Program-made: the position numbers and the translations under genes
Notes under the pieces: generated by a model
Told to the model about the DNA's origin: nothing
The model's database searches: none
Seen by the model: only the letters and a program-made list of their open reading frames with translations
Origin: Tranzscheliella williamsii
Taxonomy: Eukaryota; Basidiomycota; Ustilaginomycetes; Ustilaginales; Ustilaginaceae
Assembly: GCA_023212725.1 (NCBI GenBank)
Contig: JALBYF010000067.1
Coordinates: forward strand, 33,965 to 97,964
Direction of reading: 5' to 3'
Length of the DNA stretch: 64,000 nucleotides
Shown: positions 1-64,000 of the stretch, one piece after another
Layout: the number at the start of each line of letters is the position of its first letter
Position numbering within the stretch: the first letter of the stretch is position 1

Positions 1-130
1 CCACCCCTTTCCTTCTATCTTTCGTCCATCGTCACTCAACCCATCCATCAGCACAACCCCGTCTCTTCCATTTGCTCGTCCTTCTACTACCCTACTGACC
101 CGGCCCGTCGCCCCCCGTTTCTCGCACACG

Positions 131-2091
131 ATGGAGGCCATCAAGCTGCAGAGGAAATACCCTCAGTTGTAAGTACGGCCTCGCGTCGCCATGATGTCTA
201 CTTCCCGCGATGGGTATGCTGCCCGCAACGCGTACTGAAACGTTGCGCACCCCTTGTTCCTTTTTCTGGTGTTACCAGCTCGCAAGAGGAGATGATGGGT
301 CTCATTTCGCAATTCCGGAGTCTCGATGTTGAAGAAAAGGGTTCACTTCTCAAGCAGGACGTCATCAAGGCCATTCAGGATCAGGGCGAGGCTTCGTATG
401 ACCAGGTCCGCGAAACGCTCAAGGAAGTCGATTTGGATTCTTCGGGAAGGGTCGAGCTCGATGACTACGTCGACCTTCTCGCCAAGATCCGATCCGGTCG
501 CAACGTTTCCGCCGGTGTCGTGACCAAAGGCAAGGTCTTTGTCAAGGGAGCCACATCCTCCACCCAGCACACCATCAACGAGGACGAGAGGACCGAATTC
601 ACCCGTCACATCAACTCCAGCCTTGCTGGCGATGCGCATATTGGCAATCGTCTACCCATCCCCACCGATACGTTCCAGCTCTTCGACGAATGCAGAGACG
701 GTCTCGTCCTGTGTAAGCTCATCAACGATGCCGTCCCCGATACCATTGACGAGCGCGTGCTAAACTTTGGCAAGGGCGGCAAGGGCCCCAACGCCTTCCA
801 GATGACCGAGAACAACAACATCGTAATCACTTCTGCCAAGGCCATCGGCTGCAGCGTCGTCAACATTGGTCCTCAGGATCTCATCGATGGCAAAGAGCAC
901 TTGATTCTGGGCCTGGTCTGGCAGATCATCCGAAGAGGTCTTCTCAGCAAGATCGACCTGAAGAATCATCCTGAGCTCTACCGCCTGCTTGACGACGGCG
1001 AAACGTTGGACGAGTTTCTGCGGCTACCACCGGATCAGATCTTGCTGCGCTGGTTCAACTATCATCTCAAGGCTGCCAACTGGCATCGCCGTGTCAGCAA
1101 CTTCAGCAAGGACGTCTCAGATGGCGAAAACTACACGGTCCTGCTCTCGCAACTCAAACCCGACACTTGTGATCGAGCGCCGCTGCAACAATCCGACATG
1201 ATGCAGCGTGCGGAAATGGTGCTCCAGCGAGCCGATGCGATCGGCTGCCGCAAGTACTTGACCCCCGGCTCCATGGTCGCCGGTAACCCGAAGCTCAATC
1301 TGGCCTTTGTCGCCCACCTCTTCAACACCTGGCCCTGCCTAGAGCCGCTGGAGGAGGCCCCGCCTGTCGAGATCGAAGACTTTGATGCCGAGGGTGAACG
1401 GGAAGCGCGCGTCTTTACCCTTTGGCTCAACAGTCTGGATGTGGAGCCGGGTGTTTACAACCTCTTTGAGGATCTCAAGGACGGCACCATCATCCTGCAG
1501 GCCTTTGACAAGATCATCCCCGGCAGCGTCACCTGGAAAAGGGTGAGCAAGGCCAAGGAAGGGCAAGAGCTATCACGCTTCAAGGCGGTGGAAAACACCA
1601 ACTACGCCGTCGATCTGGCCAAGGCGTCCAACATGCACATTGTGGGCATTCAGGGCGCCGATATCGTGGATGGCACCAAGACCCTTACGCTGGGCTTGGT
1701 ATGGCAGTTGATGCGTCTCAACATCACCAAGACGCTCTCGTCCCTGTCCAAGAGCGGACGTGGCGTGTCGGACTCGGATATGGTGGCTTGGGCCAACCAA
1801 CTGGTCAAGAGCTCGGGCAAATCGTCGCAGATCCGATCGTTCAAAGATGCGCAGCTCAAGACGGCCATCTTCTTCCTCGACCTGCTCAACGCGTTGCGAC
1901 CGGGCATCGTCGACTACAGTCTGGTCAACCCGGGCAGAACCGAAGACGAGAGCAAGATGAACGCCAAGCTGGCCATCTCGATCGCGCGAAAGCTCGGCGC
2001 GCTCATCTTTCTCGTCCCCGAGGACATTATCGAGCTGCGACAGAGGCTCATTCTTACCTTTGTCGGCAGTCTCATGGCCATCCAGGCGTAA
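131..2091 (+). CDS. SAC6: Fimbrin (plastin), actin-bundling protein
   Basis: Two exons, 131..168 and 279..2091, give a 616-aa protein. The short first exon ends in phase 2 at a GTAAGT donor and rejoins at TTACCAG; the joined start (MEAIKLQRKYPQF) is the usual fimbrin N-terminus, which supports the splice. Residues ~15-85 form an EF-hand-like region with an acidic loop (DLDSSGRVELDD). Four calponin-homology domains follow in two tandem actin-binding modules, with repeated signatures such as LCKLIN, GLVWQIIRRGL, GTIILQAFDKI and GLVWQLMRLN. Length matches the family (about 610-640 aa). Fimbrin crosslinks actin filaments in cortical patches and cables during endocytosis and polar growth. The gene stands alone on the plus strand and its 3' end faces the hydrolase gene 240 bp away. 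Identification is very secure. Confidence 0.97.
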
Positions 2092-2329
2092 AGAGCGAGG
2101 CAGCCAAGGCACCCCTTTTTCTTTCCTCAAGCCCCGGTCTCGCCGGCATCCAGCTGCGTCCTTTGCCGTGGTCACGCCATTTTGTCGAACACTGTATCTT
2201 TAGCAGGCACACACGGCTACGCAATACGCAGACAGCTAATCCAAGGACGGAAGCGGGGTAGCCAGCACGGAAGCAGATTTGGCTTGACTTGTCGTGCGCG
2301 GGCGACGGGTGCGGAGAAGGGAGGGAGAG

Positions 2330-3437
2330 CTAGATTTTTGCCTTGGGCGGGTGGCCACCGACGGTGCCGGTGTCGAGGAAGGTGGTGATGCTCTTTTCCC
2401 AGTAGGCGAGGTCGAAGTAGTCGTACCAGAAGTGGCCGAACTGGGTGGAGGGGGTGTCTGCGAGGCGCTGAGCGTGGGGGATGCGGGCGATGATGTGGTC
2501 TGACTCGGGGTAGAGGACCATGCGGTCGCGGGCGCCGTGGATGAGCATGACGGGGAGCGAGGGGGGGATGTGGTGGAGCTGGTTGCGCAGGTCGGCCGAC
2601 TGGATCGCGACGAACTGGAGCGCGATGATGCTGGCTGGCCGGCTTCTCGCATCGGTGACAGGCCCGGTCAGCGCGGACGCAATATCAAGATGTCCCGATG
2701 CGGTGACTTACCAAGTGGACAGGGCGAGCTGGATGCGCTTTTCGAGCTGCGGCTGGAGCGGTGCGCCCGGGCCGAGCACCTCGGGGTGGTACTGCATCTT
2801 GAGCATCTCGCGCGTCACGAACGCGTCGCGCTGGCGCTTGTTCTCGATCGCCTTGGCCCTGCGGTCGCCGGCGTCGTAGGTCAGCTTCCGTTCCACGCGA
2901 GCCAACAGAGACCGCGCCGACGGGTACTTACTGTGCCTGGAGGGCGGCGAGGTCGAGGTCGCCGCGGGGGAGCTTGGCCATGGTGGCAGAGAGGACCACC
3001 TTGCGGACGGTGAGTTTGCCGGCCACGCGCACGCCTCCGCCCGCCGCCTCTGCGGCGAGATCGGGGGACGACAGCAGCGCCTGGACAATGTGGCCACCCA
3101 TGGAGAAGCCGAGCATGTCGACGGCCGCGTAGCCCAGGTGGGCGCACAGGTCGACCACGTCCAGACCCATGCTCTCCAGCGACAGCGTGTAGTCCCACGC
3201 CTCCCCCAGCGTCGACTCCCCAATCCCGCGGTGGTCAGAACAGACCACTGTGCGCGTCCGCGCCAGCTCCTCCACCAGCGGCGTCCAGTCGTCCATCACC
3301 GCCGACAGCCCATTGACCAGCACCAGCGGCACCCTCCCCCCACCCCCACCCCCCGCTCCGTGCACCCGGTACGCCAGCCGACACCCAGACCCGTCCGCCG
3401 CATCCAGATACTCTGTCTTGACCGCCGATCCTGTCAT
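2330..3437 (-). CDS. Alpha/beta-hydrolase fold protein
   Basis: Three exons on the minus strand: 3437..2932, 2858..2712 and 2630..2330, encoding 317 aa. Both introns start GTAAGT; the acceptors (CGCAG, GCCAG) were chosen because they alone keep the frame (ALQAQ-AKAIENKRQ and LALST-C-IIALQF). The open frame continues upstream of 3437 but has no further ATG. The nucleophile elbow GFSMGG puts the catalytic Ser at ~112. HGARDRM supplies the Asp (~253) and GHFWYD the His (~284), so the triad looks complete. An oxyanion-type loop (LVNGLSAVMDDW) lies near residue 40. No signal peptide or membrane segment is visible. The family includes esterases, lipases and epoxide hydrolases; substrate cannot be inferred. 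Confidence 0.88.
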
Positions 3438-3875
3438 CTTGCTGCCACAATGCGTCCGGTGCTCGAGGTTACAAAGCAACGCTTCTCGTCAGCCCCTGCC
3501 GTGTCGGCCTCGGCATCGGCTATGCTGAGGTTACCGCCCGCCGTATCCCACCATTCACGCTTCACTCGACGCTACCGCCCGAGACCGGCAGTAGCAAGCA
3601 TTAAACCTGTTAGATCGTGAAAAAGTTCAGATCTAGCTGTTGTTAGATTCCAGCGGAGTTGCTGTAGGTGGAGTGGCAACTCAGCCGCGGAAAGAGCCAA
3701 ATTGGCATATTTGCTGTTTCTAGCGCGATGGCGATAGAGTTCTGTTGCCTCCTACACGCCACAGCATCGTCCTTGCCATCGCCATTCTATTGCGCAGCGC
3801 CGGTTCCGTCGCGGAAGTCTAGCTGAGCAGACACGCGCGTGCACGCCGAGTGCAAGGGAAGGCAGCGCGGCCGAG
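3438..3875. other. Intergenic region between divergent hydrolase and SPF30 genes
   Basis: About 440 bp separating the starts of two divergently transcribed genes, so it must hold both promoters. I see no clear TATA box, tRNA or repeat in it. Confidence 0.6.
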
Positions 3876-4721
3876 ATGGATGCTGCGGAGCTCGAGGTGT
3901 ACCATCTGCAGCTGACGCAGGTGGAGGCGGCGCTGGAGGGGGATCCGGGCAATGAAGAGCTGCAGACGCTCAAGGGTGAGCTGGTCAACCTGATTGCGCT
4001 CACGCAGTCGGTGCTGCAGGGTGCTGGCGGCAGCAATCTGCCGCGCGAGTCTGCCGCCGTGTACGAGCAGGGTGCGGCGGGGGAGGGAGCATCGCGCGGT
4101 ATTGGAGCGGAGGGTGGGGCGGCAGGAGGAGCAGGACAGCGTGGGGGCCGGAAGGTGGCGGCGGCGAGGTACAGCTCCGGGCAGGAGGTGCTCGCGCGGT
4201 ACGAAGCCGACGGGCGCATGTACCCGGCGCGCATCGTCGCGGTGGCGGGCAATCCCGCCGACCCGGTCTACACGGTCGTCTACAAGGGGTACGCCAACAC
4301 CGCGATGCTGGCCGCCACCGACCTGCGCCACCTTTCCGCACCCGCAGCCGCCACCCCCACCGCCACCCCACCACCCACCTCCTCCGCACACCCAACACCA
4401 CCACCACCGCCAACCGCGCAATCCTCCCAGGCCGTACCAGGACCAGCGTCCGAAAAGGCGCGCAAGAAGCAGCGCACCGAGAAGAAACTCGCGCGGCGCG
4501 AGGAACAACAGGCGATCCAGGTGCAGAAGGCCGCCTCCTGGCAAAAGTTCGCCAAAAAGGCAACCAAGAAGGGCTCCCTCAAGGACGCCGCCAAGAGCAT
4601 CTTCCGCACCTCCGACGACCCCTACGCCCGCGTCGGCATCAGCGGCACCGCCCCCCGCGACCCCCACCCCGCACCCACCCCCGCACAGCACCGCAAACAT
4701 CCCCCCCCGCCGCTCGGCTAA
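3876..4721 (+). CDS. SPF30/SMNDC1-like Tudor-domain splicing factor
   Basis: Single-exon gene encoding 281 aa. The N-terminal ~45 residues are a helical segment typical of SPF30 (LEVYHLQLTQVEAAL...EELQTLKGELVNLI). A Tudor domain follows at about residues 105-155 (QEVLARYEADGRMYPARI, then YTVVYKGYANTAML), the fold that binds symmetrically dimethylated arginines of Sm proteins. The Lys-rich C-terminal part ends in KGSLKDAAKSIFRTSDDPYARVG, which resembles the conserved SPF30 C-terminal block. A Pro/Thr-rich linker separates the two. SPF30 helps assemble the U4/U6.U5 tri-snRNP into the spliceosome. Window neighbours U1-70K and Sm-D2 act in the same process but are not adjacent. Confidence 0.9.
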   Translation: MDAAELEVYHLQLTQVEAALEGDPGNEELQTLKGELVNLIALTQSVLQGAGGSNLPRESAAVYEQGAAGEGASRGIGAEGGAAGGAGQRGGRKVAAARYSSGQEVLARYEADGRMYPARIVAVAGNPADPVYTVVYKGYANTAMLAATDLRHLSAPAAATPTATPPPTSSAHPTPPPPPTAQSSQAVPGPASEKARKKQRTEKKLARREEQQAIQVQKAASWQKFAKKATKKGSLKDAAKSIFRTSDDPYARVGISGTAPRDPHPAPTPAQHRKHPPPPLG

Positions 4722-4979
4722 CCCCCGCCCATCCCACCACTGCAACTACTATCGGACACGCTTCGGCGTCACGCGAGAACTGTGGGCCGGGTCGGACAGC
4801 GGCGCTGTCGGGAAACGGAACGAATCTGGTATTGTGTCGATGTGCGAGTAGGTTATATGCTAAGGAGCGCGAAGACGGAGTGGAGAATGCTAGGAGCGCG
4901 AAAAGGCGGTGGAGAATGCTAGTGTTGGCTGGGCGGGGTTGGACGGCTGGGCGGGGTGGGACGGCTGGCGCGCGCGGGG

Positions 4980-7850
4980 TCAGGGCCGGCGGACGTGGAA
5001 GGCGGCGGCGATGACGAGGGTGGTGGCGGCGGACGTGGCCAAGGAGAGCGCGGTGGCGGGCTCGCCAATGACCTTGGTCATCTCGCTGTTCAGCTGGCGC
5101 TCGACGGGGTCGTGCGGCTGGTGGGTCTGGATCAGTGCCTTGAGCTCGTCGCGGTGCGTCTGCGTCGGGTTGCGGCGCCCGCGCCCGACGACCACGATCG
5201 CCGGCTGGTCGCGCTCCACCAGCTCCACCATCTCGCGCAGCGGCCGCGCCGTCGCAACGCTGCGGATCGACAGCCGATCCGAGAAGCGGCCCGCCACAAT
5301 CTGGTCCTCGACCCGCTTCAGCGCCAGATCGTCCTCCAGAGACGCCTCCAGCGCGCCCTGCATGTGGCCCGACCCCTGCGCGCCGCCCGTCTGTGTGCCA
5401 TAGACCGTGTCCATATACCCGCCACCACTCGCGACCACCTGCCGGTGCGCCTGGCCGAGACTCATCTCGTGGTGGACGGTAGGCGGCACGGTGGGCAACC
5501 GGTCCTCTCCCGCCTCCTCGGGAGAGATGCGGTCCATCTTGACAACCAGTACACAAGTTGCAGTGTTGTTGGCACATAGTCTTGCCACCAGATCCAGCGC
5601 TGCGCGGTCGTCCGGCCCGCCCATAAAGGCCAGAAGGATCTGTTGCTTACCCAGACGCGACAAGGCAGAGGCGGTGCGCTGGCCACCGGAAAGCAGTGTT
5701 TTGCGCTCGATCAGCAGGCCCACATTCGTTTCCGCCGTCTGGATGATCCTCCGTACGACGTTAAAGTGTTGCCAAGAAGACCTTCCCTTCAGCGTCTCGG
5801 AAGCGTTGGTCCAGCCACCGCCAAAGAGACTCTCAAACGGATTGCCCAGTGTAGTGCCCAAGGGCGAAGAAGGCCCAGGCACATTGTCCTGGCCGGCACT
5901 CGAGCTGCCAGGTCCTGGCGACAGTGTCATGGGCAGAATGACAAAGTTGGAGCCAGCGGCTTTGCACCGTCGCGTCACCGTATTGGCAAACTCGTCCTGC
6001 GGGATAACCGCCATGCTGGACTGAACCGGAAGGCCGTTGAGATGGGCAAACGTCTGGAAGACATTGACGAGCGGATCGGCTCGCATGGTCTCTTCCGACT
6101 CGGATACTTTCATTACCGCTGACGTTCGATCAGTAAGCTCCACGAGACGCAAAGCATCAATCCTGATCTGCGCTGGGGCATCAGTAGCTGTAGCAGATGC
6201 GAAAGGTGTATCTGAGGAAAGGACGGGTGTCTGGTATTCTTCCTCTTGCCCCTTGACGGATCCTTCGCTGCCTTGGCTGCCCTTCTCTGTGAGTCCCTCG
6301 GATAGAGATGCTCCTTTGGCGCGCCGGTGTCGCATGCCTTCTGCATCGGCGGGCGCAGGTCGGGCGGCAGCAAGTGTGGGCTGCATAAGTTGAATCAGCG
6401 TCATCAGGCCGGGCAAGTGCTCGATATTGCTTAGAACAACCATGAGGCGCTTGGGTGCCAGACCAGCATCGCCGTCTGCATCCAGTTCCTCGTCCTCGGC
6501 CAACGGCTTGCCGTGATGCGAGTGTACCGCAACGTCGTCAATAGCAGTGCGATGTTTTTCGGGATAGATCCACAGCGTCAGAGGTGTCGTGATCACGGTA
6601 GAAATGACAGCCATCAGCACAAACATGGAGAATGTCTTGGTATCAAGGATGCCTGCACTGTATCCGATGTTGAGGACAATAAGTTCGACCAGCCCCTTGC
6701 AAGACATGAGCGTGCCGATGGCGGCTGATTCCCGCACATTGAAGCCAAAGAGTATGGCTGTACCTGCGCAACCGATGAACTTGGAGAAAAAGGCAATAAA
6801 GATGATGGCAATGGTATATGCCCAAGCGATACCATCATTAAGAGCGCCCAAGTTGGTGTTGAGGCCGGAAAGGGCAAAGTAGATAGGCAGAAAGATGGCA
6901 AGGACCAAATCCTCCATCTTCTCGGTCAAGGCGATGGCAAAACCACCCTCGTGCGGGACGATAAGGCCAACGAGGAAGGAGCCGAAGATGGGATGGACAC
7001 CAATGATGTCAGTTATCCAAGCGCTGATCAGGACCAGCACCAAGGTGACCATGGTCATAACCTGACTCGGACCGTTCTCCAGCGTTCCGGTACGCCGAGC
7101 GAGCCAGACAAAGGCAGGCCTGATAAGGAAAAAAAGAATGAGGACCCAAGCAACAGCACATAGGAGGACGTAGAGTGCTGTCAAGCCCGAGCTGGCATTG
7201 ACAAGAGCGACGGTCAAGGCGAGTAGGATCCAGCCTACGACATCGTTGCCGACACCGGCAGCCAGGGTGATGACACCCACTTTTGTATACAGCAGCTTGG
7301 TCTCGGTCAAGATCCTGGCCAGGACAGGAAAGGCAGTGATGGCCATGGCGACGCCGGTAAAGAGGACGAAATGGCCAAAGGAAACCGTCTCCTTATCGGC
7401 AAACGCGTTATAAATCCCGACCGAGACAGCTGCACCGAGGCCAAAGGGTAGCACCATGCCGGCCAAACTGATGGCGATCGACTCTTTGGCGCTCTTGCGA
7501 ATGACACGAACGTCCACCTCGAGGCCGACTATGAAGAGGAAAAGAATGAGACCCAAGGTGGATATGAGATTCAGGTAGGTCAACGACGGCGCTGGGAAAA
7601 TGTGGTCGGTGAAGCCAGGAATGCGACCCATGGCAGTGGGCCCGAGAAGGATGCCGCCAATCACTTCGGCGATCACTCTGGGCTGCTTGATCCTCTGCAG
7701 AAAGATGCCGAGCACGCGAGTGACAATGATGATGACAGCCGCCTGAATGATGAAGAGCCTGATGGGGTTTGCCGAATCAAACACGGTGGGATCAGCACCG
7801 CTGATCACGCTGGTGCTCGCGGCAGCGCGCGCGCGAAGCAACTGTATCAT
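4980..7850 (-). CDS. KHA1: CPA2-family K+/H+ antiporter, KHA1-like
   Basis: Encodes 956 aa from the ATG at 7850. The frame stays open to 8150, but without another ATG. The first ~430 residues form roughly twelve hydrophobic segments of a monovalent cation/proton antiporter, with family signatures: RIKQPRVIAEVIGGILLGP, FIVGLEVDVRV, a GVGNDVVGW segment corresponding to the ND/DD motif of the ion-binding site, and GVHPIFGSFLVG. The ~480-residue cytoplasmic tail contains two stretches resembling universal-stress-type nucleotide-binding domains (LMVVLSNIEHLPGL; ILLAFMGGPDDRAALDLV), as in yeast Kha1. The expected role is K+ or Na+ exchange for protons at Golgi-type membranes, affecting luminal pH and ion tolerance. 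Subcellular site is inferred from yeast. Confidence 0.93.
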   Translation of the reverse strand: MIQLLRARAAASTSVISGADPTVFDSANPIRLFIIQAAVIIIVTRVLGIFLQRIKQPRVIAEVIGGILLGPTAMGRIPGFTDHIFPAPSLTYLNLISTLGLILFLFIVGLEVDVRVIRKSAKESIAISLAGMVLPFGLGAAVSVGIYNAFADKETVSFGHFVLFTGVAMAITAFPVLARILTETKLLYTKVGVITLAAGVGNDVVGWILLALTVALVNASSGLTALYVLLCAVAWVLILFFLIRPAFVWLARRTGTLENGPSQVMTMVTLVLVLISAWITDIIGVHPIFGSFLVGLIVPHEGGFAIALTEKMEDLVLAIFLPIYFALSGLNTNLGALNDGIAWAYTIAIIFIAFFSKFIGCAGTAILFGFNVRESAAIGTLMSCKGLVELIVLNIGYSAGILDTKTFSMFVLMAVISTVITTPLTLWIYPEKHRTAIDDVAVHSHHGKPLAEDEELDADGDAGLAPKRLMVVLSNIEHLPGLMTLIQLMQPTLAAARPAPADAEGMRHRRAKGASLSEGLTEKGSQGSEGSVKGQEEEYQTPVLSSDTPFASATATDAPAQIRIDALRLVELTDRTSAVMKVSESEETMRADPLVNVFQTFAHLNGLPVQSSMAVIPQDEFANTVTRRCKAAGSNFVILPMTLSPGPGSSSAGQDNVPGPSSPLGTTLGNPFESLFGGGWTNASETLKGRSSWQHFNVVRRIIQTAETNVGLLIERKTLLSGGQRTASALSRLGKQQILLAFMGGPDDRAALDLVARLCANNTATCVLVVKMDRISPEEAGEDRLPTVPPTVHHEMSLGQAHRQVVASGGGYMDTVYGTQTGGAQGSGHMQGALEASLEDDLALKRVEDQIVAGRFSDRLSIRSVATARPLREMVELVERDQPAIVVVGRGRRNPTQTHRDELKALIQTHQPHDPVERQLNSEMTKVIGEPATALSLATSAATTLVIAAAFHVRRP

Positions 7851-10800
7851 GACCGGCAGGGAGGATGTGTCGGACGGAGCGAGACGGCGCGGCTTCGAAT
7901 AGGTGAGGTATGGCTTGCAGCAGCCGCTAGGATGTTTGAAGGAGCGAAGCGCCTCCGACGCTGGCTTGATGAGGCGTTTATAAGACGAGAGGCAATGACA
8001 CTTTGGTGACGCTAGCAAGGGCACCTTGTCTGAAAGCACCAGGTAAGCGTTCTGTTTATATGCTTGACCTGGGCTCGGGGAAGGTGTTGATGCGCGCGCT
8101 TGGATGCAGACCAATCTTGACCAAGGTAGGCAGAGACAAGAGGAGAGCAATCCCGCCGACGAGGCTGGCCAAAAAGCTGAAGCCCAGGGGCTAACGTGCG
8201 CAATGGCTGCCTAGTGTTACTTTTGATGGCAGGATTATCATGCGTGCGGACACGAGCATGGGGTCGAAAGGAGAGAATGCCGACTGAAGGGCGCAGTGGG
8301 CGAAAGGAGAGAATGGACGGGGAAAGGCACAGAGGGGGAGACAACGCTTGAGGGGTAGCCAACCATGGTGACTGCGTGGCGCGACTACAAAGCTAAGTGT
8401 CCAGCTTGGTTTGTTTTCAAGTATGCAACTTGAGCCATGGCGGCAAGACCCTGAACCTGCTTGTAAAATCATCATGTAGAGAGGCGAGGCACGCTGCATG
8501 TAAGCTGCTGCACCTCCAGGGTCCGCCCCTCAACAACGCACTTGCACGCCCCTGTTTCCCATTTTTCGCTTTTGTCAACAATCACACTGTTAGGACAGCG
8601 CAGTGGTTAAAGGCTGGGAGAGTGCACTCATACGCAGGACAGTAGCGCGTGTGCACTGCACAATCAATAAGAAGCCTTTAGTTTTGAGCGCCATATCGTC
8701 GTATGCATAAGGGCTCTTGCTGTCCACGGTGAAGCGTCCCCGTGATGGTTGTTACCCCACAGGCCGCTGCTGTACCTGCAGTCGGCAAGAACTCACACTG
8801 ATCCCAGGACGAAGGTCTACGCACGCGTAACCGGATTGTGTCGCTGTCCACCGCTGCGCCAAGCCTTCCCCTGAGCTTCGGTTGGGGATCGAGCTGAGCT
8901 GAGCTGAAAAGCCCTTACCGACAAAAGTAGGGCTCTACTTCCATGACGGCCCCACAACGGACCGCACAGCCATGACCGCGCTTGCATCAACCGGCGCATG
9001 CAGTGAGGGAGCACCGGTGAGCATAGTGCGCCGCCGATAGGGGCAGCTTAATGTCTCTTTGCGACTCAAGCCCGACTCAGGCAGCCTGCTGCGCATTTCA
9101 GCTGCCGATCTCGCCCTCGCTTACCACAGAACGGCCAACTTTGCTCCTGCTCGCTATATCCTTATGTAACAAACGACGGGTACCCCTGATCTAACATGTG
9201 ACATTTGCCTTGCGCGTGTGAGATCCGTATCCAGGTCTCATGATTTACGATGCACTCCAGAGTGGCTAAACAACAGTCACAAGTGTCGAGAAGTAGTATG
9301 CTGGGCGAGCACATCCATCATGCCTGTCATGATGACCCGTCATATACTACACTACATACTGTACGACCTGATAGACCAAGCTTGGTCTTGGTACTTTGCT
9401 CAAAGGAGCAATCATGCAAGCAGAGAAGAAGAATGACGTCATCACACCAGAACCGATCTGAACAATTGCGTCGAACACTTGATCTAACATATTTCTCGCC
9501 TCTACTTCCTACTTAGCAGCAACTATGGTAAGGTGCAACCTTGAATCCTATCCTGGGACGGAGCCATGTCATTGGCATGGCCACCAGATCAACGTCTGGC
9601 ACAGCGAAGGGAAGAAGCCATCACCAAATGAGAAGACTGGCGCAAGAGAGAAGTCCTGTCCCCTGGCCGTCCCGCCACATACATTCCGCAGAGCGATGTG
9701 GCATCAGCGGGAACGTCGGCTTGCGCCCGTGCTATTCACCGCAGATGAAAGCCAGCGTACGTGTATCTCTCATTCTAACGTGCAACTTACCTATAATCCT
9801 GCCTTTCCTGATACGATGGCGTTCCGCAGCAGAATTGGAGTACGGCGTACTTGGGATATCCCATCCATTTGACCTTTCTGCATAATTTGACGCTGCCTAA
9901 GTGTGGAGCGGGTGCGTTAAGAGGGCCCCGCGTTGCAAGATTGTATTCGTAGCTACAGTTCGTAGCTGCAAGTGGAAGGCCGCCCTGCTGTAATTCTGCA
10001 TCCATGCCTGCAATGAGTTTGAAAATGGCGAATTTCGTATGCTTCCACAGAGTTTCAAATCGGACGGCGCGCTGTCGTCACTGCACCGATACAAGCTTTG
10101 CAGAGCACTTGAGTCGCACTGCACACTGCGAATAGCTTTGGCTCAACGGGCAGGAAGCTCAACTCTCTAGATTCAACTCTCTCGCGCGCGCTCCCTGAGT
10201 CTCTTTCGCCCTGAACCGCCTATGGTGATCGCCCACAGTCCTGGTCGCCTTTTACCTCCTCTTCCTTCATACTCCACCCACTTCCTTCTCCTTCCGACGA
10301 CCCATCACCATCGCAACTCGGACACTGCTCGCTCGATCGCTCGCTAGCATTGCGTCTTTGCCGGTGCTTCGTCTGCTTGCTTCATCTCGCCATCCTTATC
10401 GGCTTTGCACCTACGCGGCAACCGCTTACACCTCCTGTTGCCAAATCGGCTAATATCAGTGCTGGACATCAAGATCTCATCACCTGCGCTCCTTGTTGTT
10501 CACCTGTCTCTGTCTTCTCAGTGGTTGGTTGTCCAAACAACTCTTCCGGTGCCGTCTATACCGCCGTTTCGCTCTCTAAAAGCCGTCCATTGCCTCGCTC
10601 TATTTTGTCGTTAGCCAGCATACCAGCAGTACCCTGGTCTTCAGCTCTTTGTGTACAGCTTCACTTAGGTCTACTTTGTCCTTCCATCTATCCGTTGTAT
10701 CAGCATTTCATGGTTTCAACGGCCTAAAACCGTCGTCGCCCCTGCCCGTTATTGCTGCTCCGCCACTCTTCCTGGCCGCGCTTGCCAATCTATACACGCA

Positions 10801-10873
10801 GGCTGCGCGGTGCTGATCAGTTCGAAGCCGACCTCGTTTACGTTATTCCGTGGTTCGGAGCGAGACAGGCAGG
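7851..10873. other. 3-kb gene-free region between KHA1 and the hybrid kinase
   Basis: This stretch contains the divergent upstream regions of the antiporter and the histidine kinase. Only short open frames occur. One on the minus strand at 10005..9787 (72 codons with ATG, ending YQERQDYR) has codon use that looks mildly coding, but nothing I recognise. The last ~700 bp before the kinase start are pyrimidine-rich with many CTTC/CCTC runs, typical of a fungal promoter and 5' leader. Confidence 0.5.
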
Positions 10874-13800
10874 ATGGAGTCATCTGCTAGCGATGCTGAC
10901 CAGCCTGGTCCAGATGGAGGAGCCTCGCATCATATTGGCCGGATCAGTCGGCTCTCCGAGGACCTCTCTTCATCATCTCATTTCTCTCAACAGCCCAGGC
11001 CTCAAAAATTACGCGTTGCAGGCTCAGATCTCGATGATACCAGCAGCGTTGGCTCCAACGAGGCTTTTGCGCCGGCGAAACTACACCTAAGGAGCGGTCT
11101 TTCTTCGCCCCGTTCTTCCATCTCCTCCTCGGGAGCTGTACGAAGAGGTGCTTGGAGGGCGATCGGAGCACACGCCTCGTCCCGCAGCTACACGCATAAT
11201 CCTCGATCAAGTCACGAATCTCCGCCCAACACATCCGATCTTGAACCCGAAGCATTGGATGACGCTTATCCCGCAAGGGAAAATAGCCTCGGCAGTGATG
11301 CCGGCCTTGAAGACAATCCTCAAAACATCAGCGTAGCAGATCATCCAGCCTGGCACAGAAAGTCTTTCACCGGTATGGCCGCTCCTGGCTCCTTACAGTA
11401 TCTTCCAGCAGTCAGCACTGCCAAGGCTTCTGGCAACTCTTCGACAGTAGAAGCGCTTCCTGAAACACTATATGGGTCATACGAACCCGACAGCCTGTCC
11501 ATTGCCTCTGAAAATCGCAAGGCGGGTCGTGCTGGTCCCTCGGACATGGAAGAGATGGAATTGCAGAACTCCTCAACAGGCACCTACGACTGGGCCAACT
11601 TCGTCTATGCTTATTCCCGAGGTCGATGGAATCCCGGTTTGATACCGCAACCCCCGCGTCAATCGACTGTCTTTCCAGGATTTTCCGTGAAAATCAGTGA
11701 CGCTGAACCCATGTCTGGCGACACCAATGCTGGAACCTTACACAGACCTTCGCTAGACTACCAGTCACTTGCGCCTCAAGGAGTCAAAGTCGAATTGCCT
11801 GAATTTGCTCAAGGATTGGAGCCACAGAGCTTGCCTGCCAGCCTGCTTGGCGATAAGGAGGATGGCGAGACTTCAGCTTTGGATCCGTCCACAACGATAC
11901 GCGCGACCGAAAGCCTCTCAGATGGAACAGAGACTATGCCCGGCGTCTCAGGCAGCAAGAGTAAAGTGATGCCAAGCATATTCTCAGTGGATGCGCCTCT
12001 AAAGGCCTTTGCCGGCTTCCGTGACCCATCTGCTAGCATGTCGAGCATAACACAAGCATCGTCCAGAAAGGCGGGGCAAGGCTACCAGCAACCTGGCAGT
12101 GGCTTGGACAGTCTTCATGGTCCACAGAGGGCAAAAACCTTCCCTCATGCCCTACCACCGAGACCTTGTGACAACATCGTTCCAACTCCGTTGGGCAAAG
12201 AAGTCGCTACTCCAGCTCCTCCAAAGGCGAAGCGGGAAAAATCTGACACATTAGTTGGTCCCCTAAGTCGCCGTCTCGAAGCTGCAGCAAAAATATCGCA
12301 GACTTCTATAGCTCAAGAGGAGATTGACAAACCTCAGGCTGTCCAGCAGCCGCCCTTAGAGGCCGCGACGACTCAACCGGTCGCGATCGATTCAGTCCCT
12401 GACGACAGCAGAATTGGGGAAACAGTCTCCGATAGCACCAAGGTTGCGGCCGAACCAGAGGTCCGGAGCAGGCCAGGACCAACGCCAGTCCAAAGTGGCC
12501 ACTCTGAGTCCAACCGAGATCCTCTCGTTTGGCAGTCTGCCCCTGAGGGACTCTCATCATACGCCGATGCTCTCTCCCGGCAAAGTTCTCAGGACGCAGC
12601 CACCGAAAGTAGTGGTGTTCTAACCCTCGATATGACTATTGACAACGTCACGGTGGCCGGTTTGCGTCGGGCGGCTAGGAGAACAAGTATGGAGAAGCCC
12701 GAAGGAGCTGATGTAGACCGCAGCAAGGTCGCGCATAGATCCAGCGGTCAAGGTTCTGCTGTGGCCCATAGCGCAAGTTTTCCAGGTAATTCCCCCCGAC
12801 CCTCTTTCTCTTCCGGTGGCCCTCGTGAGGGCGTCTTCTCCCTGTCACATCTAAGCGGCGCCAGAGCCATCAGCTCAACAGCGTCGGCTTCCACCAACAA
12901 CGGTCCGACGGTTAGCGTGGCGCACTTTGTTAAAGGCAAGCAGAGCGGAGAAACGCGTATCGACCTTCGAGGAACTGTAACTAGCTCGCCGGCTAGCGCG
13001 CCCAAGGTCCCTGACGATCTGGGTATATTGCACGAAGTCAGTCTCAATGACGTTTCCTTGGCAGCAAGTGCTTCGGCGCGGCCTCGTCCGCCTATGGCAA
13101 CCGCCTCTTCACAACGCATCAACTCGTACTTCGCGGCGGGTAAGCGAGCTGAGCTCTACTACCGCGAGCATGGCTATTTGCCGTCAATCTTGCCACCGCA
13201 AGAAGACTCACGCCTCCACGCGCTAGCACGATATGGGCCCCCCAAGATTGCTGGTGATCCCAATTTCGAACGTATAGCTCATTTGGTCAAGTTGGTCTTC
13301 AACTCTAAACTGGTGCTCATTACCCTGGTTGGGGAGAACGAACAGATATTTCAGACAGAGATGGGTGGCGGCGGAGAGATCACCCTTAGCTCCTTGCAGG
13401 CCATGGCCGGATCCCGAAATTGCTCCTTCTGCTCACACGCTATCTTGCAGGACAGTGACGAGCCAATTGTTGTGCTGGATGCTAGCAAAGATTGGCGATT
13501 CTCGGGTAACCCTCTCGTGGTGGGACCTCCCGATATCCGCTTTTATGCAGGCAGTCCGCTGAGGACGACCGATGGACTCAATATTGGCAGTCTTTGCTTG
13601 ATAGACGACCGGCCACGAGCTGAATTCGGTCCACGCCAGCGCCATACTCTCAAGGAGTTTGCTCGGGTTGTAATGCGAGAGATGGAACTCCTTCGCGACA
13701 AAATTCAGCTCAGCATGCGGGACAGAATGCAGCGATCTGTCGAGCTTTTCACCAAGCAATGTCTGGAAATGGACTCCGAGGACCCAGAATTTGAGTCTAT

Positions 13801-16800
13801 CTCTTCCTCGCAAGGCCCTGGAGGCACACACAAGCTTTTTGATCTTGCGGCCAACAGCATGCGCGAAGCGCTGCAGGCGTCAGGTGCCGTCATATTCGAC
13901 TTGTCCCACTTCGAATTGATGGATTCATACGATGACGAAATCGCCACTAACGATCTCGGCACTGGCACCAGCAGCAAGGTCTACTTTTCCGGCCCGATTT
14001 CCGGTCAGACTAACGCCATTGAAGCAGCAGCCGTTGCAGCGTCTCGACCTGACGCTGACCGTGTCTTCGATGGTACTGCGGGCGTGGAGACCTTCAACAA
14101 ATCATCGGATCTTGCCTCTGACGATAGAGATGCTCGAGCTAAGAAGGTCCCACCGATGAACGTGCTGGGTTCGAGCGAGACCGATGTCGAAACGCCAAAA
14201 CGGGGCGAGTTCGTACCGCTCAGTCACCACGTACAGGTGGCGGAATTTCTGCGAGTGCACAGGACCGGCAAATTTTACCCATACGCTCCGCCACCATTCA
14301 GATCATTGCTTCCACGCGGTGTGAATGGCTTGCTACTCGTCCCGATCTTTGGACTGAACAAGCAGCCATTCGCGCTACTGTGCGCCTACATCACGAGCGC
14401 TGAACGTTCTATTGCTCTTGAGGAACTACGAGTTAGCGGCCTTCAGTATATCCGCGCGCTTGGCATGATAGTGTTGAGCGCACTTTTGAAGAAGGACATT
14501 ATGCTCGCAGACAAGGCGAAGAGTAACTTCATTTCCAACATTTCGCACGAACTCAGGACACCGCTGCACGGCATTTTAGCGGCGGCCGAGCTCCTAGCGG
14601 AAACTAAAATGAGTGCAACGCAAGGCTCCTATCTCGAAACGGTCGACGCTTGCGGTAAAAGTCTTCTGGAGCTGGTCAATCACGTCCTCGACTTCACCAA
14701 ACTCAGTGGCAATGCACGACAATCTCAGAAGAACGCACATGCCAAATCCAAGTGTGACATAGTCAAGCTCATACAGGAAGTCTGCGAGAGCAGCTATATT
14801 GGACAGATGGCGAAACAGGTAGAAAACGGACACAGCGGCATTGGAAGTGTCTATGCGCCTCCATCGGATACTACAGTCAAGGGCTCGAAAAGTCAAGCGC
14901 GAGCCAAGGCGGCTCGCGAGAACAAGGTCGAGACGGTCATCGACATTGCCTTGCGTCAAGATGGCTGGCTCGTCATGTGCGATTCGGGCGGGATTCGCCG
15001 AGTGTTGATGAATCTCATTGGCAATTCGCTCAAGTTCACAACCGCTGGCTTCGTCCACGTCTCACTGCGCGAGGTACAGAGCTCTGACACTCATATCGTT
15101 ATCGAGTTGTCTGTTGCCGACACTGGTCGCGGTATCTCGCGGACCTTCTTGGAGGAGCAACTCTTTCATCCTTTTACTCAGGAAAATCCGCTTGGCACAG
15201 GCACCGGTCTAGGTCTGTCCATCGTAAACAGCATTGTCCAGTCTCCATCCGTCAACGGCAAGATTGACGTCTGGAGCACCGAAGGCGAAGGAACAGAGAT
15301 AAGGATTACCTGCGAATTTGAGCTCTGCGATGAAGAAGACGCAGAAGGTCCGATCTACAAGCCCGCAATCAACGTGCAACGACGTTATAATGTTGCGCTG
15401 CTTGGATTCCAAGATGTCCGTGGAGACCAGGACTTGCGCCTGGCATTAGAAGGCTACTTCATGAACTGGTGGGAGTTCAACATTGTCGATCCCGCAGAGG
15501 TTGGAAAGGGCAAATACGGCGACATAGTTCTGATAAACGACGACTTGGAGTTGCTGAAGCAGGTGCAGACAGACATGAAGTCCCATCTTCCCCCTGTCGT
15601 CTACCTCACTGCAATGCGAGGAGAAGCAGACAGCGCCAAGGCATGCGACGACTATCACGCTGCCGGCGGAGTGGCGAGGATGCTGTTTAAGCCCGCAGGT
15701 CCAGCCAAGTTGGAGAGCGTTATCGACTTTTGTCTGCAATGTCTTGAAAGAACAATGGCAGGTGATCCGCCCCCTCCCGAAGAGACCAAGCCGAGTACTC
15801 CTCTTCCATCACCAGGCGAGCCCGCGCCTGACACAGAGCATACAGACCCGGACGACAGCTACTTTACGCCTCGTCAGACTCGGCCGGACATGAAGTCACA
15901 CGCAGGCCATGAACTGGGTTCCTTCCAGTCCGCCGCTTCACTGACGCCGCGGGCGGATGGCCGAAATTCAAGTTCAGCAAAGCGGCCCGAGCTAGATCCA
16001 CAGATGGATCGAAGCCGTTCCTACCACATGTCTCCCGGCCCACCTTCAGCGTCAAGTTCGCTTATTCGTCGACATTCGACGGAAGCTAGGCTGGAGGTTG
16101 CGGATTCGGCAGCTGACGCTGGTGGGGCCAAGCCGACGCGGCCCATGCTGCCTGCACGCAGCATCACATACCATGAACCGAGGTTGCATAAGCACGTATT
16201 AATGTCTCCACGAGGTCGGGAAGCGGAAGGCGATTCGTATTTCGACCGCGTTCCCACGCCAATGTCTCCGAACACGCCCGGATCTACCATCTCGCTTGAA
16301 GGGGGCGATGGGGCAGTGTTGAAGAGTGCGATCAACTCGACGCGGGCCAGCCAGAGTCTGAACAGTTCCAAAAAGAGGATGCAGATTCTTTCGGTCGAGG
16401 ACAACGCCATCAATCGCAAAGTAATCGCTGCTTTCCTCGGCAAGATGGATGTAGACTACGTAGAGGCGACGAACGGCGAGGAAGGCGTGCAGCAGTTCGA
16501 GCGGTATCCTACAGGCCATTTCGATGTTATCCTGATGGATCTGTCTATGCCGGTGCTCGACGGCATCTCTGCCATTGCCGCCATTCGGAAGATCGAGCTG
16601 GAGAGGCACACTGGCAGCGCCGATGCTAGCACTAGTAAAAACGTGCGCGGGGTGAAACTGTCTTCGAAATATCGCGCCAAGATCTTTGCACTAACTGGGA
16701 GATCAACGGACGCAGACAAACGTAAAGCCTTCCAGACGGGTGCCGATGGCTACATTGTGAAGCCACTCAGCTTCAAGGTGCTCTCTTCACTATTGAAGAT

Positions 16801-16813
16801 GCTGATGCGATGA
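10874..16813 (+). CDS. Hybrid sensor histidine kinase with GAF domain and two receiver-like domains
   Basis: Single-exon 1979-aa protein. The ATG at 10874 is the first in frame. Residues 1 to ~770 are Ser/Pro-rich and probably disordered. A GAF-like sensor domain spans ~795-925 (FCSHAI, DIRFYAGSPL, GSLCLIDD). The HisKA domain carries the phospho-acceptor His at ~1225 in SHELRTPLHG. The ATPase domain has the N box (NLIGNSLKFT, ~1380), G1 box DTGRGIS and G2 box GTGLGLSIV. At ~1505-1625 lies a receiver-like domain lacking clear phospho-acceptor signatures. The C-terminal receiver (ILSVEDNAINRKV) has acceptor Asp ~1889 in LMDLSMPVLDG and Lys in GYIVKPLS. There is no transmembrane segment, so it is probably cytosolic, passing phosphate through an Ypd1-type phosphotransfer protein to Skn7/Ssk1-type regulators. 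The exact fungal HK group is left open. Confidence 0.95.
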   Translation: MESSASDADQPGPDGGASHHIGRISRLSEDLSSSSHFSQQPRPQKLRVAGSDLDDTSSVGSNEAFAPAKLHLRSGLSSPRSSISSSGAVRRGAWRAIGAHASSRSYTHNPRSSHESPPNTSDLEPEALDDAYPARENSLGSDAGLEDNPQNISVADHPAWHRKSFTGMAAPGSLQYLPAVSTAKASGNSSTVEALPETLYGSYEPDSLSIASENRKAGRAGPSDMEEMELQNSSTGTYDWANFVYAYSRGRWNPGLIPQPPRQSTVFPGFSVKISDAEPMSGDTNAGTLHRPSLDYQSLAPQGVKVELPEFAQGLEPQSLPASLLGDKEDGETSALDPSTTIRATESLSDGTETMPGVSGSKSKVMPSIFSVDAPLKAFAGFRDPSASMSSITQASSRKAGQGYQQPGSGLDSLHGPQRAKTFPHALPPRPCDNIVPTPLGKEVATPAPPKAKREKSDTLVGPLSRRLEAAAKISQTSIAQEEIDKPQAVQQPPLEAATTQPVAIDSVPDDSRIGETVSDSTKVAAEPEVRSRPGPTPVQSGHSESNRDPLVWQSAPEGLSSYADALSRQSSQDAATESSGVLTLDMTIDNVTVAGLRRAARRTSMEKPEGADVDRSKVAHRSSGQGSAVAHSASFPGNSPRPSFSSGGPREGVFSLSHLSGARAISSTASASTNNGPTVSVAHFVKGKQSGETRIDLRGTVTSSPASAPKVPDDLGILHEVSLNDVSLAASASARPRPPMATASSQRINSYFAAGKRAELYYREHGYLPSILPPQEDSRLHALARYGPPKIAGDPNFERIAHLVKLVFNSKLVLITLVGENEQIFQTEMGGGGEITLSSLQAMAGSRNCSFCSHAILQDSDEPIVVLDASKDWRFSGNPLVVGPPDIRFYAGSPLRTTDGLNIGSLCLIDDRPRAEFGPRQRHTLKEFARVVMREMELLRDKIQLSMRDRMQRSVELFTKQCLEMDSEDPEFESISSSQGPGGTHKLFDLAANSMREALQASGAVIFDLSHFELMDSYDDEIATNDLGTGTSSKVYFSGPISGQTNAIEAAAVAASRPDADRVFDGTAGVETFNKSSDLASDDRDARAKKVPPMNVLGSSETDVETPKRGEFVPLSHHVQVAEFLRVHRTGKFYPYAPPPFRSLLPRGVNGLLLVPIFGLNKQPFALLCAYITSAERSIALEELRVSGLQYIRALGMIVLSALLKKDIMLADKAKSNFISNISHELRTPLHGILAAAELLAETKMSATQGSYLETVDACGKSLLELVNHVLDFTKLSGNARQSQKNAHAKSKCDIVKLIQEVCESSYIGQMAKQVENGHSGIGSVYAPPSDTTVKGSKSQARAKAARENKVETVIDIALRQDGWLVMCDSGGIRRVLMNLIGNSLKFTTAGFVHVSLREVQSSDTHIVIELSVADTGRGISRTFLEEQLFHPFTQENPLGTGTGLGLSIVNSIVQSPSVNGKIDVWSTEGEGTEIRITCEFELCDEEDAEGPIYKPAINVQRRYNVALLGFQDVRGDQDLRLALEGYFMNWWEFNIVDPAEVGKGKYGDIVLINDDLELLKQVQTDMKSHLPPVVYLTAMRGEADSAKACDDYHAAGGVARMLFKPAGPAKLESVIDFCLQCLERTMAGDPPPPEETKPSTPLPSPGEPAPDTEHTDPDDSYFTPRQTRPDMKSHAGHELGSFQSAASLTPRADGRNSSSAKRPELDPQMDRSRSYHMSPGPPSASSSLIRRHSTEARLEVADSAADAGGAKPTRPMLPARSITYHEPRLHKHVLMSPRGREAEGDSYFDRVPTPMSPNTPGSTISLEGGDGAVLKSAINSTRASQSLNSSKKRMQILSVEDNAINRKVIAAFLGKMDVDYVEATNGEEGVQQFERYPTGHFDVILMDLSMPVLDGISAIAAIRKIELERHTGSADASTSKNVRGVKLSSKYRAKIFALTGRSTDADKRKAFQTGADGYIVKPLSFKVLSSLLKMLMR

Positions 16814-19307
16814 TTCTGACCGGCAGCAGACCCCATCACAGTAGCCCATCACAGTACTCCGACACCACAGTATCCCATCACAGTACCCCATGAACCATGA
16901 CATGATAAGCACGAACCGATCTTTGTCACCATATACATTTGAGTGTTCCAATAATAATCTTACTGATCTCACGACGCTCACCTGGCCTTGACGAAGTCCA
17001 CCATTGGCGCACGAACCGCTTCGGCCAGGCGGCGAGTCGAATGGAGCTGCGCGGAATGCGTGAGCAGCAAGGGTCGTTCGGCAAAACGCTAGAGATCCGA
17101 CCGAGGCGACGCAAATGCGGCGCACAGCTGTGGGCTGGCGAATGGCGGTCAGGGGTTAGAATCCGGCGAAGCGCGATCGGATGCTCAATAGCACTCATCT
17201 TCGGCGCCTCGCAGCCTATTATTCTTCGCACAGGATGGAGCAGACATGCGTTTCCGCTCGCAGTGGACGCTCTTCCGTCCGCCCATCATCCCGCTATGTG
17301 TTCACAACAAGCAACCGGGCCATTCTCCGGGCACTTACCGTTGCTCATCACATCACGCCAACTTGCCGGCAGCTTTGTATTTACTCCCCTCTCCACCGGC
17401 CTCTATTCGACTTTGTCTTCCTAACCCCATGCAGTTCGATGGCTACACGCGCAGTAGCACGTATGCTATTGCATTACAAATGTGCTGCACGTCGCTTGAA
17501 GCTTGACTTGTGCCTCGCCGGACTGCAGGGATCCTTTGACAGATGCTACGTACGCACCTGAGCTTGCAGCCGTCGTCAGCGCGCCCAACCTGTGTGTTGA
17601 GCCTCCTAGCCAACGTTGCTCCAGTGGATTCCCGGTTGCGTCTCCGATCTTCTCTCTTGTCCAGCTTCCAGCTCTTGCCGTCATGACGTGTAGAGTCGGC
17701 TTATTCCTCACGAAAGTCAACGTGTTGGTCCGGTTGATGCTGGGTTCAAGCTTCGGCGACAAGCTCACCTTCGGGGGCTCGCTGCAGCCAGCATAGTGAG
17801 GCGCTCTTCTTCCTGCTTCGCCGAGCTGTGTGAATGGCTAGATGCACGACATCCTCCTTGTCCTTCTGCATTACTGGTGGAATTCGCTCGGCGATTCCGC
17901 CTACGAGTAGGGACTGCTTGCATGGGCGGCACTATCAGTCTGTATATTAGTTCGTTACCCCTCCTTGCGTGCGGGATGTCAAGTGAGGGCAGTCTACCTG
18001 CATTTTGTATTGCTGTATGTAGCTGCATCCTTGCTGCTGGTTGGCTTCGCGGTGGGCAATTACAATACAAGAATGAATGCGACCCTGTGTAATCACTTGA
18101 TGAAATTTCGGTGTTGCTCCTCGCTGCTGGCTATCGCGACGCACGCACCCCGAAGGCGACCCGACCGAATGACCGACCGACTGCTCCACGCCTAGCCCAG
18201 CGAGACAGGCGCTTGAGTCCGTTGGCCGTCGTTCTCACATCAAAGTCGCGCTCTGCGCTCTTCCCCTGTTCTGGCCTGCCCTGCCATTGTCTCTACGCTG
18301 CCACCCTCGGCCTGAGCTCCACGGCTGGAATCCTACGTTGTAGTCTAGCGCTGCACACGGCAGCAGTCGCAAGCACCTGTGGATCAGCTGCACGGCAACG
18401 GTGCGTCTGCACTGCAAATCTCTTGAGCCGAATCAATTAACCCTTCGACGTCCGACGTCGCTCGTAACTTCCACCACCTTACCGTGTCCGCAGCTTGCTT
18501 CGCGCCTCCGCGTGCAGCCAGATGGAAATCAGCCCAGGCCGGAAAAGCAATCGACCCAGAGGCACGACAAGGCACGACACGACACGGCCAACCCACCAGC
18601 ATCACAGTTGGCGCCGAAGCGCGCACGACCCTGCATCAGCGTCCGACACCACAGCTCAACGCGCAATCGGTTCGACACTGCAGCTGCACGTTTGTCGCTG
18701 GGCCCTCTCTGCGCTCGTTCATCGTCACCTCGTCGTCCATCCGCACCTCGCCGCCATCGCACATCGCAGCAGCCGCCCCACCGTCCCGATCCGCCTCTTT
18801 CTGCCGTCGCCCTTGTTCCTGCGCACCAACCACACCTTTGACCCGTCCCCCCGTTGCCAGCCTACCGCAGCGTGACGTCTCCCCCCATAAGCATCTCACC
18901 ACTCTACACCTTCAATCTTCGACCCACTTGCACCACCTTGTCGCTGCTCCTCCCTGCGTCCGAGCGTGATCGTCGGGGCAAGCGATCGTTCGTTCAGCAG
19001 CGTTGCCGAGGCGGTCTCCTTTTTCCTAAACGTCAATCTTCTCTTGCTTTGTCACACCGACATCAGGCGCGGTTAGGCATTGGCTCTGATTCAACGGCAC
19101 ATCTGCGATCCTGCAACACAGCCACCCTCACTAGCATCGGTCACGCTGAGCTTCCACAAGATCACAACCGAGGGGAGCGATCTGCTTTCGTCTTTGCTGT
19201 CGGATTCCACCCGGCGCGGCTAGTAATCTCCTCCTGGATCGGGACTGCCGACACTGCTCTACAGCTACCAGGTGCCCAACGGCCTATACTCTGCACTGCC
19301 AGCTGCG
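16814..19307. other. 2.5-kb gene-free region upstream of the zinc-finger gene
   Basis: I see no convincing gene. Just after the kinase stop, at about 16832-16885, lie four degenerate copies of CCCATCACAGTA. The part nearest the zinc-finger gene (18400-19300) is very C/CA-rich and is probably its promoter and long 5' leader, possibly with leader introns that cannot be fixed from sequence alone. Confidence 0.5.
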
Positions 19308-21493
19308 ATGACAACGATTCTTGCCAACGTGCGCAGTCATTTCCCGCATAACGGCATGTCGAATCTATCCAGACATTCGTATGCTGACCTCTCGAGGTCC
19401 CTGGCACCCGCCTCCTCGTCCATCGCATCGTCAGCCTCCGCTATGCAGCCACCCGCCATCGCTTCTGCGTCGTCCAGCTTCAACTCGCTCCCAACATCCT
19501 CCCTGGCTGCCACTCCGGAACAGTTCGACCAGATGTTGGGCTATATGGGCCCCAGCACATCAGAAACAGCAGCGCCGTGTCCTCCCGACCAGAATTCTTT
19601 CTCAGCAGACTTCGACGTCGATCTGGCTTCTACAGCTGCACAACCTACCGTCACTGGCGAGCCTTCGACACCGAGTCAGAGCAACCTGTTCGATTCAGCA
19701 CCGCTTTCCTTTCCGGTACTGCCCGCCTCCCTGCTCGACGAGGCGCCAGAATATGAATATGTAAGTCCCCTCTGTCAAACAACTTGATCTTCGGTGGTAG
19801 CAAAGTTTTTTGCTGACCATGCCTTTGTCGCCTCATCTGTACTGTGGCTCGTCGACAGTCTGTACATACGCGCGTCAACGTTTTTGAGGCCTCTCTGTAC
19901 AATTCAGGCATCCCAGATTTGATCTTCGCACCGGATGGCACCCCTCTCCTGGACGGCTCCGAGGAGTATGGCATGTGGTCCAATGGCCCTCTCCATGAGG
20001 GCCACGATTTTGATATGCCATCGTCAACCCTTGCTTATACGCAAGATGATCTGGGCTTCTACGCAAGGCCAGAAGCCCTGCCGCGCACTGTGGACCTTCA
20101 TACGCCTCCCTACAAGAACAGTGCGGGCGCAGAGCAGTTCGATGAATCTATCGACACCAACTCGGATCCATATTCCTCTTCCCGTGCCAATGTCTTTGTT
20201 ACGCCTACCTCCAACAGCATCGCAGAGCGGACACACGCCGCTGTCGCGGTGCCTTCTGAACTGCCCTCTAGCACAAACGTAGCCGATCCCCCTCCCTCGG
20301 TTCTCTATCCAGGCCCTGCAGCAAGCACATCGCAACACGGACGGCTGTCGCTGGGCACCGACGAACAAGTCGATTCGCAAGCCGGCCCCTCTCGCGGACC
20401 GTTAAGAAGAGGGAGAGACCAGCTATCGGCTGACAGGTCGCCACATCCTTATGGGCGCTCGGCACCGCAACAACGGGGCTTCTTCGGCGCCAGCACTGCC
20501 TCGTCCGTTTCGCCACCCGAAGCTAATTCAGAGCTGAGACGCATGTCCGCAGGTGGACGGCCATCTGCTCGCGATCCGGTTGTGCCGAGTCAGAATGTCG
20601 GTAGAGCTCGTCTGATGAGCTGGCAGAGCAACAGGATCGCCGGCCAGGACGAAGGCAGTTGGCACTCGACAATGCCTGAGGCTGGCTTCCTTGCCGATGA
20701 CTTCCAAGCTCATCCGGGGCCGATAGGTTCTGCAGCGTACGGTATGCACCCCTCTCCGACCGACAATGGTATGCCCAACGGCGTTTCCATGCATGCCGCG
20801 CATCACGGCGCAATGCCACCTTTCCGCTCGTATAGCTACGGCATGCCACCGCCGGCTGGAGGCTACCTCTCCCATCATGGCGGCAATCCGCACGGCTCGG
20901 ACATGATCAATGCGCTTGGCGACGCCATTGACGCCAGGATCGACGTGGACGGTATCGCCAAGTGTCCCTACCCCAACTGCAACAAGACGTTTGCCAAGAA
21001 CCGCTCCTACAACCTCAAGGCGCATCTTCGCTCCCACTCGCAACTCAAGCCATTCGCCTGCGCGGTCTGTCCACGGGCATTCTCCCGCAAGCACGATCTG
21101 GAGAGACATGCTCGTGTGCACTCGGGAGACAAGCCGTACCTCTGCGAGATCTGCGGCAAAGGATTTCCACGCAGCGATGCGCTGCGCAGACACTGGCGCG
21201 TCGAAAAGGAGTGCGGAGACAAGGCAGCTGCGCTCGAGGCTGGCCAGTCGCTCTCTTCTGTGCTGGGCGAGAACGGAAACGGCAGCTACGGGCACGAACG
21301 CAGCCCAGACCAGCAGAACCAGTACAGCCAAGCGCCGCCCCCGGCTTCCTACCCGCACCAGCAAGCCCACCACAGGCCTCCGCAGTACGCCCACCAGCCG
21401 CAACCGCCATCGATGCATTCGCAGCCGTTCCCGCAGCAGACGCCCTATGGCAGCCAAGGGCGCTGGACCGACGGCCCGTCGCGGCGGATCTAG
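19308..21493 (+). CDS. C2H2 zinc-finger transcription factor (Swi5/Ace2- or Crz1-like fingers)
   Basis: Two exons, 19308..19760 and 19859..21493, encode 695 aa. The intron begins GTAAGT and ends GTCGACAG, phase 0 (EYEY then SVHTRVNVFE). Three adjacent fingers lie at ~520-605. The first is CPYPNCNKTF with HLRSH. The second is CAVCPRAFSRKHDLERH. The third is CEICGKGFPRSDALRRH, completed by a Cys (VEKECG) rather than a second His. The CPYPNC start and irregular third finger resemble the Swi5/Ace2 and Crz1 groups; I cannot decide between them. The remaining protein is Ser/Pro- and Gln/His-rich and probably disordered, with the fingers near the C-terminus. It is predicted to be a nuclear DNA-binding regulator; targets are unknown. 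A ~2.5-kb upstream region suggests complex regulation. Confidence 0.92.
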
Positions 21494-21857
21494 CCAAGCG
21501 CTCCCTTTCCCACGAGTCCCCACCCCTGCTCCACGCTCTGCCCCACTGCCCACGCCGAGCGCGTCTTGATACCCAGAGGCTCGTGCACGCCGCTCGCTCT
21601 CTCCCCCTGCGGTTCTGGAGCGCGCCTGTCTCTATCTAGCATATCCACCACGCGCGACGCCAGTCTCGCACCCAACGGCTGCAAGTGATACCACAGTTCC
21701 AGGGTGCATCGGGCGCTCGCTACCGGGTCAACGGTGGCGGCATCGCAGGCGTGTCGTCGTCGCAGGGGGGTTGAGTGAGAGACCATGCGTGTTAATAGTG
21801 TGGCCGTGGGGCGGAGTAGAGTACAAGATACACGGCACGAGGGGGAGGGGTGGGTGG
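21494..21857. other. Convergent 3' intergenic region
   Basis: About 360 bp between the convergent ends of the zinc-finger and U1-70K genes. It should hold both terminators; I see no other feature. Confidence 0.5.
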
Positions 21858-22859
21858 CTAGAAGCGGCTGCGCTTGGGCGGGGGGGCGTCGTCGTAGGGG
21901 GGCCGCGCGGCGTAGGGGGCGCTGTTGGCGCCGGTGCCTGGATAGGCGCGGGGGGGGCCGGGGTGGTAGCCGCCGCGGGCGGGGGGGGTGTCGTAGGGCC
22001 TGCCGTAGGGGCCGCGCGCGCCGGCGGGGGCGCTAAACCCGCCGCCTCGGCCGCCGAACCCGCCACGCCCACCGCGGAACCCTCCCCCGCCGCCGCGAAA
22101 CCCGCCGCGCGGGACAAAGCCGCCGCCAAAACCCCCCGTGGGCGGCTTGTCCACCGGGTCGTCCACCTTCTTGGGCTTGCGGCCGAGACCGCCCAAGCCG
22201 CCGCCGAGACGCGTAGGCTTCCAGTCCTTCACCGTGCGGCCGCGCTCGACGTCGACCATCGCGCGGCGGCCGTTGATCTTGATCCCCTCGGCATCCTTGT
22301 ACGCGGCCTTCATGTCGCGTTCGCGCTCGAAGAGGACGAACGCGTAGCCGCGCGACTTGCCCTCCTTGTCGCGGACGATGCGGATCTGCTCGATCGGGCC
22401 GTACATGTCGAACTCGCGGTGGAGGTCTTTCTCGGTGACGTCGTACGCGAGTCTGCCGAGGAAGAGCGTCTTGTATGCGTCCTTGGTGGCGTTGGCGTCC
22501 TTGTGTGGGTTGTAGGCTTCGATGCCTTTGCGCTTGATTTCGTCCTTGGCGCGGCGCTTCTGCTCGGCGGCGAGCTCGGCGAGGGTGACGCGCGCGTGTG
22601 TGTACGTTGCTACCGCCGCCTCGTCCGCAATGTCGTCCGTCACCTCGCCCCGGTCCGCCGCCTCCTGCTTCACCCGCTCCAGCGCAGACGCCACCCCCGT
22701 CAGCGGCGCGCGCACACGCTGTCGGTTCGACACCTCCTTCCGCCGTTTAGCCACCGGCGTCCGGTTCGGATCCGCATCAAACCGCAGTGGCGCTGCATAC
22801 TCCAGCGGCGGCGGCGGCGCAAACAGCCGCAGCAAACTCGGCGGCAGCAGATGCGTCAT
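21858..22859 (-). CDS. SNP1: U1 small nuclear ribonucleoprotein 70 kDa (U1-70K)
   Basis: Single-exon gene of 333 aa. The N-terminus (LLPPSLLRLFAPPPPLEY) is the conserved U1-70K segment that contacts U1 snRNP core proteins. A basic helical region leads into one RRM at ~130-210 with RNP2 LFLGRL and RNP1 KSRGYAFV, followed by the family block RRAMVDVERGRTVKDWKPTRLGGGLGG. The C-terminus is a Gly/Arg-rich tail (GGFRGGGGGFRGGRGG) in place of the metazoan RS/RD tail. It binds stem-loop I of U1 snRNA and helps recognise 5' splice sites. The promoter lies in a 712-bp divergent region shared with the proteasome gene. Confidence 0.97.
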   Translation of the reverse strand: MTHLLPPSLLRLFAPPPPLEYAAPLRFDADPNRTPVAKRRKEVSNRQRVRAPLTGVASALERVKQEAADRGEVTDDIADEAAVATYTHARVTLAELAAEQKRRAKDEIKRKGIEAYNPHKDANATKDAYKTLFLGRLAYDVTEKDLHREFDMYGPIEQIRIVRDKEGKSRGYAFVLFERERDMKAAYKDAEGIKINGRRAMVDVERGRTVKDWKPTRLGGGLGGLGRKPKKVDDPVDKPPTGGFGGGFVPRGGFRGGGGGFRGGRGGFGGRGGGFSAPAGARGPYGRPYDTPPARGGYHPGPPRAYPGTGANSAPYAARPPYDDAPPPKRSRF

Positions 22860-23571
22860 CGTATCTCCTGAGCGTCCCCACGGCCAACCAGTCCACCGTC
22901 CTCAGCCCGGGTCCCGTTCGCAAGTGGTGCGCGTGCGTGGCTTGCTCGACTGACACTTGCGCGGGCAAGAAGCGTTGACGGAGATGAAATCGAAGCGAGA
23001 GATCGATGCAAGTATACAAGCTGTGCTGGATGCCTTGCTACAGGCGCCACTGCATGCTGGCTCGGCCTCGATACGTCTAGCTGATGGAGGGTTTGGTGGA
23101 GTACAGAGTGCCAAGAGAGGTTCAGTAGCCTGTCTCCTCTGGGCGAAGATGTGTGTCGTGAGTTGGCAAGAGCAGAAGACCTTGCAGCACCTCCGCTTTC
23201 CGAAACCGGTTTCTCTCGGACGATAACCGCATTTGGTTTGATTGTTAGGTCGTGAAAGGTGATCGATTGTATGGGCAGGCATTTTGCCGGGCACGGGTGG
23301 GCAGGACGCGCAGGCCAGCTTCAGCCGAATACGAAGCTCTTGCTCCACACCAACATCAATGGTTCCACTGTCCTCCTCGGCTTGAGTCAACACATCACCC
23401 TCGCTGGCCCTCCTTCCCATCACCTCTACCTCCACTGCCACTTCACCAACAAGGCAGGGACCGCTCCATACCCGGCAGCTAACCCCCGCTTCGCTTCCCA
23501 CCCGCACAATCTACTCCAAGGTCATTTGAAGCTGGCACCCTGCTGCTGTCGGCCGTACATCCGTAATCGAA
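22860..23571. other. Divergent promoter region, U1-70K / proteasome alpha-7
   Basis: 712 bp between the start codons of two divergent housekeeping genes. No TATA-like element or repeat stands out. Short open frames here are not supported. Confidence 0.5.
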
Positions 23572-24429
23572 ATGGCGTCACAGGGTACAGGCTACGACCT
23601 GTCTGCCAGCACCTACTCTCCTGATGGCAGGATCTTCCAGGTAGGTTACTTGCCACGCCTGCTAGGGCGCTATGTGCACTTTTGCGAGTGCAGGCTCTAG
23701 GCTTGTTCGCATTGCTAAACTTTCTCCCGTTGTTGTCTATTCCAGATCGAGTACGCGGCCAAGGCGGCGGAAAACGCGGGCACAGCGATCGCCATCAAGA
23801 CCAAAACAGGTGTTGTGATTGCGGTGGAAAAGCTGGTCCAGTCGAAGCTGCTGGTGCCCGGTTCGAATCGACGTATCTTCAACGTCGACAAGCACATCGG
23901 CATGGCATCCGCAGGCCTTATCGCCGATGGTAAACACCTAGCAAGCCAGGCGAGGTGGGAGGCAGAGGGCCACCTGAACAACTACAAGTTTGCGGTGCCA
24001 GTCAAGACACTCGCCGACCGTATCGCGAACTACGTTCAGGCATATACGTTATACTCATCGGTGCGACCGTTCGGTGTCTCTGCCATCCTGGCTGGGAACG
24101 ACGAAGAAAAGGGCGCGCAGATCTACATGATCGAGCCATCGGGTGTCTTCTGGGGCTACAATGGGTGCGCGATTGGCAAGGGGCGCCAACTGGCCAAGAC
24201 CGAGATCGAGAAGTTGGATCTGGAAACGCTGACAATGAACCAGGCAGTGGACGAGGCGACAAAGATCATCTTCAAGGTGCATGACGATGCCAAGGACAAA
24301 GACTTTGAGCTGGAGATCTCCTGGGTCGGTCCCGAGAGCAACGGGCGGCATACGCTTGTCCCCGAGGACCTCAAGACAGAAGCCATCAGGAAGGCAAAGG
24401 AGGCGCTCGACGACGAGATGGAGGACTAG
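23572..24429 (+). CDS. PRE10: 20S proteasome subunit alpha-7 (PSMA3/Pre10)
   Basis: Two exons, 23572..23640 and 23746..24429, give 250 aa. The first exon encodes the alpha-subunit signature [17 protein letters not shown], and GTAGGT...TTCCAG splicing restores [15 protein letters not shown] exactly as in the family. [17 protein letters not shown] and [13 protein letters not shown] are typical alpha-subunit blocks. The acidic C-terminus (EALDDEMED) is characteristic of Pre10/PSMA3. It occupies one position of the heptameric outer ring of the 20S core, gating substrate entry. The large lid/base subunit Rpn2 is encoded 20 kb away. Confidence 0.97.
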
Positions 24430-24605
24430 AGTGTATTGAACCCTCTTCCCTGTTGGCCTCGGCGCCCATTCAAAGCGTCGATTTCGACGCCTCTCTCCTG
24501 TACAGTACAGCTGCATTACGCATCTCAGCATTACCTATCTGCCTTTTCTCGCCCGTCCCTCCAGTCTGTGTTGGTCCTTCAGTGCGTCGCTATGGCTCGC
24601 TGTTT

Positions 24606-24689
24606 CTAATCTGCGTCTGCTAATCTGCGTCTGCTAATCTGCGTCTGCTAATCTGCGTCTGCTAATCTGCGTCTGCTAATCTGCGTTCG
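24606..24689. repeat. 14-bp tandem repeat, six copies
   Basis: Five perfect copies of CTAATCTGCGTCTG followed by one imperfect copy, immediately downstream of the proteasome alpha-7 gene. Length 84 bp. No coding role is apparent; it is probably a minisatellite in the 3' flank. Confidence 0.97.
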
Positions 24690-26532
24690 CTCAGCTGCCT
24701 TGCGCAGCGGGGCCGTTGGGGCGGCGCAGTCGTGATCGATTCGAGATGCGGCAGGCAACCGACAGGGCAGCGTGCCTTTGACTGCGCTTCGGCGGCTCCC
24801 GACGGCTAGCCTGCAGCTGCCGCGGTCTCATCTGGGACGCTAGGGTAGCTGCCATTTGCACCGGGCGGTGGACCGGCCGGTACCTGTGGTCCCGGTACGT
24901 TCAGCCTGAAAGCATCGCCCTTGCGCGGGAATGAACGTCCGCGCATCGTCCGCCCACGGAAACGAAGTCCTGCCAGCAACCCGCCGCAGGACGCATCTCG
25001 CCCGCCTGAGCATGCGTTCGCCCGGTGATTAGATGCGCGAAGTGCCCTATTTTCGCTGTCCAATCGCGAAATTGCCTAGTCTTCTGCCTACGCGCCTGGG
25101 TCCTCCGAGCACCGCCCTCGGTCTGCATTGATACTCACCTAGCCGTGTCAGACCACGGTCACACACTCAGACTGTCACGTCTGACAAATGCTCTTCATCA
25201 AGTCACAGTCCAACTCCCGGCATATGTGATCACTTGAGTCACATTTGATTATATTGTGATTGGGACGGCACAGATCGAGTCACACATCTCCGAAGCTGTC
25301 ACACTGGACCAGAGTTGCCACACTTCATCAACGGCGCGCTCTACGGACAAAGCGTAAGGGTGCGGTGCCTTGTCCGAAACCACGCATCGAGCGCTTCTTT
25401 TCGTCGTCTGGCTTGGCGAAAGGCGACATAGCAGGCGTGAGGTATCCATAGTGGCACGAGTCATGTGCCATAGTATGCCATGAGGTGAATTGCCGTACCC
25501 TCTCATTCACCGGTGAGTCGCAACCCATACGGACAAAAAGAATGCAGAACACATGGCTTTGTCTTCCCATCGTGTCTTTTAGCTGGGCGTCTCGGTCAGC
25601 TCTCGCCCTACACGTCGCCTTCATCTGCAGCCCTTGCCTGGACGGAGAGCAAGGTACGAGACACAGCCGCGAACCGCTCCTTCTGATTGCGCGTGCGGTT
25701 CGGGGCGCTTAATGCAGCGGCAGTCGTCCTTGCATATACCAAAGCATCCTCCTGCGGGTTGTTTTTTCCTACTCGGGGCCCTTGCTGCCCACGCCGAGAG
25801 CGGACGGGCAAGTCAAGTTCTACAACCAAGTCCTCCGGTAAGGCCTGACGCTCTAAATCGCCTATTGATCTACCCCTTTCGTTGTCTGCGCTCGCTAGTA
25901 GCCAAAGTCGATGCCCTGACGCGTGGGCGCTGAGTTCAGACGGGGACATGGCATTTGGGCAGACGTCGTCGCCATGTATCGTTGACGGGCACAACCAAGA
26001 TGGGGGAGAAAGTCAGTGAAGAAGGGGTCGGGTCTGAAGCAATGCGTTACGCTCTTCGCGTTCAGCACCATTAGCCTGATCCATCGTAGCGAGTGCATCT
26101 TGCACAGGTGTGGTAAACGATGAGCCAATTGACAGCGCGGGGGGGGCTCCTCTAAATTTCGCTCTCAGGCTCGTCCTCGCACCGACACGGAGCTTGACCT
26201 TGTCACAAGCCATCTGGAAGCCACCGTAAATCGCGGGAGAAACAGCTATGTGAACCTGTAACACTGCCCACGCACTTTCCTCTCCTGGTGATGCTGAATA
26301 CAATCGCATCTCAGCGAGATCGCCTCATCCAGGCACATGGCCAGAGCCGTCCTTCCTCGGCCGCAACCCAAATCGTCATGTTCGCACCATCCTTCTGCGT
26401 GTCTGCCTGTCCCGCACGCTTTGAGTCTCTCGAGCGACCAAAATCGAAGCGCTTGTACCGAGACAACCTCTTCCGCCTTCCGCGACGTCCATCTTCAGCG
26501 GCGCCTTTGTGGTGACCCGCCGAGTACCCGGT

Positions 26533-26540
26533 GATATATA
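26533..26540 (+). promoter_or_regulatory. TATA box of the APSES/KilA-N gene
   Basis: GATATATA in a GC-rich context about 310 bp upstream of the ATG at 26845. Distance and orientation fit a core promoter with a ~270-bp leader; inferred, not shown. Confidence 0.45.
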
Positions 26541-26844
26541 GCAGCCGCAGTCCCGGTGGCCATCCCGATCGAGCTTAACGTTGGCCCCGGTCCACATTGT
26601 TCAAGGCCTGCTGGCCACCACCACACGCTCGCTTAACTTGTTTTTGCTCCCCTCTGAACGTTCTTTGTACCTCGCTCTGGCTTTGCTCCCCCGTCCCGGC
26701 CTCGTCGGTGTCCACAACAGCAGTCTACACCCCGGGATTTACAGCGGATTCAACTGCGCCCCTGTCCTTGCTCATCTACTACAGCACGGCAGCCACATCG
26801 TCACAGCGTGCCACATCGCTCACCACGACCGAATAAGCTCCGGA

Positions 26845-28559
26845 ATGACGCCGCCTGCCGCGTCCTCCCCACACCTCTGGAACACACAGCCCGCATCTCA
26901 CACGCACCCATACGACCTCTCACATCAAGACCTCGGTGATTCCCGTGATTCCCCCCGCTCCGATTTGAGCGCTGAGTCGGATATACTCGCCCTTGTGAAG
27001 ACGTCCCACCCGGTAAGTCTTGGCCGATCTCGGGGACTTCATCTGATCTTCAGCGCCTCCTTTCAGCCCATCCTCCCGCTTCTGCGTACCGGTCGGCGCT
27101 GTCCAGCCCTCAAGTTCCCTTGTCCGAATGCCCACCTCCGTGGAGCGCCACTCGTCGGCAGTGGCAGACCGGCGCCACAATGTCCGTGATACGATCAGCC
27201 TCGGAGATATCTATCTATATATATAGGGTTGGTTATTCTGAACGATGCCGTCCCCCCCTCCTTGATTCCACTGGCAGTCCGAGACAGAACTTCAGCAGCT
27301 ACTCAAGGCGAACAATCTGGAGGGCATTGCGTACGGAGCGACGCTGCTGATGCGGTTGAGAAGCAGCCCACCCTCCATCATGTCCTACGCTCCCGACTTC
27401 ATTCAGGGCAATGATGGCCGCAAAAGAGCCAGCCCGGACAGCGATACGGACTCCAATACGGAAAACCTCTACATCAGTGGGCCCCGGCCCGCTAAATTGT
27501 TCCCAACCTCGAGCCACCTTTTCAAAAGAGGCAAGTACGCGACGACCGGAGGCAATCGTGGATTCATCACGGGTGAGTTGCTCGTCCAGCTGCGCGCAGG
27601 TCGAGCCTGCCACTGACGAAGGATGAAATACTACTGTCTCGACGTGGCCACCGCCGTTTTCAGTGTTGGAATACGATGTGCGCGGCCATACGATCATGAT
27701 GGATGCCGACACATCCTTTATTCGATTGTGAGCAATCCTGACACTTGTCCAAGCTGATCTGCACTTACGGATGCTTACCTCTCTGATTTCCCCGTTCGCT
27801 AGCACGTCCATCACACAGGCGCTCGGGAGGAACAAGGGTATGTGCCGAGTGGATTCCATGGCCGCAGGCCTCTCTCTATCGCGCTGACTAACCTCGGACT
27901 GGCTGGAATGATGGTCTGCACGATGGGTCAGTCAACTTTGGACGCTTGATCCGGTCCTATCCTGCCTTGGAACCGCATATCCAGAAGCTGAAGGGCGGCT
28001 ACCTCAGCATCCAGGGAACCTGGCTTCCCTATGATCTGGCCAAGGAGCTCTCGCGTCGAATCGGATGGGAGATCCGGGATCATCTCATCCCGTTGTTCGG
28101 CTATGACTTCCCGCAGAGCTGCCTACGACCCGACGAGGAAGGGTTCGGCCAGCTCGGGGTCGGGATGTCACAGAAAAGAACACGCAAGCGCCACAATAAT
28201 GGTGGTCCACACCAGACGTCCTGCTACGGCCCTTCGACTCCGATTCGGTAAGTAGGTGGTGAGCAGATTGTATGCGGGTTGTCGTCAGCCTGTTTACTTA
28301 TGCCGCAATTAACAAACGCACCAGCGTCGTCGATGGGCAGGTGGTGGAGCAGCAGCAGGCAAAGCACCAGCAGGCAAGACAGGCGCTTGGTCCCGACGCG
28401 TTCGACCCGTACACGGTGATGCAGGCCATGGGCTGGCCGGCGGTATCGGCGCCGATGATGCCCCGCCCGTACAGCAGCCACCAGATCGCTGCCAACACAC
28501 TCCCCTTCTCTACGGCCTTGATGCCTTTCTTTGCGGACCCGCATTCTCAGGGACTGTGA
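26845..28559 (+). CDS. APSES/KilA-N-type DNA-binding protein (Xbp1-like)
   Basis: Six exons: 26845..27012, 27278..27572, 27664..27727, 27803..27837, 27932..28247 and 28325..28559, giving 370 aa. All introns are GT-AG and the phases agree (0,1,2,1,2). After a Ser-rich N-terminus, residues ~155-265 form a KilA-N/APSES-like domain: VLEYDVRGHTIM, FTSITQALGRNKVNFGRLI, then the core GGYLSIQGTWLPYDLAKELSRRIGWEIRDHLIPLFG. That last block resembles Xbp1-type and other fungal APSES proteins. The C-terminus has a Gln-rich stretch and no membrane segment, which argues against the Bqt4 branch of the family. It is predicted to be a nuclear sequence-specific regulator. Family is fairly sure, orthology is not. 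It has the most introns of any gene in the window. Confidence 0.85.
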
Positions 28560-28791
28560 GCTTGCATGCCATGCTCCCCACTTCTCTAGCGCGATGATTT
28601 CGCGTTACCAGATCGAGCCCTCCCTGTTTGCCTCGACGTAGCCGCTATCTTGCGCCGTCGGCAGCATGTCTCTAGACTGTTATATGAACTGTTTGTGCCA
28701 TTCGTCCGAATCATATTCCCCCATGAGGCCAGTGGTCGCCGAAGTGTGAGCGATGCAGCTTATTTTATTCATAGGCAGTGCACGTTCATAA

Positions 28792-29046
28792 TCAATAGTA
28801 GTAGGCTGTGAGGCGATATGGAACGCGCGCGTCGTAGTGTTGGACTTGGAAGCGCGCTGTCAGCCGAGCCGCGCGGGCAGGGTCCAGTGAAGCTCCAGCG
28901 CCGGCCGAATCACGCATCGAATCGAACGCGGCCGCGACTGAGCCTCTGGACGGCAGCTGTGTGCGTCGCCAATGTGTGTGGTTGGCACCGCGGCCGGCAC
29001 AGAACGCCCGGTCTAGCATGCGTGCGAAGACCCCCCGCCTCGGCAT
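28792..29046 (-). CDS. Hypothetical small basic protein
   Basis: An 84-codon frame with ATG at 29046 on the minus strand, in a 300-bp GC-rich island within a more AT-rich intergenic region. It starts MPRRGVFARMLDRAF and ends RVPYRLTAYYY. It is strongly basic, so a mitochondrial protein is possible, but I recognise no family. Third-position GC is high as in neighbouring genes. It would be convergent with the APSES-type gene, 230 bp away. It could equally be chance openness in GC-rich DNA. Confidence 0.3.
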   Translation of the reverse strand: MPRRGVFARMLDRAFCAGRGANHTHWRRTQLPSRGSVAAAFDSMRDSAGAGASLDPARAARLTARFQVQHYDARVPYRLTAYYY

Positions 29047-29723
29047 CGCAGAAGTCACCGCCCGAAGCAATCCCGCCCCGTCGTCACGCTCCCCAACTCA
29101 CACTATAGCGCGGTCAAACCACCTCACATTGCCTCAGTCACAAGTGGCTCGGTGGGAGCGTGAGCAGCCGCGAGTGGCAAGTGGAAGAGGGAATCACGAA
29201 TCGTAAGACATGCTCCCGTAACTACGGTTTGGGTACCTTTGGACACGCGTTGATACTCACACCGCTCCTATTCCCAGGCTGGAAACACTTTTAAGCAGGA
29301 ACGGTGTGCGTGGAAACGCGGTTCCAGTTGTCCTCAAGGATTGTTAGTAGTGACTTATGACTGTTGAGAGACGGCTTCGGTGGTGACTCCGGAAGTGGAG
29401 CTGAGAGTGTTAATTGATTGATTCTTACACATTCACTTGACATCTACCGATTCGGTGCTTTTCTGCTGACACAACGCTCAGTTGGCTTTGCCTCGACGCC
29501 TTCCACATCCACACAGCTTGCCTTCCACCACCCGCCTACAGCATACCAGCACGCGTGGCTTCGACATTCCTCTATCTCTGTATGCTTGCCCACTAGTTCC
29601 ACCGCACTGCTCTCTGCCCTGTACTTCAGTGGCAGCCGTGACCGCCACCATCTGACATCCCCACTGCGCAGCACCACTTCAATGGCTCGCTGGTCCGACG
29701 TGGCTCTCGCCTACTGAATCAAT
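29047..29723. other. Upstream region of dolichol kinase
   Basis: About 680 bp with no supported gene. It contains isolated GTCAC elements (near 29138) and CA/CT-rich DNA just before the dolichol kinase start, which is probably its promoter and leader. Confidence 0.5.
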
Positions 29724-32660
29724 ATGGAACGCACCTGGTCGACGGACTCGGTCGCCTCCATGCCCGACCGGGCGCTACCAGATCCGAGCAGGTCGAAGAA
29801 GCTCAGCCGCCGCCTCTCCAATCAGACTCCTCGCGATGGCGCCCGGGAGTGGAGAAAGAGCAAACCCACAGCCGCTCATGCCAGGCCAGATCCCCTCACC
29901 CGCAAGCACAGCAATACTCAGCAGCCCACGTCCGCAGGCCTTCGCAAGCGTTCCACCGCCGATGCCCCTCTAGCCAGCGGCAGCAGCCCTGATCCTAACT
30001 CTTGTCGTTTGCCATACTCAGACGCAGACCGTGCCTCCGGCTCAAGCGTCTCCGACTCGCCCGTCTTGGCAAGCCATTCCGAGGACGCTTCAGGCTCTTC
30101 CACCGACCGGCCTACCACCCGCCAGCGCTCAGCCACCAACACCTCCAGAGACGCCTACTCGGCCGATCCCTCCGCCAGCGGAGACCACGACGGAGCTGGC
30201 TATGCCTCGAGCAGCGAAGGTGTCTCCAGTAGCGATTTTGGCGCCTTTCAGTGGGACGTTGGGCGTAGAAAAAGCGCAGATCGGCCTCGCTCCATACTGA
30301 GCGACAATTACTTTTTCAAAGCTATGGGCGTCAATGGTTACCGCCAGACATCTACCCCGTCTTCGGACAAGAATGCGCCCCCATCCAAACCGTCCAAATA
30401 CAACCTAAGCAGAACTCATTCTCCCAAAAGGCAGTCCTTGCAACTGCCCGGCGAGGTACCGACGGCAAGGGCTTCCACTCGACCCATCCATACCAACAGC
30501 GGTATGTCTCTGAAGCCGAACAATGGCATGGTAGACAAAAAGCATAGCTCCGACGCCTCACAAGGCGGCCACCACGACAGCAAGGACGTCTCATGCAGAT
30601 CCATCTGGCCAAGCCACCGTTTCAGCCCCTCTGTGGAGGCTCTTTTGGTGATTGCCGCCTCTGGCGCAGCCCACTACGGTCTCAAGACCCACGAAAGAGC
30701 AGAGACGCGTAGCCACGCCTATGAGATTGGCTTTGTCACTGTCACCAGTCTCCTCTACTTTGTCCTTCGAGATCCAGATGAACAGGCTGCCATCTGGGCT
30801 ACCGACCATCGCAACTATCGCTCCTGTCCAGAAGATGGTGCCATTAACGCGTTGCTCATGCCGCCCTTGCTGGCTGCGGCTGCCCTCTTCTCGGCCATAC
30901 ACGATCAGGCAGCAGGCAGAAGCAGCGCCCGTGCAGGCGGCGAAGCGCTTCCCTCGGACTGGCTCATCGAGGGCCCACCCAAGATCCTCAGCCATAATCG
31001 CAAAGTTCCGGGCAAATTGACCACCCTGGTCCTCTCACGCTATTCACTCATCAGCACCATGTGTCTGACCTCGACCGTGCTACTCTGTCACTTGCTCGCA
31101 ACCAAGTGGATCCGCCGGCCACATCAGTTCCCACAGAGCAACTGGGCCAAGTTACGAAGTTTCACCGCTTTCGCCACCGTCGTCTCCATCTTTCTGGAGC
31201 TCGTCAAGGCGTTGGCAGCGTTCTATGGTTTTCCTTTGTGGGCCAACCTGGCTCGTTGGGAGGTGATCACCGCCGCGCTCTTCTTCCAGGCCAACCTGTA
31301 CACCATCTCGCGCCTGGCCCGCAAGAGCTTCACCCTCGGAGAACTTGGCATCGTCGCTGCTGTAGGTGTCACACTTACCATGGAGACACTCCATCTCTGC
31401 CTCGCAAAACTGCTGCCCGTCACCACCCCGTACGTCAAGACTTTTCGAAGACCAACCCCGCTGCTCATTTTTCAGCTCGCCCTGATTGTTGGCACCTTTA
31501 TGGCCGGCTTCCTGCTCTCGCCGCTCCTCTACCTCTCCAGGCATCTGGCACAGAAGCCCACGCATCGGTTGCGCTGGCCGGACAAGCGAGACCTGCATCG
31601 CCGGCTCCTGGCTGGCTTCTTCTACCTCTTTACTCTTATCTACGTCGTCGGTGCTCTCGGCATGTGGGTCCGATGGATGCTCTTCAAGCGCGACCCGTGG
31701 CTCTGGACAGCCTCGTTTCTGCTCAAGGGCCACAAGCCATGGTCGCGGCTGGTCCTCATCGGCTACTGGCTCATGCTCGTCTCGGTATCGATCTCCTGTT
31801 GGCAGAACGTCGTTTCCAACGCAAAACGGTTCCGCAGTCTGGGCAACGCGTACAACCGTCCGAATACCAAGTCGAGCGCCAACAGCAAAGCAAGCTCGGC
31901 AGCCGTCTCCATCGCGCCATCTTCCGAAGCGCCCGGCGGTGTAGAAGTGGTGGACGGCCCGAAGCGGAATGTGGGAGTCAACATCAACCTCGTCTCCTTT
32001 AGCGGCAGCGCATCGGCTCTGGCCAAGGAGCATAATACGGTAGCCATCAGGAAGGCCTCGCATTTGAGCCTCAATGCGCGTCGCAAATTCTTCCATGCAC
32101 TCGCCCTGTTGCTCTTTCTGCCCGGGATTGCGGTGGACCCTGCCTTCACTCACCTCGCATTTTCGCTGGCCTTTTCGCTCTTCATCTTCGCCGAGTACGT
32201 CCGCTACTATGCGCTGTATCCGTTCGGCGCGGCTCTGCACGTTTTCATGAGCGAGTTTCTGGATCACAAGGATTCCGGGCCGGTCATCCTCAGCCATTTC
32301 TACCTGCTGACCGGATGTGCAGGCCCGCTGTGGCTCGAGGGCAACTCGCGCATCCTGCAGCAGACCGGCGTCCTGGTGCTCGGCATTGGCGATGCGCTCG
32401 CCTCGATCGTCGGCCGCAAGTACGGCCGCTGCTTCTGGCCCGGCTCGTCCAAGACGGCCGAAGGGACCGCCGCCTTTTTCGGCAGCGTTGTCCTGTCCGC
32501 CTGGCTGCTCCGCCTTGCGGGCCTCTGCGAAGCGTTCCACATGGGCAAGTACGCGTTTGTCATTGCCAGCCTCGCCCTGCTCGAGGGCGTCTCGGACCAG
32601 CACGACAACCTCGTCCTGCCCATCTTTGCCTACATTGTCGCCTCCCTCGTGGGGCTCTAG
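29724..32660 (+). CDS. SEC59: Dolichol kinase
   Basis: Single-exon 978-aa protein. The first ~290 residues are Ser-rich and charged with no membrane segments, an unusually long cytosolic extension. About a dozen hydrophobic helices follow. The C-terminal ~190 residues contain the polyprenol kinase signatures ARRKFFHALALLLFLPG, FAEYVRYYALYPFG and the CTP-binding block GIGDALASIVGRKYG followed by KTAEGTAAFF and SDQHDNLVLP. Dolichol kinase phosphorylates dolichol with CTP in the ER membrane, supplying dolichyl phosphate for N-glycosylation, O-mannosylation and GPI anchors. Yeast Sec59 is only ~520 aa, so the N-terminal half is lineage-specific. Confidence 0.94.
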   Translation: MERTWSTDSVASMPDRALPDPSRSKKLSRRLSNQTPRDGAREWRKSKPTAAHARPDPLTRKHSNTQQPTSAGLRKRSTADAPLASGSSPDPNSCRLPYSDADRASGSSVSDSPVLASHSEDASGSSTDRPTTRQRSATNTSRDAYSADPSASGDHDGAGYASSSEGVSSSDFGAFQWDVGRRKSADRPRSILSDNYFFKAMGVNGYRQTSTPSSDKNAPPSKPSKYNLSRTHSPKRQSLQLPGEVPTARASTRPIHTNSGMSLKPNNGMVDKKHSSDASQGGHHDSKDVSCRSIWPSHRFSPSVEALLVIAASGAAHYGLKTHERAETRSHAYEIGFVTVTSLLYFVLRDPDEQAAIWATDHRNYRSCPEDGAINALLMPPLLAAAALFSAIHDQAAGRSSARAGGEALPSDWLIEGPPKILSHNRKVPGKLTTLVLSRYSLISTMCLTSTVLLCHLLATKWIRRPHQFPQSNWAKLRSFTAFATVVSIFLELVKALAAFYGFPLWANLARWEVITAALFFQANLYTISRLARKSFTLGELGIVAAVGVTLTMETLHLCLAKLLPVTTPYVKTFRRPTPLLIFQLALIVGTFMAGFLLSPLLYLSRHLAQKPTHRLRWPDKRDLHRRLLAGFFYLFTLIYVVGALGMWVRWMLFKRDPWLWTASFLLKGHKPWSRLVLIGYWLMLVSVSISCWQNVVSNAKRFRSLGNAYNRPNTKSSANSKASSAAVSIAPSSEAPGGVEVVDGPKRNVGVNINLVSFSGSASALAKEHNTVAIRKASHLSLNARRKFFHALALLLFLPGIAVDPAFTHLAFSLAFSLFIFAEYVRYYALYPFGAALHVFMSEFLDHKDSGPVILSHFYLLTGCAGPLWLEGNSRILQQTGVLVLGIGDALASIVGRKYGRCFWPGSSKTAEGTAAFFGSVVLSAWLLRLAGLCEAFHMGKYAFVIASLALLEGVSDQHDNLVLPIFAYIVASLVGL

Positions 32661-32895
32661 GCTCGTCCCTGCCGCGCTGACGGGCCCTGTTACCTCTGTA
32701 CACTGTACCACTAGACTCGGCATGTTTGTCGTCAGCATTTGTACCAAATCACGCCTGAACTCGTCTGTGCCATCCACCCGGGCCTCGGACGGGTGCGCAG
32801 CAGACGGGCTGTTCCGCAGCTCCGCTTCCGCTCGTCCCGCGAGCGGGGTGCGGAGACGCGCGTGCGGCAGGCGTCCAGCCGCACCTGGCGTCGGG

Positions 32896-32905
32896 CTATA
32901 TATAC
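32896..32905 (+). promoter_or_regulatory. TATA box upstream of the SUMO-like gene
   Basis: CTATATATAC in very GC-rich DNA, ~240 bp before the ATG at 33138 and ~85 bp before the putative leader intron. The motif is near-palindromic, so its orientation is inferred from the downstream gene. Confidence 0.5.
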
Positions 32906-32983
32906 TGGCCCGGCGCAGGTCTTGCCGCCCGCCTTGGCCGCTGTAGCTGAGCGTCTTGCGTGAGACACTTCCTCTGCGGCGAG

Positions 32984-33131
32984 GTAAGTCGTAGGCGATG
33001 CTGCAGGGGGCGACTGGCTGGGCTGCGCTGATGCTTGCGGTGGCGATGCCTGGCGACACGCAGCATTCCGCACGCTCTGCATCGTCGCCACGCGCCAACC
33101 GAGACTACCGTACTACCGTACTACTCCGCAG
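32984..33131 (+). other. Probable 5'-UTR intron of the SUMO-like gene
   Basis: GAG|GTAAGTCG donor at 32984 and CTACTCCGCAG acceptor ending at 33131, six bases before the ATG. A TACTAC-type branch sequence precedes the acceptor. This 148-bp intron is inferred from splice consensus only. Confidence 0.45.
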
Positions 33132-33137
33132 GCCGCG

Positions 33138-33639
33138 ATGGCACACAGCGCCGACGGGAAGGACGCAGCGGCGGAGCGCGCCGTCATTGTCCACTTCCGC
33201 GACCCGAACGGCTACACGACCTCCTTCCGCTGCCGGCCGACGAGTGAGTGCGCCACCCTGTGTTGAAGTGGCCCTGACCCTGCTGACCGTGTTGACATTA
33301 TGCTCGCGGGGGGGTGCAGCGAAGCTGCAGCGGCTGCTGCGCGCGTTTGCGGCGCGGTTTGCGGTCGATGTGCGCGCGGTCCGCTTTACGCGCGCCGGCG
33401 CGGCCCTTCCCAAGCACGACCCCGACACCACCCCCGCCGGTACGTCCCCTCCCCGCCCCACCCACCACCCCTGCTCACTCTCTCCTTCCCTCCCCTCCGC
33501 AGCACTCAACTTTGAAGACGGCGAGGTGATACAGTAGGTCCCCCCACCCCTCTTTGCTTGGAGTGGGGAGCGCTGCTGACGTTGGATATTCAGCGTCGCG
33601 CTGGAGCCGCTCGCGGCAAGGCGCGGCGCACTGGCGTAG
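33138..33639 (+). CDS. SUMO-like (ubiquitin-fold) protein lacking diglycine
   Basis: Four exons: 33138..33243, 33320..33439, 33503..33533 and 33594..33639, giving a 100-aa protein. All introns are GT-AG and every phase fits. The model is supported by alignment by eye to SUMO: TTKLQRLLRAFAARF...VRF matches the SUMO pattern TTxLxRLxxAFAxR...LRF, and ALNFEDGEVIHVALEP matches the 'LDMEDxDxIEV' end of the fold. The first splice falls exactly inside the TT pair, which argues the model is right. It lacks the C-terminal GG needed for conjugation; it ends LAARRGALA. It could be a non-conjugated SUMO relative, comparable to the SUMO-like domains of Rad60/Esc2, but here free-standing. It is convergent with a tiny gene 117 bp downstream. 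I am sure of the fold, not of the function. Confidence 0.8.
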
Positions 33640-33756
33640 ACGTGGCTACCTAGGTTCGCTATTGCACGCCGCACTGAAACACTGCGCGAAAGCGGCACTA
33701 AGGGGCTGTGTGTGTGCGGATGGGTTGCGCGGGTGGGAGTGCGAGGGTGTGCGGTG

Positions 33757-33990
33757 CTAGAACTGTGTGCCGAGGCTCATGCTCCAGTCGGCAGCGACTT
33801 GCGGGGGGGCGGCTGCGTGAGCGGCGGGCGTGCGATTGTCAGCACGGGTCGCAGGCAACCTGGCGGAGGTGGGCTACTTACCGACAACGGGCGCGTGCGG
33901 GGGGGCCACGGCCGGCGCACCGCGCGCCGCCACCACGACCCCCAGCATCACTACCAGAACGCGCCCAGCGCGCGCAATCGTCAGGACCAT
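33757..33990 (-). CDS. 54-aa predicted signal or membrane-anchor peptide
   Basis: Two exons on the minus strand, 33990..33882 and 33812..33757. The intron has a GTAAGT donor, a GTGCTGAC branch-type site and a CACGCAG acceptor, with phase 1 kept. The product starts MVLTIARAGRVLVVMLGVVVA, a basic n-region and hydrophobic core like a signal peptide or membrane anchor. It continues as an Ala/Pro/Val-rich stretch and ends DWSMSLGTQF. A TATA box lies 76 bp upstream of the ATG. I recognise no family. It could be a secreted peptide, a small organellar membrane subunit, or a chance model, but complete splice signals plus a TATA box favour a real gene. Confidence 0.5.
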
Positions 33991-34984
33991 CTTGCTGTAT
34001 GTGTTCGTCAGCACGTCCAGAGTGTGTTGCGGCGGCAGTCAGCGTCCCATCCTCGCGCGCACGCCTTTATACTCCCCCCAACCCCACCTGCCCACCCACT
34101 CTCCGCCGAATGAAGCCGCACGGCCCCCCACCGCGCCCACTCCACCGCTGCCACGCTTCCACACCGCGCGAGATGAATCCCTCCCCCCCGACAACCAGAT
34201 GAAGCCGCTGCGGTCACATGGCCAGTGCCCTTGCCCTTGCTTCAGCGCGTCCCCTCGCCCGCCCCTTCGCTTGGCACGCCAGCCGACCGAGCTCCCGCGC
34301 GCAATCCACTTACAGTACCTAACCGGAAAGTATATGTTCGAGAGTGTTTATTCGGGGGGTGGATGTCGGTGTGGGCGCCGTTGTTGCGCTGCTGAGGAGA
34401 AATGTGGGTGGGTTGGAGGGCAAGATGGGCAGGGAGGTGGTCTACTTATGTGCTTGGAGCGAGCGCGGGTGCAGGCGGGCGGACGGTGTGCTGAGCCTGC
34501 CCCCCACCTGTCTGCGCTGGGCCCACCGGGCAGGGCGTGCTGTGCCCATGCGATGGCAGGCGCGAGTCGCTCGCGTGGCTGCGGGCATCAACCGCCGCCG
34601 CTGCCGGTCGTTAAGAGCCCGGCCGCGGCTTCACAGCCCACGCTCATACCAGCTCCTACCGCCAGCGCAGCTCCGCGCGGCTCCTGCACAAGCCCCACTG
34701 CCCCTATCCACCAACTATACGAAAGCCACACCGACGCCTGCGGCTCCGCTTCCCCACGGCTGCCACGCGAGACCCACAGCCAGCACCAGCGCCCGCTTAC
34801 CTCAGTACCCACATTACGCCGTGCAGCTGGATACCGAAGCAGCGCGGAGCAGATGCAGGAGCGGATGTTGTCGGAAAAGTGTACAAGTACAGATGGTGAG
34901 CGAGTATACATTTCGCCGTGCCGGGCGGCGGTCGGCGGCGTTCATAGCCAAGAACAGGCGAGCTAGCGGCGAGACAGCCTGGCC
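33991..34984. other. GC-rich intergenic region left of Sm-D2
   Basis: About 1 kb, C/G-rich with long frames open on several strands simultaneously, a composition effect. A possible minus-strand spliced model (ATG at 34911, intron ending at CTTAACGACCGGCAG near 34615) yields an Arg-rich peptide that resembles nothing known to me, so it is not annotated. Confidence 0.4.
34066..34071 (-). promoter_or_regulatory. TATA box of the 54-aa peptide gene
   Basis: TATAAA on the minus strand in GC-rich DNA, 76 bp upstream of the ATG at 33990: ideal spacing for a short leader. Confidence 0.5.
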
Positions 34985-35657
34985 TTACGTCGTGTTCCGA
35001 AGGACTGTGGTCGAGCAGATACGCGAAAAGACAACGTTAGCCCAGCTGCGATTGGCAACGAAATGCGACGCCATGAGACCTACCCAGAACAACAGAGTCT
35101 CCGCGGAGGAACATTTTGGAGATGAACCGATCCTTCTGCAGGCATTGGGGAGAAGGGGCAGGGGAAGGCAGGTGATGAACGGGATGCGGGAATGGTCAGC
35201 ATAGACTTGGACCAAAGGGCTGGCGTGGAGACACTCACGTTCACGGGGGTTTTGCTCTTTCCTTTTGGTACTTCGGTCCACATCTGTGGACGGGTGGGAA
35301 AGAAGGTCATGGTGTCAGCCTCGAGCGGTCAGGGCTTAGCAAATCTGCGCAATCGGCCACGCACCTCCTTGACGTTTTCCAAGACCATGTTACAGTGCCG
35401 GTCGAAGGCTTTCACCCTGGCGAGGAGCTTCTTGTTATTCCTGAGCGCGATAAGGATCTGCGTGTGGTTGCGGACGGACTGCTGCAGCACGGAGAGCGGC
35501 CCTTGCGAGATCTCGTACTGCTCCAGCTCCCTAATCTGGCCTTCGTCCAGGTCGGACTTAGGCATGTTGACGTACTGGCTGTGACGGAGAAGGAAAACAG
35601 CAAGACGCATCAGCATCACCCGTCCAGGAACAGCGCAGATGCCGCTACTCACCTCAT
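34985..35657 (-). CDS. SMD2: Small nuclear ribonucleoprotein Sm-D2
   Basis: Five exons on the minus strand: 35657..35653, 35578..35365, 35283..35239, 35135..35084 and 35004..34985, giving 111 aa. The first coding exon is only ATG-AG, spliced by GTGAGT to the CAG acceptor at 35579, producing [11 protein letters not shown]. The core is unmistakable Sm-D2: [53 protein letters not shown], then [21 protein letters not shown] with a short TT end. The Sm1 and Sm2 motifs are complete; the Lys-rich loop is shorter than in humans. Sm-D2 is part of the heptameric ring on U1, U2, U4 and U5 snRNAs. It is divergent to the glutamyl-tRNA synthetase gene across 440 bp. Confidence 0.96.
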
Positions 35658-36098
35658 CTTTGGTCGACGCAGTAGACTGGCGCGGCTAGTTTAGCTGTCT
35701 TATGGTCGCCGGCTTGGGAGCGGTGCTGTAGGATAGGATGCAGCAGGCAAGATGGGTGTCCAAGCGTAGGTATGCTTCATCATTATCAATCCCAATCAAC
35801 GCTTCCATTGAGAAGGAAGTGGGATTCGGATCCGAACTTGCCTCTGTTAGAGCCGCCGCCACCGCCCGCCCCGCCCAAAAAAAAGGAAAAAGAAGGTCTT
35901 GTAAGGAAGAAATACTAGTGTATCATCAATGAATGACACCTTTTCCGGCTACAGTAAGGCGCGTTGGGTCACCATTCATTCTTGCTCAGTCTGGCGGTGT
36001 GGGTGTGCTTGGGGCCTTCCCGCGTGATAGATGGCCGAACGTCAATGGAATCATCTCGTCTGCTATCACCACCACATACCACTGCCATCCCTACCAAC
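35658..36098. other. Divergent promoter region, Sm-D2 / glutamyl-tRNA synthetase
   Basis: About 440 bp. It contains an A-run (about 35877-35891). ATGs at 36031 (out of frame) and 36045 (in frame) precede the chosen synthetase start; see that entry. Confidence 0.5.
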
Positions 36099-38630
36099 AT
36101 GGCATCGCCAACACTCAGATTGGATCCACAGGCCAAGGTGGCCCCTCTGGCACCGCTGGCCATCGCCAAACTGATCTCAGCGTCGAGGCCTGCCGACACG
36201 ATTACCATCTCTTTCCAGGACGGCGTAGCTCCAACTCTGGCTCTTCTCTCTGGCGCCTCCGTCGAGGGCTATGTCCCCATCGTCCGGGAGCTCGCCTCTC
36301 AGTACGCCCATCTTGGCTTGTCCGGAAAGGACAAGGATCAGAGCGCACAGGTCAACCTCTATGTGAGCCAAGGCGACAATCTGGCCCTCGCCAACTTCCA
36401 GACCGCCTCCAGCATTGCAGACAGTCTTGACCAGCACCTTGCCCTCAGGACCTTCCTCGTTGGCCACTCCATCACCGCTGCTGATATCGCCGTGTGGTCC
36501 GGCATCCGCGCTTCCTCTCCCGTCATCGGTCTCGTCAAAAATGGCCTCCACGTCCATCTCCGGCGTTGGTTCAACCACATCGACTCCCTCCCGCCCATCA
36601 CCGATGCCACCATCGCCCTTGCCGACGCCAAGGCCGACAAGTTCAAGAACAAAAAGACCGCAGCTGGCTTCGACCTCTTCCTCAAGGATGCCGTCGACGG
36701 CCAGGTCGTCACGCGATTCCCACCCGAGCCCTCGGGCTACCTCCATGTCGGCCACGCCAAGGCCGCCATCCTTAACCAGTACTTTGCCAGGCAGTACAAC
36801 GGCAAGCTCATCATCCGATTCGACGACACCAACCCGAGCAAGGAGAAGATGGAGTTCGAGGAGTCCATCATCGAGGATCTCGCCCTGCTCGGCATCCGCG
36901 GCGACGTCTGCTCTCACACTTCCGACTACTTTGACACCCTCTACAAGCTTGCCATCCAGCTCATTCAGCAAGGCAAGGCCTATGCTGACGATACCGTCCA
37001 GGAACAGATGCGAGCAGAGCGCATGGACGGCATTGCCTCCCGCCGGCGCGACGCCACGATTGAGGAAAACATGACCAGATTCGCTGAAATGTCTACCGGC
37101 TCCGCCGAGGGCAGGAAGTGGTGTCTGCGTGCCAAAATGTCGGTCGACGATCCCAACAAAGCCATGCGAGACCCCGTCATCTACCGATGCAATCCCGACG
37201 TCTCCCACCACAGGACCGGCACGACCTGGAAGGTCTACCCGACCTACGACTTTGCTTGCCCTGTAGTCGACTCGATCGAAGGCGTCACCCACGCGCTGCG
37301 TACCAACGAGTACCGTGACCGAAACCCGCAGTATCAGTGGATGCTCGACAACCTCAATCTGCGCAAGGTCGAGATCTGGGACTTTGGCCGTCTCAACTTT
37401 GTCTACACCCTTCTCAGCAAGAGGAAGCTTCAGTGGTTTGTGGACAATGGCGTTGTCGGAGGATGGGACGACCCCCGCTTCCCCACTGTCCGTGGCATTC
37501 GCAGAAGAGGTATGACTGTCGAGACAATCCAGGAGTTTGTTCTCGCCCAGGGCCCTTCGCAGCAGATCATCAACATGGAGTGGGACAACATCTGGACCAT
37601 CAACAAGCGGCACATTGATCCTGTCGTGCCGCGTTACGTCGCGCTCGACAAGGCCGGACTCGTCAAGGTCACGGTTGCCGGTGCGCCCGGCTCCGAAGAG
37701 AAAGAAGTGCCTCGGCACAAGAAGAACCCCGGCCTTGGCAACAAGATCACCGTGTTTGACTCGACGATCTACGTCGAGCAGGAGGACGCGCGCTCGTTCG
37801 CGGACGGCGAGGAGATTACCATGATGGACTGGGGCAACATTGTCATTCGGAAGAAGAGCTCCGACGCCGCCGGCAACGTTTCTTCCATCGAGGCCGACGC
37901 CAACCTCGAGGGCGACTTTAAAAAGACCAAGAAAAAGGTCACCTGGCTCGCCGAGACCAGCTCGCGACCCTTGACCCCGGTCGTTCTGCTCGACTTTGAC
38001 TATCTGATCACCAAGAAGAAGCTGGAGGAGGAGGACAACTTCGCCGACTTTGTCACGCCCAACTCCGAGTTCCGGACGGCTGCGGTGGCCGACCACAACG
38101 TCGCAGCGCTGACCGAGGGCACGGCGATCCAGTTTGAGCGCAAGGGCTACTACATCCTGGACAAGAAGAGCGGCAAGGATGGACTGCCTGAATTCATCAA
38201 GATCCCCGACGGCAAGGCGGCCAGCTCGGCGTCCAAGGTGGCGCCCGACGCCGACACCGAGGCCAAAAAGGCGGCGGCGGCGGCAGCGCGTGCCGAAAAA
38301 GCGGCGGCCAAGGCCAAGAAGGACGCCGAAAAGGCCAAAAAGAAGCAGCACAAGGCGGCGGACAAGGGCGATGGCGTCGGTTATGTCGCCGCCGCGGTCT
38401 CTGCCGGTGTCGCTGGCGCCTCTGCCGCGCTTGCCTCCGCTATCGGCGACCGCAACAAGGACAAACTCCCCCCCGCCCCGCCCGCTGCCGCCTCCACCCA
38501 GTCCCCCCACTTCCCCGAGATCATCGACTCCGGGGAGGGCAAGATCAAGATGTACAAGACCCCCGTCATCACCACCAACATCGAGACCCCCGCCACCACC
38601 AGCATGTACTCGGTCAACCGCATCCTCTAG
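36099..38630 (+). CDS. GUS1: Glutamyl-tRNA synthetase, cytosolic type
   Basis: Single-exon 843-aa protein from the ATG at 36099 (ACCAACATGGC context). An in-frame ATG at 36045 would add 18 residues (MESSRLLSPPHTTAIPTN). The N-terminal ~190 residues form a GST-like domain, as in yeast Gus1, which docks on Arc1-type cofactors. The class I catalytic core begins TRFPPEPSGYLHVGHAKAA, with HVGH as the HIGH motif. IIRFDDTNP is the ATP/amino acid site block and LLSKRKLQWF the KMSKS equivalent. The eukaryotic GluRS/GlnRS-type beta-barrel anticodon-binding domain follows. Sequence around WKVYPTYDFACPVVDSIEG fits GluRS. The C-terminus has an extra Ala/Lys-rich helical extension and a Pro/Ala-rich tail not typical of yeast. 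It charges tRNA-Glu with glutamate. Confidence 0.95.
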   Translation: MASPTLRLDPQAKVAPLAPLAIAKLISASRPADTITISFQDGVAPTLALLSGASVEGYVPIVRELASQYAHLGLSGKDKDQSAQVNLYVSQGDNLALANFQTASSIADSLDQHLALRTFLVGHSITAADIAVWSGIRASSPVIGLVKNGLHVHLRRWFNHIDSLPPITDATIALADAKADKFKNKKTAAGFDLFLKDAVDGQVVTRFPPEPSGYLHVGHAKAAILNQYFARQYNGKLIIRFDDTNPSKEKMEFEESIIEDLALLGIRGDVCSHTSDYFDTLYKLAIQLIQQGKAYADDTVQEQMRAERMDGIASRRRDATIEENMTRFAEMSTGSAEGRKWCLRAKMSVDDPNKAMRDPVIYRCNPDVSHHRTGTTWKVYPTYDFACPVVDSIEGVTHALRTNEYRDRNPQYQWMLDNLNLRKVEIWDFGRLNFVYTLLSKRKLQWFVDNGVVGGWDDPRFPTVRGIRRRGMTVETIQEFVLAQGPSQQIINMEWDNIWTINKRHIDPVVPRYVALDKAGLVKVTVAGAPGSEEKEVPRHKKNPGLGNKITVFDSTIYVEQEDARSFADGEEITMMDWGNIVIRKKSSDAAGNVSSIEADANLEGDFKKTKKKVTWLAETSSRPLTPVVLLDFDYLITKKKLEEEDNFADFVTPNSEFRTAAVADHNVAALTEGTAIQFERKGYYILDKKSGKDGLPEFIKIPDGKAASSASKVAPDADTEAKKAAAAAARAEKAAAKAKKDAEKAKKKQHKAADKGDGVGYVAAAVSAGVAGASAALASAIGDRNKDKLPPAPPAAASTQSPHFPEIIDSGEGKIKMYKTPVITTNIETPATTSMYSVNRIL

Positions 38631-38753
38631 CCCGCGTCCGCCGCACATAATCCAGCGCCTTGGCATACTTCAAGCTGAAGCTTTTGAAAAATCTTGAATG
38701 CGAGGGTGGCTACAGCAGGAACTAAGGATGTGGGGTCGGGGCGGAAGGGCACG

Positions 38754-41085
38754 CTAGAAGATGTGGAAGTCCAGCTCGTCGGGCTGGTCGGGTGGGGCGA
38801 CGGGGGGATCGTCGTCGTGGCCGGCGGGTTCGGTGTGGCGGCGCCTGCGGAGCATGCGGTCTGCGTACTGGATGCGTCTGCGGAGGTGGGGAGAGTCGGC
38901 AGGGGCGGGGGTTGCGGGGGGGTCGGGCGAGTCGGTGGAGGGGGTGGGGTTGGGGTGGTGGGCGGCGTCGCGGTGGAGCCAGGCGCGAATGATGCGTTCG
39001 CGCTCGTCGATGGCGCGCTTGCGCCGCTGCTCGACGGCGGGGACGAGGGTGAAGAGGAAGAGCAGGACGGGCAGTGCGGCGCGCGTGCAGCGCCCGCCGC
39101 CGCTGCGTGCGCCCGGCGCCGGCGCCAATCCCAGCTCCTCGTCCTCGGCCTCCAGGCCGACATACGCCATCCGCTCCAGCAGCCACTCCCCCGTCAGCAC
39201 CGTCGACGCCCGGTACCGCACCGGCGCGCGCGGCGCCTCTGCCACGTCCCCGCCCTCTGGCCCAGCAGCAGCCCCCGCACCACCCGCCTCCGCTCCGCCA
39301 GCCTGCGCCACCGGCGTAGCTGCACGCACTGGCGGACGGCGCACGCGCATCCGGCGCCTGATGACGCGCCAGCTCTGCATGGCCACGTACACAACGGCCA
39401 TACCATAGAGGAAGTACTGTTTCCAGGGTGTGGCGTGGCGGGTCATCATGTAGAGCAGAATGCCGACCTTGAGAACAAGCAGAAGGATGGGCACCAGGAC
39501 CTCGGACAGATCCTGCCATGTGATCGAGCGGACACCGTTGTGCAGCCTGCGCAGCGCATCGTCAACAGGCCGCAACGCTGGTACGTTTGCAGGCGCCCTT
39601 GTAGCACCCGCAGCAGCATCCGAGCCGGACGCAGAGACCCGTGGTGGCGCCGATAGGATGCTGCCCAGCAAAATGAGGTTGTCCACCTTGCGCAGCAACG
39701 ATCGCAGTGCGGACAGCCGGATCAGCAGCTGAGCGAGCGCCGCGCTGCGCTGCCGATCCACCGGGGTTGAACGACGGCGGAGCAGATATGGCAGGCCCTG
39801 ATGCACTACCTGCTGGTACAGGTGCTCCGCCTTGCCGGTCTCTTCTGTGGAGTCAAAGATGACGGTGATGGGCGACCAGCCGAGGAGGGGCCCTTCGATC
39901 AACTCGAGCACTTTGCTCGACTCAGAACAGGCCGGTGGAGGTGAGCTAGCTGTCGCCGACGCTGCGTCTTGCTGCCGGACAGCGGCCCCGTAAATGTTCT
40001 CGTACAGAACAACGTATTCGTCGTATGCCGTGGTGAGCGCCTCGATCAGCAAGGGGTAATTTTCAGGTGCGGTGATCCTAAGCGTTTGCTCGAACGTCGA
40101 GCAGGCTTCTATCGCCTCCGAAGAAAGTGCATCGTCAAGCATAACCTCTCCTTGCACTGTCGAATGGATGTTGAGACTTGCGTCGGGTGCTGGCGGTGGG
40201 GGCGGCGCTTCGGTAAAGTAAGGTGCAAATTGGGGCGCTGTTTGAACAACCGACGAGGAAGATGCAGAGCTTGATTCCACTGCTGCGTTGAGCCGGTGCA
40301 GGCTGTCCTCTAGAAGCACCTCGGTGGTCAGGGACGAGGAGCGTCCGATCGCCTGTTGACGTAGGTAGGAACTCCGCCTAGAGGGGGTGGGCCTGTGCTG
40401 CGGGTCTGACCACGCGTCTGGCCGGATGACCAGATGAAGTGTGAGCGGCTCATTGTCCTCCAGCTGTGGGACGTGACGTGGTCGATAACAAGCAACGCGG
40501 CTTTGTCAGCACAGTCCTACACCTCATGAACAAGACAGGACCAATATGGTCACTCACCTTGTGTTTCAGGCTCTGGAGCAATTCGTGGTCGTGCAGAAGC
40601 CGCCCTGACCATATACATCGCATGCCCTGAGGGCGGGGCTTGCCGGGCCACGTCTGCGCGATGATCTGCTTGACCTGAAGAATGGAAGCATTCGCTGTGA
40701 ATGTCATCAACGTTGAATCGCGGTCCAGTGAAGGGCATTTGACCGTGACAGAAATATCCTCCTCAGCGACAGCCGAAAAGCTGCTTTGATTATGGTGAGC
40801 CGTACCCGAAGGCAGGGCGGGCGACCCGGTGCGAGATAGGCCTGCCCCAGACGGTGTGTTGCCGCTGGTCGACGAGAGCGGTGAAGCAGCTGGTTCAGGC
40901 GCGGCTGGGGTGGTGATTTCACGATGCTGTTGTATGAAAGGGTCAGAGTTGGCCGCCGTCATCGCCGTCGGCGAGGCTGGGCCGGAAGCTGCCGGACCCG
41001 GAAATGGCTGAGAAGAGGAGTGATGTTGATAGTGGCGACCGTGAGAAGGCGCGGGAGGAAGTGCAGGTTCGTGAGGCAGCGACAT
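38754..41085 (-). CDS. HERP/Usa1-like ubiquitin-like-domain ER membrane protein
   Basis: Two exons, 41085..40558 and 40463..38754, encode 745 aa. The splice (AAG|GTGAGT ... CCCACAG|CTG) keeps phase 0 and completes the domain: LLQSLKHK-LEDNEPLTLHLVIRP. Residues ~110-190 are a ubiquitin-like domain with the HERP signature WPGKPRPQGMRCIWSGRLLHDHELL. A long variable middle includes a conserved-looking helical part (SEAIEACSTFEQTLRITAPENYPLL). Two hydrophobic segments lie at ~487-505 and ~516-532, and a possible third near 630. This layout matches HERPUD1 and yeast Usa1, scaffolds of the Hrd1 ER-associated degradation ligase. The middle and tail are rich in Ala, Pro and Arg. Assignment to HERP is by the UBL and topology; the rest is divergent. 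Confidence 0.8.
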
Positions 41086-41795
41086 GTCGCTATAGGCACG
41101 CCAGCGAGCAAGCTATACCGATATAGGAGAAACAGACATGTGCACAGCCAGCGTGGGACGACTGTCTAGCTCGAGCAGCCAAGAGCGCAGTACTGAAAGT
41201 TGGTGAGAAAATGTCTGCCCGGTGAAGCCATCAGAGCTGTGGCGAAAATAAAACTGGCGAAAGAGATGACGGCGGCGATATGATGAGACTGACAAGGCTC
41301 GGAGTGTTGGTGACGCTGATGATGTGGAAGGTGGCAGTGGCCGAAATGCAGCTAACCTAGTAGCGCATGAACAGAGAGCCAAAGCATCACAGCCGCCCCG
41401 CTTCTCACAAACCTTACTACTACTAGCTGCTGTAATGCACAATTCAAATTCCCGCTCACGCTCCACACGCGGCTTCGGAACGGCCAGCTGTGTGACTTGT
41501 GGTGACTGTGAACTTGATCCGATTAAACTCACACTCACACTATGTGACTGCCGTAGTGGTCACACTCTCACGCTCGGCAGCATCCTCACCTCGTTACCGC
41601 GACTTATCACAGCAGCACTTCGTGATTGCTGAGTGTGCTCTCAGCTAGGGTTCCGCGACGGATCGATCCGACGTTGGTGCTGACGTTACCGCGATCGGTC
41701 GGGGATAGCCATTGCCTCGCTGGACTACGAGGCACTGCCCCGCCTACGTTCGGGCTCTCTGCCTGCACCACATCTGCTAGATATCGCTTGGTCCG
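41086..41795. other. Divergent promoter region, HERP-like / VPS28, with GTGAC cluster
   Basis: About 710 bp. Between ~41490 and 41566 the motif GTGAC/GTCAC occurs four times together with CACACT repeats. No gene is seen. Confidence 0.5.
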
Positions 41796-42566
41796 ATGTC
41801 ATCGTCGTCGCATGGAGAGCTAAATCCGTATGAGGAGGCGCGTCTGTACAATACAAATCATGATAGGGAACGGTACGAGAACATGGCTACGCTCTTCAGC
41901 CTCATCGTAACGCTAGACTACCTCGAACGTGCCTACGTGCGAGAATCCATCTCCGAAAAGGAGTATGCCGAAGCATGTACACGTTTCCTGGCGGTGTATA
42001 AGACCATCCTGAAGCTTGTAGTGGACCAGGAAAAGAACTCGAGCAAGCCTATACGTGATCTGGCCGACTTCATGAGGATCTACAAGGTGAGTAGGCTAGA
42101 CTCTTTTCCGTGTCAATGTCGGGTTCGCCTCTGACGGCTTACGTTTCTGTTGTCCTCCGCGGCGATGCAGATGGATCACCTTGCCGCAGTCCACAGGCTT
42201 ACTGTTGGCGTTCCTGCGACTGTGGAGCATGCTTCCTCCTCGTCGTCGCAGACGTCCTCCGAGAGGGCCAAGTGGGTCGCCGAGACCACGCAAAATTTCA
42301 TCACTTTCATGGATGCGCTCAAGCTGAAGCTGAGAGCCAAGGACCAGCTGCATCCGCTCTTGAGCGAGCTGATGCGCGGCTACAGTCGCAGCGACGAGGT
42401 GGACAGGGACAAGGACGGCAGCGAGACGCGCGCAAAACTCCTCCGATGGCTCATCACACTCAACCAGATGAACGCAAGCGACGAGATCACCGAGGACCAA
42501 GCCCGCCAGATGCTCTTCGACGTCGAAGGCGCCTACAACAGCTTCTTCCGCGCTCTGCAAGATTGA
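41796..42566 (+). CDS. VPS28: ESCRT-I subunit Vps28
   Basis: Two exons, 41796..42086 and 42171..42566, give 228 aa. The intron is AAG|GTGAGT...GATGCAG, phase 0 (MRIYK-MDHLAAVHRL). The N-terminal core is typical Vps28: YEEARLYNTNHDRERYENMA, LFSLIVTLDYLERAYVRESIS. The C-terminal four-helix domain is present: FITFMDALKLKLRAKDQLHPLLSELM, then ARQMLFDVEGAYNSFFRAL. Vps28 binds Vps23 and Vps37 and recruits ESCRT-II, sorting ubiquitinated cargo into multivesicular bodies. Its 3' end is convergent with HUS1, about 230 bp apart. Confidence 0.96.
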
Positions 42567-42794
42567 ACGCATCGCAGCGCTCATACCCTCCGAAAATCGC
42601 AACCATAGATGCTCCGCCACCCTCTCCTCTTACCATTGTATCATTAGGCTCAATTTACAAACCATCATTTGTGGCTTTAATCAAGTAACGACGGGTAGTT
42701 GCGGGTGCGATGGTATGCGATAGTCTACAATGGCGCAGGTTGCTGGGTAGTGATACAGATGGCAGATGGTCAGGAACAGTGTGCGGTCGTGGTT

Positions 42795-43798
42795 TCAGTC
42801 CTCGCGTACTACGCCGGGCAGGAAGAACTAAAGGGATCAAAGCGTGGCCGTTAGTTAGGGATTTGATAGGTGCGTATGGCTACATTTGGCTTACCGTCAT
42901 GACTCCGCTGCTCTTGTCGACGTCGCCGATGTAGACGTAGAAGATGGCGCAATGGTTGGCGCAGATACAGGCAATGGTAGTGGTGGCAACAATGTAGCTG
43001 GAGAGGAAGCGCAAAAGCGACTTGATTTCCAGGTTGACACTCTTGTGCTCCGCCGGATCGCTCGGCTGTTCCGCCGTGCCTTGAGAGGCTAAGTACGGCA
43101 GAAGAAGAAGAAAGGGCAGCTCTGCCTCAGCTCCGGAAGAGGAATCACAGGAAGGATGGAGTTAGGAACTTACAGTCGATGCTAGGATGGGCGAGTTTAG
43201 ACCAGGTAGTGTCGAGCTTGACCTCGTCCTCGGCCACCGCGAGCCTGAGCTCTCCTTGTCGATTCGCAGAGAGCGTGACGACATCAGAGAGGCCGCGCAT
43301 GTGTTCCGCCACCGTCCTAAGGTGAAGCAGTTTAGGGAGAATGATGTGGACGTCCGGCTCGGGGCAGAGGGGTTCCACCACCCTGCTCATTTCGGCTGGC
43401 TTGAGCACCTTGATCAGAACATCCTGCACCACCTCCAGCTTGGCTCCCGTGTGACTCTGGGCGGAGATCGAGAACGAAAGCAGAGGGTCTTTGTTCCTCT
43501 TGGCGAGACGCAGAACGACGCTGTAGGCATTGTTGGCTGAGCGCAGTGCTTTCAATAGCGTGTCTGGCGAAACCTCGAGGTTGATCTGGTTCTGAAAGTT
43601 GGACTCGATGCGATACTCCTGAAAAAGCGAGTCCACCTCCATCTGCGACCAGATCTGCGTGCCGTCACTGTCGCCCAGACATATCAGATGGATCTTGTCC
43701 GGGGTCAGCTTGATGATGCACTTAGTGGCCACCTTCCCGATCGACTGGACGACCCGCGCGAAGATGGAGACATCAGCTATCTGCGTACGGAACCTCAT
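42795..43798 (-). CDS. HUS1: DNA-damage checkpoint clamp subunit Hus1
   Basis: Three exons on the minus strand: 43798..43174, 43088..42895 and 42827..42795, giving 283 aa, close to the human length. The start MRFRTQIADVSIFARVVQSIGKVATKC and LTPDKIHLICLGDSDGTQIW are family hallmarks. SLLRFLSSYIV and the C-terminal GVMT-FFLPGVV match the end of the PCNA-like fold. Exon 2 could also start slightly earlier, at CGGAG|CT; I preferred the TTAG acceptor after a long pyrimidine tract because the extra residues are low complexity. The last intron has CTAAC and ends CTTTAG. Hus1 forms the 9-1-1 clamp with Rad9 and Rad1, loaded at damaged DNA to activate the checkpoint kinase. Confidence 0.93.
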
Positions 43799-44374
43799 CT
43801 ATACATCAGGCCGGGAGGAGCCACACAGCACCGATGTAGCTAGCACTCAAAGTGAGAAGCTGAAGGGTAGCAGACGAAGGAAGGATAGACGCTGCCATCT
43901 GCTGCGCAGTGGCTTCTGAACACGGCGGCAGGCTGTGGCCTAAAAACTCCGCGTAGCATCGTTAGTGTTGGACTCTTCAAATTAAGACGCGCCGTCCCTC
44001 AGAAGCGTGAAGCGTAAAGGGTTGTGTGGAGGGTTGACTCTCGGCCGGCTGTTTCCGTCGAAGTTGTGTGGTGGAGGTTGTCGATCACAGCGAGCAGATC
44101 CCAACTGGAGCAAGAGCGGAGCTTGCTGTGAGAGTGTCGCGTCGTCAGCCGCCCAGGCCAGTTCGTTCAATTCAAGTCGACTCTCTCTTAACACCTTCCA
44201 AAGCTTCCAACCTTCGACATCCTTGTCCCCAACGAGCGTACTGTCCGCCTGCCTCACGACACCCTCCTAGATTTTGCAGGCTGCTGCACAGACAAGTCTC
44301 GTAGCTTGCCTCCCTGAAACCGTGCTCAGCTGTTCTCATTTCCTTTTCAAAGCAGGCTGATTTGGTTGCCAGCT
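43799..44374. other. Divergent promoter region, HUS1 / RPN2
   Basis: About 580 bp between divergent starts. It contains pyrimidine-rich leader sequence before RPN2. I see no TATA box or repeat. Confidence 0.5.
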
Positions 44375-47300
44375 ATGGTTGCTCCCGTCACCTCAGCGGC
44401 AGGCATTGTCGCTTTGCTTGACGAGCAAGAGCCAGAACTGCAGTCTTATGCGCTCAAGCGTCTCGACTCACTAGTAGATCAGTTTTGGGCCGAGATTGCC
44501 GATGCTGTCTCTAAGATCGAGGTCCTCTACGAAGATGAGCGCTTTCAGGATCGCCAGCTCGCCGCCCTTGTCGCCTCCAAGATCTACTTTCACCTGGGAG
44601 AGCACGATGAGGCACTGATGTTTGCGCTCGGCTCCGGTCCGCTTTTCGATGTCGAAAAAAAGGACGAATATGTTGACACCGTCGTCTCCAAGGCCATCGA
44701 CCGATACATCCAGGACTCAGCTGCAGGCGAGGGCAAAATTGACCCGCGATTGAAGACCATTGTTGACCAGATGTTTGCCCGGTGTATTGCAGACAAAGAA
44801 TACAGGCAAGCACTTGGTATCGCTCTCGAAACCCAGAGATTGGATATCATCGAGGAGGTCTACAGTGTCACCCAGGACGCCGGTCTCCTCACTTACGTTC
44901 TCGAGAGCACAGTTGGCGTGGTTCCCTCGCTGGAGGTCCGAGTTCAGATACTCAACCTCTTGGTAAAGCTTTTCCAAAAGCTACCCAGTCCCGATCACTT
45001 TAGCATAGGCCAGTGCTATGTCTACCTGAACGCCCCGAATCTGGCTGCAGATCTGCTCTTTAACCTCATCCAGCAAGCCCACCAAGCTTCGAGCTCGTCC
45101 CTTGCAAATACGGACAAGGATCCCTTGTTGGTCGCATATCAGCTTGCCTTCGACCTTGCCGAGAGCGCCACGCAAGAGTTCCTAGAGACCGTTCGACGAG
45201 AGTTGTCCACGAAAACCGCTGACACCGGTGCGGTAAAGGCCGAGGCCGACGCTGATGCCGACATGTACGGCGACGGCGAAGCCACGACCGTGGACTCCTG
45301 CATCGGTCGCATTCGAGCTATCCTGCAGGGGGAAGAGAGCATTCAGCTATACTTGGAGTTCCTCAGAAGGTCCAATAAGGCCGACCTCCCCATCCTCAAG
45401 GCCACAAAGGATGCCCTCGACGCCAGAAGCAGTATCTATCACTCTGCACTCAGCTTCGCCAATGCGTTTATGAACGCAGGTACCACCTCGGACACATTCT
45501 TGCGAGACAACTTGGAATGGCTGGCCAAGGCATCCAACTGGTCGAAATTCACCGCCACCGCTGCCCTTGGTGTGCTTAACAAGGGAAACCTCAAGGACGG
45601 TATTGCCCTGCTCAGACCCTATTTGCCTCAAGACGGTGTCACGAGCAGTGTCTATTCTGAAGGTGGAAGTCTTTTCGCGCTCGGCCTTATTCACGCCAAC
45701 CACGGCAGCGAAGTTATGGAGCTGCTCACCAACACGCTCAAAAGCAATCCTGCCGAAATTGTTCAGCACGGTGCTGCGCTAGGTCTCGGCGCTGCTGGCA
45801 TGGCGACGGGCAATGAAGATGTGTACGAGGAGCTTCGAAACGTCCTCTACACCGACTCGGCCGTAGCTGGCGAGGCGAGTGGCTATGCCATGGGACTTGT
45901 CATGCTCGGCACAGGCTCGGAACGGGCTGTGGAAGAGATGCTTCAGTACGCCCACGAAACCCAGCATGAGAAGATTATCCGTGGACTCGCGATTGGTATC
46001 TCGCTTCTGTTCTACGGCAAGGAGGAGAAGGCGGACACGATGATTGACACTCTTCTGGCTGACAAAGATGCCATATTGCGTTACGGAGGTGTCTACACCA
46101 TCGCTTTGGCATATGCCGGAACCGGTAACAATAAGGCCGTACGACGACTGCTTCACATAGCCGTATCAGACGTTAGCGACGATGTTCGAAGGGCGGCCGT
46201 GACCAGTCTTGGCTTCCTCCTCTTCCGCAACCCGACGCAGGTACCAAGGATTGTTCAATTGCTGTCTGAGTCTTACAACCCGCACGTGCGTTACGGAAGC
46301 ACCTTTGCTCTCGGTATCGCCTGTGCTGGCACCGGCTTGGACGAAGCGGTCGACCTGCTCGAGCCAATGACCAAAGATCCCGTCGACTTCGTTCGACAAG
46401 GTGCATGCATTGCATTGGCTATGATCTTCATTCAGCAGAACGAGAACCTCAACCCTCGGGTCACCAGCGCTCGCAAGACTTTCGACAAGATTATCTCTGA
46501 CAAGCACGAAGATGCCATGGCTAAGTTTGGTGCCGCCCTTGCTCAAGGTTTGATTGACGCTGGAGGCCGAAATGTCACCATTTCCTTGCAGAGCCGTGGC
46601 GGCAACGCGAATATGCCAGCCATCGTGGGTATGGCCCTATTCACACAGTTCTGGTACTGGTTCCCGCTTGCCCACTTTTCTGCCCTTGCCTTTACGCCCA
46701 CCGCGTTGATCGGCTTGAACCGGGAGCTGAGGATCCCTGACTTCGAGTTCATCTCGGAGGCCAAGCCCAGTCTCTTCGCATATCCAACGGCGTACAAGCA
46801 GCCATCCGAGAAAAAGGTGGAGCGGGTTGAAACCGCAGTGTTGTCCACTACTGTAAAGGCGCAGGCCCGACAGAGGACCAAGGAGCGCAACAAGGTCCAG
46901 GCTGAAGGTGGTGATGCCATGGACCTGGACGACGCGCCCACGGGTGCCAAGAAGGAAGAGGGAGATGTGGCCATGGACGAAGACGCGAGCAAGACGGTCA
47001 AGCCCAAGAGCAAGAAGGAGAGGAAGGTAGAACCCAAGTCGGAATTGATCCCAAACTATTCTCGCGTGACACCGGCGCAGGTCAAGTTCATCAGCTTCCC
47101 ACCCGATGCCCGATTCGTTCCCATCCGACCCGTCCAGGGGCTGGCGGGCAAGGTGCGGCAGGACGTATACAACACTTCGACCGTTGCAGGCCGACTGTTG
47201 GGCAACTCGTCACCGGCGCCAGGTGCCAGCGGGACAGTGACGCCGGCGCACACTGGCGCAGCCGCTCCCGGCGCCAAATCGCTGCATCAGCAGGCGGTTG

Positions 47301-47719
47301 CCAACGCCACTGCCGAGAGCGAGACGCCTCCAGCGGCCGCTGCCCCTGCAGGGCCGACGGCGGAGCAAGCCCGCATGATTCTCACATCTGCCGTGGGAGG
47401 GACCGGCGGCATCCTTCTTATGGTCGATCGGCGGCCGGATGAGGAGTTCAGGCCGCTCAAGATCGGCGACAGCCACGACGCCCCCCCCGGTGCCTCCGGC
47501 GAAGACGGCGCACAGGACGCCCGACAGCAGTCCGCCCCGTCCGCCGACGACATCAGCCCCGAAGACGCTGCGGCCATTGCGGCCGCTATGGCCGCCGACG
47601 ACAACCAGGAGGATCCCGACAAGGAGATCAACAGCGTCGCCGGCCAGCAGAACAGGCGCGACAATGCAGACGACAACACTGGCCCCGGCTCCGCCGGCGG
47701 CCTCCCCGAAGCCCGGTAG
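44375..47719 (+). CDS. RPN2: 26S proteasome regulatory subunit Rpn2 (PSMD1)
   Basis: Single-exon 1114-aa protein from the ATG at 44375. The N-terminal rod carries QSYALKRLDSLVDQFWAEIAD. The central toroid has proteasome/cyclosome repeats with the alternating GLGAAG, GYAMGLVMLGTG, RYGSTFALGIACAGTG pattern from ~430 to ~790. NMPAIVGMALFTQFWYWFPL is diagnostic of Rpn2. The C-terminal part contains a Lys-rich acidic insert (about residues 825-890) and a ~130-residue Ala/Pro-rich tail after ILLMVDRRPDEEFRPL, making it longer than yeast or human Rpn2 (about 950 aa). Rpn2 is the largest base scaffold, docking Rpn13 and lid subunits onto the 20S core. Convergent with the aldolase fusion, 231 bp apart. 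Confidence 0.97.
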   Translation: MVAPVTSAAGIVALLDEQEPELQSYALKRLDSLVDQFWAEIADAVSKIEVLYEDERFQDRQLAALVASKIYFHLGEHDEALMFALGSGPLFDVEKKDEYVDTVVSKAIDRYIQDSAAGEGKIDPRLKTIVDQMFARCIADKEYRQALGIALETQRLDIIEEVYSVTQDAGLLTYVLESTVGVVPSLEVRVQILNLLVKLFQKLPSPDHFSIGQCYVYLNAPNLAADLLFNLIQQAHQASSSSLANTDKDPLLVAYQLAFDLAESATQEFLETVRRELSTKTADTGAVKAEADADADMYGDGEATTVDSCIGRIRAILQGEESIQLYLEFLRRSNKADLPILKATKDALDARSSIYHSALSFANAFMNAGTTSDTFLRDNLEWLAKASNWSKFTATAALGVLNKGNLKDGIALLRPYLPQDGVTSSVYSEGGSLFALGLIHANHGSEVMELLTNTLKSNPAEIVQHGAALGLGAAGMATGNEDVYEELRNVLYTDSAVAGEASGYAMGLVMLGTGSERAVEEMLQYAHETQHEKIIRGLAIGISLLFYGKEEKADTMIDTLLADKDAILRYGGVYTIALAYAGTGNNKAVRRLLHIAVSDVSDDVRRAAVTSLGFLLFRNPTQVPRIVQLLSESYNPHVRYGSTFALGIACAGTGLDEAVDLLEPMTKDPVDFVRQGACIALAMIFIQQNENLNPRVTSARKTFDKIISDKHEDAMAKFGAALAQGLIDAGGRNVTISLQSRGGNANMPAIVGMALFTQFWYWFPLAHFSALAFTPTALIGLNRELRIPDFEFISEAKPSLFAYPTAYKQPSEKKVERVETAVLSTTVKAQARQRTKERNKVQAEGGDAMDLDDAPTGAKKEEGDVAMDEDASKTVKPKSKKERKVEPKSELIPNYSRVTPAQVKFISFPPDARFVPIRPVQGLAGKVRQDVYNTSTVAGRLLGNSSPAPGASGTVTPAHTGAAAPGAKSLHQQAVANATAESETPPAAAAPAGPTAEQARMILTSAVGGTGGILLMVDRRPDEEFRPLKIGDSHDAPPGASGEDGAQDARQQSAPSADDISPEDAAAIAAAMAADDNQEDPDKEINSVAGQQNRRDNADDNTGPGSAGGLPEAR

Positions 47720-47950
47720 ACCTGTCCGCACCACCCCTTCACTGCATCTCTTTATACATCGCGTTTCGTCAATGCCAAATCCCACTCTCATCGATCGCGT
47801 GTGCCTCGCCGGACGTGTCACTGCTGTGGCGCACAACTGTCTGCATTAGTGGTTGATGTTGTATTATGTCGGTTGCCAGTGACCTTGATGTTACGACTTG
47901 TCAAAGGAATACCGGAATTACAAGTGGACAAGAGCGGGGGAGGCGCCGGG

Positions 47951-49903
47951 CTAGCCGGCGATGCCGACGGAGCCCTGCTCGAGGTCGCGCTCGAGCTGGA
48001 TCTTGGTGGCTTCGTCGATGTGGGTGTGAAGGGGGTCGAAGCGGGCCATTGTGCGGCAGACGAGGGCGGCGTCTTCGAGGAACGCGTTGACGCTGAGGCG
48101 GAGCTGGCGGACGGTGGTGGCGAGGATCTTGACGGCGAGCTCGACGGGCGCGTCGTCGGTGGTGGTGGGGGTGAGCGCAAACTCCTTGCGCACCTCGTTC
48201 GGCCGGAGCTCGCGGTCCACGCTGATCGCGTTCTGCAGCGCCAGCGCCGACGCGCGGTCGGGGAACGGGAGGACCAGCGACACGCTGTGCTTCATCCCGT
48301 CCGCCGCCGCGGGCGTCGCCGCGATCGAACGGAACACCACACCGCCGTCCATGCTCGACGTGCGCACGTGGCCGTCGCCGCCAGCCCCAGCCGTGCCTGC
48401 ACCGCCGGTGCTGCCCGAGTACGGCCCATCCTTCACAGCGCCGTCCGCCGTGCTTGATGCAGCAGCACCCCCGCCAGACTTTTCTTCCTTCATGGTGCGG
48501 ATCAAGTTGATCATATCGTCGACGGCCGCCCGCTCGATCTGGTAGTGGATGACCATGCGGCCGCCGGTCAGAGTGACGGGCCTGGGCAGCGATTTGGCAC
48601 GCCGACAAACCTCCTGGATTGGGAGGCCAATCGGTTCAGTATCCAGGAACACCATGCTGGTCTCTACCGGCGCGGTCAGCCGAACGCCGAGCTTCTCCAG
48701 CTCGCGTCCCGCGTGTTTGGCCAGCTCGTGGGTGGCAGCCAGCTTCGGGTAGGTGTCGAGCACGGCCACGCGGGCTGCGGCTACCAGCGGACCCACCTGC
48801 CGCAGTCCAGCACCATAGAGCTTCCGGAAGTGGCGCACTTTCTTGATGAACCGCGATGGGCCGACGAGGATGCTCCCAACCGGCGCACCGAGACCCTTGC
48901 TGAGACAAAGCGAGACCGAGTCGAACGGATCGCAGAGTTCTTTGAGGGAAAGGCCGGTCTCTGCCGCAACGTTCCAGAGGCGGGCACCGTCGAGATGCAT
49001 GATAAGGCCGCGCTTTCTCGCTTCGGTGGAGATCTTGACAATTTCGTCCTGCGGAAAGATGGTGCCGTGCAATGTGTTCTCGAGCGAAATGATCCGGGTG
49101 GGCGCAAAGTGGATGTCGTCGTCGAGGCATAGCTTTGGCAAGATATCTTGCTCCCAACGCAGGTGGTGGCCATTGGAAGGGGCGACGATCTCGGTGGCGG
49201 CGCCACAGTGGAAGGCGATACCGCTGGCCTCGTACCGGAAGATGTGAGAGCGGGTGTCGCAGAGGACGGTATAGGGGGGCTGTAGAAGGTGGGTGCGCAA
49301 GGCCAGCTGGTTCGAAAGAGTACCAGAGGGGACAAAGATGGCAGACTCCTTGCCTGTCAGAGCCGCAATCTCCGCTTGGAAGGTGTTGGTCATCTCATCC
49401 TCGCCATACACATCGTCACCGCGAGAAGCGGAGGCCATAGCTTCCACCATCCGTTCGCTAGGCACAGTGATGGTATCGGAGCGGAAGTCCCTGGCGATCT
49501 GCTCGAGCTTTCGTGCATTGTCGAGCTTGAGGGCTGGGGGATGAGCCGAAAGCAGTGGCTCGGTCTTGTTCTTCTGGCGTGCTGCAGGATCGGACGCCCC
49601 AGCTGGCTGAACCGGGGCAGGCACGCCGTTACTACCCTTTTGAACGTTGATGGGCCGCTGAGTGTCCGATGGGCCTACATGATCGATTGGCTCGGACGGC
49701 TGGAGGGGGTAAGAGCCATAGGGATTAGCCATCGTTGTCGCTTTTAAGTTAGTGTTAGTAGCTGAGTACGATATCTGCTTGGCTCGATGCAAGATCAGAA
49801 GCTGAGTCGGCGTCGGTCTAGAAGCGCGGGAGGGAGGGAGTGACAGCAATCGTGGCCGTAAAGCGAACCTGGACGATGCACCGATGCGGCTGACTGGGAG
49901 CAT
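47951..49903 (-). CDS. GLY1: L-threonine aldolase fused to KEOPS subunit Pcc1
   Basis: One uninterrupted frame of 650 codons from the ATG at 49903. Residues 1-57 lack acidic residues and are Arg/Ser/Leu-rich, like a mitochondrial presequence; a second ATG at 49732 (MANPYG) would give a cytosolic form. Residues ~135-475 are a PLP-dependent threonine aldolase: DFRSDTITVPSERM, GDDVYGEDE, HLDGARLWN and the PLP Lys (~336) in SLCLSKGLGAPVGS. It cleaves threonine to glycine and acetaldehyde. After a Gly/Ala-rich linker (~476-536), residues 537-625 are a Pcc1/CTAG domain: HSVSLVLPFPDRASALA, ISVDRELRPNEV, VRQLRLSVNAFLEDAALVCRTMARF. Pcc1 is the dimerisation subunit of KEOPS, which makes t6A in ANN-decoding tRNAs. 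No GT-AG intron or stop is evident in the linker. Both domain identifications are strong; that one mRNA makes one polypeptide is inferred. Confidence 0.92.
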   Translation of the reverse strand: MLPVSRIGASSRFALRPRLLSLPPSRASRPTPTQLLILHRAKQISYSATNTNLKATTMANPYGSYPLQPSEPIDHVGPSDTQRPINVQKGSNGVPAPVQPAGASDPAARQKNKTEPLLSAHPPALKLDNARKLEQIARDFRSDTITVPSERMVEAMASASRGDDVYGEDEMTNTFQAEIAALTGKESAIFVPSGTLSNQLALRTHLLQPPYTVLCDTRSHIFRYEASGIAFHCGAATEIVAPSNGHHLRWEQDILPKLCLDDDIHFAPTRIISLENTLHGTIFPQDEIVKISTEARKRGLIMHLDGARLWNVAAETGLSLKELCDPFDSVSLCLSKGLGAPVGSILVGPSRFIKKVRHFRKLYGAGLRQVGPLVAAARVAVLDTYPKLAATHELAKHAGRELEKLGVRLTAPVETSMVFLDTEPIGLPIQEVCRRAKSLPRPVTLTGGRMVIHYQIERAAVDDMINLIRTMKEEKSGGGAAASSTADGAVKDGPYSGSTGGAGTAGAGGDGHVRTSSMDGGVVFRSIAATPAAADGMKHSVSLVLPFPDRASALALQNAISVDRELRPNEVRKEFALTPTTTDDAPVELAVKILATTVRQLRLSVNAFLEDAALVCRTMARFDPLHTHIDEATKIQLERDLEQGSVGIAG

Positions 49904-50850
49904 AAGAACCGAAAGACCGCTGTGGGAAAGGCGCAACTGAACCAACGCTGTCGTTGCTCAGTGCTGTTGGACTGGCTAGATGTACATCAGGCGAGAAGGA
50001 ATGCGGTGCGGTGCGTTATCGGCTTGGGCGTGGGAATCGGACGACTGAAATTTCGGTCGTGCCGGCCGCGATTAGACAGGTTGGCTTGGTGTCGGCATCT
50101 ACGCCGGCGATCTTCCGATCGGCACAAAGAGTCCCGCAAAGAAGAGTTGGGTTAAAAAAGCTATAGCAGAAATCGACAGCCGTGGCCAGAGCTTTCGGCA
50201 GTGCCGCACAACCAAAGCTCACAATAGCGACACTGGCACGCTACCTCACTCCGTCCGCTCTGCTCTGACGCATTGTGCGCGGTTTCCATAGGGCCTGGAC
50301 ATAGCGGCGGGAGCAATGGACAGAAGGGCGGAGCATACAGTGCTGCAGTGCTGCAGTGTTGCAGTAGGGCTAGGGTAAGGTTTAGTGTTAGGGTTAGGGG
50401 TTTGCCTCGCCACTTGGCTGTGCAATACGAAGACGAGGCATTTCCTCCATGAGAACCCGAAGCGTGACAGATCGATAGTGATCTTGAGCAAGCAGATGGC
50501 CGCCGGCGACGATTGCCTCGTGTGAAAGGACCAATGCGGCAACTCAGGTCTATGGTTCGGAGGCATGTGTGCGCGAACCTTAGCTAGCGTTCTGGCAGAG
50601 AGCACCCTACAGCTGCGACGACTAAACTGTTACCACATTCTTGGCCGTACGTACTGTCTCATACAGTACTTCACCATCAAGCATCGTCGATCTGGCGGTT
50701 TCGGCTGTCGTCTCATCCATCCCTTTTTGCGGAAGCGCGTACATGATGCTCTAAACGCGGAAGTCGGCAATGCGGACGCTTCTTCCATCCTGATCTTGCA
50801 GGCTTCCTGCTCGTACTCTTGCGCACCAGCCGTTGTGTGCTCCTAGTAAC
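49904..50850. other. Divergent promoter region, aldolase-Pcc1 / GatB, with telomere-like repeat
   Basis: About 950 bp containing an 8-bp microrepeat and a telomere-like tract (listed separately). No gene is seen. Confidence 0.5.
50341..50403. repeat. Short microrepeat and interstitial telomere-like tract
   Basis: Three copies of TGCTGCAG-like 8-mers (50341-50364) run directly into a G-rich stretch built from TAGGG/TTAGGG units, ending TTAGGGTTAGGGG. TTAGGG is the usual fungal telomere unit; here it is far from any chromosome end and sits in a divergent promoter region, where such elements can bind Tbf1/Rap1-like proteins. Confidence 0.8.
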
Positions 50851-52896
50851 ATGAGGCAGACGGCCGCAGATCTGTGCCGACAATGCGCTCCTCTGGGATC
50901 CTCGAGTAGGCGAGCGAGTTTTACTTCGCCTTCTAGCCTGTCCGTCATTGCGCTTTCCCAATCGAGAAGATATGTCGGCCGGCTCAGTGCCTCTTTCACT
51001 CTGGCGGGTCCGTCGAACCTGACCCACTCTGGCAGAGCTTGTGACTTGCCAACATCCAACCGCCCATTTCATAGATTTGCGCCAAGATGCCTCAGTGTGT
51101 CGGTCAGTGCTAATGCGAAGAGCAAGAAGGGAAAAGCGGCCAAGCCCTCTTCGGTAGATGGAACAGCTCCCGGTACGTCTCGATACCCGCCTCTTCCGCA
51201 TGGTTGGCAGGTGGTGATAGGTGTCGAGTGCCATATCCAGATCAAGGACAAGCACAAGCTGTTCAGTAGCGCCGAGCTCCCGTCCTCTACCTCGCCGCCC
51301 AACGTGCTGGTTACACCTTTCGACGCAGCGCATCCGGGAACTTTACCTACATTGAACACTTCGGCGCTGAAGCTGGCCGTGCGCACAGCGTTGGCGCTCA
51401 AGTGCCGCATACATCCAGAAAGTAGATTCGATCGCAAACACTACTTCTACTCAGATCTGCCCGCAGGCTACCAAATTACACAGAAGTACGCTCCGCTCGC
51501 CAATAACGGCAAAGTGCATCTCAGCTTCGACGAGGGGCATTTGCCGAGTGTGGAAGACGAGGTCACCGTTGAGATCGAGCAGCTGCAACTGGAGCAAGAC
51601 ACCGCCAAATCAACCTACTTTGACACCGGCACCACCTCAAAGACGAATGCAAAGACGGATGTTGAAAGCAACACCGGGCCCTTCGAGGAGGCAGACGGGT
51701 ATCAGGTCCATAGGAGCTTCGTGGATCTGAACCGTGCGGGGACGGGGTTGATGGAGGTTGTCAGTGGACCGCAGATGCGGACGCCAGAACAGGCAGGCGC
51801 CTATGTGCGGAAGCTCCAGGAGCTCGTGCGCCGCGTCGGTGCTTCGGACGGCAATATGCAGGATGGCTCGCTCCGATGCGACGTCAACGTGTCGGTGCAT
51901 CGCATCGGCGAGCCCTTCGGCACCCGATGCGAGGTCAAGAATCTGAACAGCGTCAGATTCATGATGAATGCGATCGCATACGAGTCGCACCGCCAGGTTC
52001 GGCTGCTGCAGGAGGCTGGTGGCAGCGTCGAGCAACAGACAAGGGGCTATGACGAAGCCAACGGCACAACGTTTCGGTTACGCGGAAAAGAGGATGCGCC
52101 GGACTATCGGTACATGCCAGACCCGAATCTACCACCTATCATGCTGTCCGAGGCGCAGATCGAAACAGTCCGTCAAGAGCTCCCAGAACTGCCAGATGCG
52201 AGGCGTGCACGCCTTCGTGTGCAGTACAGCCTTCCGCCTCGAGATCTCAACGTTCTGATCAGGGTCGGGTCGGAGGACGAGGGTGCCGGCCGAATCGATG
52301 CAGCTACCTCCGCGGCCTCACTGCCCGGATCAGCCCCTCTGATGACGCAAAGCGATGCAGTGGACTATTTTGAGCAGGTAGCCGAAGGACGGAACCCGCA
52401 GGTAGCGCTCAATTGGATCATTCACGAGCTGATGAAAGGGCTCAACGCACGAAATCTGCCGTTTCGCGACTGGTTTCTGCCGCCAGCGTACCTGGGCGAA
52501 CTGATTGATCTGGTCGAAAGCGGGACTGTCACAGGCACCACCGCCAAGGGGCTGATATCGGAAGTGCTTTCGTGCGCCGCAGCATCTGTACCTGCGCCTG
52601 CGTCGGACCCGAAAAGCATCTTGCTGCAGACCTTGGACGATCTGCGAGCGGCATCGGCATCGCCCGTGTTGGCCCTGCTTGTGCAGAGGGACCTACTGGC
52701 ACTGAACACCCGCGAAAAGGTGCTACCGCTGGTACAATCCGCTCTGGCAGCTTTGCCAGACGAGGCGGCACAAGTCCGCAAGGGCAACGTGAAAGTGGCC
52801 ATGCGCATCGTGGGTCAGGTGATGAAGGACGCACAGGGGAGGGCGGACGCCAAGCTCGTCCACCAGACTATCCTGGACGAATTGACTCCGGCTTAG
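50851..52896 (+). CDS. PET112: Mitochondrial glutamyl-tRNA(Gln) amidotransferase subunit B
   Basis: Single-exon 681-aa protein from the ATG at 50851. The first ~100 residues are Arg/Ser-rich with almost no acidic residues, a typical mitochondrial presequence. GatB motifs follow: VVIGVECHIQIKDKHKLFS, RFDRKHYFYSDLPAGYQITQ, FVDLNRAGTGLMEVVSGPQM, DGSLRCDVNVSVH and RCEVKNLNSVRFM. The C-terminal half has the YqeY-like helical tail (AKGLISEVLS, KGNVKVAMRIVGQVMKDAQGRAD). Within GatFAB or GatCAB it activates Glu-tRNA(Gln) for transamidation, making Gln-tRNA(Gln) for mitochondrial translation. Convergent with the LYAR-Esf2 gene. Confidence 0.96.
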   Translation: MRQTAADLCRQCAPLGSSSRRASFTSPSSLSVIALSQSRRYVGRLSASFTLAGPSNLTHSGRACDLPTSNRPFHRFAPRCLSVSVSANAKSKKGKAAKPSSVDGTAPGTSRYPPLPHGWQVVIGVECHIQIKDKHKLFSSAELPSSTSPPNVLVTPFDAAHPGTLPTLNTSALKLAVRTALALKCRIHPESRFDRKHYFYSDLPAGYQITQKYAPLANNGKVHLSFDEGHLPSVEDEVTVEIEQLQLEQDTAKSTYFDTGTTSKTNAKTDVESNTGPFEEADGYQVHRSFVDLNRAGTGLMEVVSGPQMRTPEQAGAYVRKLQELVRRVGASDGNMQDGSLRCDVNVSVHRIGEPFGTRCEVKNLNSVRFMMNAIAYESHRQVRLLQEAGGSVEQQTRGYDEANGTTFRLRGKEDAPDYRYMPDPNLPPIMLSEAQIETVRQELPELPDARRARLRVQYSLPPRDLNVLIRVGSEDEGAGRIDAATSAASLPGSAPLMTQSDAVDYFEQVAEGRNPQVALNWIIHELMKGLNARNLPFRDWFLPPAYLGELIDLVESGTVTGTTAKGLISEVLSCAAASVPAPASDPKSILLQTLDDLRAASASPVLALLVQRDLLALNTREKVLPLVQSALAALPDEAAQVRKGNVKVAMRIVGQVMKDAQGRADAKLVHQTILDELTPA

Positions 52897-53109
52897 CACG
52901 CACACAAACATTGCATATGTTAACACGTCGCCTGTCTCAGTGCACCTCACATGTCAGTGTATTGCAATTGCGGATATCTATCAAGACGACTGCGATGTGG
53001 GAGTGTTGCCTCCATCGACCGACGTGCGGGCACAGAGTGTGCATGACCCACGGCCTTGGCGGGACTCTATGACCAAAGGCGTGGGAAAGTGTATGATGAT
53101 CGCCATGGA

Positions 53110-54561
53110 TCACGCCTGGTCTCTGACGTCCATGACCACAGGCTTCCTCTGCTTGAAGGTCCTGCTCTTCTCCATACCGGCGACATTGTCGAGCGCTGCG
53201 CTGGACGCGTCCCCGCCGAGCTTTTGCGCCTTGCGCTTGCGGCGTTCCAGCTTGTCGTTCTGCAGCTTGGCACGCTCGACCTTCTTGAGGTAGTCCCTTT
53301 GCTCGTGCGCCGACTGGCTGAGCTCAGTTCGGAGGCGTGCCGCGTGGCTGGCGCGCTCCTGTGCCATCTGCTCGGACAGCATGTGCCACTTGAAGCCCTT
53401 GAGGTACTTCATCGTCCATACGTCGTCTTGGAACCGCTTGCTACTCCTGCCCATCTTGCCCGCACCGCCGCCGCTGCCGGACTTCTTAGAGTTACTCGCA
53501 GCCAGCCCCCCGATAGGCTGCGCATTTAGCATCTCGGCAGCTGCTTTGGCTACCTTCTTCGAGGTAAACTCAACCCAGCCTTCGGTGTAGCGGGACACCC
53601 CACCCCGCTTCTTCTTGGACTCACCCGGCTTGCTTCCGTCCTGCAGATAGATCCTTCCAAGCTCGCCAAAGTTGGATAGAATGTGGCGCACCTTGGCTGG
53701 CGTCATGCCCGGCGGGATGCGCGAAATGTACAGAATGCCCAGTTTGCGCTGCTTCTTTTGAAAGGCCTCCAGTTCGGACGTTGAAAGCGGTTTGATGATC
53801 TTTTCCTCTTCCGCTTGCGCCTCAAAGGGATCGTCTTGCAAGTGCTCGTCTTCGTCATCGGAGTCAAGAGCTGTGGCCTGCTCTGTGTCTTCGTCGCCCG
53901 TGGTCTTTTTGTGTTTTTTGGTCTTCTTCTCGGCCTTTTCCGTGGAGGAACTGGCTTCGGCCTGAGCAACGTTGCCTGTCTCCTCAGTCATGCCGCCGTC
54001 CTCTCGTTTCCGCTTGTTGTTAGCCAGACTCGTCTCGCCCACCACGTTGCTACTTTCCTCTGCCTTCTCTGTCTTCTCCTTCTTCTCCTTCTTTTCCTTC
54101 TTCACCTTTTTTCCTTCCTTCCCCTGCTTGTCCTTTCTTGTGTTCTTCTCTTTCTTGTCTGTCTCTTTCGCTTGCTTTCCTGGAGAAGCACCTTCTTTAC
54201 TAGTCTCTAGGTCTGTCACCTCCTCCTTCTCTGTTGTATGGACAGGAACCGCAGGGGCTGGTTCCGATGCGGGACTCGACGCTTGTACCAATCCGGCTGG
54301 CTGTTTCTTTGGGGTGCCATTGGCCCCTTGAGCTGGCGACATGGCTTGGGCGCTGGCTTGATGTTTCGGGCCGCGGTATACAGTCCTTTCGTATTTTTCG
54401 GCTTCGCTTACGCAGGTGTTGTGGCTCTTGAACTCGTTGGGGTGGTTGAACTGCGATGAACAGTCGAGGCAGGTGACGGGGGCGTAGCATCTGTTGTAAT
54501 GCTGTTGCAGCTTGGGCTTTTTGACCACGTCGCCGCAGCCATCGCAGTTGAAGGACACCAT
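53110..54561 (-). CDS. ESF2: LYAR zinc-finger / Esf2 rRNA-processing fusion protein
   Basis: Single frame of 483 codons from the ATG at 54561. Residues 1-~60 are a LYAR-type C2HC zinc finger: MVSFNCDGCGDVVKKPKLQQHY, CLDCSSQFNHPNEFKSHNTCVSEAEKY. A long Lys/Glu-rich, probably coiled and nucleolar-targeting linker (~95-280) follows. The C-terminal ~220 residues are Esf2/ABT1: LGILYISRIPPGMTPAKVRHIL, GELGRIYLQ, then FQDDVWTMKYLKGFKWHMLSEQ and a basic tail. Esf2 is an RRM-type SSU processome factor that stimulates Dbp8 helicase for 18S rRNA maturation. LYAR is a nucleolar protein also linked to pre-rRNA. I know these as separate proteins. No stop or clear intron separates them here. Confidence 0.9.
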   Translation of the reverse strand: MVSFNCDGCGDVVKKPKLQQHYNRCYAPVTCLDCSSQFNHPNEFKSHNTCVSEAEKYERTVYRGPKHQASAQAMSPAQGANGTPKKQPAGLVQASSPASEPAPAVPVHTTEKEEVTDLETSKEGASPGKQAKETDKKEKNTRKDKQGKEGKKVKKEKKEKKEKTEKAEESSNVVGETSLANNKRKREDGGMTEETGNVAQAEASSSTEKAEKKTKKHKKTTGDEDTEQATALDSDDEDEHLQDDPFEAQAEEEKIIKPLSTSELEAFQKKQRKLGILYISRIPPGMTPAKVRHILSNFGELGRIYLQDGSKPGESKKKRGGVSRYTEGWVEFTSKKVAKAAAEMLNAQPIGGLAASNSKKSGSGGGAGKMGRSSKRFQDDVWTMKYLKGFKWHMLSEQMAQERASHAARLRTELSQSAHEQRDYLKKVERAKLQNDKLERRKRKAQKLGGDASSAALDNVAGMEKSRTFKQRKPVVMDVRDQA

Positions 54562-56624
54562 CGCTCTTGCCAGTTCGTGGGAAGTAAAGGTAAGAGAACG
54601 AGGCTGACAGGTACGACGAGATAATGGAAAAAGTGGTGGACGTCGCAAGGCGGCGGCAGGGACCACAACTCCTACCTAGAAAACTGTGAATTAATTTCAA
54701 TTTTCTGTTCCGACCTTCCAGAAATTACCGCCCCGGATGTCGGGTTGCCTGTCTGGACCCTGACTCGAGCGTCTCGGCCGGGAAGAACTCTTCAAGCCCA
54801 CGACGAACTTCTGCTCAAGCTAGGCGGTGGGTCATGGATTGAACAGTATCTCCACTCTTTGCAAGCCAAGGCGGTATTTCGCTGCTTGTAGGAATGAATG
54901 GTACAGTGGCCACGGAGGTTGATCAGCGAGCTTGTTGTTCAAAGGTGTCTGTATACCTTTGAGCTTTGTTCAAGGTTATTACCTCCCCATTTTCCATTGA
55001 TTGTACAGAATTCAGGATTATTTTGACCAAATAATGTTCTGGAAATCACGACCCCCATCAACTCATGGCCAACTGACGCCACATGGCATCGATATGTCTG
55101 AACACTACAAAAAGACAATCTACATACGACAGTGCCTTTGGGCGCACTCAGGATGGCTATGCCATGGTTGGCGGGGCACGAAGTAGCAAGCGAGCGGCGT
55201 GATAACCAGAGTGAACCGCCTTCGCACGGAGACGCTCCAATGTGATCGCTTGCACAGCTCGCTAGAATATGGGGCACGCGTCGTGTAAAGTGAAGTCGAA
55301 CGCCTGCTAACGCGCATCTTCTTTAAAGTCACATCGAGAGATGTTTTATCCAGGAACACAAGGCAACCGAGGTGACTTTAGACTGTGTATTGGAATCCTT
55401 CACAAGATCACATCGGGACGTCTCGCATCTGCACCTGCTGTGACCCGATTTACACGAGGCCACACACGATGAACTCACAAGTAAGTCCTGCAGGAAATTT
55501 TGTACAGCGCTTGTCTATTCTTTCGTCAGGTGTGGACAGGTAAAAATCATAGTGCTGGTGGTCTGTTCTGGGCAGAAGTGATGGCATGTCTTGCGATGGG
55601 AACATGTCGTATGCGTTGGGCAGCAGCAGGGCCTGCAGGCCGATCCGAACAAACAAAACAAAGTGCTAGTCGGGTGCAGATGCAAGCAAGCCGACGTGTT
55701 CGCATGACCTTGCCGAGCTTGTACAGACTAAAACGACGGGGCTGCGCCTCGGCGACCTCTTTTCACTTTTGCCCTGTTGCCTGCACTGCCCGCACGCGAC
55801 ATGGGCGTCAACGTACATGCACGCTCGCAGGCTGCGAGAGCAGCAAGTCTGTCGGACGATGACAGGTCGGTACACACCGCACGCTAGCATGGACGAGATA
55901 GGATTCACCCTCCTCGGTCAGTGACACCACCCGCACTATTGAGACGAGAATGGTGAACTTGTCTGCAGACGCAGTGGACCCCGATCAGTCAATTTCTGTC
56001 CCGCATCGCTAGGGGACTTCCAAGAACTGTATAAGTGAACCGATATCGTATACATATTGTATGAAGACCCACACATGCCTCTGATATTTGTTGATGTCAT
56101 AAGGGGATGGCAACGGACGAAGCAGCACAGCGATCATCAAGCGATCCTTCCGAATCACATGAAGCATTCTCAGGAAAGATCGCGTGGAAGCGTAAATCAG
56201 TTTATGCGGACGGCTGTTTGATTCTCACAAAGCAAAAGGAAGAATCGCAGAGACTGTGACTGCTCGCTTACACAGTCGTTACCCACAGTCTAAAGTCACG
56301 CTGCAACTGCGCTGGTCGGGTGAAGAGCAGTAACACACATCTGGCTCGGTAACTTGTGGCTGTTCTGCTCACAACATGTTTCTATGTGGATCGCAATTGG
56401 CATATGCAGGGCGTACTATAGCTTCTGTGACAGACAAGAGGAACCGAGCGGTTACGGCTCTGCTTTCAAAAGCTTGCCATCCTTATCCAATCGCAGACCA
56501 CCACACTGTCCAACCCTTCTCAAACGCAAAGGCTGTCAACGTGTGACAGCTGCGACGTTCACCTCCACAACCTCAAAACAACGCACATCCCCTGGGGTTA
56601 TGACCACGCTGCGCTAATGCTGAC

Positions 56625-57041
56625 TTAGTACCGTGCCTGCACCACTACCAAGAAGCATTCGGATAGCCCACAGAATGACTTTCTGCAGACGCGCTGTGCC
56701 ACTTTCGATCTACGTATGCACTGTGACAAACAGCTCAGCCGAAATTCTTGCACTGAAGCAGTGTCGTCCAAGGCTATAATGGTCGAGCCGTCGCAGTTGC
56801 AGCGACACTTTACTATCAAAGGGGCAGATTGGCGGCGCGGCAAGCGGAAAAACAGTCTTTCAGCTTGCGTTGTAGCGAGCTGGTTGGCCACCATGTAGAA
56901 GAAGGAGTTGTGTTTGCCGAGGGCGTTGTCATACTCTAGTGATACTTTGTGGAGCTGCTTGAGTGCTATGACACCTTGTCGCTGCAAGACCTTCCCTGTG
57001 TTCGCGGTTCGAGTTACTTCGAACTCGGTGTGTGGACATAT
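56625..57041 (-). pseudogene. Possible eroded gene fragment, unrecognised
   Basis: On the minus strand a frame stays open for ~139 codons. Its first ~85 (HTEFEVTRTANTGKVLQRQG, LKQLHKVSLEYDNALGKHNS, FFYMVANQLATTQAERLFF) look strongly coding in composition and codon use. There is no ATG at the start, and the coding-like sense seems to shift frame near PLI (about 56812), where a neighbouring frame reads KVSLQLRRLDHYSLGRH. This pattern suggests a decayed gene or one exon of an unresolved gene. I recognise no family. Confidence 0.35.
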
Positions 57042-60000
57042 TCACATCATATTGTAGTTATCATGCCTGGGTCAGCCTGCGCGACCTCGTCAGTGGAGTG
57101 CGACGCTGTCCATAGCAATCAGGAAGGCACGGCATCCATGCATGACGACTGTCGATCTTCGTCTGCATCCCACAATCAATCGTGCCCCACTCACACCACA
57201 GAGACCCTGCGGACCTATCTTCCGAGGTGCAGGCGATCGCCGCCATCAACCAGATTTCGGTTGGCTTTCCCGGTTGCAAGCCAGTTGCGGCTCTCCCGCA
57301 GATCATCTTCCTCATATCCTCATGGCAGCCTATCTCCATCATGCAAAGCTCGCTTTAATAATCCAAGTAAAGCGTCTGAAGCGTCTGCTCATTGTGAGTA
57401 GAAGCGGATCGTCCGAGATCGATGAGGTTGCTCTGCACTGCAGCTGTTGCAGCCGGCTTTCAGATTAAGTTGACAACAGTTATTATTATATTGTTTCTAT
57501 GTGGATTACGACTGCGCTTCAGTGCTGTGCAACACCTCGCCCAGCGTTGTTAATGCGATCGAGAGGAGGAGACTAGTGAAAGTGTCCCTCTCACTTGTCA
57601 CGCGTGTGACTTTGTGATGAGTGTGCAGCGATATGCACGCCTTGCAGATTATCGCCGACAGGTCCAGAAGAAGCGATTTAATGCTGCTCAATTAAGCGAC
57701 AAGACCGAGCATAGTTCGGCGTGTCCGCGCAATAGCCAGCCAGGCTTGATCCTCCGGCCACTGTAGCCTTGTGCTCTTCGATATACAGCCGGCTGTCAAA
57801 AGACCCTGAACTTGACCTTGAATACTAGCTAGGCGGCACCACACCGCATCATTCCACAATCTACGCTACCATGATATCGTGTATCTGTGCATTGCTGCAT
57901 CCGCGTCCGAGCCTGTTGGCTCTCCGGGACTCTGACATTACCAAAAAGACAACGTCTGCTTCACCGATCTGCATATGTTGCTGATGCTCCTCTGCCGTCA
58001 ATTATTGCCCGTCATTGAGTAGTCGCTCCCTCCCACACCGACACGTCTTTCTTCGGCCCTTTCCACTACATCGTACTGCTCCCTTACATATCTCGGCCTG
58101 CAACTTCCTTTCGTTCACTCCGCTCCTCAGAACGGCCGACACGATCATCCTCCTCCAACTCGGACAGGCTGCATCTTGAGCATATCTCACCGAGCCACTT
58201 CTCATAGAGGTTCGCCCGCAATTACTCCCTTTCAGTTTCGTCAATATCTGTATACACTGACAGCGCCATACAGTGACGGACCCCCATTGGTCCCAAGTCC
58301 TTACAACCATCTCGTGTACCTGGACGTCTAATCCTCTATACAGTGTGAATTCCAAGCGTCGATGCGTATTATCCGAAGGCCACAAAGATCATCAGTAGCA
58401 GCGCCGGGTCCAATCACCTCGGGCGGTCTGCACTCCCCTTCGGACGCTCAAGTCTAAGCTCAGCAACTGCTTCACCAGCTGTTTCAACCCAGGAAGGCCC
58501 GGCACCTTTGCATTCGTACTGCTTTACCCTCAGCAAGTCAGCCCGGTCGTTGCTTCTTGATACCCACACACGGACCAAAGGATCGGTATCACTTTGTCCG
58601 TGTGATACCACACACATAAAGCCTCTGTCTCCAGGACCTCTACTGCGCAACCCCTCTCTTCTTATCCTACTCCACATCACACTCCTTCCCCTCAACGTGC
58701 CCAAACACATACGCTCCCACCACGTCAACGCAACCGACTCCAGCTCGCCATTCGACGGCACTCACGTTCATTTTTAAACATACTACACATCCTAAGGCGA
58801 TCTTGCCAATCGGTAATCAAAAGCCTTACACAAGTCCTTACGGCATCACGTTCATTTATAACCGTCACACATAAAGGTGATATTCCTGTAAGTCGAAGAG
58901 CAGCCAAATGCAAGCGACGAAGACTGAAAGAGCGGTTAGAATGAACGGAAGCCGTTCAATACTGGTCTCACAGAGCCAGTAGAAACGGTCTGGTGTGTCT
59001 ATCGATTATCTGTTTCGGATATGGGGTTCATTTCCACAGGGTGTCAGCTATAGGAGCTGCACTGTCATACTCACTTAGCTGCGACGCGGCCTTAGATTAG
59101 CAGAAAGGCATGGGAGGAGCAACTTCGATGTCTCCATGTAGAGAAGCAGACAGAACCGGATGCTCTGCCAGTATACGGTTGTTCTTATGGCTCTTTAACT
59201 GCCCAATTGCTTCGTGTAACGATGTTGCTGATCATCTCTTCTCTCTCTATCTCCACTCGTCCTCTTCTTTGCCGCTGCTCTACACCATTTCTTAACTGTT
59301 TCATCTGCGCTTAACATGCTATTCTCAATCGACTATCTCCTTTACATCTGGCTTGTATTTGCTGATGGTTCCGGCAATCACGATTTCGTCGAAAAATCGG
59401 GGTTTACTGCGCGTCGCATCGGGCTTTGTTTTTTTGGATCTGGCCGTCGACTCCTTACTTGACACATGTGGTGGATATGCATTGCTCCTTCCGACATTGC
59501 GCTTCACCTCATCCTATGACAATGGCGACTAACACCCCTTGCTTTCTATGGATATGCGCTTTGCTGCCGGGGCTGGTGCTCTCATTTCATACCTTGCTAT
59601 TTTTCTCGTCTCATTGCTGATCGCCGCTATGATGGCTCACCTGCCCTCTCCGCTGCACACCTTCCTTCTGCCATCCCACCGATCTCGTTTTAATGCACAA
59701 TGCACTTCCAACATTCTGCCGGCGCGCATCGGCTCCGCTAATTGCTTCAATCTGGCCCTATACTGCGACGCCTTCCCTTCGACCAAATGATTTACATCTG
59801 CCTGGCATCCTGTCGACTTGCGCCATCCCAAACTGCGCGTTACCCGCCTGCTACCTGCTGTTGCCGACATTGCCAACCGACGTACCTCAATTTCCCCTCC
59901 TTGACGAACACCGGATCCTCTCCGCCTCCTTGCCTGTCCGGCCTATGATGCTCTTGTCTTTCCTGCAATGCCTCCTTCGTTCCTTCCGTGTTCCTGTGCA

Positions 60001-61175
60001 GGCATCGACTACGAGCCATTCCCGGCGTCACTACCAGGAATTCCCTCATCATTGCTGATCGGCATTCACGTGAGTAATTCTCTTACTCTTCATCCTCTTA
60101 GCTCGTCCGTTGAAGAGTCGCCGGCATGCTCTTCGAGAGATGGCGCTAACCCTTAGTCTCCTGTCTTGTTCTTGCTTTCTTTTCCCTTTTTGGTGATCCC
60201 GATGGCGGCGTCCGTACCTCGCAATGCCTGTATGTTTACCTGTATGCTTGCCTTCCTCGCGGTTTCCCCTTTCGATTTCGCAACCGTATGTCTTGCCATC
60301 AACCCACCCGCTCGGCCAATCGGACTGTCGACTTGCCATTCGTTACTTTCACTGTGACCTCGGTCCGCACGTTTTTCTCCGATTGATGCATGCTCATCAT
60401 CGCTTCGCGTCGGCTCTGCTCAAAATCTGATATCGCCCATCACTCACTCCTCACATTGGCAATTCCTCACTGGCCGCCCGTTGCATTCCCTGATGCATCG
60501 TTGCTCGTGGTATTTGCCCACCTCGCTTACTCTACAAACAAATTGGCCCATCCCCGTCCATTTGTCCAATTGCGCCCCGCTGTGATGATCCGCTGGATCG
60601 TTGCCTGGCACAATCCTTCACCGTCGCATGCCTGTTACATCACCTCCTGCGCCCCTCCTCGGACCGTCGCCGGCGATCTTTGTCATATCGCCTGGATCCT
60701 TCATGCATGCCTCGTAGTTCTTCGCTGCATCTCACAGGCTTGACTACCTCTTCTCCGCGGCTCATTCCCCTGGCCTTCTACGTTCCAATCTCAGCACTCG
60801 ACATTTGTTTGTTAGGACACTCCCTGGTTGCCGCCTTCCCGCCCCTTAGAGCTCTAACTGAAGGTTCCCGTCGGTGCTGCTCCTCGTCAAGTTGATTCCT
60901 GCGCCTCAAGTGCCTTCTCATAAGCAGACTGGCATTCCTAACCGCAAGAACGTCCTACGACAGCTTGCTCGCTCACAATACATTTGTGCGACATCGAGCC
61001 CATTGATCGACGCTCTCATTCACATTCCCTTCTTCAGGTTTACTGATCGGTTTTCGTCTGCTGTAAGTTCCGCTTACCAAAATCCTACCCACGGCGAGCC
61101 TCCAGCGGCCTCTTCGTCACCGCTTGCCCTAAACGGCTCTGTCTCTACGCCCATACCTCCATATCATCACCCGGT

Positions 61176-61183
61176 CATATATA
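61176..61183 (+). promoter_or_regulatory. TATA box upstream of the cyclin gene
   Basis: CATATATA about 380 bp before the ATG at 61558, in pyrimidine-rich DNA. If used, the leader is ~350 nt and the 6.6 kb further left is true intergenic sequence. Confidence 0.4.
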
Positions 61184-61557
61184 CCTGGTCCAAGGCCCTA
61201 GGGCGGAGGTGTTTCCCCTCATCACCCCACTCCCCTCTCGTACCGGTCTCTATCTACGCTAACGAAGCAAAGACTGACCCCTCCCTCCCCTGTCTCCCTC
61301 CTATACCATATCCCTGCTCGGCTTGTCTTACGCTTCCCTCCCCTCTCTTGCTTCTTCAGGGCCATCAGCTCGACACATCACATTCTTTCTACAATCGCTC
61401 TTTTAATATTCGACAACTAAACGACCTCAACGAACGTCAATTTATCACTCGCAACAGCACATACACACACACTGTGCACACACACTACACATACACGCAC
61501 GCAACAAACACGGCGCAACTCAGCATTCGACAGACCCGCTTCGTTTCCGGCTCAATA

Positions 61558-63123
61558 ATGTCTGCATCTGCAAGCTCCAGCTCTACTTCGTTGTCTCGAA
61601 AAAGCTCGACTCACTCGCGATCTAACCGTATCAGTAACAGCTCGATTAGTACGAGTACTTCAAGCTCGCGGTCACGGTCTTCGCGCGGAAAGAGTACCTC
61701 TCCCTTAAACCAGATGAAACAAGAGGCGGCGGTACAGAAGGCGGCCAAACGCGCATCGGTATCAAGTGTCGGCTCAAGTATTTACTCTTGCTCCTCTTCC
61801 GGGGTCAAGGACGCCGATGTCACTTCCAACACCTCAATGCCCAGTTCATCAAGCAGCACCAAAGTTTGTGCTGACATGCGAACCATTCTTTTTGAAGAAG
61901 AATACCAAGACGAGGTTATCGAGCACATGCTGCATATGGAGACCGAAACAACAGCCTCTGTCGAGCTGATGGACGTCCAGCCCGAACTCAAGTGGTTCAT
62001 GCGACCCTACCTGGTCGACTTTCTCATCGAAATCCACCAGACTTTTCGTCTACGACCAGAGACGTTGTTTCTGACCATGAACGTTGTGGACCGATATGTC
62101 TCGAAGCGCATCGTTTACAAGCGACACTACCAGCTGCTTGGCTGTGCTGCTTTGCTCATAGCAGCCAAGTTCGAGGATTCCAAAGACCGTGTGCCGACAG
62201 TCAAAGAACTCAGCCAAATGTGCTGCAACGCCTACGACGAGTCTGCGTTCTCACAAATGGAGGGCCACGTACTCTCCACGATTGGATGGACGCTTGGCCA
62301 CCCAACAGCCGAAGCTTGGCTTAGAATCGAAAGCATTCGAGGCGGCGAACAGCTCAAGACAGTCAACCTAGCACGATTCCTGCTCGAGGCAAGCCTGTTT
62401 CACCGAGACTTCATCACCGTCAAGCCATCGGAACTGACCCGAGGGGCAATGATGTTGGCACGACTTATCTGCGGAGCCGCCCAATCTTCCACGCTGCTTC
62501 CAACAGACGAAGTGGCGAAAGCCGCGCACATGCTGGACACTTACATTTCCGAGAACATGCAGGACCTTTCCCTGATCCTAATTAAGAAGTACTCGTATGC
62601 CTACTTCTCAGGCGCCTCTTCGGTGGTCTGCGAGTGGTACCGGGCTCGTTGCGCCGCTGCCAAGTCGAAGCCTCCATCGGGACTGTTACCCGCACAGCTT
62701 CTCACTCGAGGCGAGACCGAAGAAGAGGCAGATGTGGACGATGACGATTCAATGTGCTCGCAACCGACCACGCCATGCTCTTCGACACAATCGACTCCCT
62801 CGAGGTCGATGGACGAGGACGAGGAGGAGGACGATGAGGACGAGATGCCAGTAACGCCTCTCTCCCTTTACTCTCTACACGACCCACTGGTGGCGGCTGC
62901 GATCGCCGCGGGTATGCCAGTGCCCATGCCCACTTCCCGTACCGCTATGCAGGACAAGGAGGATCGATGTCCTGCCACCTCTTCCGAGTTCTGCTCCAAA
63001 GCCGATCAGCAACAGCAAGCCAAAACAGCAGCGACGCATCTCAGCGTCCGACAACAACCCATGCTGGCGACGCGCAAACCGCTTGGCAACGTCGAATGGA
63101 ACGTTACCGTCCAGCAGTTCTAA
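61558..63123 (+). CDS. CLN1: G1-type cyclin (Cln1/Puc1-like)
   Basis: Single-exon 521-aa protein. The ATG at 61558 is the first in a frame otherwise open far upstream. The N-terminal ~110 residues are Ser-rich. The cyclin box at ~140-270 shows MRPYLVDFLIEIHQTFRLRPETLFLTMNVVDRYVSKR, HYQLLGCAALLIAAKFEDSKDRVPTVKEL and YDESAFSQMEGHVLSTIGWTLGHPTAEAWL, closest in memory to fungal Cln/Puc1 G1 cyclins. A second cyclin fold follows, then an acidic and Ser/Thr-Pro-rich tail (TPCSSTQSTPS, DEDEEEDDEDE), which resembles a PEST degradation region. It should activate Cdk1 at G1/S and link cycle entry to morphogenesis. The exceptionally long upstream region fits heavy transcriptional control. Confidence 0.93.
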   Translation: MSASASSSSTSLSRKSSTHSRSNRISNSSISTSTSSSRSRSSRGKSTSPLNQMKQEAAVQKAAKRASVSSVGSSIYSCSSSGVKDADVTSNTSMPSSSSSTKVCADMRTILFEEEYQDEVIEHMLHMETETTASVELMDVQPELKWFMRPYLVDFLIEIHQTFRLRPETLFLTMNVVDRYVSKRIVYKRHYQLLGCAALLIAAKFEDSKDRVPTVKELSQMCCNAYDESAFSQMEGHVLSTIGWTLGHPTAEAWLRIESIRGGEQLKTVNLARFLLEASLFHRDFITVKPSELTRGAMMLARLICGAAQSSTLLPTDEVAKAAHMLDTYISENMQDLSLILIKKYSYAYFSGASSVVCEWYRARCAAAKSKPPSGLLPAQLLTRGETEEEADVDDDDSMCSQPTTPCSSTQSTPSRSMDEDEEEDDEDEMPVTPLSLYSLHDPLVAAAIAAGMPVPMPTSRTAMQDKEDRCPATSSEFCSKADQQQQAKTAATHLSVRQQPMLATRKPLGNVEWNVTVQQF

Positions 63124-63422
63124 GAATCTTCCGCACATCGCCGCCTAGACCCAAAAGTGTTTCGACCTCTCTTGTTCACAGGATCTGTACTTGATCCATC
63201 CCGATCTAGCTATGTTCCCATCACACTGTGTTTTTATCTAATCCCGCTCCAGCAAGTCGTCCGCTCCCCGCATCACCCAGTTCCCACTTGGTCCATCTAC
63301 CACTTCCTGCCCCTTCTCATCCTGTGCTGTTCACAGCGTTATTGTCACACTTAGCACAGTTCGTTCCTGCCCCTCTTCCGAGCATACTCCACTGATTTGG
63401 CAAGGGCCAATTCTATGTCCTC
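63124..63422. other. 3' flank of the cyclin gene
   Basis: About 300 bp of pyrimidine-rich sequence between the cyclin stop and the next possible gene. No feature is seen. Confidence 0.5.
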
Positions 63423-63800
63423 ATGCATCCGCTTTCCATACCATGCAACATCAATTCCAATTGTTTCATCACCTCCGCCACGTGTGACGTGGCCGGCCTT
63501 CGCCAGATAAGTAAGGGAGATATGCATCACTGGTTACGTGGGCACCGCGCGCCGCCAGAGCGCGTACGCGGTGCCCCGCCACGCCTCGCTTCGCCGAAGA
63601 CGGCAATCAGATCCCCGCAGACAGTGTCGCTCACACCCCCGCAGATGCACCCAGCGACGTGGACAGATCCTCCGCCTCCGCCTGGGCCCGTGGCGCCCAT
63701 CGTCAAGGACCTCATCGCCCTCGAAGAGTACACCCTCGCCAGCCGCGACTTCGACAGAACCGTCCGCATCCTCCGCCTAGACCCCAGCATCGCCCTGTAG
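63423..63800 (+). CDS. Hypothetical small protein
   Basis: Open frame of 125 codons with ATGs at 63423 and 63519. Only the last ~50 residues look protein-like: after a Pro run they read VAPIVKDLIALEEYTLASRDF and end LRLDPSIAL. CACCCCCGCAG directly before the internal ATG at 63642 looks like a splice acceptor, so the 5' exon structure is uncertain. GC content rises sharply from ~63530, as in neighbouring coding DNA. An AATAAA-type signal follows at ~63910. I recognise no family. Confidence 0.35.
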   Translation: MHPLSIPCNINSNCFITSATCDVAGLRQISKGDMHHWLRGHRAPPERVRGAPPRLASPKTAIRSPQTVSLTPPQMHPATWTDPPPPPGPVAPIVKDLIALEEYTLASRDFDRTVRILRLDPSIAL

Positions 63801-63935
63801 ACCCCGCCTTTGCCATGCCATCTTAGCCCCGCAAGGCAACAGCCCTTACAGCATGCAAGCTCTCAGTCGGTGTCCAAAAGTTGTCTCTTGTGGCAATATG
63901 TTGGCTTTATAATAAATCCATTGCTTGTTGATAAT

Positions 63936-64000
63936 ATCTGCGGCCATAGAACCTTGAAAGCACCGCATCCCGTCCGATCTGCGAAGTTAAGCAAGGTATC
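63936..64000 (+). rRNA. 5S ribosomal RNA, 5' part (cut by window end)
   Basis: The last 65 bases begin ATCTGCGGCCATAG and contain the conserved 5S blocks GAAAGCACCGCATCCCGTCC, GATCTGCGAAGTTAAGC and AAGG, followed by TATC. This is the 5' half of a ~118-nt 5S rRNA including the start of the internal control region (the A-box side); the remainder lies beyond the window. A single dispersed 5S gene among protein genes is normal for many filamentous and basidiomycete fungi. Whether it is intact cannot be judged; it begins ATCTGCGG and the visible part ends GGTATC, either of which could differ from an intact copy. Confidence 0.92.

What the first reader, a model, noticed from the sequence alone, without database searches (positions are those of the whole stretch)
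47951..49903. Threonine aldolase fused in frame to the KEOPS subunit Pcc1
The sequence shows one continuous frame carrying a complete threonine aldolase with its PLP lysine, a Gly/Ala linker and a complete Pcc1/CTAG domain. I know these only as separate proteins. Threonine is consumed both by the aldolase and by the t6A pathway in which Pcc1 acts, so the fusion could place threonine turnover beside tRNA modification or act as a sensor. A simpler alternative is two genes sharing one frame: internal ATGs at 48352 and 48295 (the latter exactly at the domain start) could give free Pcc1 from an internal promoter.
Basis: partly seen in the sequence, partly recalled or inferred. Interest (0 to 1): 0.85.

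Follow-up and report, generated by a model that had tools for sequence, protein, structure and literature searches.

The report
Aldolase–KEOPS fusion protein of smut fungi
In smut fungi the threonine-cutting enzyme threonine aldolase and the tRNA-modification subunit Pcc1 are encoded as one long protein; the joint looks ancient and widespread in the group, and in the genome examined it is the only copy of either that the searches found.

Summary
One uninterrupted minus-strand frame (stop 47951; ATG 49732, or upstream ATG 49903) encodes a complete L-threonine aldolase, a 40-residue linker and a complete Pcc1 domain. It is not an accident of this assembly: 27 of the 120 listed relatives carry both domains, the 15 named ones being smuts of the class Ustilaginomycetes (class looked up for two, otherwise recalled); the other 93, including seven named Ustilaginomycotina outside that class, lack Pcc1. 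On an aldolase tree the fusions form one clade, 98/93, so one joining event is simplest. The window genome shows no second Pcc1 or threonine aldolase, yet holds Kae1-type, Bud32, Cgi121 and Sua5 genes. Catalytic residues, the aldolase's old C-terminal tail and the Pcc1 fold are kept. A linker Phe is invariant in 28 rows, three of them without a linker Met before it, so the junction is probably translated. Best reading: one bifunctional chain carrying the cell's Pcc1 on the aldolase. An extra short Pcc1 from an internal Met is not excluded in any row. Threonine sensing is untested and weakly motivated. I found no paper describing the fusion.

The parts
47951..49732 (-). Fusion gene, 593-residue form (MANPYGSYPL... 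to ...GSVGIAG, stop 47953-47951)
   Evidence: 27 relatives
49733..49903 (-). In-frame N-terminal extension from ATG 49903: no Asp/Glu and 7 Arg/Lys in its first 40 residues, presequence-like; alternatively a partly spliced 5' leader
   Evidence: 11 of 26 scorable relatives also have an acid-free first 40 residues and a second Met; the other 15 do not, as annotated
49741..49760 (-). Branch-point-like TACTAAC followed by AG that ends eight bases before ATG 49732: possible 3' end of a 5' intron
   Evidence: not tested with RNA
48638..49489 (-). L-threonine aldolase domain (PF01212), residues 82-365
48896..48898 (-). PLP-binding lysine codon (K279)
   Evidence: K in 28 of 28 fusion rows and 45 of 45 rows of A5
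48416..48427 (-). GPYS (GLYS in most relatives): former C-terminal tail of the free aldolase
   Evidence: Tyr in 27 of 28 fusion rows; in A5 39 of 45 rows, free aldolases included
48296..48415 (-). Gly/Ala/Ser-rich linker, residues 440-479
   Evidence: Mean column conservation 0.51 for residues 441-463 and 0.76 for 464-480, against 0.92 for the aldolase and 0.86 for Pcc1
48323..48337 (-). Conserved linker element VFxxI (F467 28/28, I470 27/28), predicted beta strand before Pcc1
   Evidence: strand in both AlphaFold models at low confidence
48293..48295 (-). Met480: likely relic of the old Pcc1 start codon, possible internal start
   Evidence: M in 27 of 28, F in Violaceomyces
48047..48283 (-). 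Pcc1 domain (PF09341), residues 484-562
47954..47986 (-). Conserved C-terminal tail (ELEQGSVGIAG type)
   Evidence: Mean column conservation 0.94 for residues 583-593

Best explanation
The gene encodes one bifunctional protein. An ancestral Ustilaginomycetes genome joined a threonine aldolase gene to a downstream PCC1 gene, keeping both whole: the aldolase up to its old C-terminal tail, Pcc1 from about its old initiator Met. The aldolase half folds and works as an ordinary PLP enzyme, very likely a homotetramer (inferred from the family). The Pcc1 half, on a flexible linker, is the cell's working Pcc1: it binds Kae1 and takes part in KEOPS for t6A. The tetrameric aldolase therefore displays several tethered Pcc1 copies, which should stabilise Pcc1 and may set how many KEOPS units gather together. 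Shown by sequence: joined frame, both domains complete, conservation across the class as sampled, no second copy found in this genome, KEOPS partner genes present. Inferred: translation as one chain in vivo, tetramer, KEOPS binding, scaffold role.
Against: No RNA, protein or genetic data. Met480 is kept in 27 of 28 rows, as expected if it still serves as a start, with G at -3 in the window, and all 28 rows have a Met at or shortly before the Pcc1 domain, so a free short Pcc1 may do part or all of the KEOPS work. The standalone-Pcc1 search had only 14 candidates, and one search missed two fusions that one search found (P0027, P0029), so both are insensitive; absence of a free Pcc1 in other smuts is not shown. 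A presequence-bearing long form would send Pcc1 to mitochondria, where Qri7 works on its own (PMC10826353, passage).
Confidence: 0.65

Rival explanations
1. One frame, two products: besides (or instead of) the fusion, Pcc1 is made from an internal promoter or internal AUG (48295 or 48352 here), so most KEOPS contains free Pcc1.
For: Met480 in 27 of 28 rows; G at -3 for 48295 and A at -3 with G at +4 for 48352; 25 of 28 rows have a Met in the linker before F467; Violaceomyces, without Met480, has a Met at position 470.
Against: The 48352 Met is in 1 of 28 rows; rows P0023, P0024 and P0029 keep F467 with no linker Met before it, so a short form cannot explain that element there; the residue aligned with Met480 is hydrophobic in all five alignments printed (W, M, L, I, I), so structure alone could keep it.
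Confidence: 0.25
2. Self-capped Pcc1: the conserved linker strand (VFxxI) pairs in cis with Pcc1 strand beta1, the edge used for Pcc1 dimerisation or Gon7 binding, doing the job of Gon7 so that the tethered Pcc1 enters a single KEOPS unit. (Compatible with the best explanation.)
For: F467 28/28, I470 27/28; a strand predicted just before beta1 in both models; beta1 is the known pairing edge (PMC9889334, passages); Cryptococcus KEOPS lacks Gon7 (PMC9765431 and PMC10826353, passages).
Against: Mean pLDDT only 53 for residues 31-40 of the fragment model and 43 for residues 521-530 of the full-length model; strand pairing was not seen, only DSSP letters; Gon7 absence here is untested because the control search was silent; no free basidiomycete Pcc1 was available, so the strand may predate the fusion.
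Confidence: 0.2
3. Threonine coupling or sensing: the aldolase drains or senses threonine next to the t6A machinery and so links amino acid state to tRNA modification.
For: Both pathways use threonine (established biochemistry); fusion kept in 27 relatives.
Against: Threonine is used by Sua5, encoded separately, not by Pcc1; a Thr Km of 39 uM in a human mitochondrial system makes threonine an unlikely limit; Pfam found no third domain over its cut-off.
Confidence: 0.08
4. Neutral fusion: the two halves work independently and the joint persists only because splitting it is hard. (Overlaps with the best explanation, which does not require a benefit.)
For: Much of the linker is poorly conserved (mean 0.51 for residues 441-463); both halves look complete.
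Against: An invariant linker Phe and a conserved C-terminal tail; among the named rows without Pcc1 I recognised no Ustilaginomycetes species, so no split form was seen.
Confidence: 0.35

Closest known systems
Free fungal low-specificity L-threonine aldolase (GLY1 type)
   Same: Whole catalytic domain (NCBIfam NF041359 284.6 bits, cut-off 230; the E. coli-type model PRK10534 229.5 is under its cut-off of 312), catalytic residues and the C-terminal Tyr tail
   Different: Continues past its tail into a linker and Pcc1
Free Pcc1 / LAGE3 (KEOPS subunit)
   Same: Pfam Pcc1 domain and fold
   Different: Covalently attached to an enzyme; extra predicted strand before and helix after the domain, conserved C-terminal tail
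Other joined proteins with t6A-type domains: archaeal Kae1-Bud32, TobZ, HypF
   Same: Domain joining that involves t6A-type domains (Kae1-Bud32 seen as a title in reference lists; TobZ/HypF passage of PMC9654439)
   Different: Those join Kae1- or YrdC-type partners; this one joins Pcc1 to an amino-acid-metabolism enzyme
Synthetic Pcc1-Pcc1 fusion used in yeast
   Same: Pcc1 working in a covalently linked form (PMC9889334, passage)
   Different: Engineered; here natural and linked to an aldolase

Membership tests
L-threonine aldolase (fold type I PLP enzyme) | Domain match over the curated cut-off | tested here: met
   PF01212 267.8 bits against 27; NF041359 284.6 against 230; PRK10534 229.5 is under its own 312
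L-threonine aldolase (fold type I PLP enzyme) | PLP lysine, stacking His, cofactor Asp, substrate Arg | tested here: met
   K279, D248, R251 in 28 of 28 rows; H163 in 27 with one truncated row; 45 of 45 each in A5; roles from PMC4761611 passages, residue correspondence by alignment
L-threonine aldolase (fold type I PLP enzyme) | Homotetramer and aldolase activity | not testable with these tools
   Needs purified protein
Pcc1 / LAGE3 | Pfam Pcc1 match over cut-off | tested here: met
   53 bits against 20.9; 8 of 19 members of A2 match, the number of fusion rows in it
Pcc1 / LAGE3 | Beta-alpha-beta-beta-alpha fold | tested here: met
Pcc1 / LAGE3 | Binds Kae1 in KEOPS, needed for t6A | not testable with these tools
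   Needs interaction or complementation assays
KEOPS | Genome holds Kae1, Bud32, Cgi121 and Sua5 partners | tested here: met
   TsaD family, two places over cut-off; L005 scores 363.7 for arch_KAE1, just under its equivalog cut-off of 375, L006 only 165.1; Sua5 L009 154.5 over 123.2; CGI-121 46.1 and 34.5 over 25; Bud32 138.4 joined over 125
KEOPS | Fifth subunit Gon7 | tested here: inconclusive
   No PF08738 match, but the control rang in 0 of 14 genomes

The most novel reading that the evidence does not exclude
In a whole class of fungi KEOPS is built on a metabolic enzyme: the aldolase tetramer is an integral scaffold that carries Pcc1, and a strand in the linker caps the Pcc1 dimer edge in cis, replacing Gon7, so that both the number and the oligomeric state of t6A complexes are fixed by a threonine-metabolising enzyme.
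Probability: 0.15. Interest if true: 0.8.

Novelty: new variant of a known kind. Interest (0 to 1): 0.58.

Why it matters
A subunit of a widely conserved tRNA-modification complex has been tied to a metabolic enzyme across a class of fungi, apparently once and with no reversal seen among the rows examined. This offers a natural tethered form of Pcc1 for asking whether KEOPS acts as a monomer or a dimer and what Gon7 is for, and a direct genetic test of whether amino acid metabolism and t6A are coupled. It also means that the gene name 'threonine aldolase' in smut genomes probably hides their PCC1.

Tried and rejected
Chance open frame: rejected (domain E-values; 27 relatives). Assembly or gene-model artefact: rejected, because the frame is open in raw DNA here and recurs in many records; rows are not all independent (for example P0016, a truncated row, and P0018 share their linker sequence). 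Hidden second PCC1: family and protein searches of the whole genome each gave one place; a CGI-121 gene apparently split by an intron was found, so short exons are within reach, but a Pcc1 cut into very short exons could be missed. Second threonine aldolase: the two other PF01212 matches are weak; L003 just reaches the cut-off with its neighbours (27.1 against 27) and resembles BioF/serine palmitoyltransferase models, none over its cut-off, and L004 is glycine decarboxylase. Full-length AlphaFold model (17 rows): mean pLDDT 45.2, not used except to note the predicted strand. Standalone Pcc1 in the protein database: none at E <= 0.01, 14 candidates only, weak evidence. Gon7: inconclusive. Paper searches, seen as listings: threonine aldolase with KEOPS 0 papers, with threonylcarbamoyladenosine 0, with Pcc1 2, with Ustilago 2; Pcc1, Gon7 and basidiomycetes 0; some searches gave 45, 25, 141, 9 and 25 papers, of which 20, 10, 8, 8 and 8 were listed; no listed title or abstract opening points to this fusion. 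Passages were read in PMC9765431, PMC9654439, PMC6722078, PMC9889334, PMC11077089, PMC4761611, PMC5951830 and PMC10826353; no paper was read whole. Ustilago maydis itself was not among the named rows and was not tested separately. No collection of fungal DNA other than the window's genome was at hand, and I ran no scans of viral contigs or genome contigs, so there is no codon-level selection test and no gene-order comparison. Class membership is looked up only for Violaceomyces, Thecaphora, Ceraceosorus and Tilletiopsis, recalled for all other names.

Full report
WHAT IS THERE. On the minus strand a single frame runs from ATG 49903 (or ATG 49732) to the stop at 47953-47951 with no internal stop; from ATG 49732 on, the other two frames of that strand have 12 and 7 stops. 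The 593-residue form holds PF01212 at residues 82-365 and PF09341 Pcc1 at 484-562 (one search gives the same one residue lower, without the first Met). Closest solved relatives are bacterial L-allo-threonine aldolases for the first part (best 3wgb, 2.2e-64) and Arabidopsis Pcc1 (1.7e-8), human LAGE3 (6.8e-7) and, weakly, yeast PCC1 (0.0096) for the second (profile search). The neighbours are RPN2 (44366-47719, +) and GatB (50833-52896, +).

HOW WIDE AND HOW OLD. A search directed at the Pcc1 part, which by its length rule sees only long proteins, gave 25 proteins, 25 of 25 with both domains. The full-length search scored 7998 candidates and lists the best 120 of 7949: 27 carry both domains (15 with an organism name, 12 without) and 93 do not carry Pcc1. 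Named fusions: Testicularia, Pseudozyma hubeiensis, Sporisorium, Ustilago, Moesziomyces, Melanopsichium, Kalmanozyma, Pseudozyma flocculosa, Thecaphora frezii (Urocystidales) and Violaceomyces palustris (Violaceomycetales); those two are Ustilaginomycetes by look-up, the rest as recalled. Aldolases of Tilletiopsis and Ceraceosorus (Exobasidiomycetes), Microstroma, Sympodiomycopsis, Parajaminaea, Exobasidium and Tilletia (class recalled) have no Pcc1. On an aldolase-domain tree of 45 rows (19 of the 28 fusions, 26 of the 93 free rows) fusions form one group at 98/93, with Violaceomyces branching first; their nearest free relatives are the Exobasidiomycetes rows, though that joining is weak (88/67). 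One joining event in the stem of the class is the simplest reading. Limits: one search missed two fusions that one search found (P0027, P0029), so neither search is exhaustive, and the rows beyond the 120 listed were not seen.

ONLY COPY FOUND. Over the 18.18 Mb genome the Pcc1 family and the Pcc1 protein each match one place, this one. PF01212 matches three places; one of the others is glycine decarboxylase and the other resembles BioF/serine palmitoyltransferase models without reaching any of their cut-offs. KEOPS partners are present: a Kae1-type protein (L005, arch_KAE1 363.7 bits against a cut-off of 375), a Qri7/TsaD-type protein (L006, TsaD 286.7 against 296.1), both over the cut-off of the common TsaD/Kae1 subfamily model; Sua5 (L009); Cgi121 in two pieces; and Bud32 (138.4 bits joined, cut-off 125). 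Gon7 gave nothing, but the control was silent; Cryptococcus neoformans, also a basidiomycete, lacks a Gon7 ortholog (passages of PMC9765431 and PMC10826353).

ANATOMY OF THE JOINT. Many free aldolases end in a short tail with a conserved Tyr (for example ...NGSLYSGMKKA...KKGTYGR...GGSVYRR); the same GLYS-type motif stands at residues 436-439 of the fusions, Tyr in 27 of 28 and, at that column, in 39 of the 45 rows of A5. So the aldolase was kept to its old end. Pcc1 begins at Met480-Lys-His, Met in 27 of 28, which fits a relic of the old start codon. Between them lies a poorly conserved Gly/Ala/Ser stretch (mean column conservation 0.51 for residues 441-463), then a conserved VFxxI element with F467 in 28 of 28 and I470 in 27 of 28. 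Three rows from the two early branches (P0023, P0024, P0029) have no Met between residue 420 and F467, yet keep F467; there the element can be translated from an AUG only as part of the fusion. This supports the long chain. It does not exclude a short form as well: 25 of 28 rows have a Met in the linker before F467, 27 have Met480, and Violaceomyces, with Phe at 480, has a Met at position 470. The residue aligned with Met480 is hydrophobic in the five solved relatives printed, so its conservation may be structural.

MECHANISM. The best-supported reading is a bifunctional chain: ordinary aldolase plus the cell's Pcc1. L-threonine aldolases of known structure are homotetramers with active sites at the dimer interface (PMC4761611 passages), so, if that holds here, several Pcc1 copies hang from one enzyme body. 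In human cells LAGE3 levels fell when it was expressed alone (PMC6722078 passages), which makes stabilisation by a carrier plausible. Pcc1 and Pcc2 pair through strand beta1 and their C-terminal helices, and Gon7 binds the same interface (PMC9889334 passages); both AlphaFold models place a strand at VFxxI just before beta1, at low confidence (mean pLDDT 43 and 53). This suggests, but does not show, a cis cap in place of Gon7. Threonine coupling is less likely: threonine enters at Sua5, which is a separate gene here, and the Km for threonine in a human mitochondrial system is 39 uM.

N-TERMINUS. The extension from ATG 49903 has no acidic residue and seven basic ones in its first 40 residues; 11 of 26 scorable relatives, and the free aldolases P0031 and P0034, show the same trait followed by a second Met, while 15 of 26 do not as annotated. 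ATG 49903 has C at -3, ATG 49732 has A at -3 and G at +4. Dual localisation is a fair guess, with the short form cytosolic; the TACTAAC plus AG just before ATG 49732 allows a spliced leader instead.

NOVELTY. Databases name several of these proteins 'related to GLY1' or 'threonine aldolase' and carry both Pfam domains as precomputed, so the record exists; I found no paper that describes the fusion (listings; the library holds only openly licensed papers). It is a new architecture made of known parts.

Noticed in passing
window 49733-49903: Presequence-like, acid-free N-terminal extension before a second, better-placed ATG; similar in 11 of 26 scorable fusion relatives and in two free aldolases, suggesting dual localisation of the aldolase.
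   Followed up: partly
window 49760-49741: TACTAAC followed by an AG that ends eight bases before ATG 49732, a possible 5' leader intron end.
   Followed up: no
P0111 (Tilletia controversa): Gene model joins an upstream CMC4 (Cx9C) domain to the threonine aldolase; may be another fusion or a merged gene model.
   Followed up: no
P0028 (Astraeus odoratus): Two threonine aldolase units in tandem in one predicted protein of 735 residues.
   Followed up: no
L009 796-2406 (-): The Sua5 reading frame starts with an acid-free stretch rich in Arg and His before a second Met, again like a dual start for mitochondria and cytosol.
   Followed up: no
window 47954-47986: The last 11 residues (ELEQGSVGIAG type) are among the most conserved of the protein although they lie outside the Pcc1 domain; function unknown.
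   Followed up: partly
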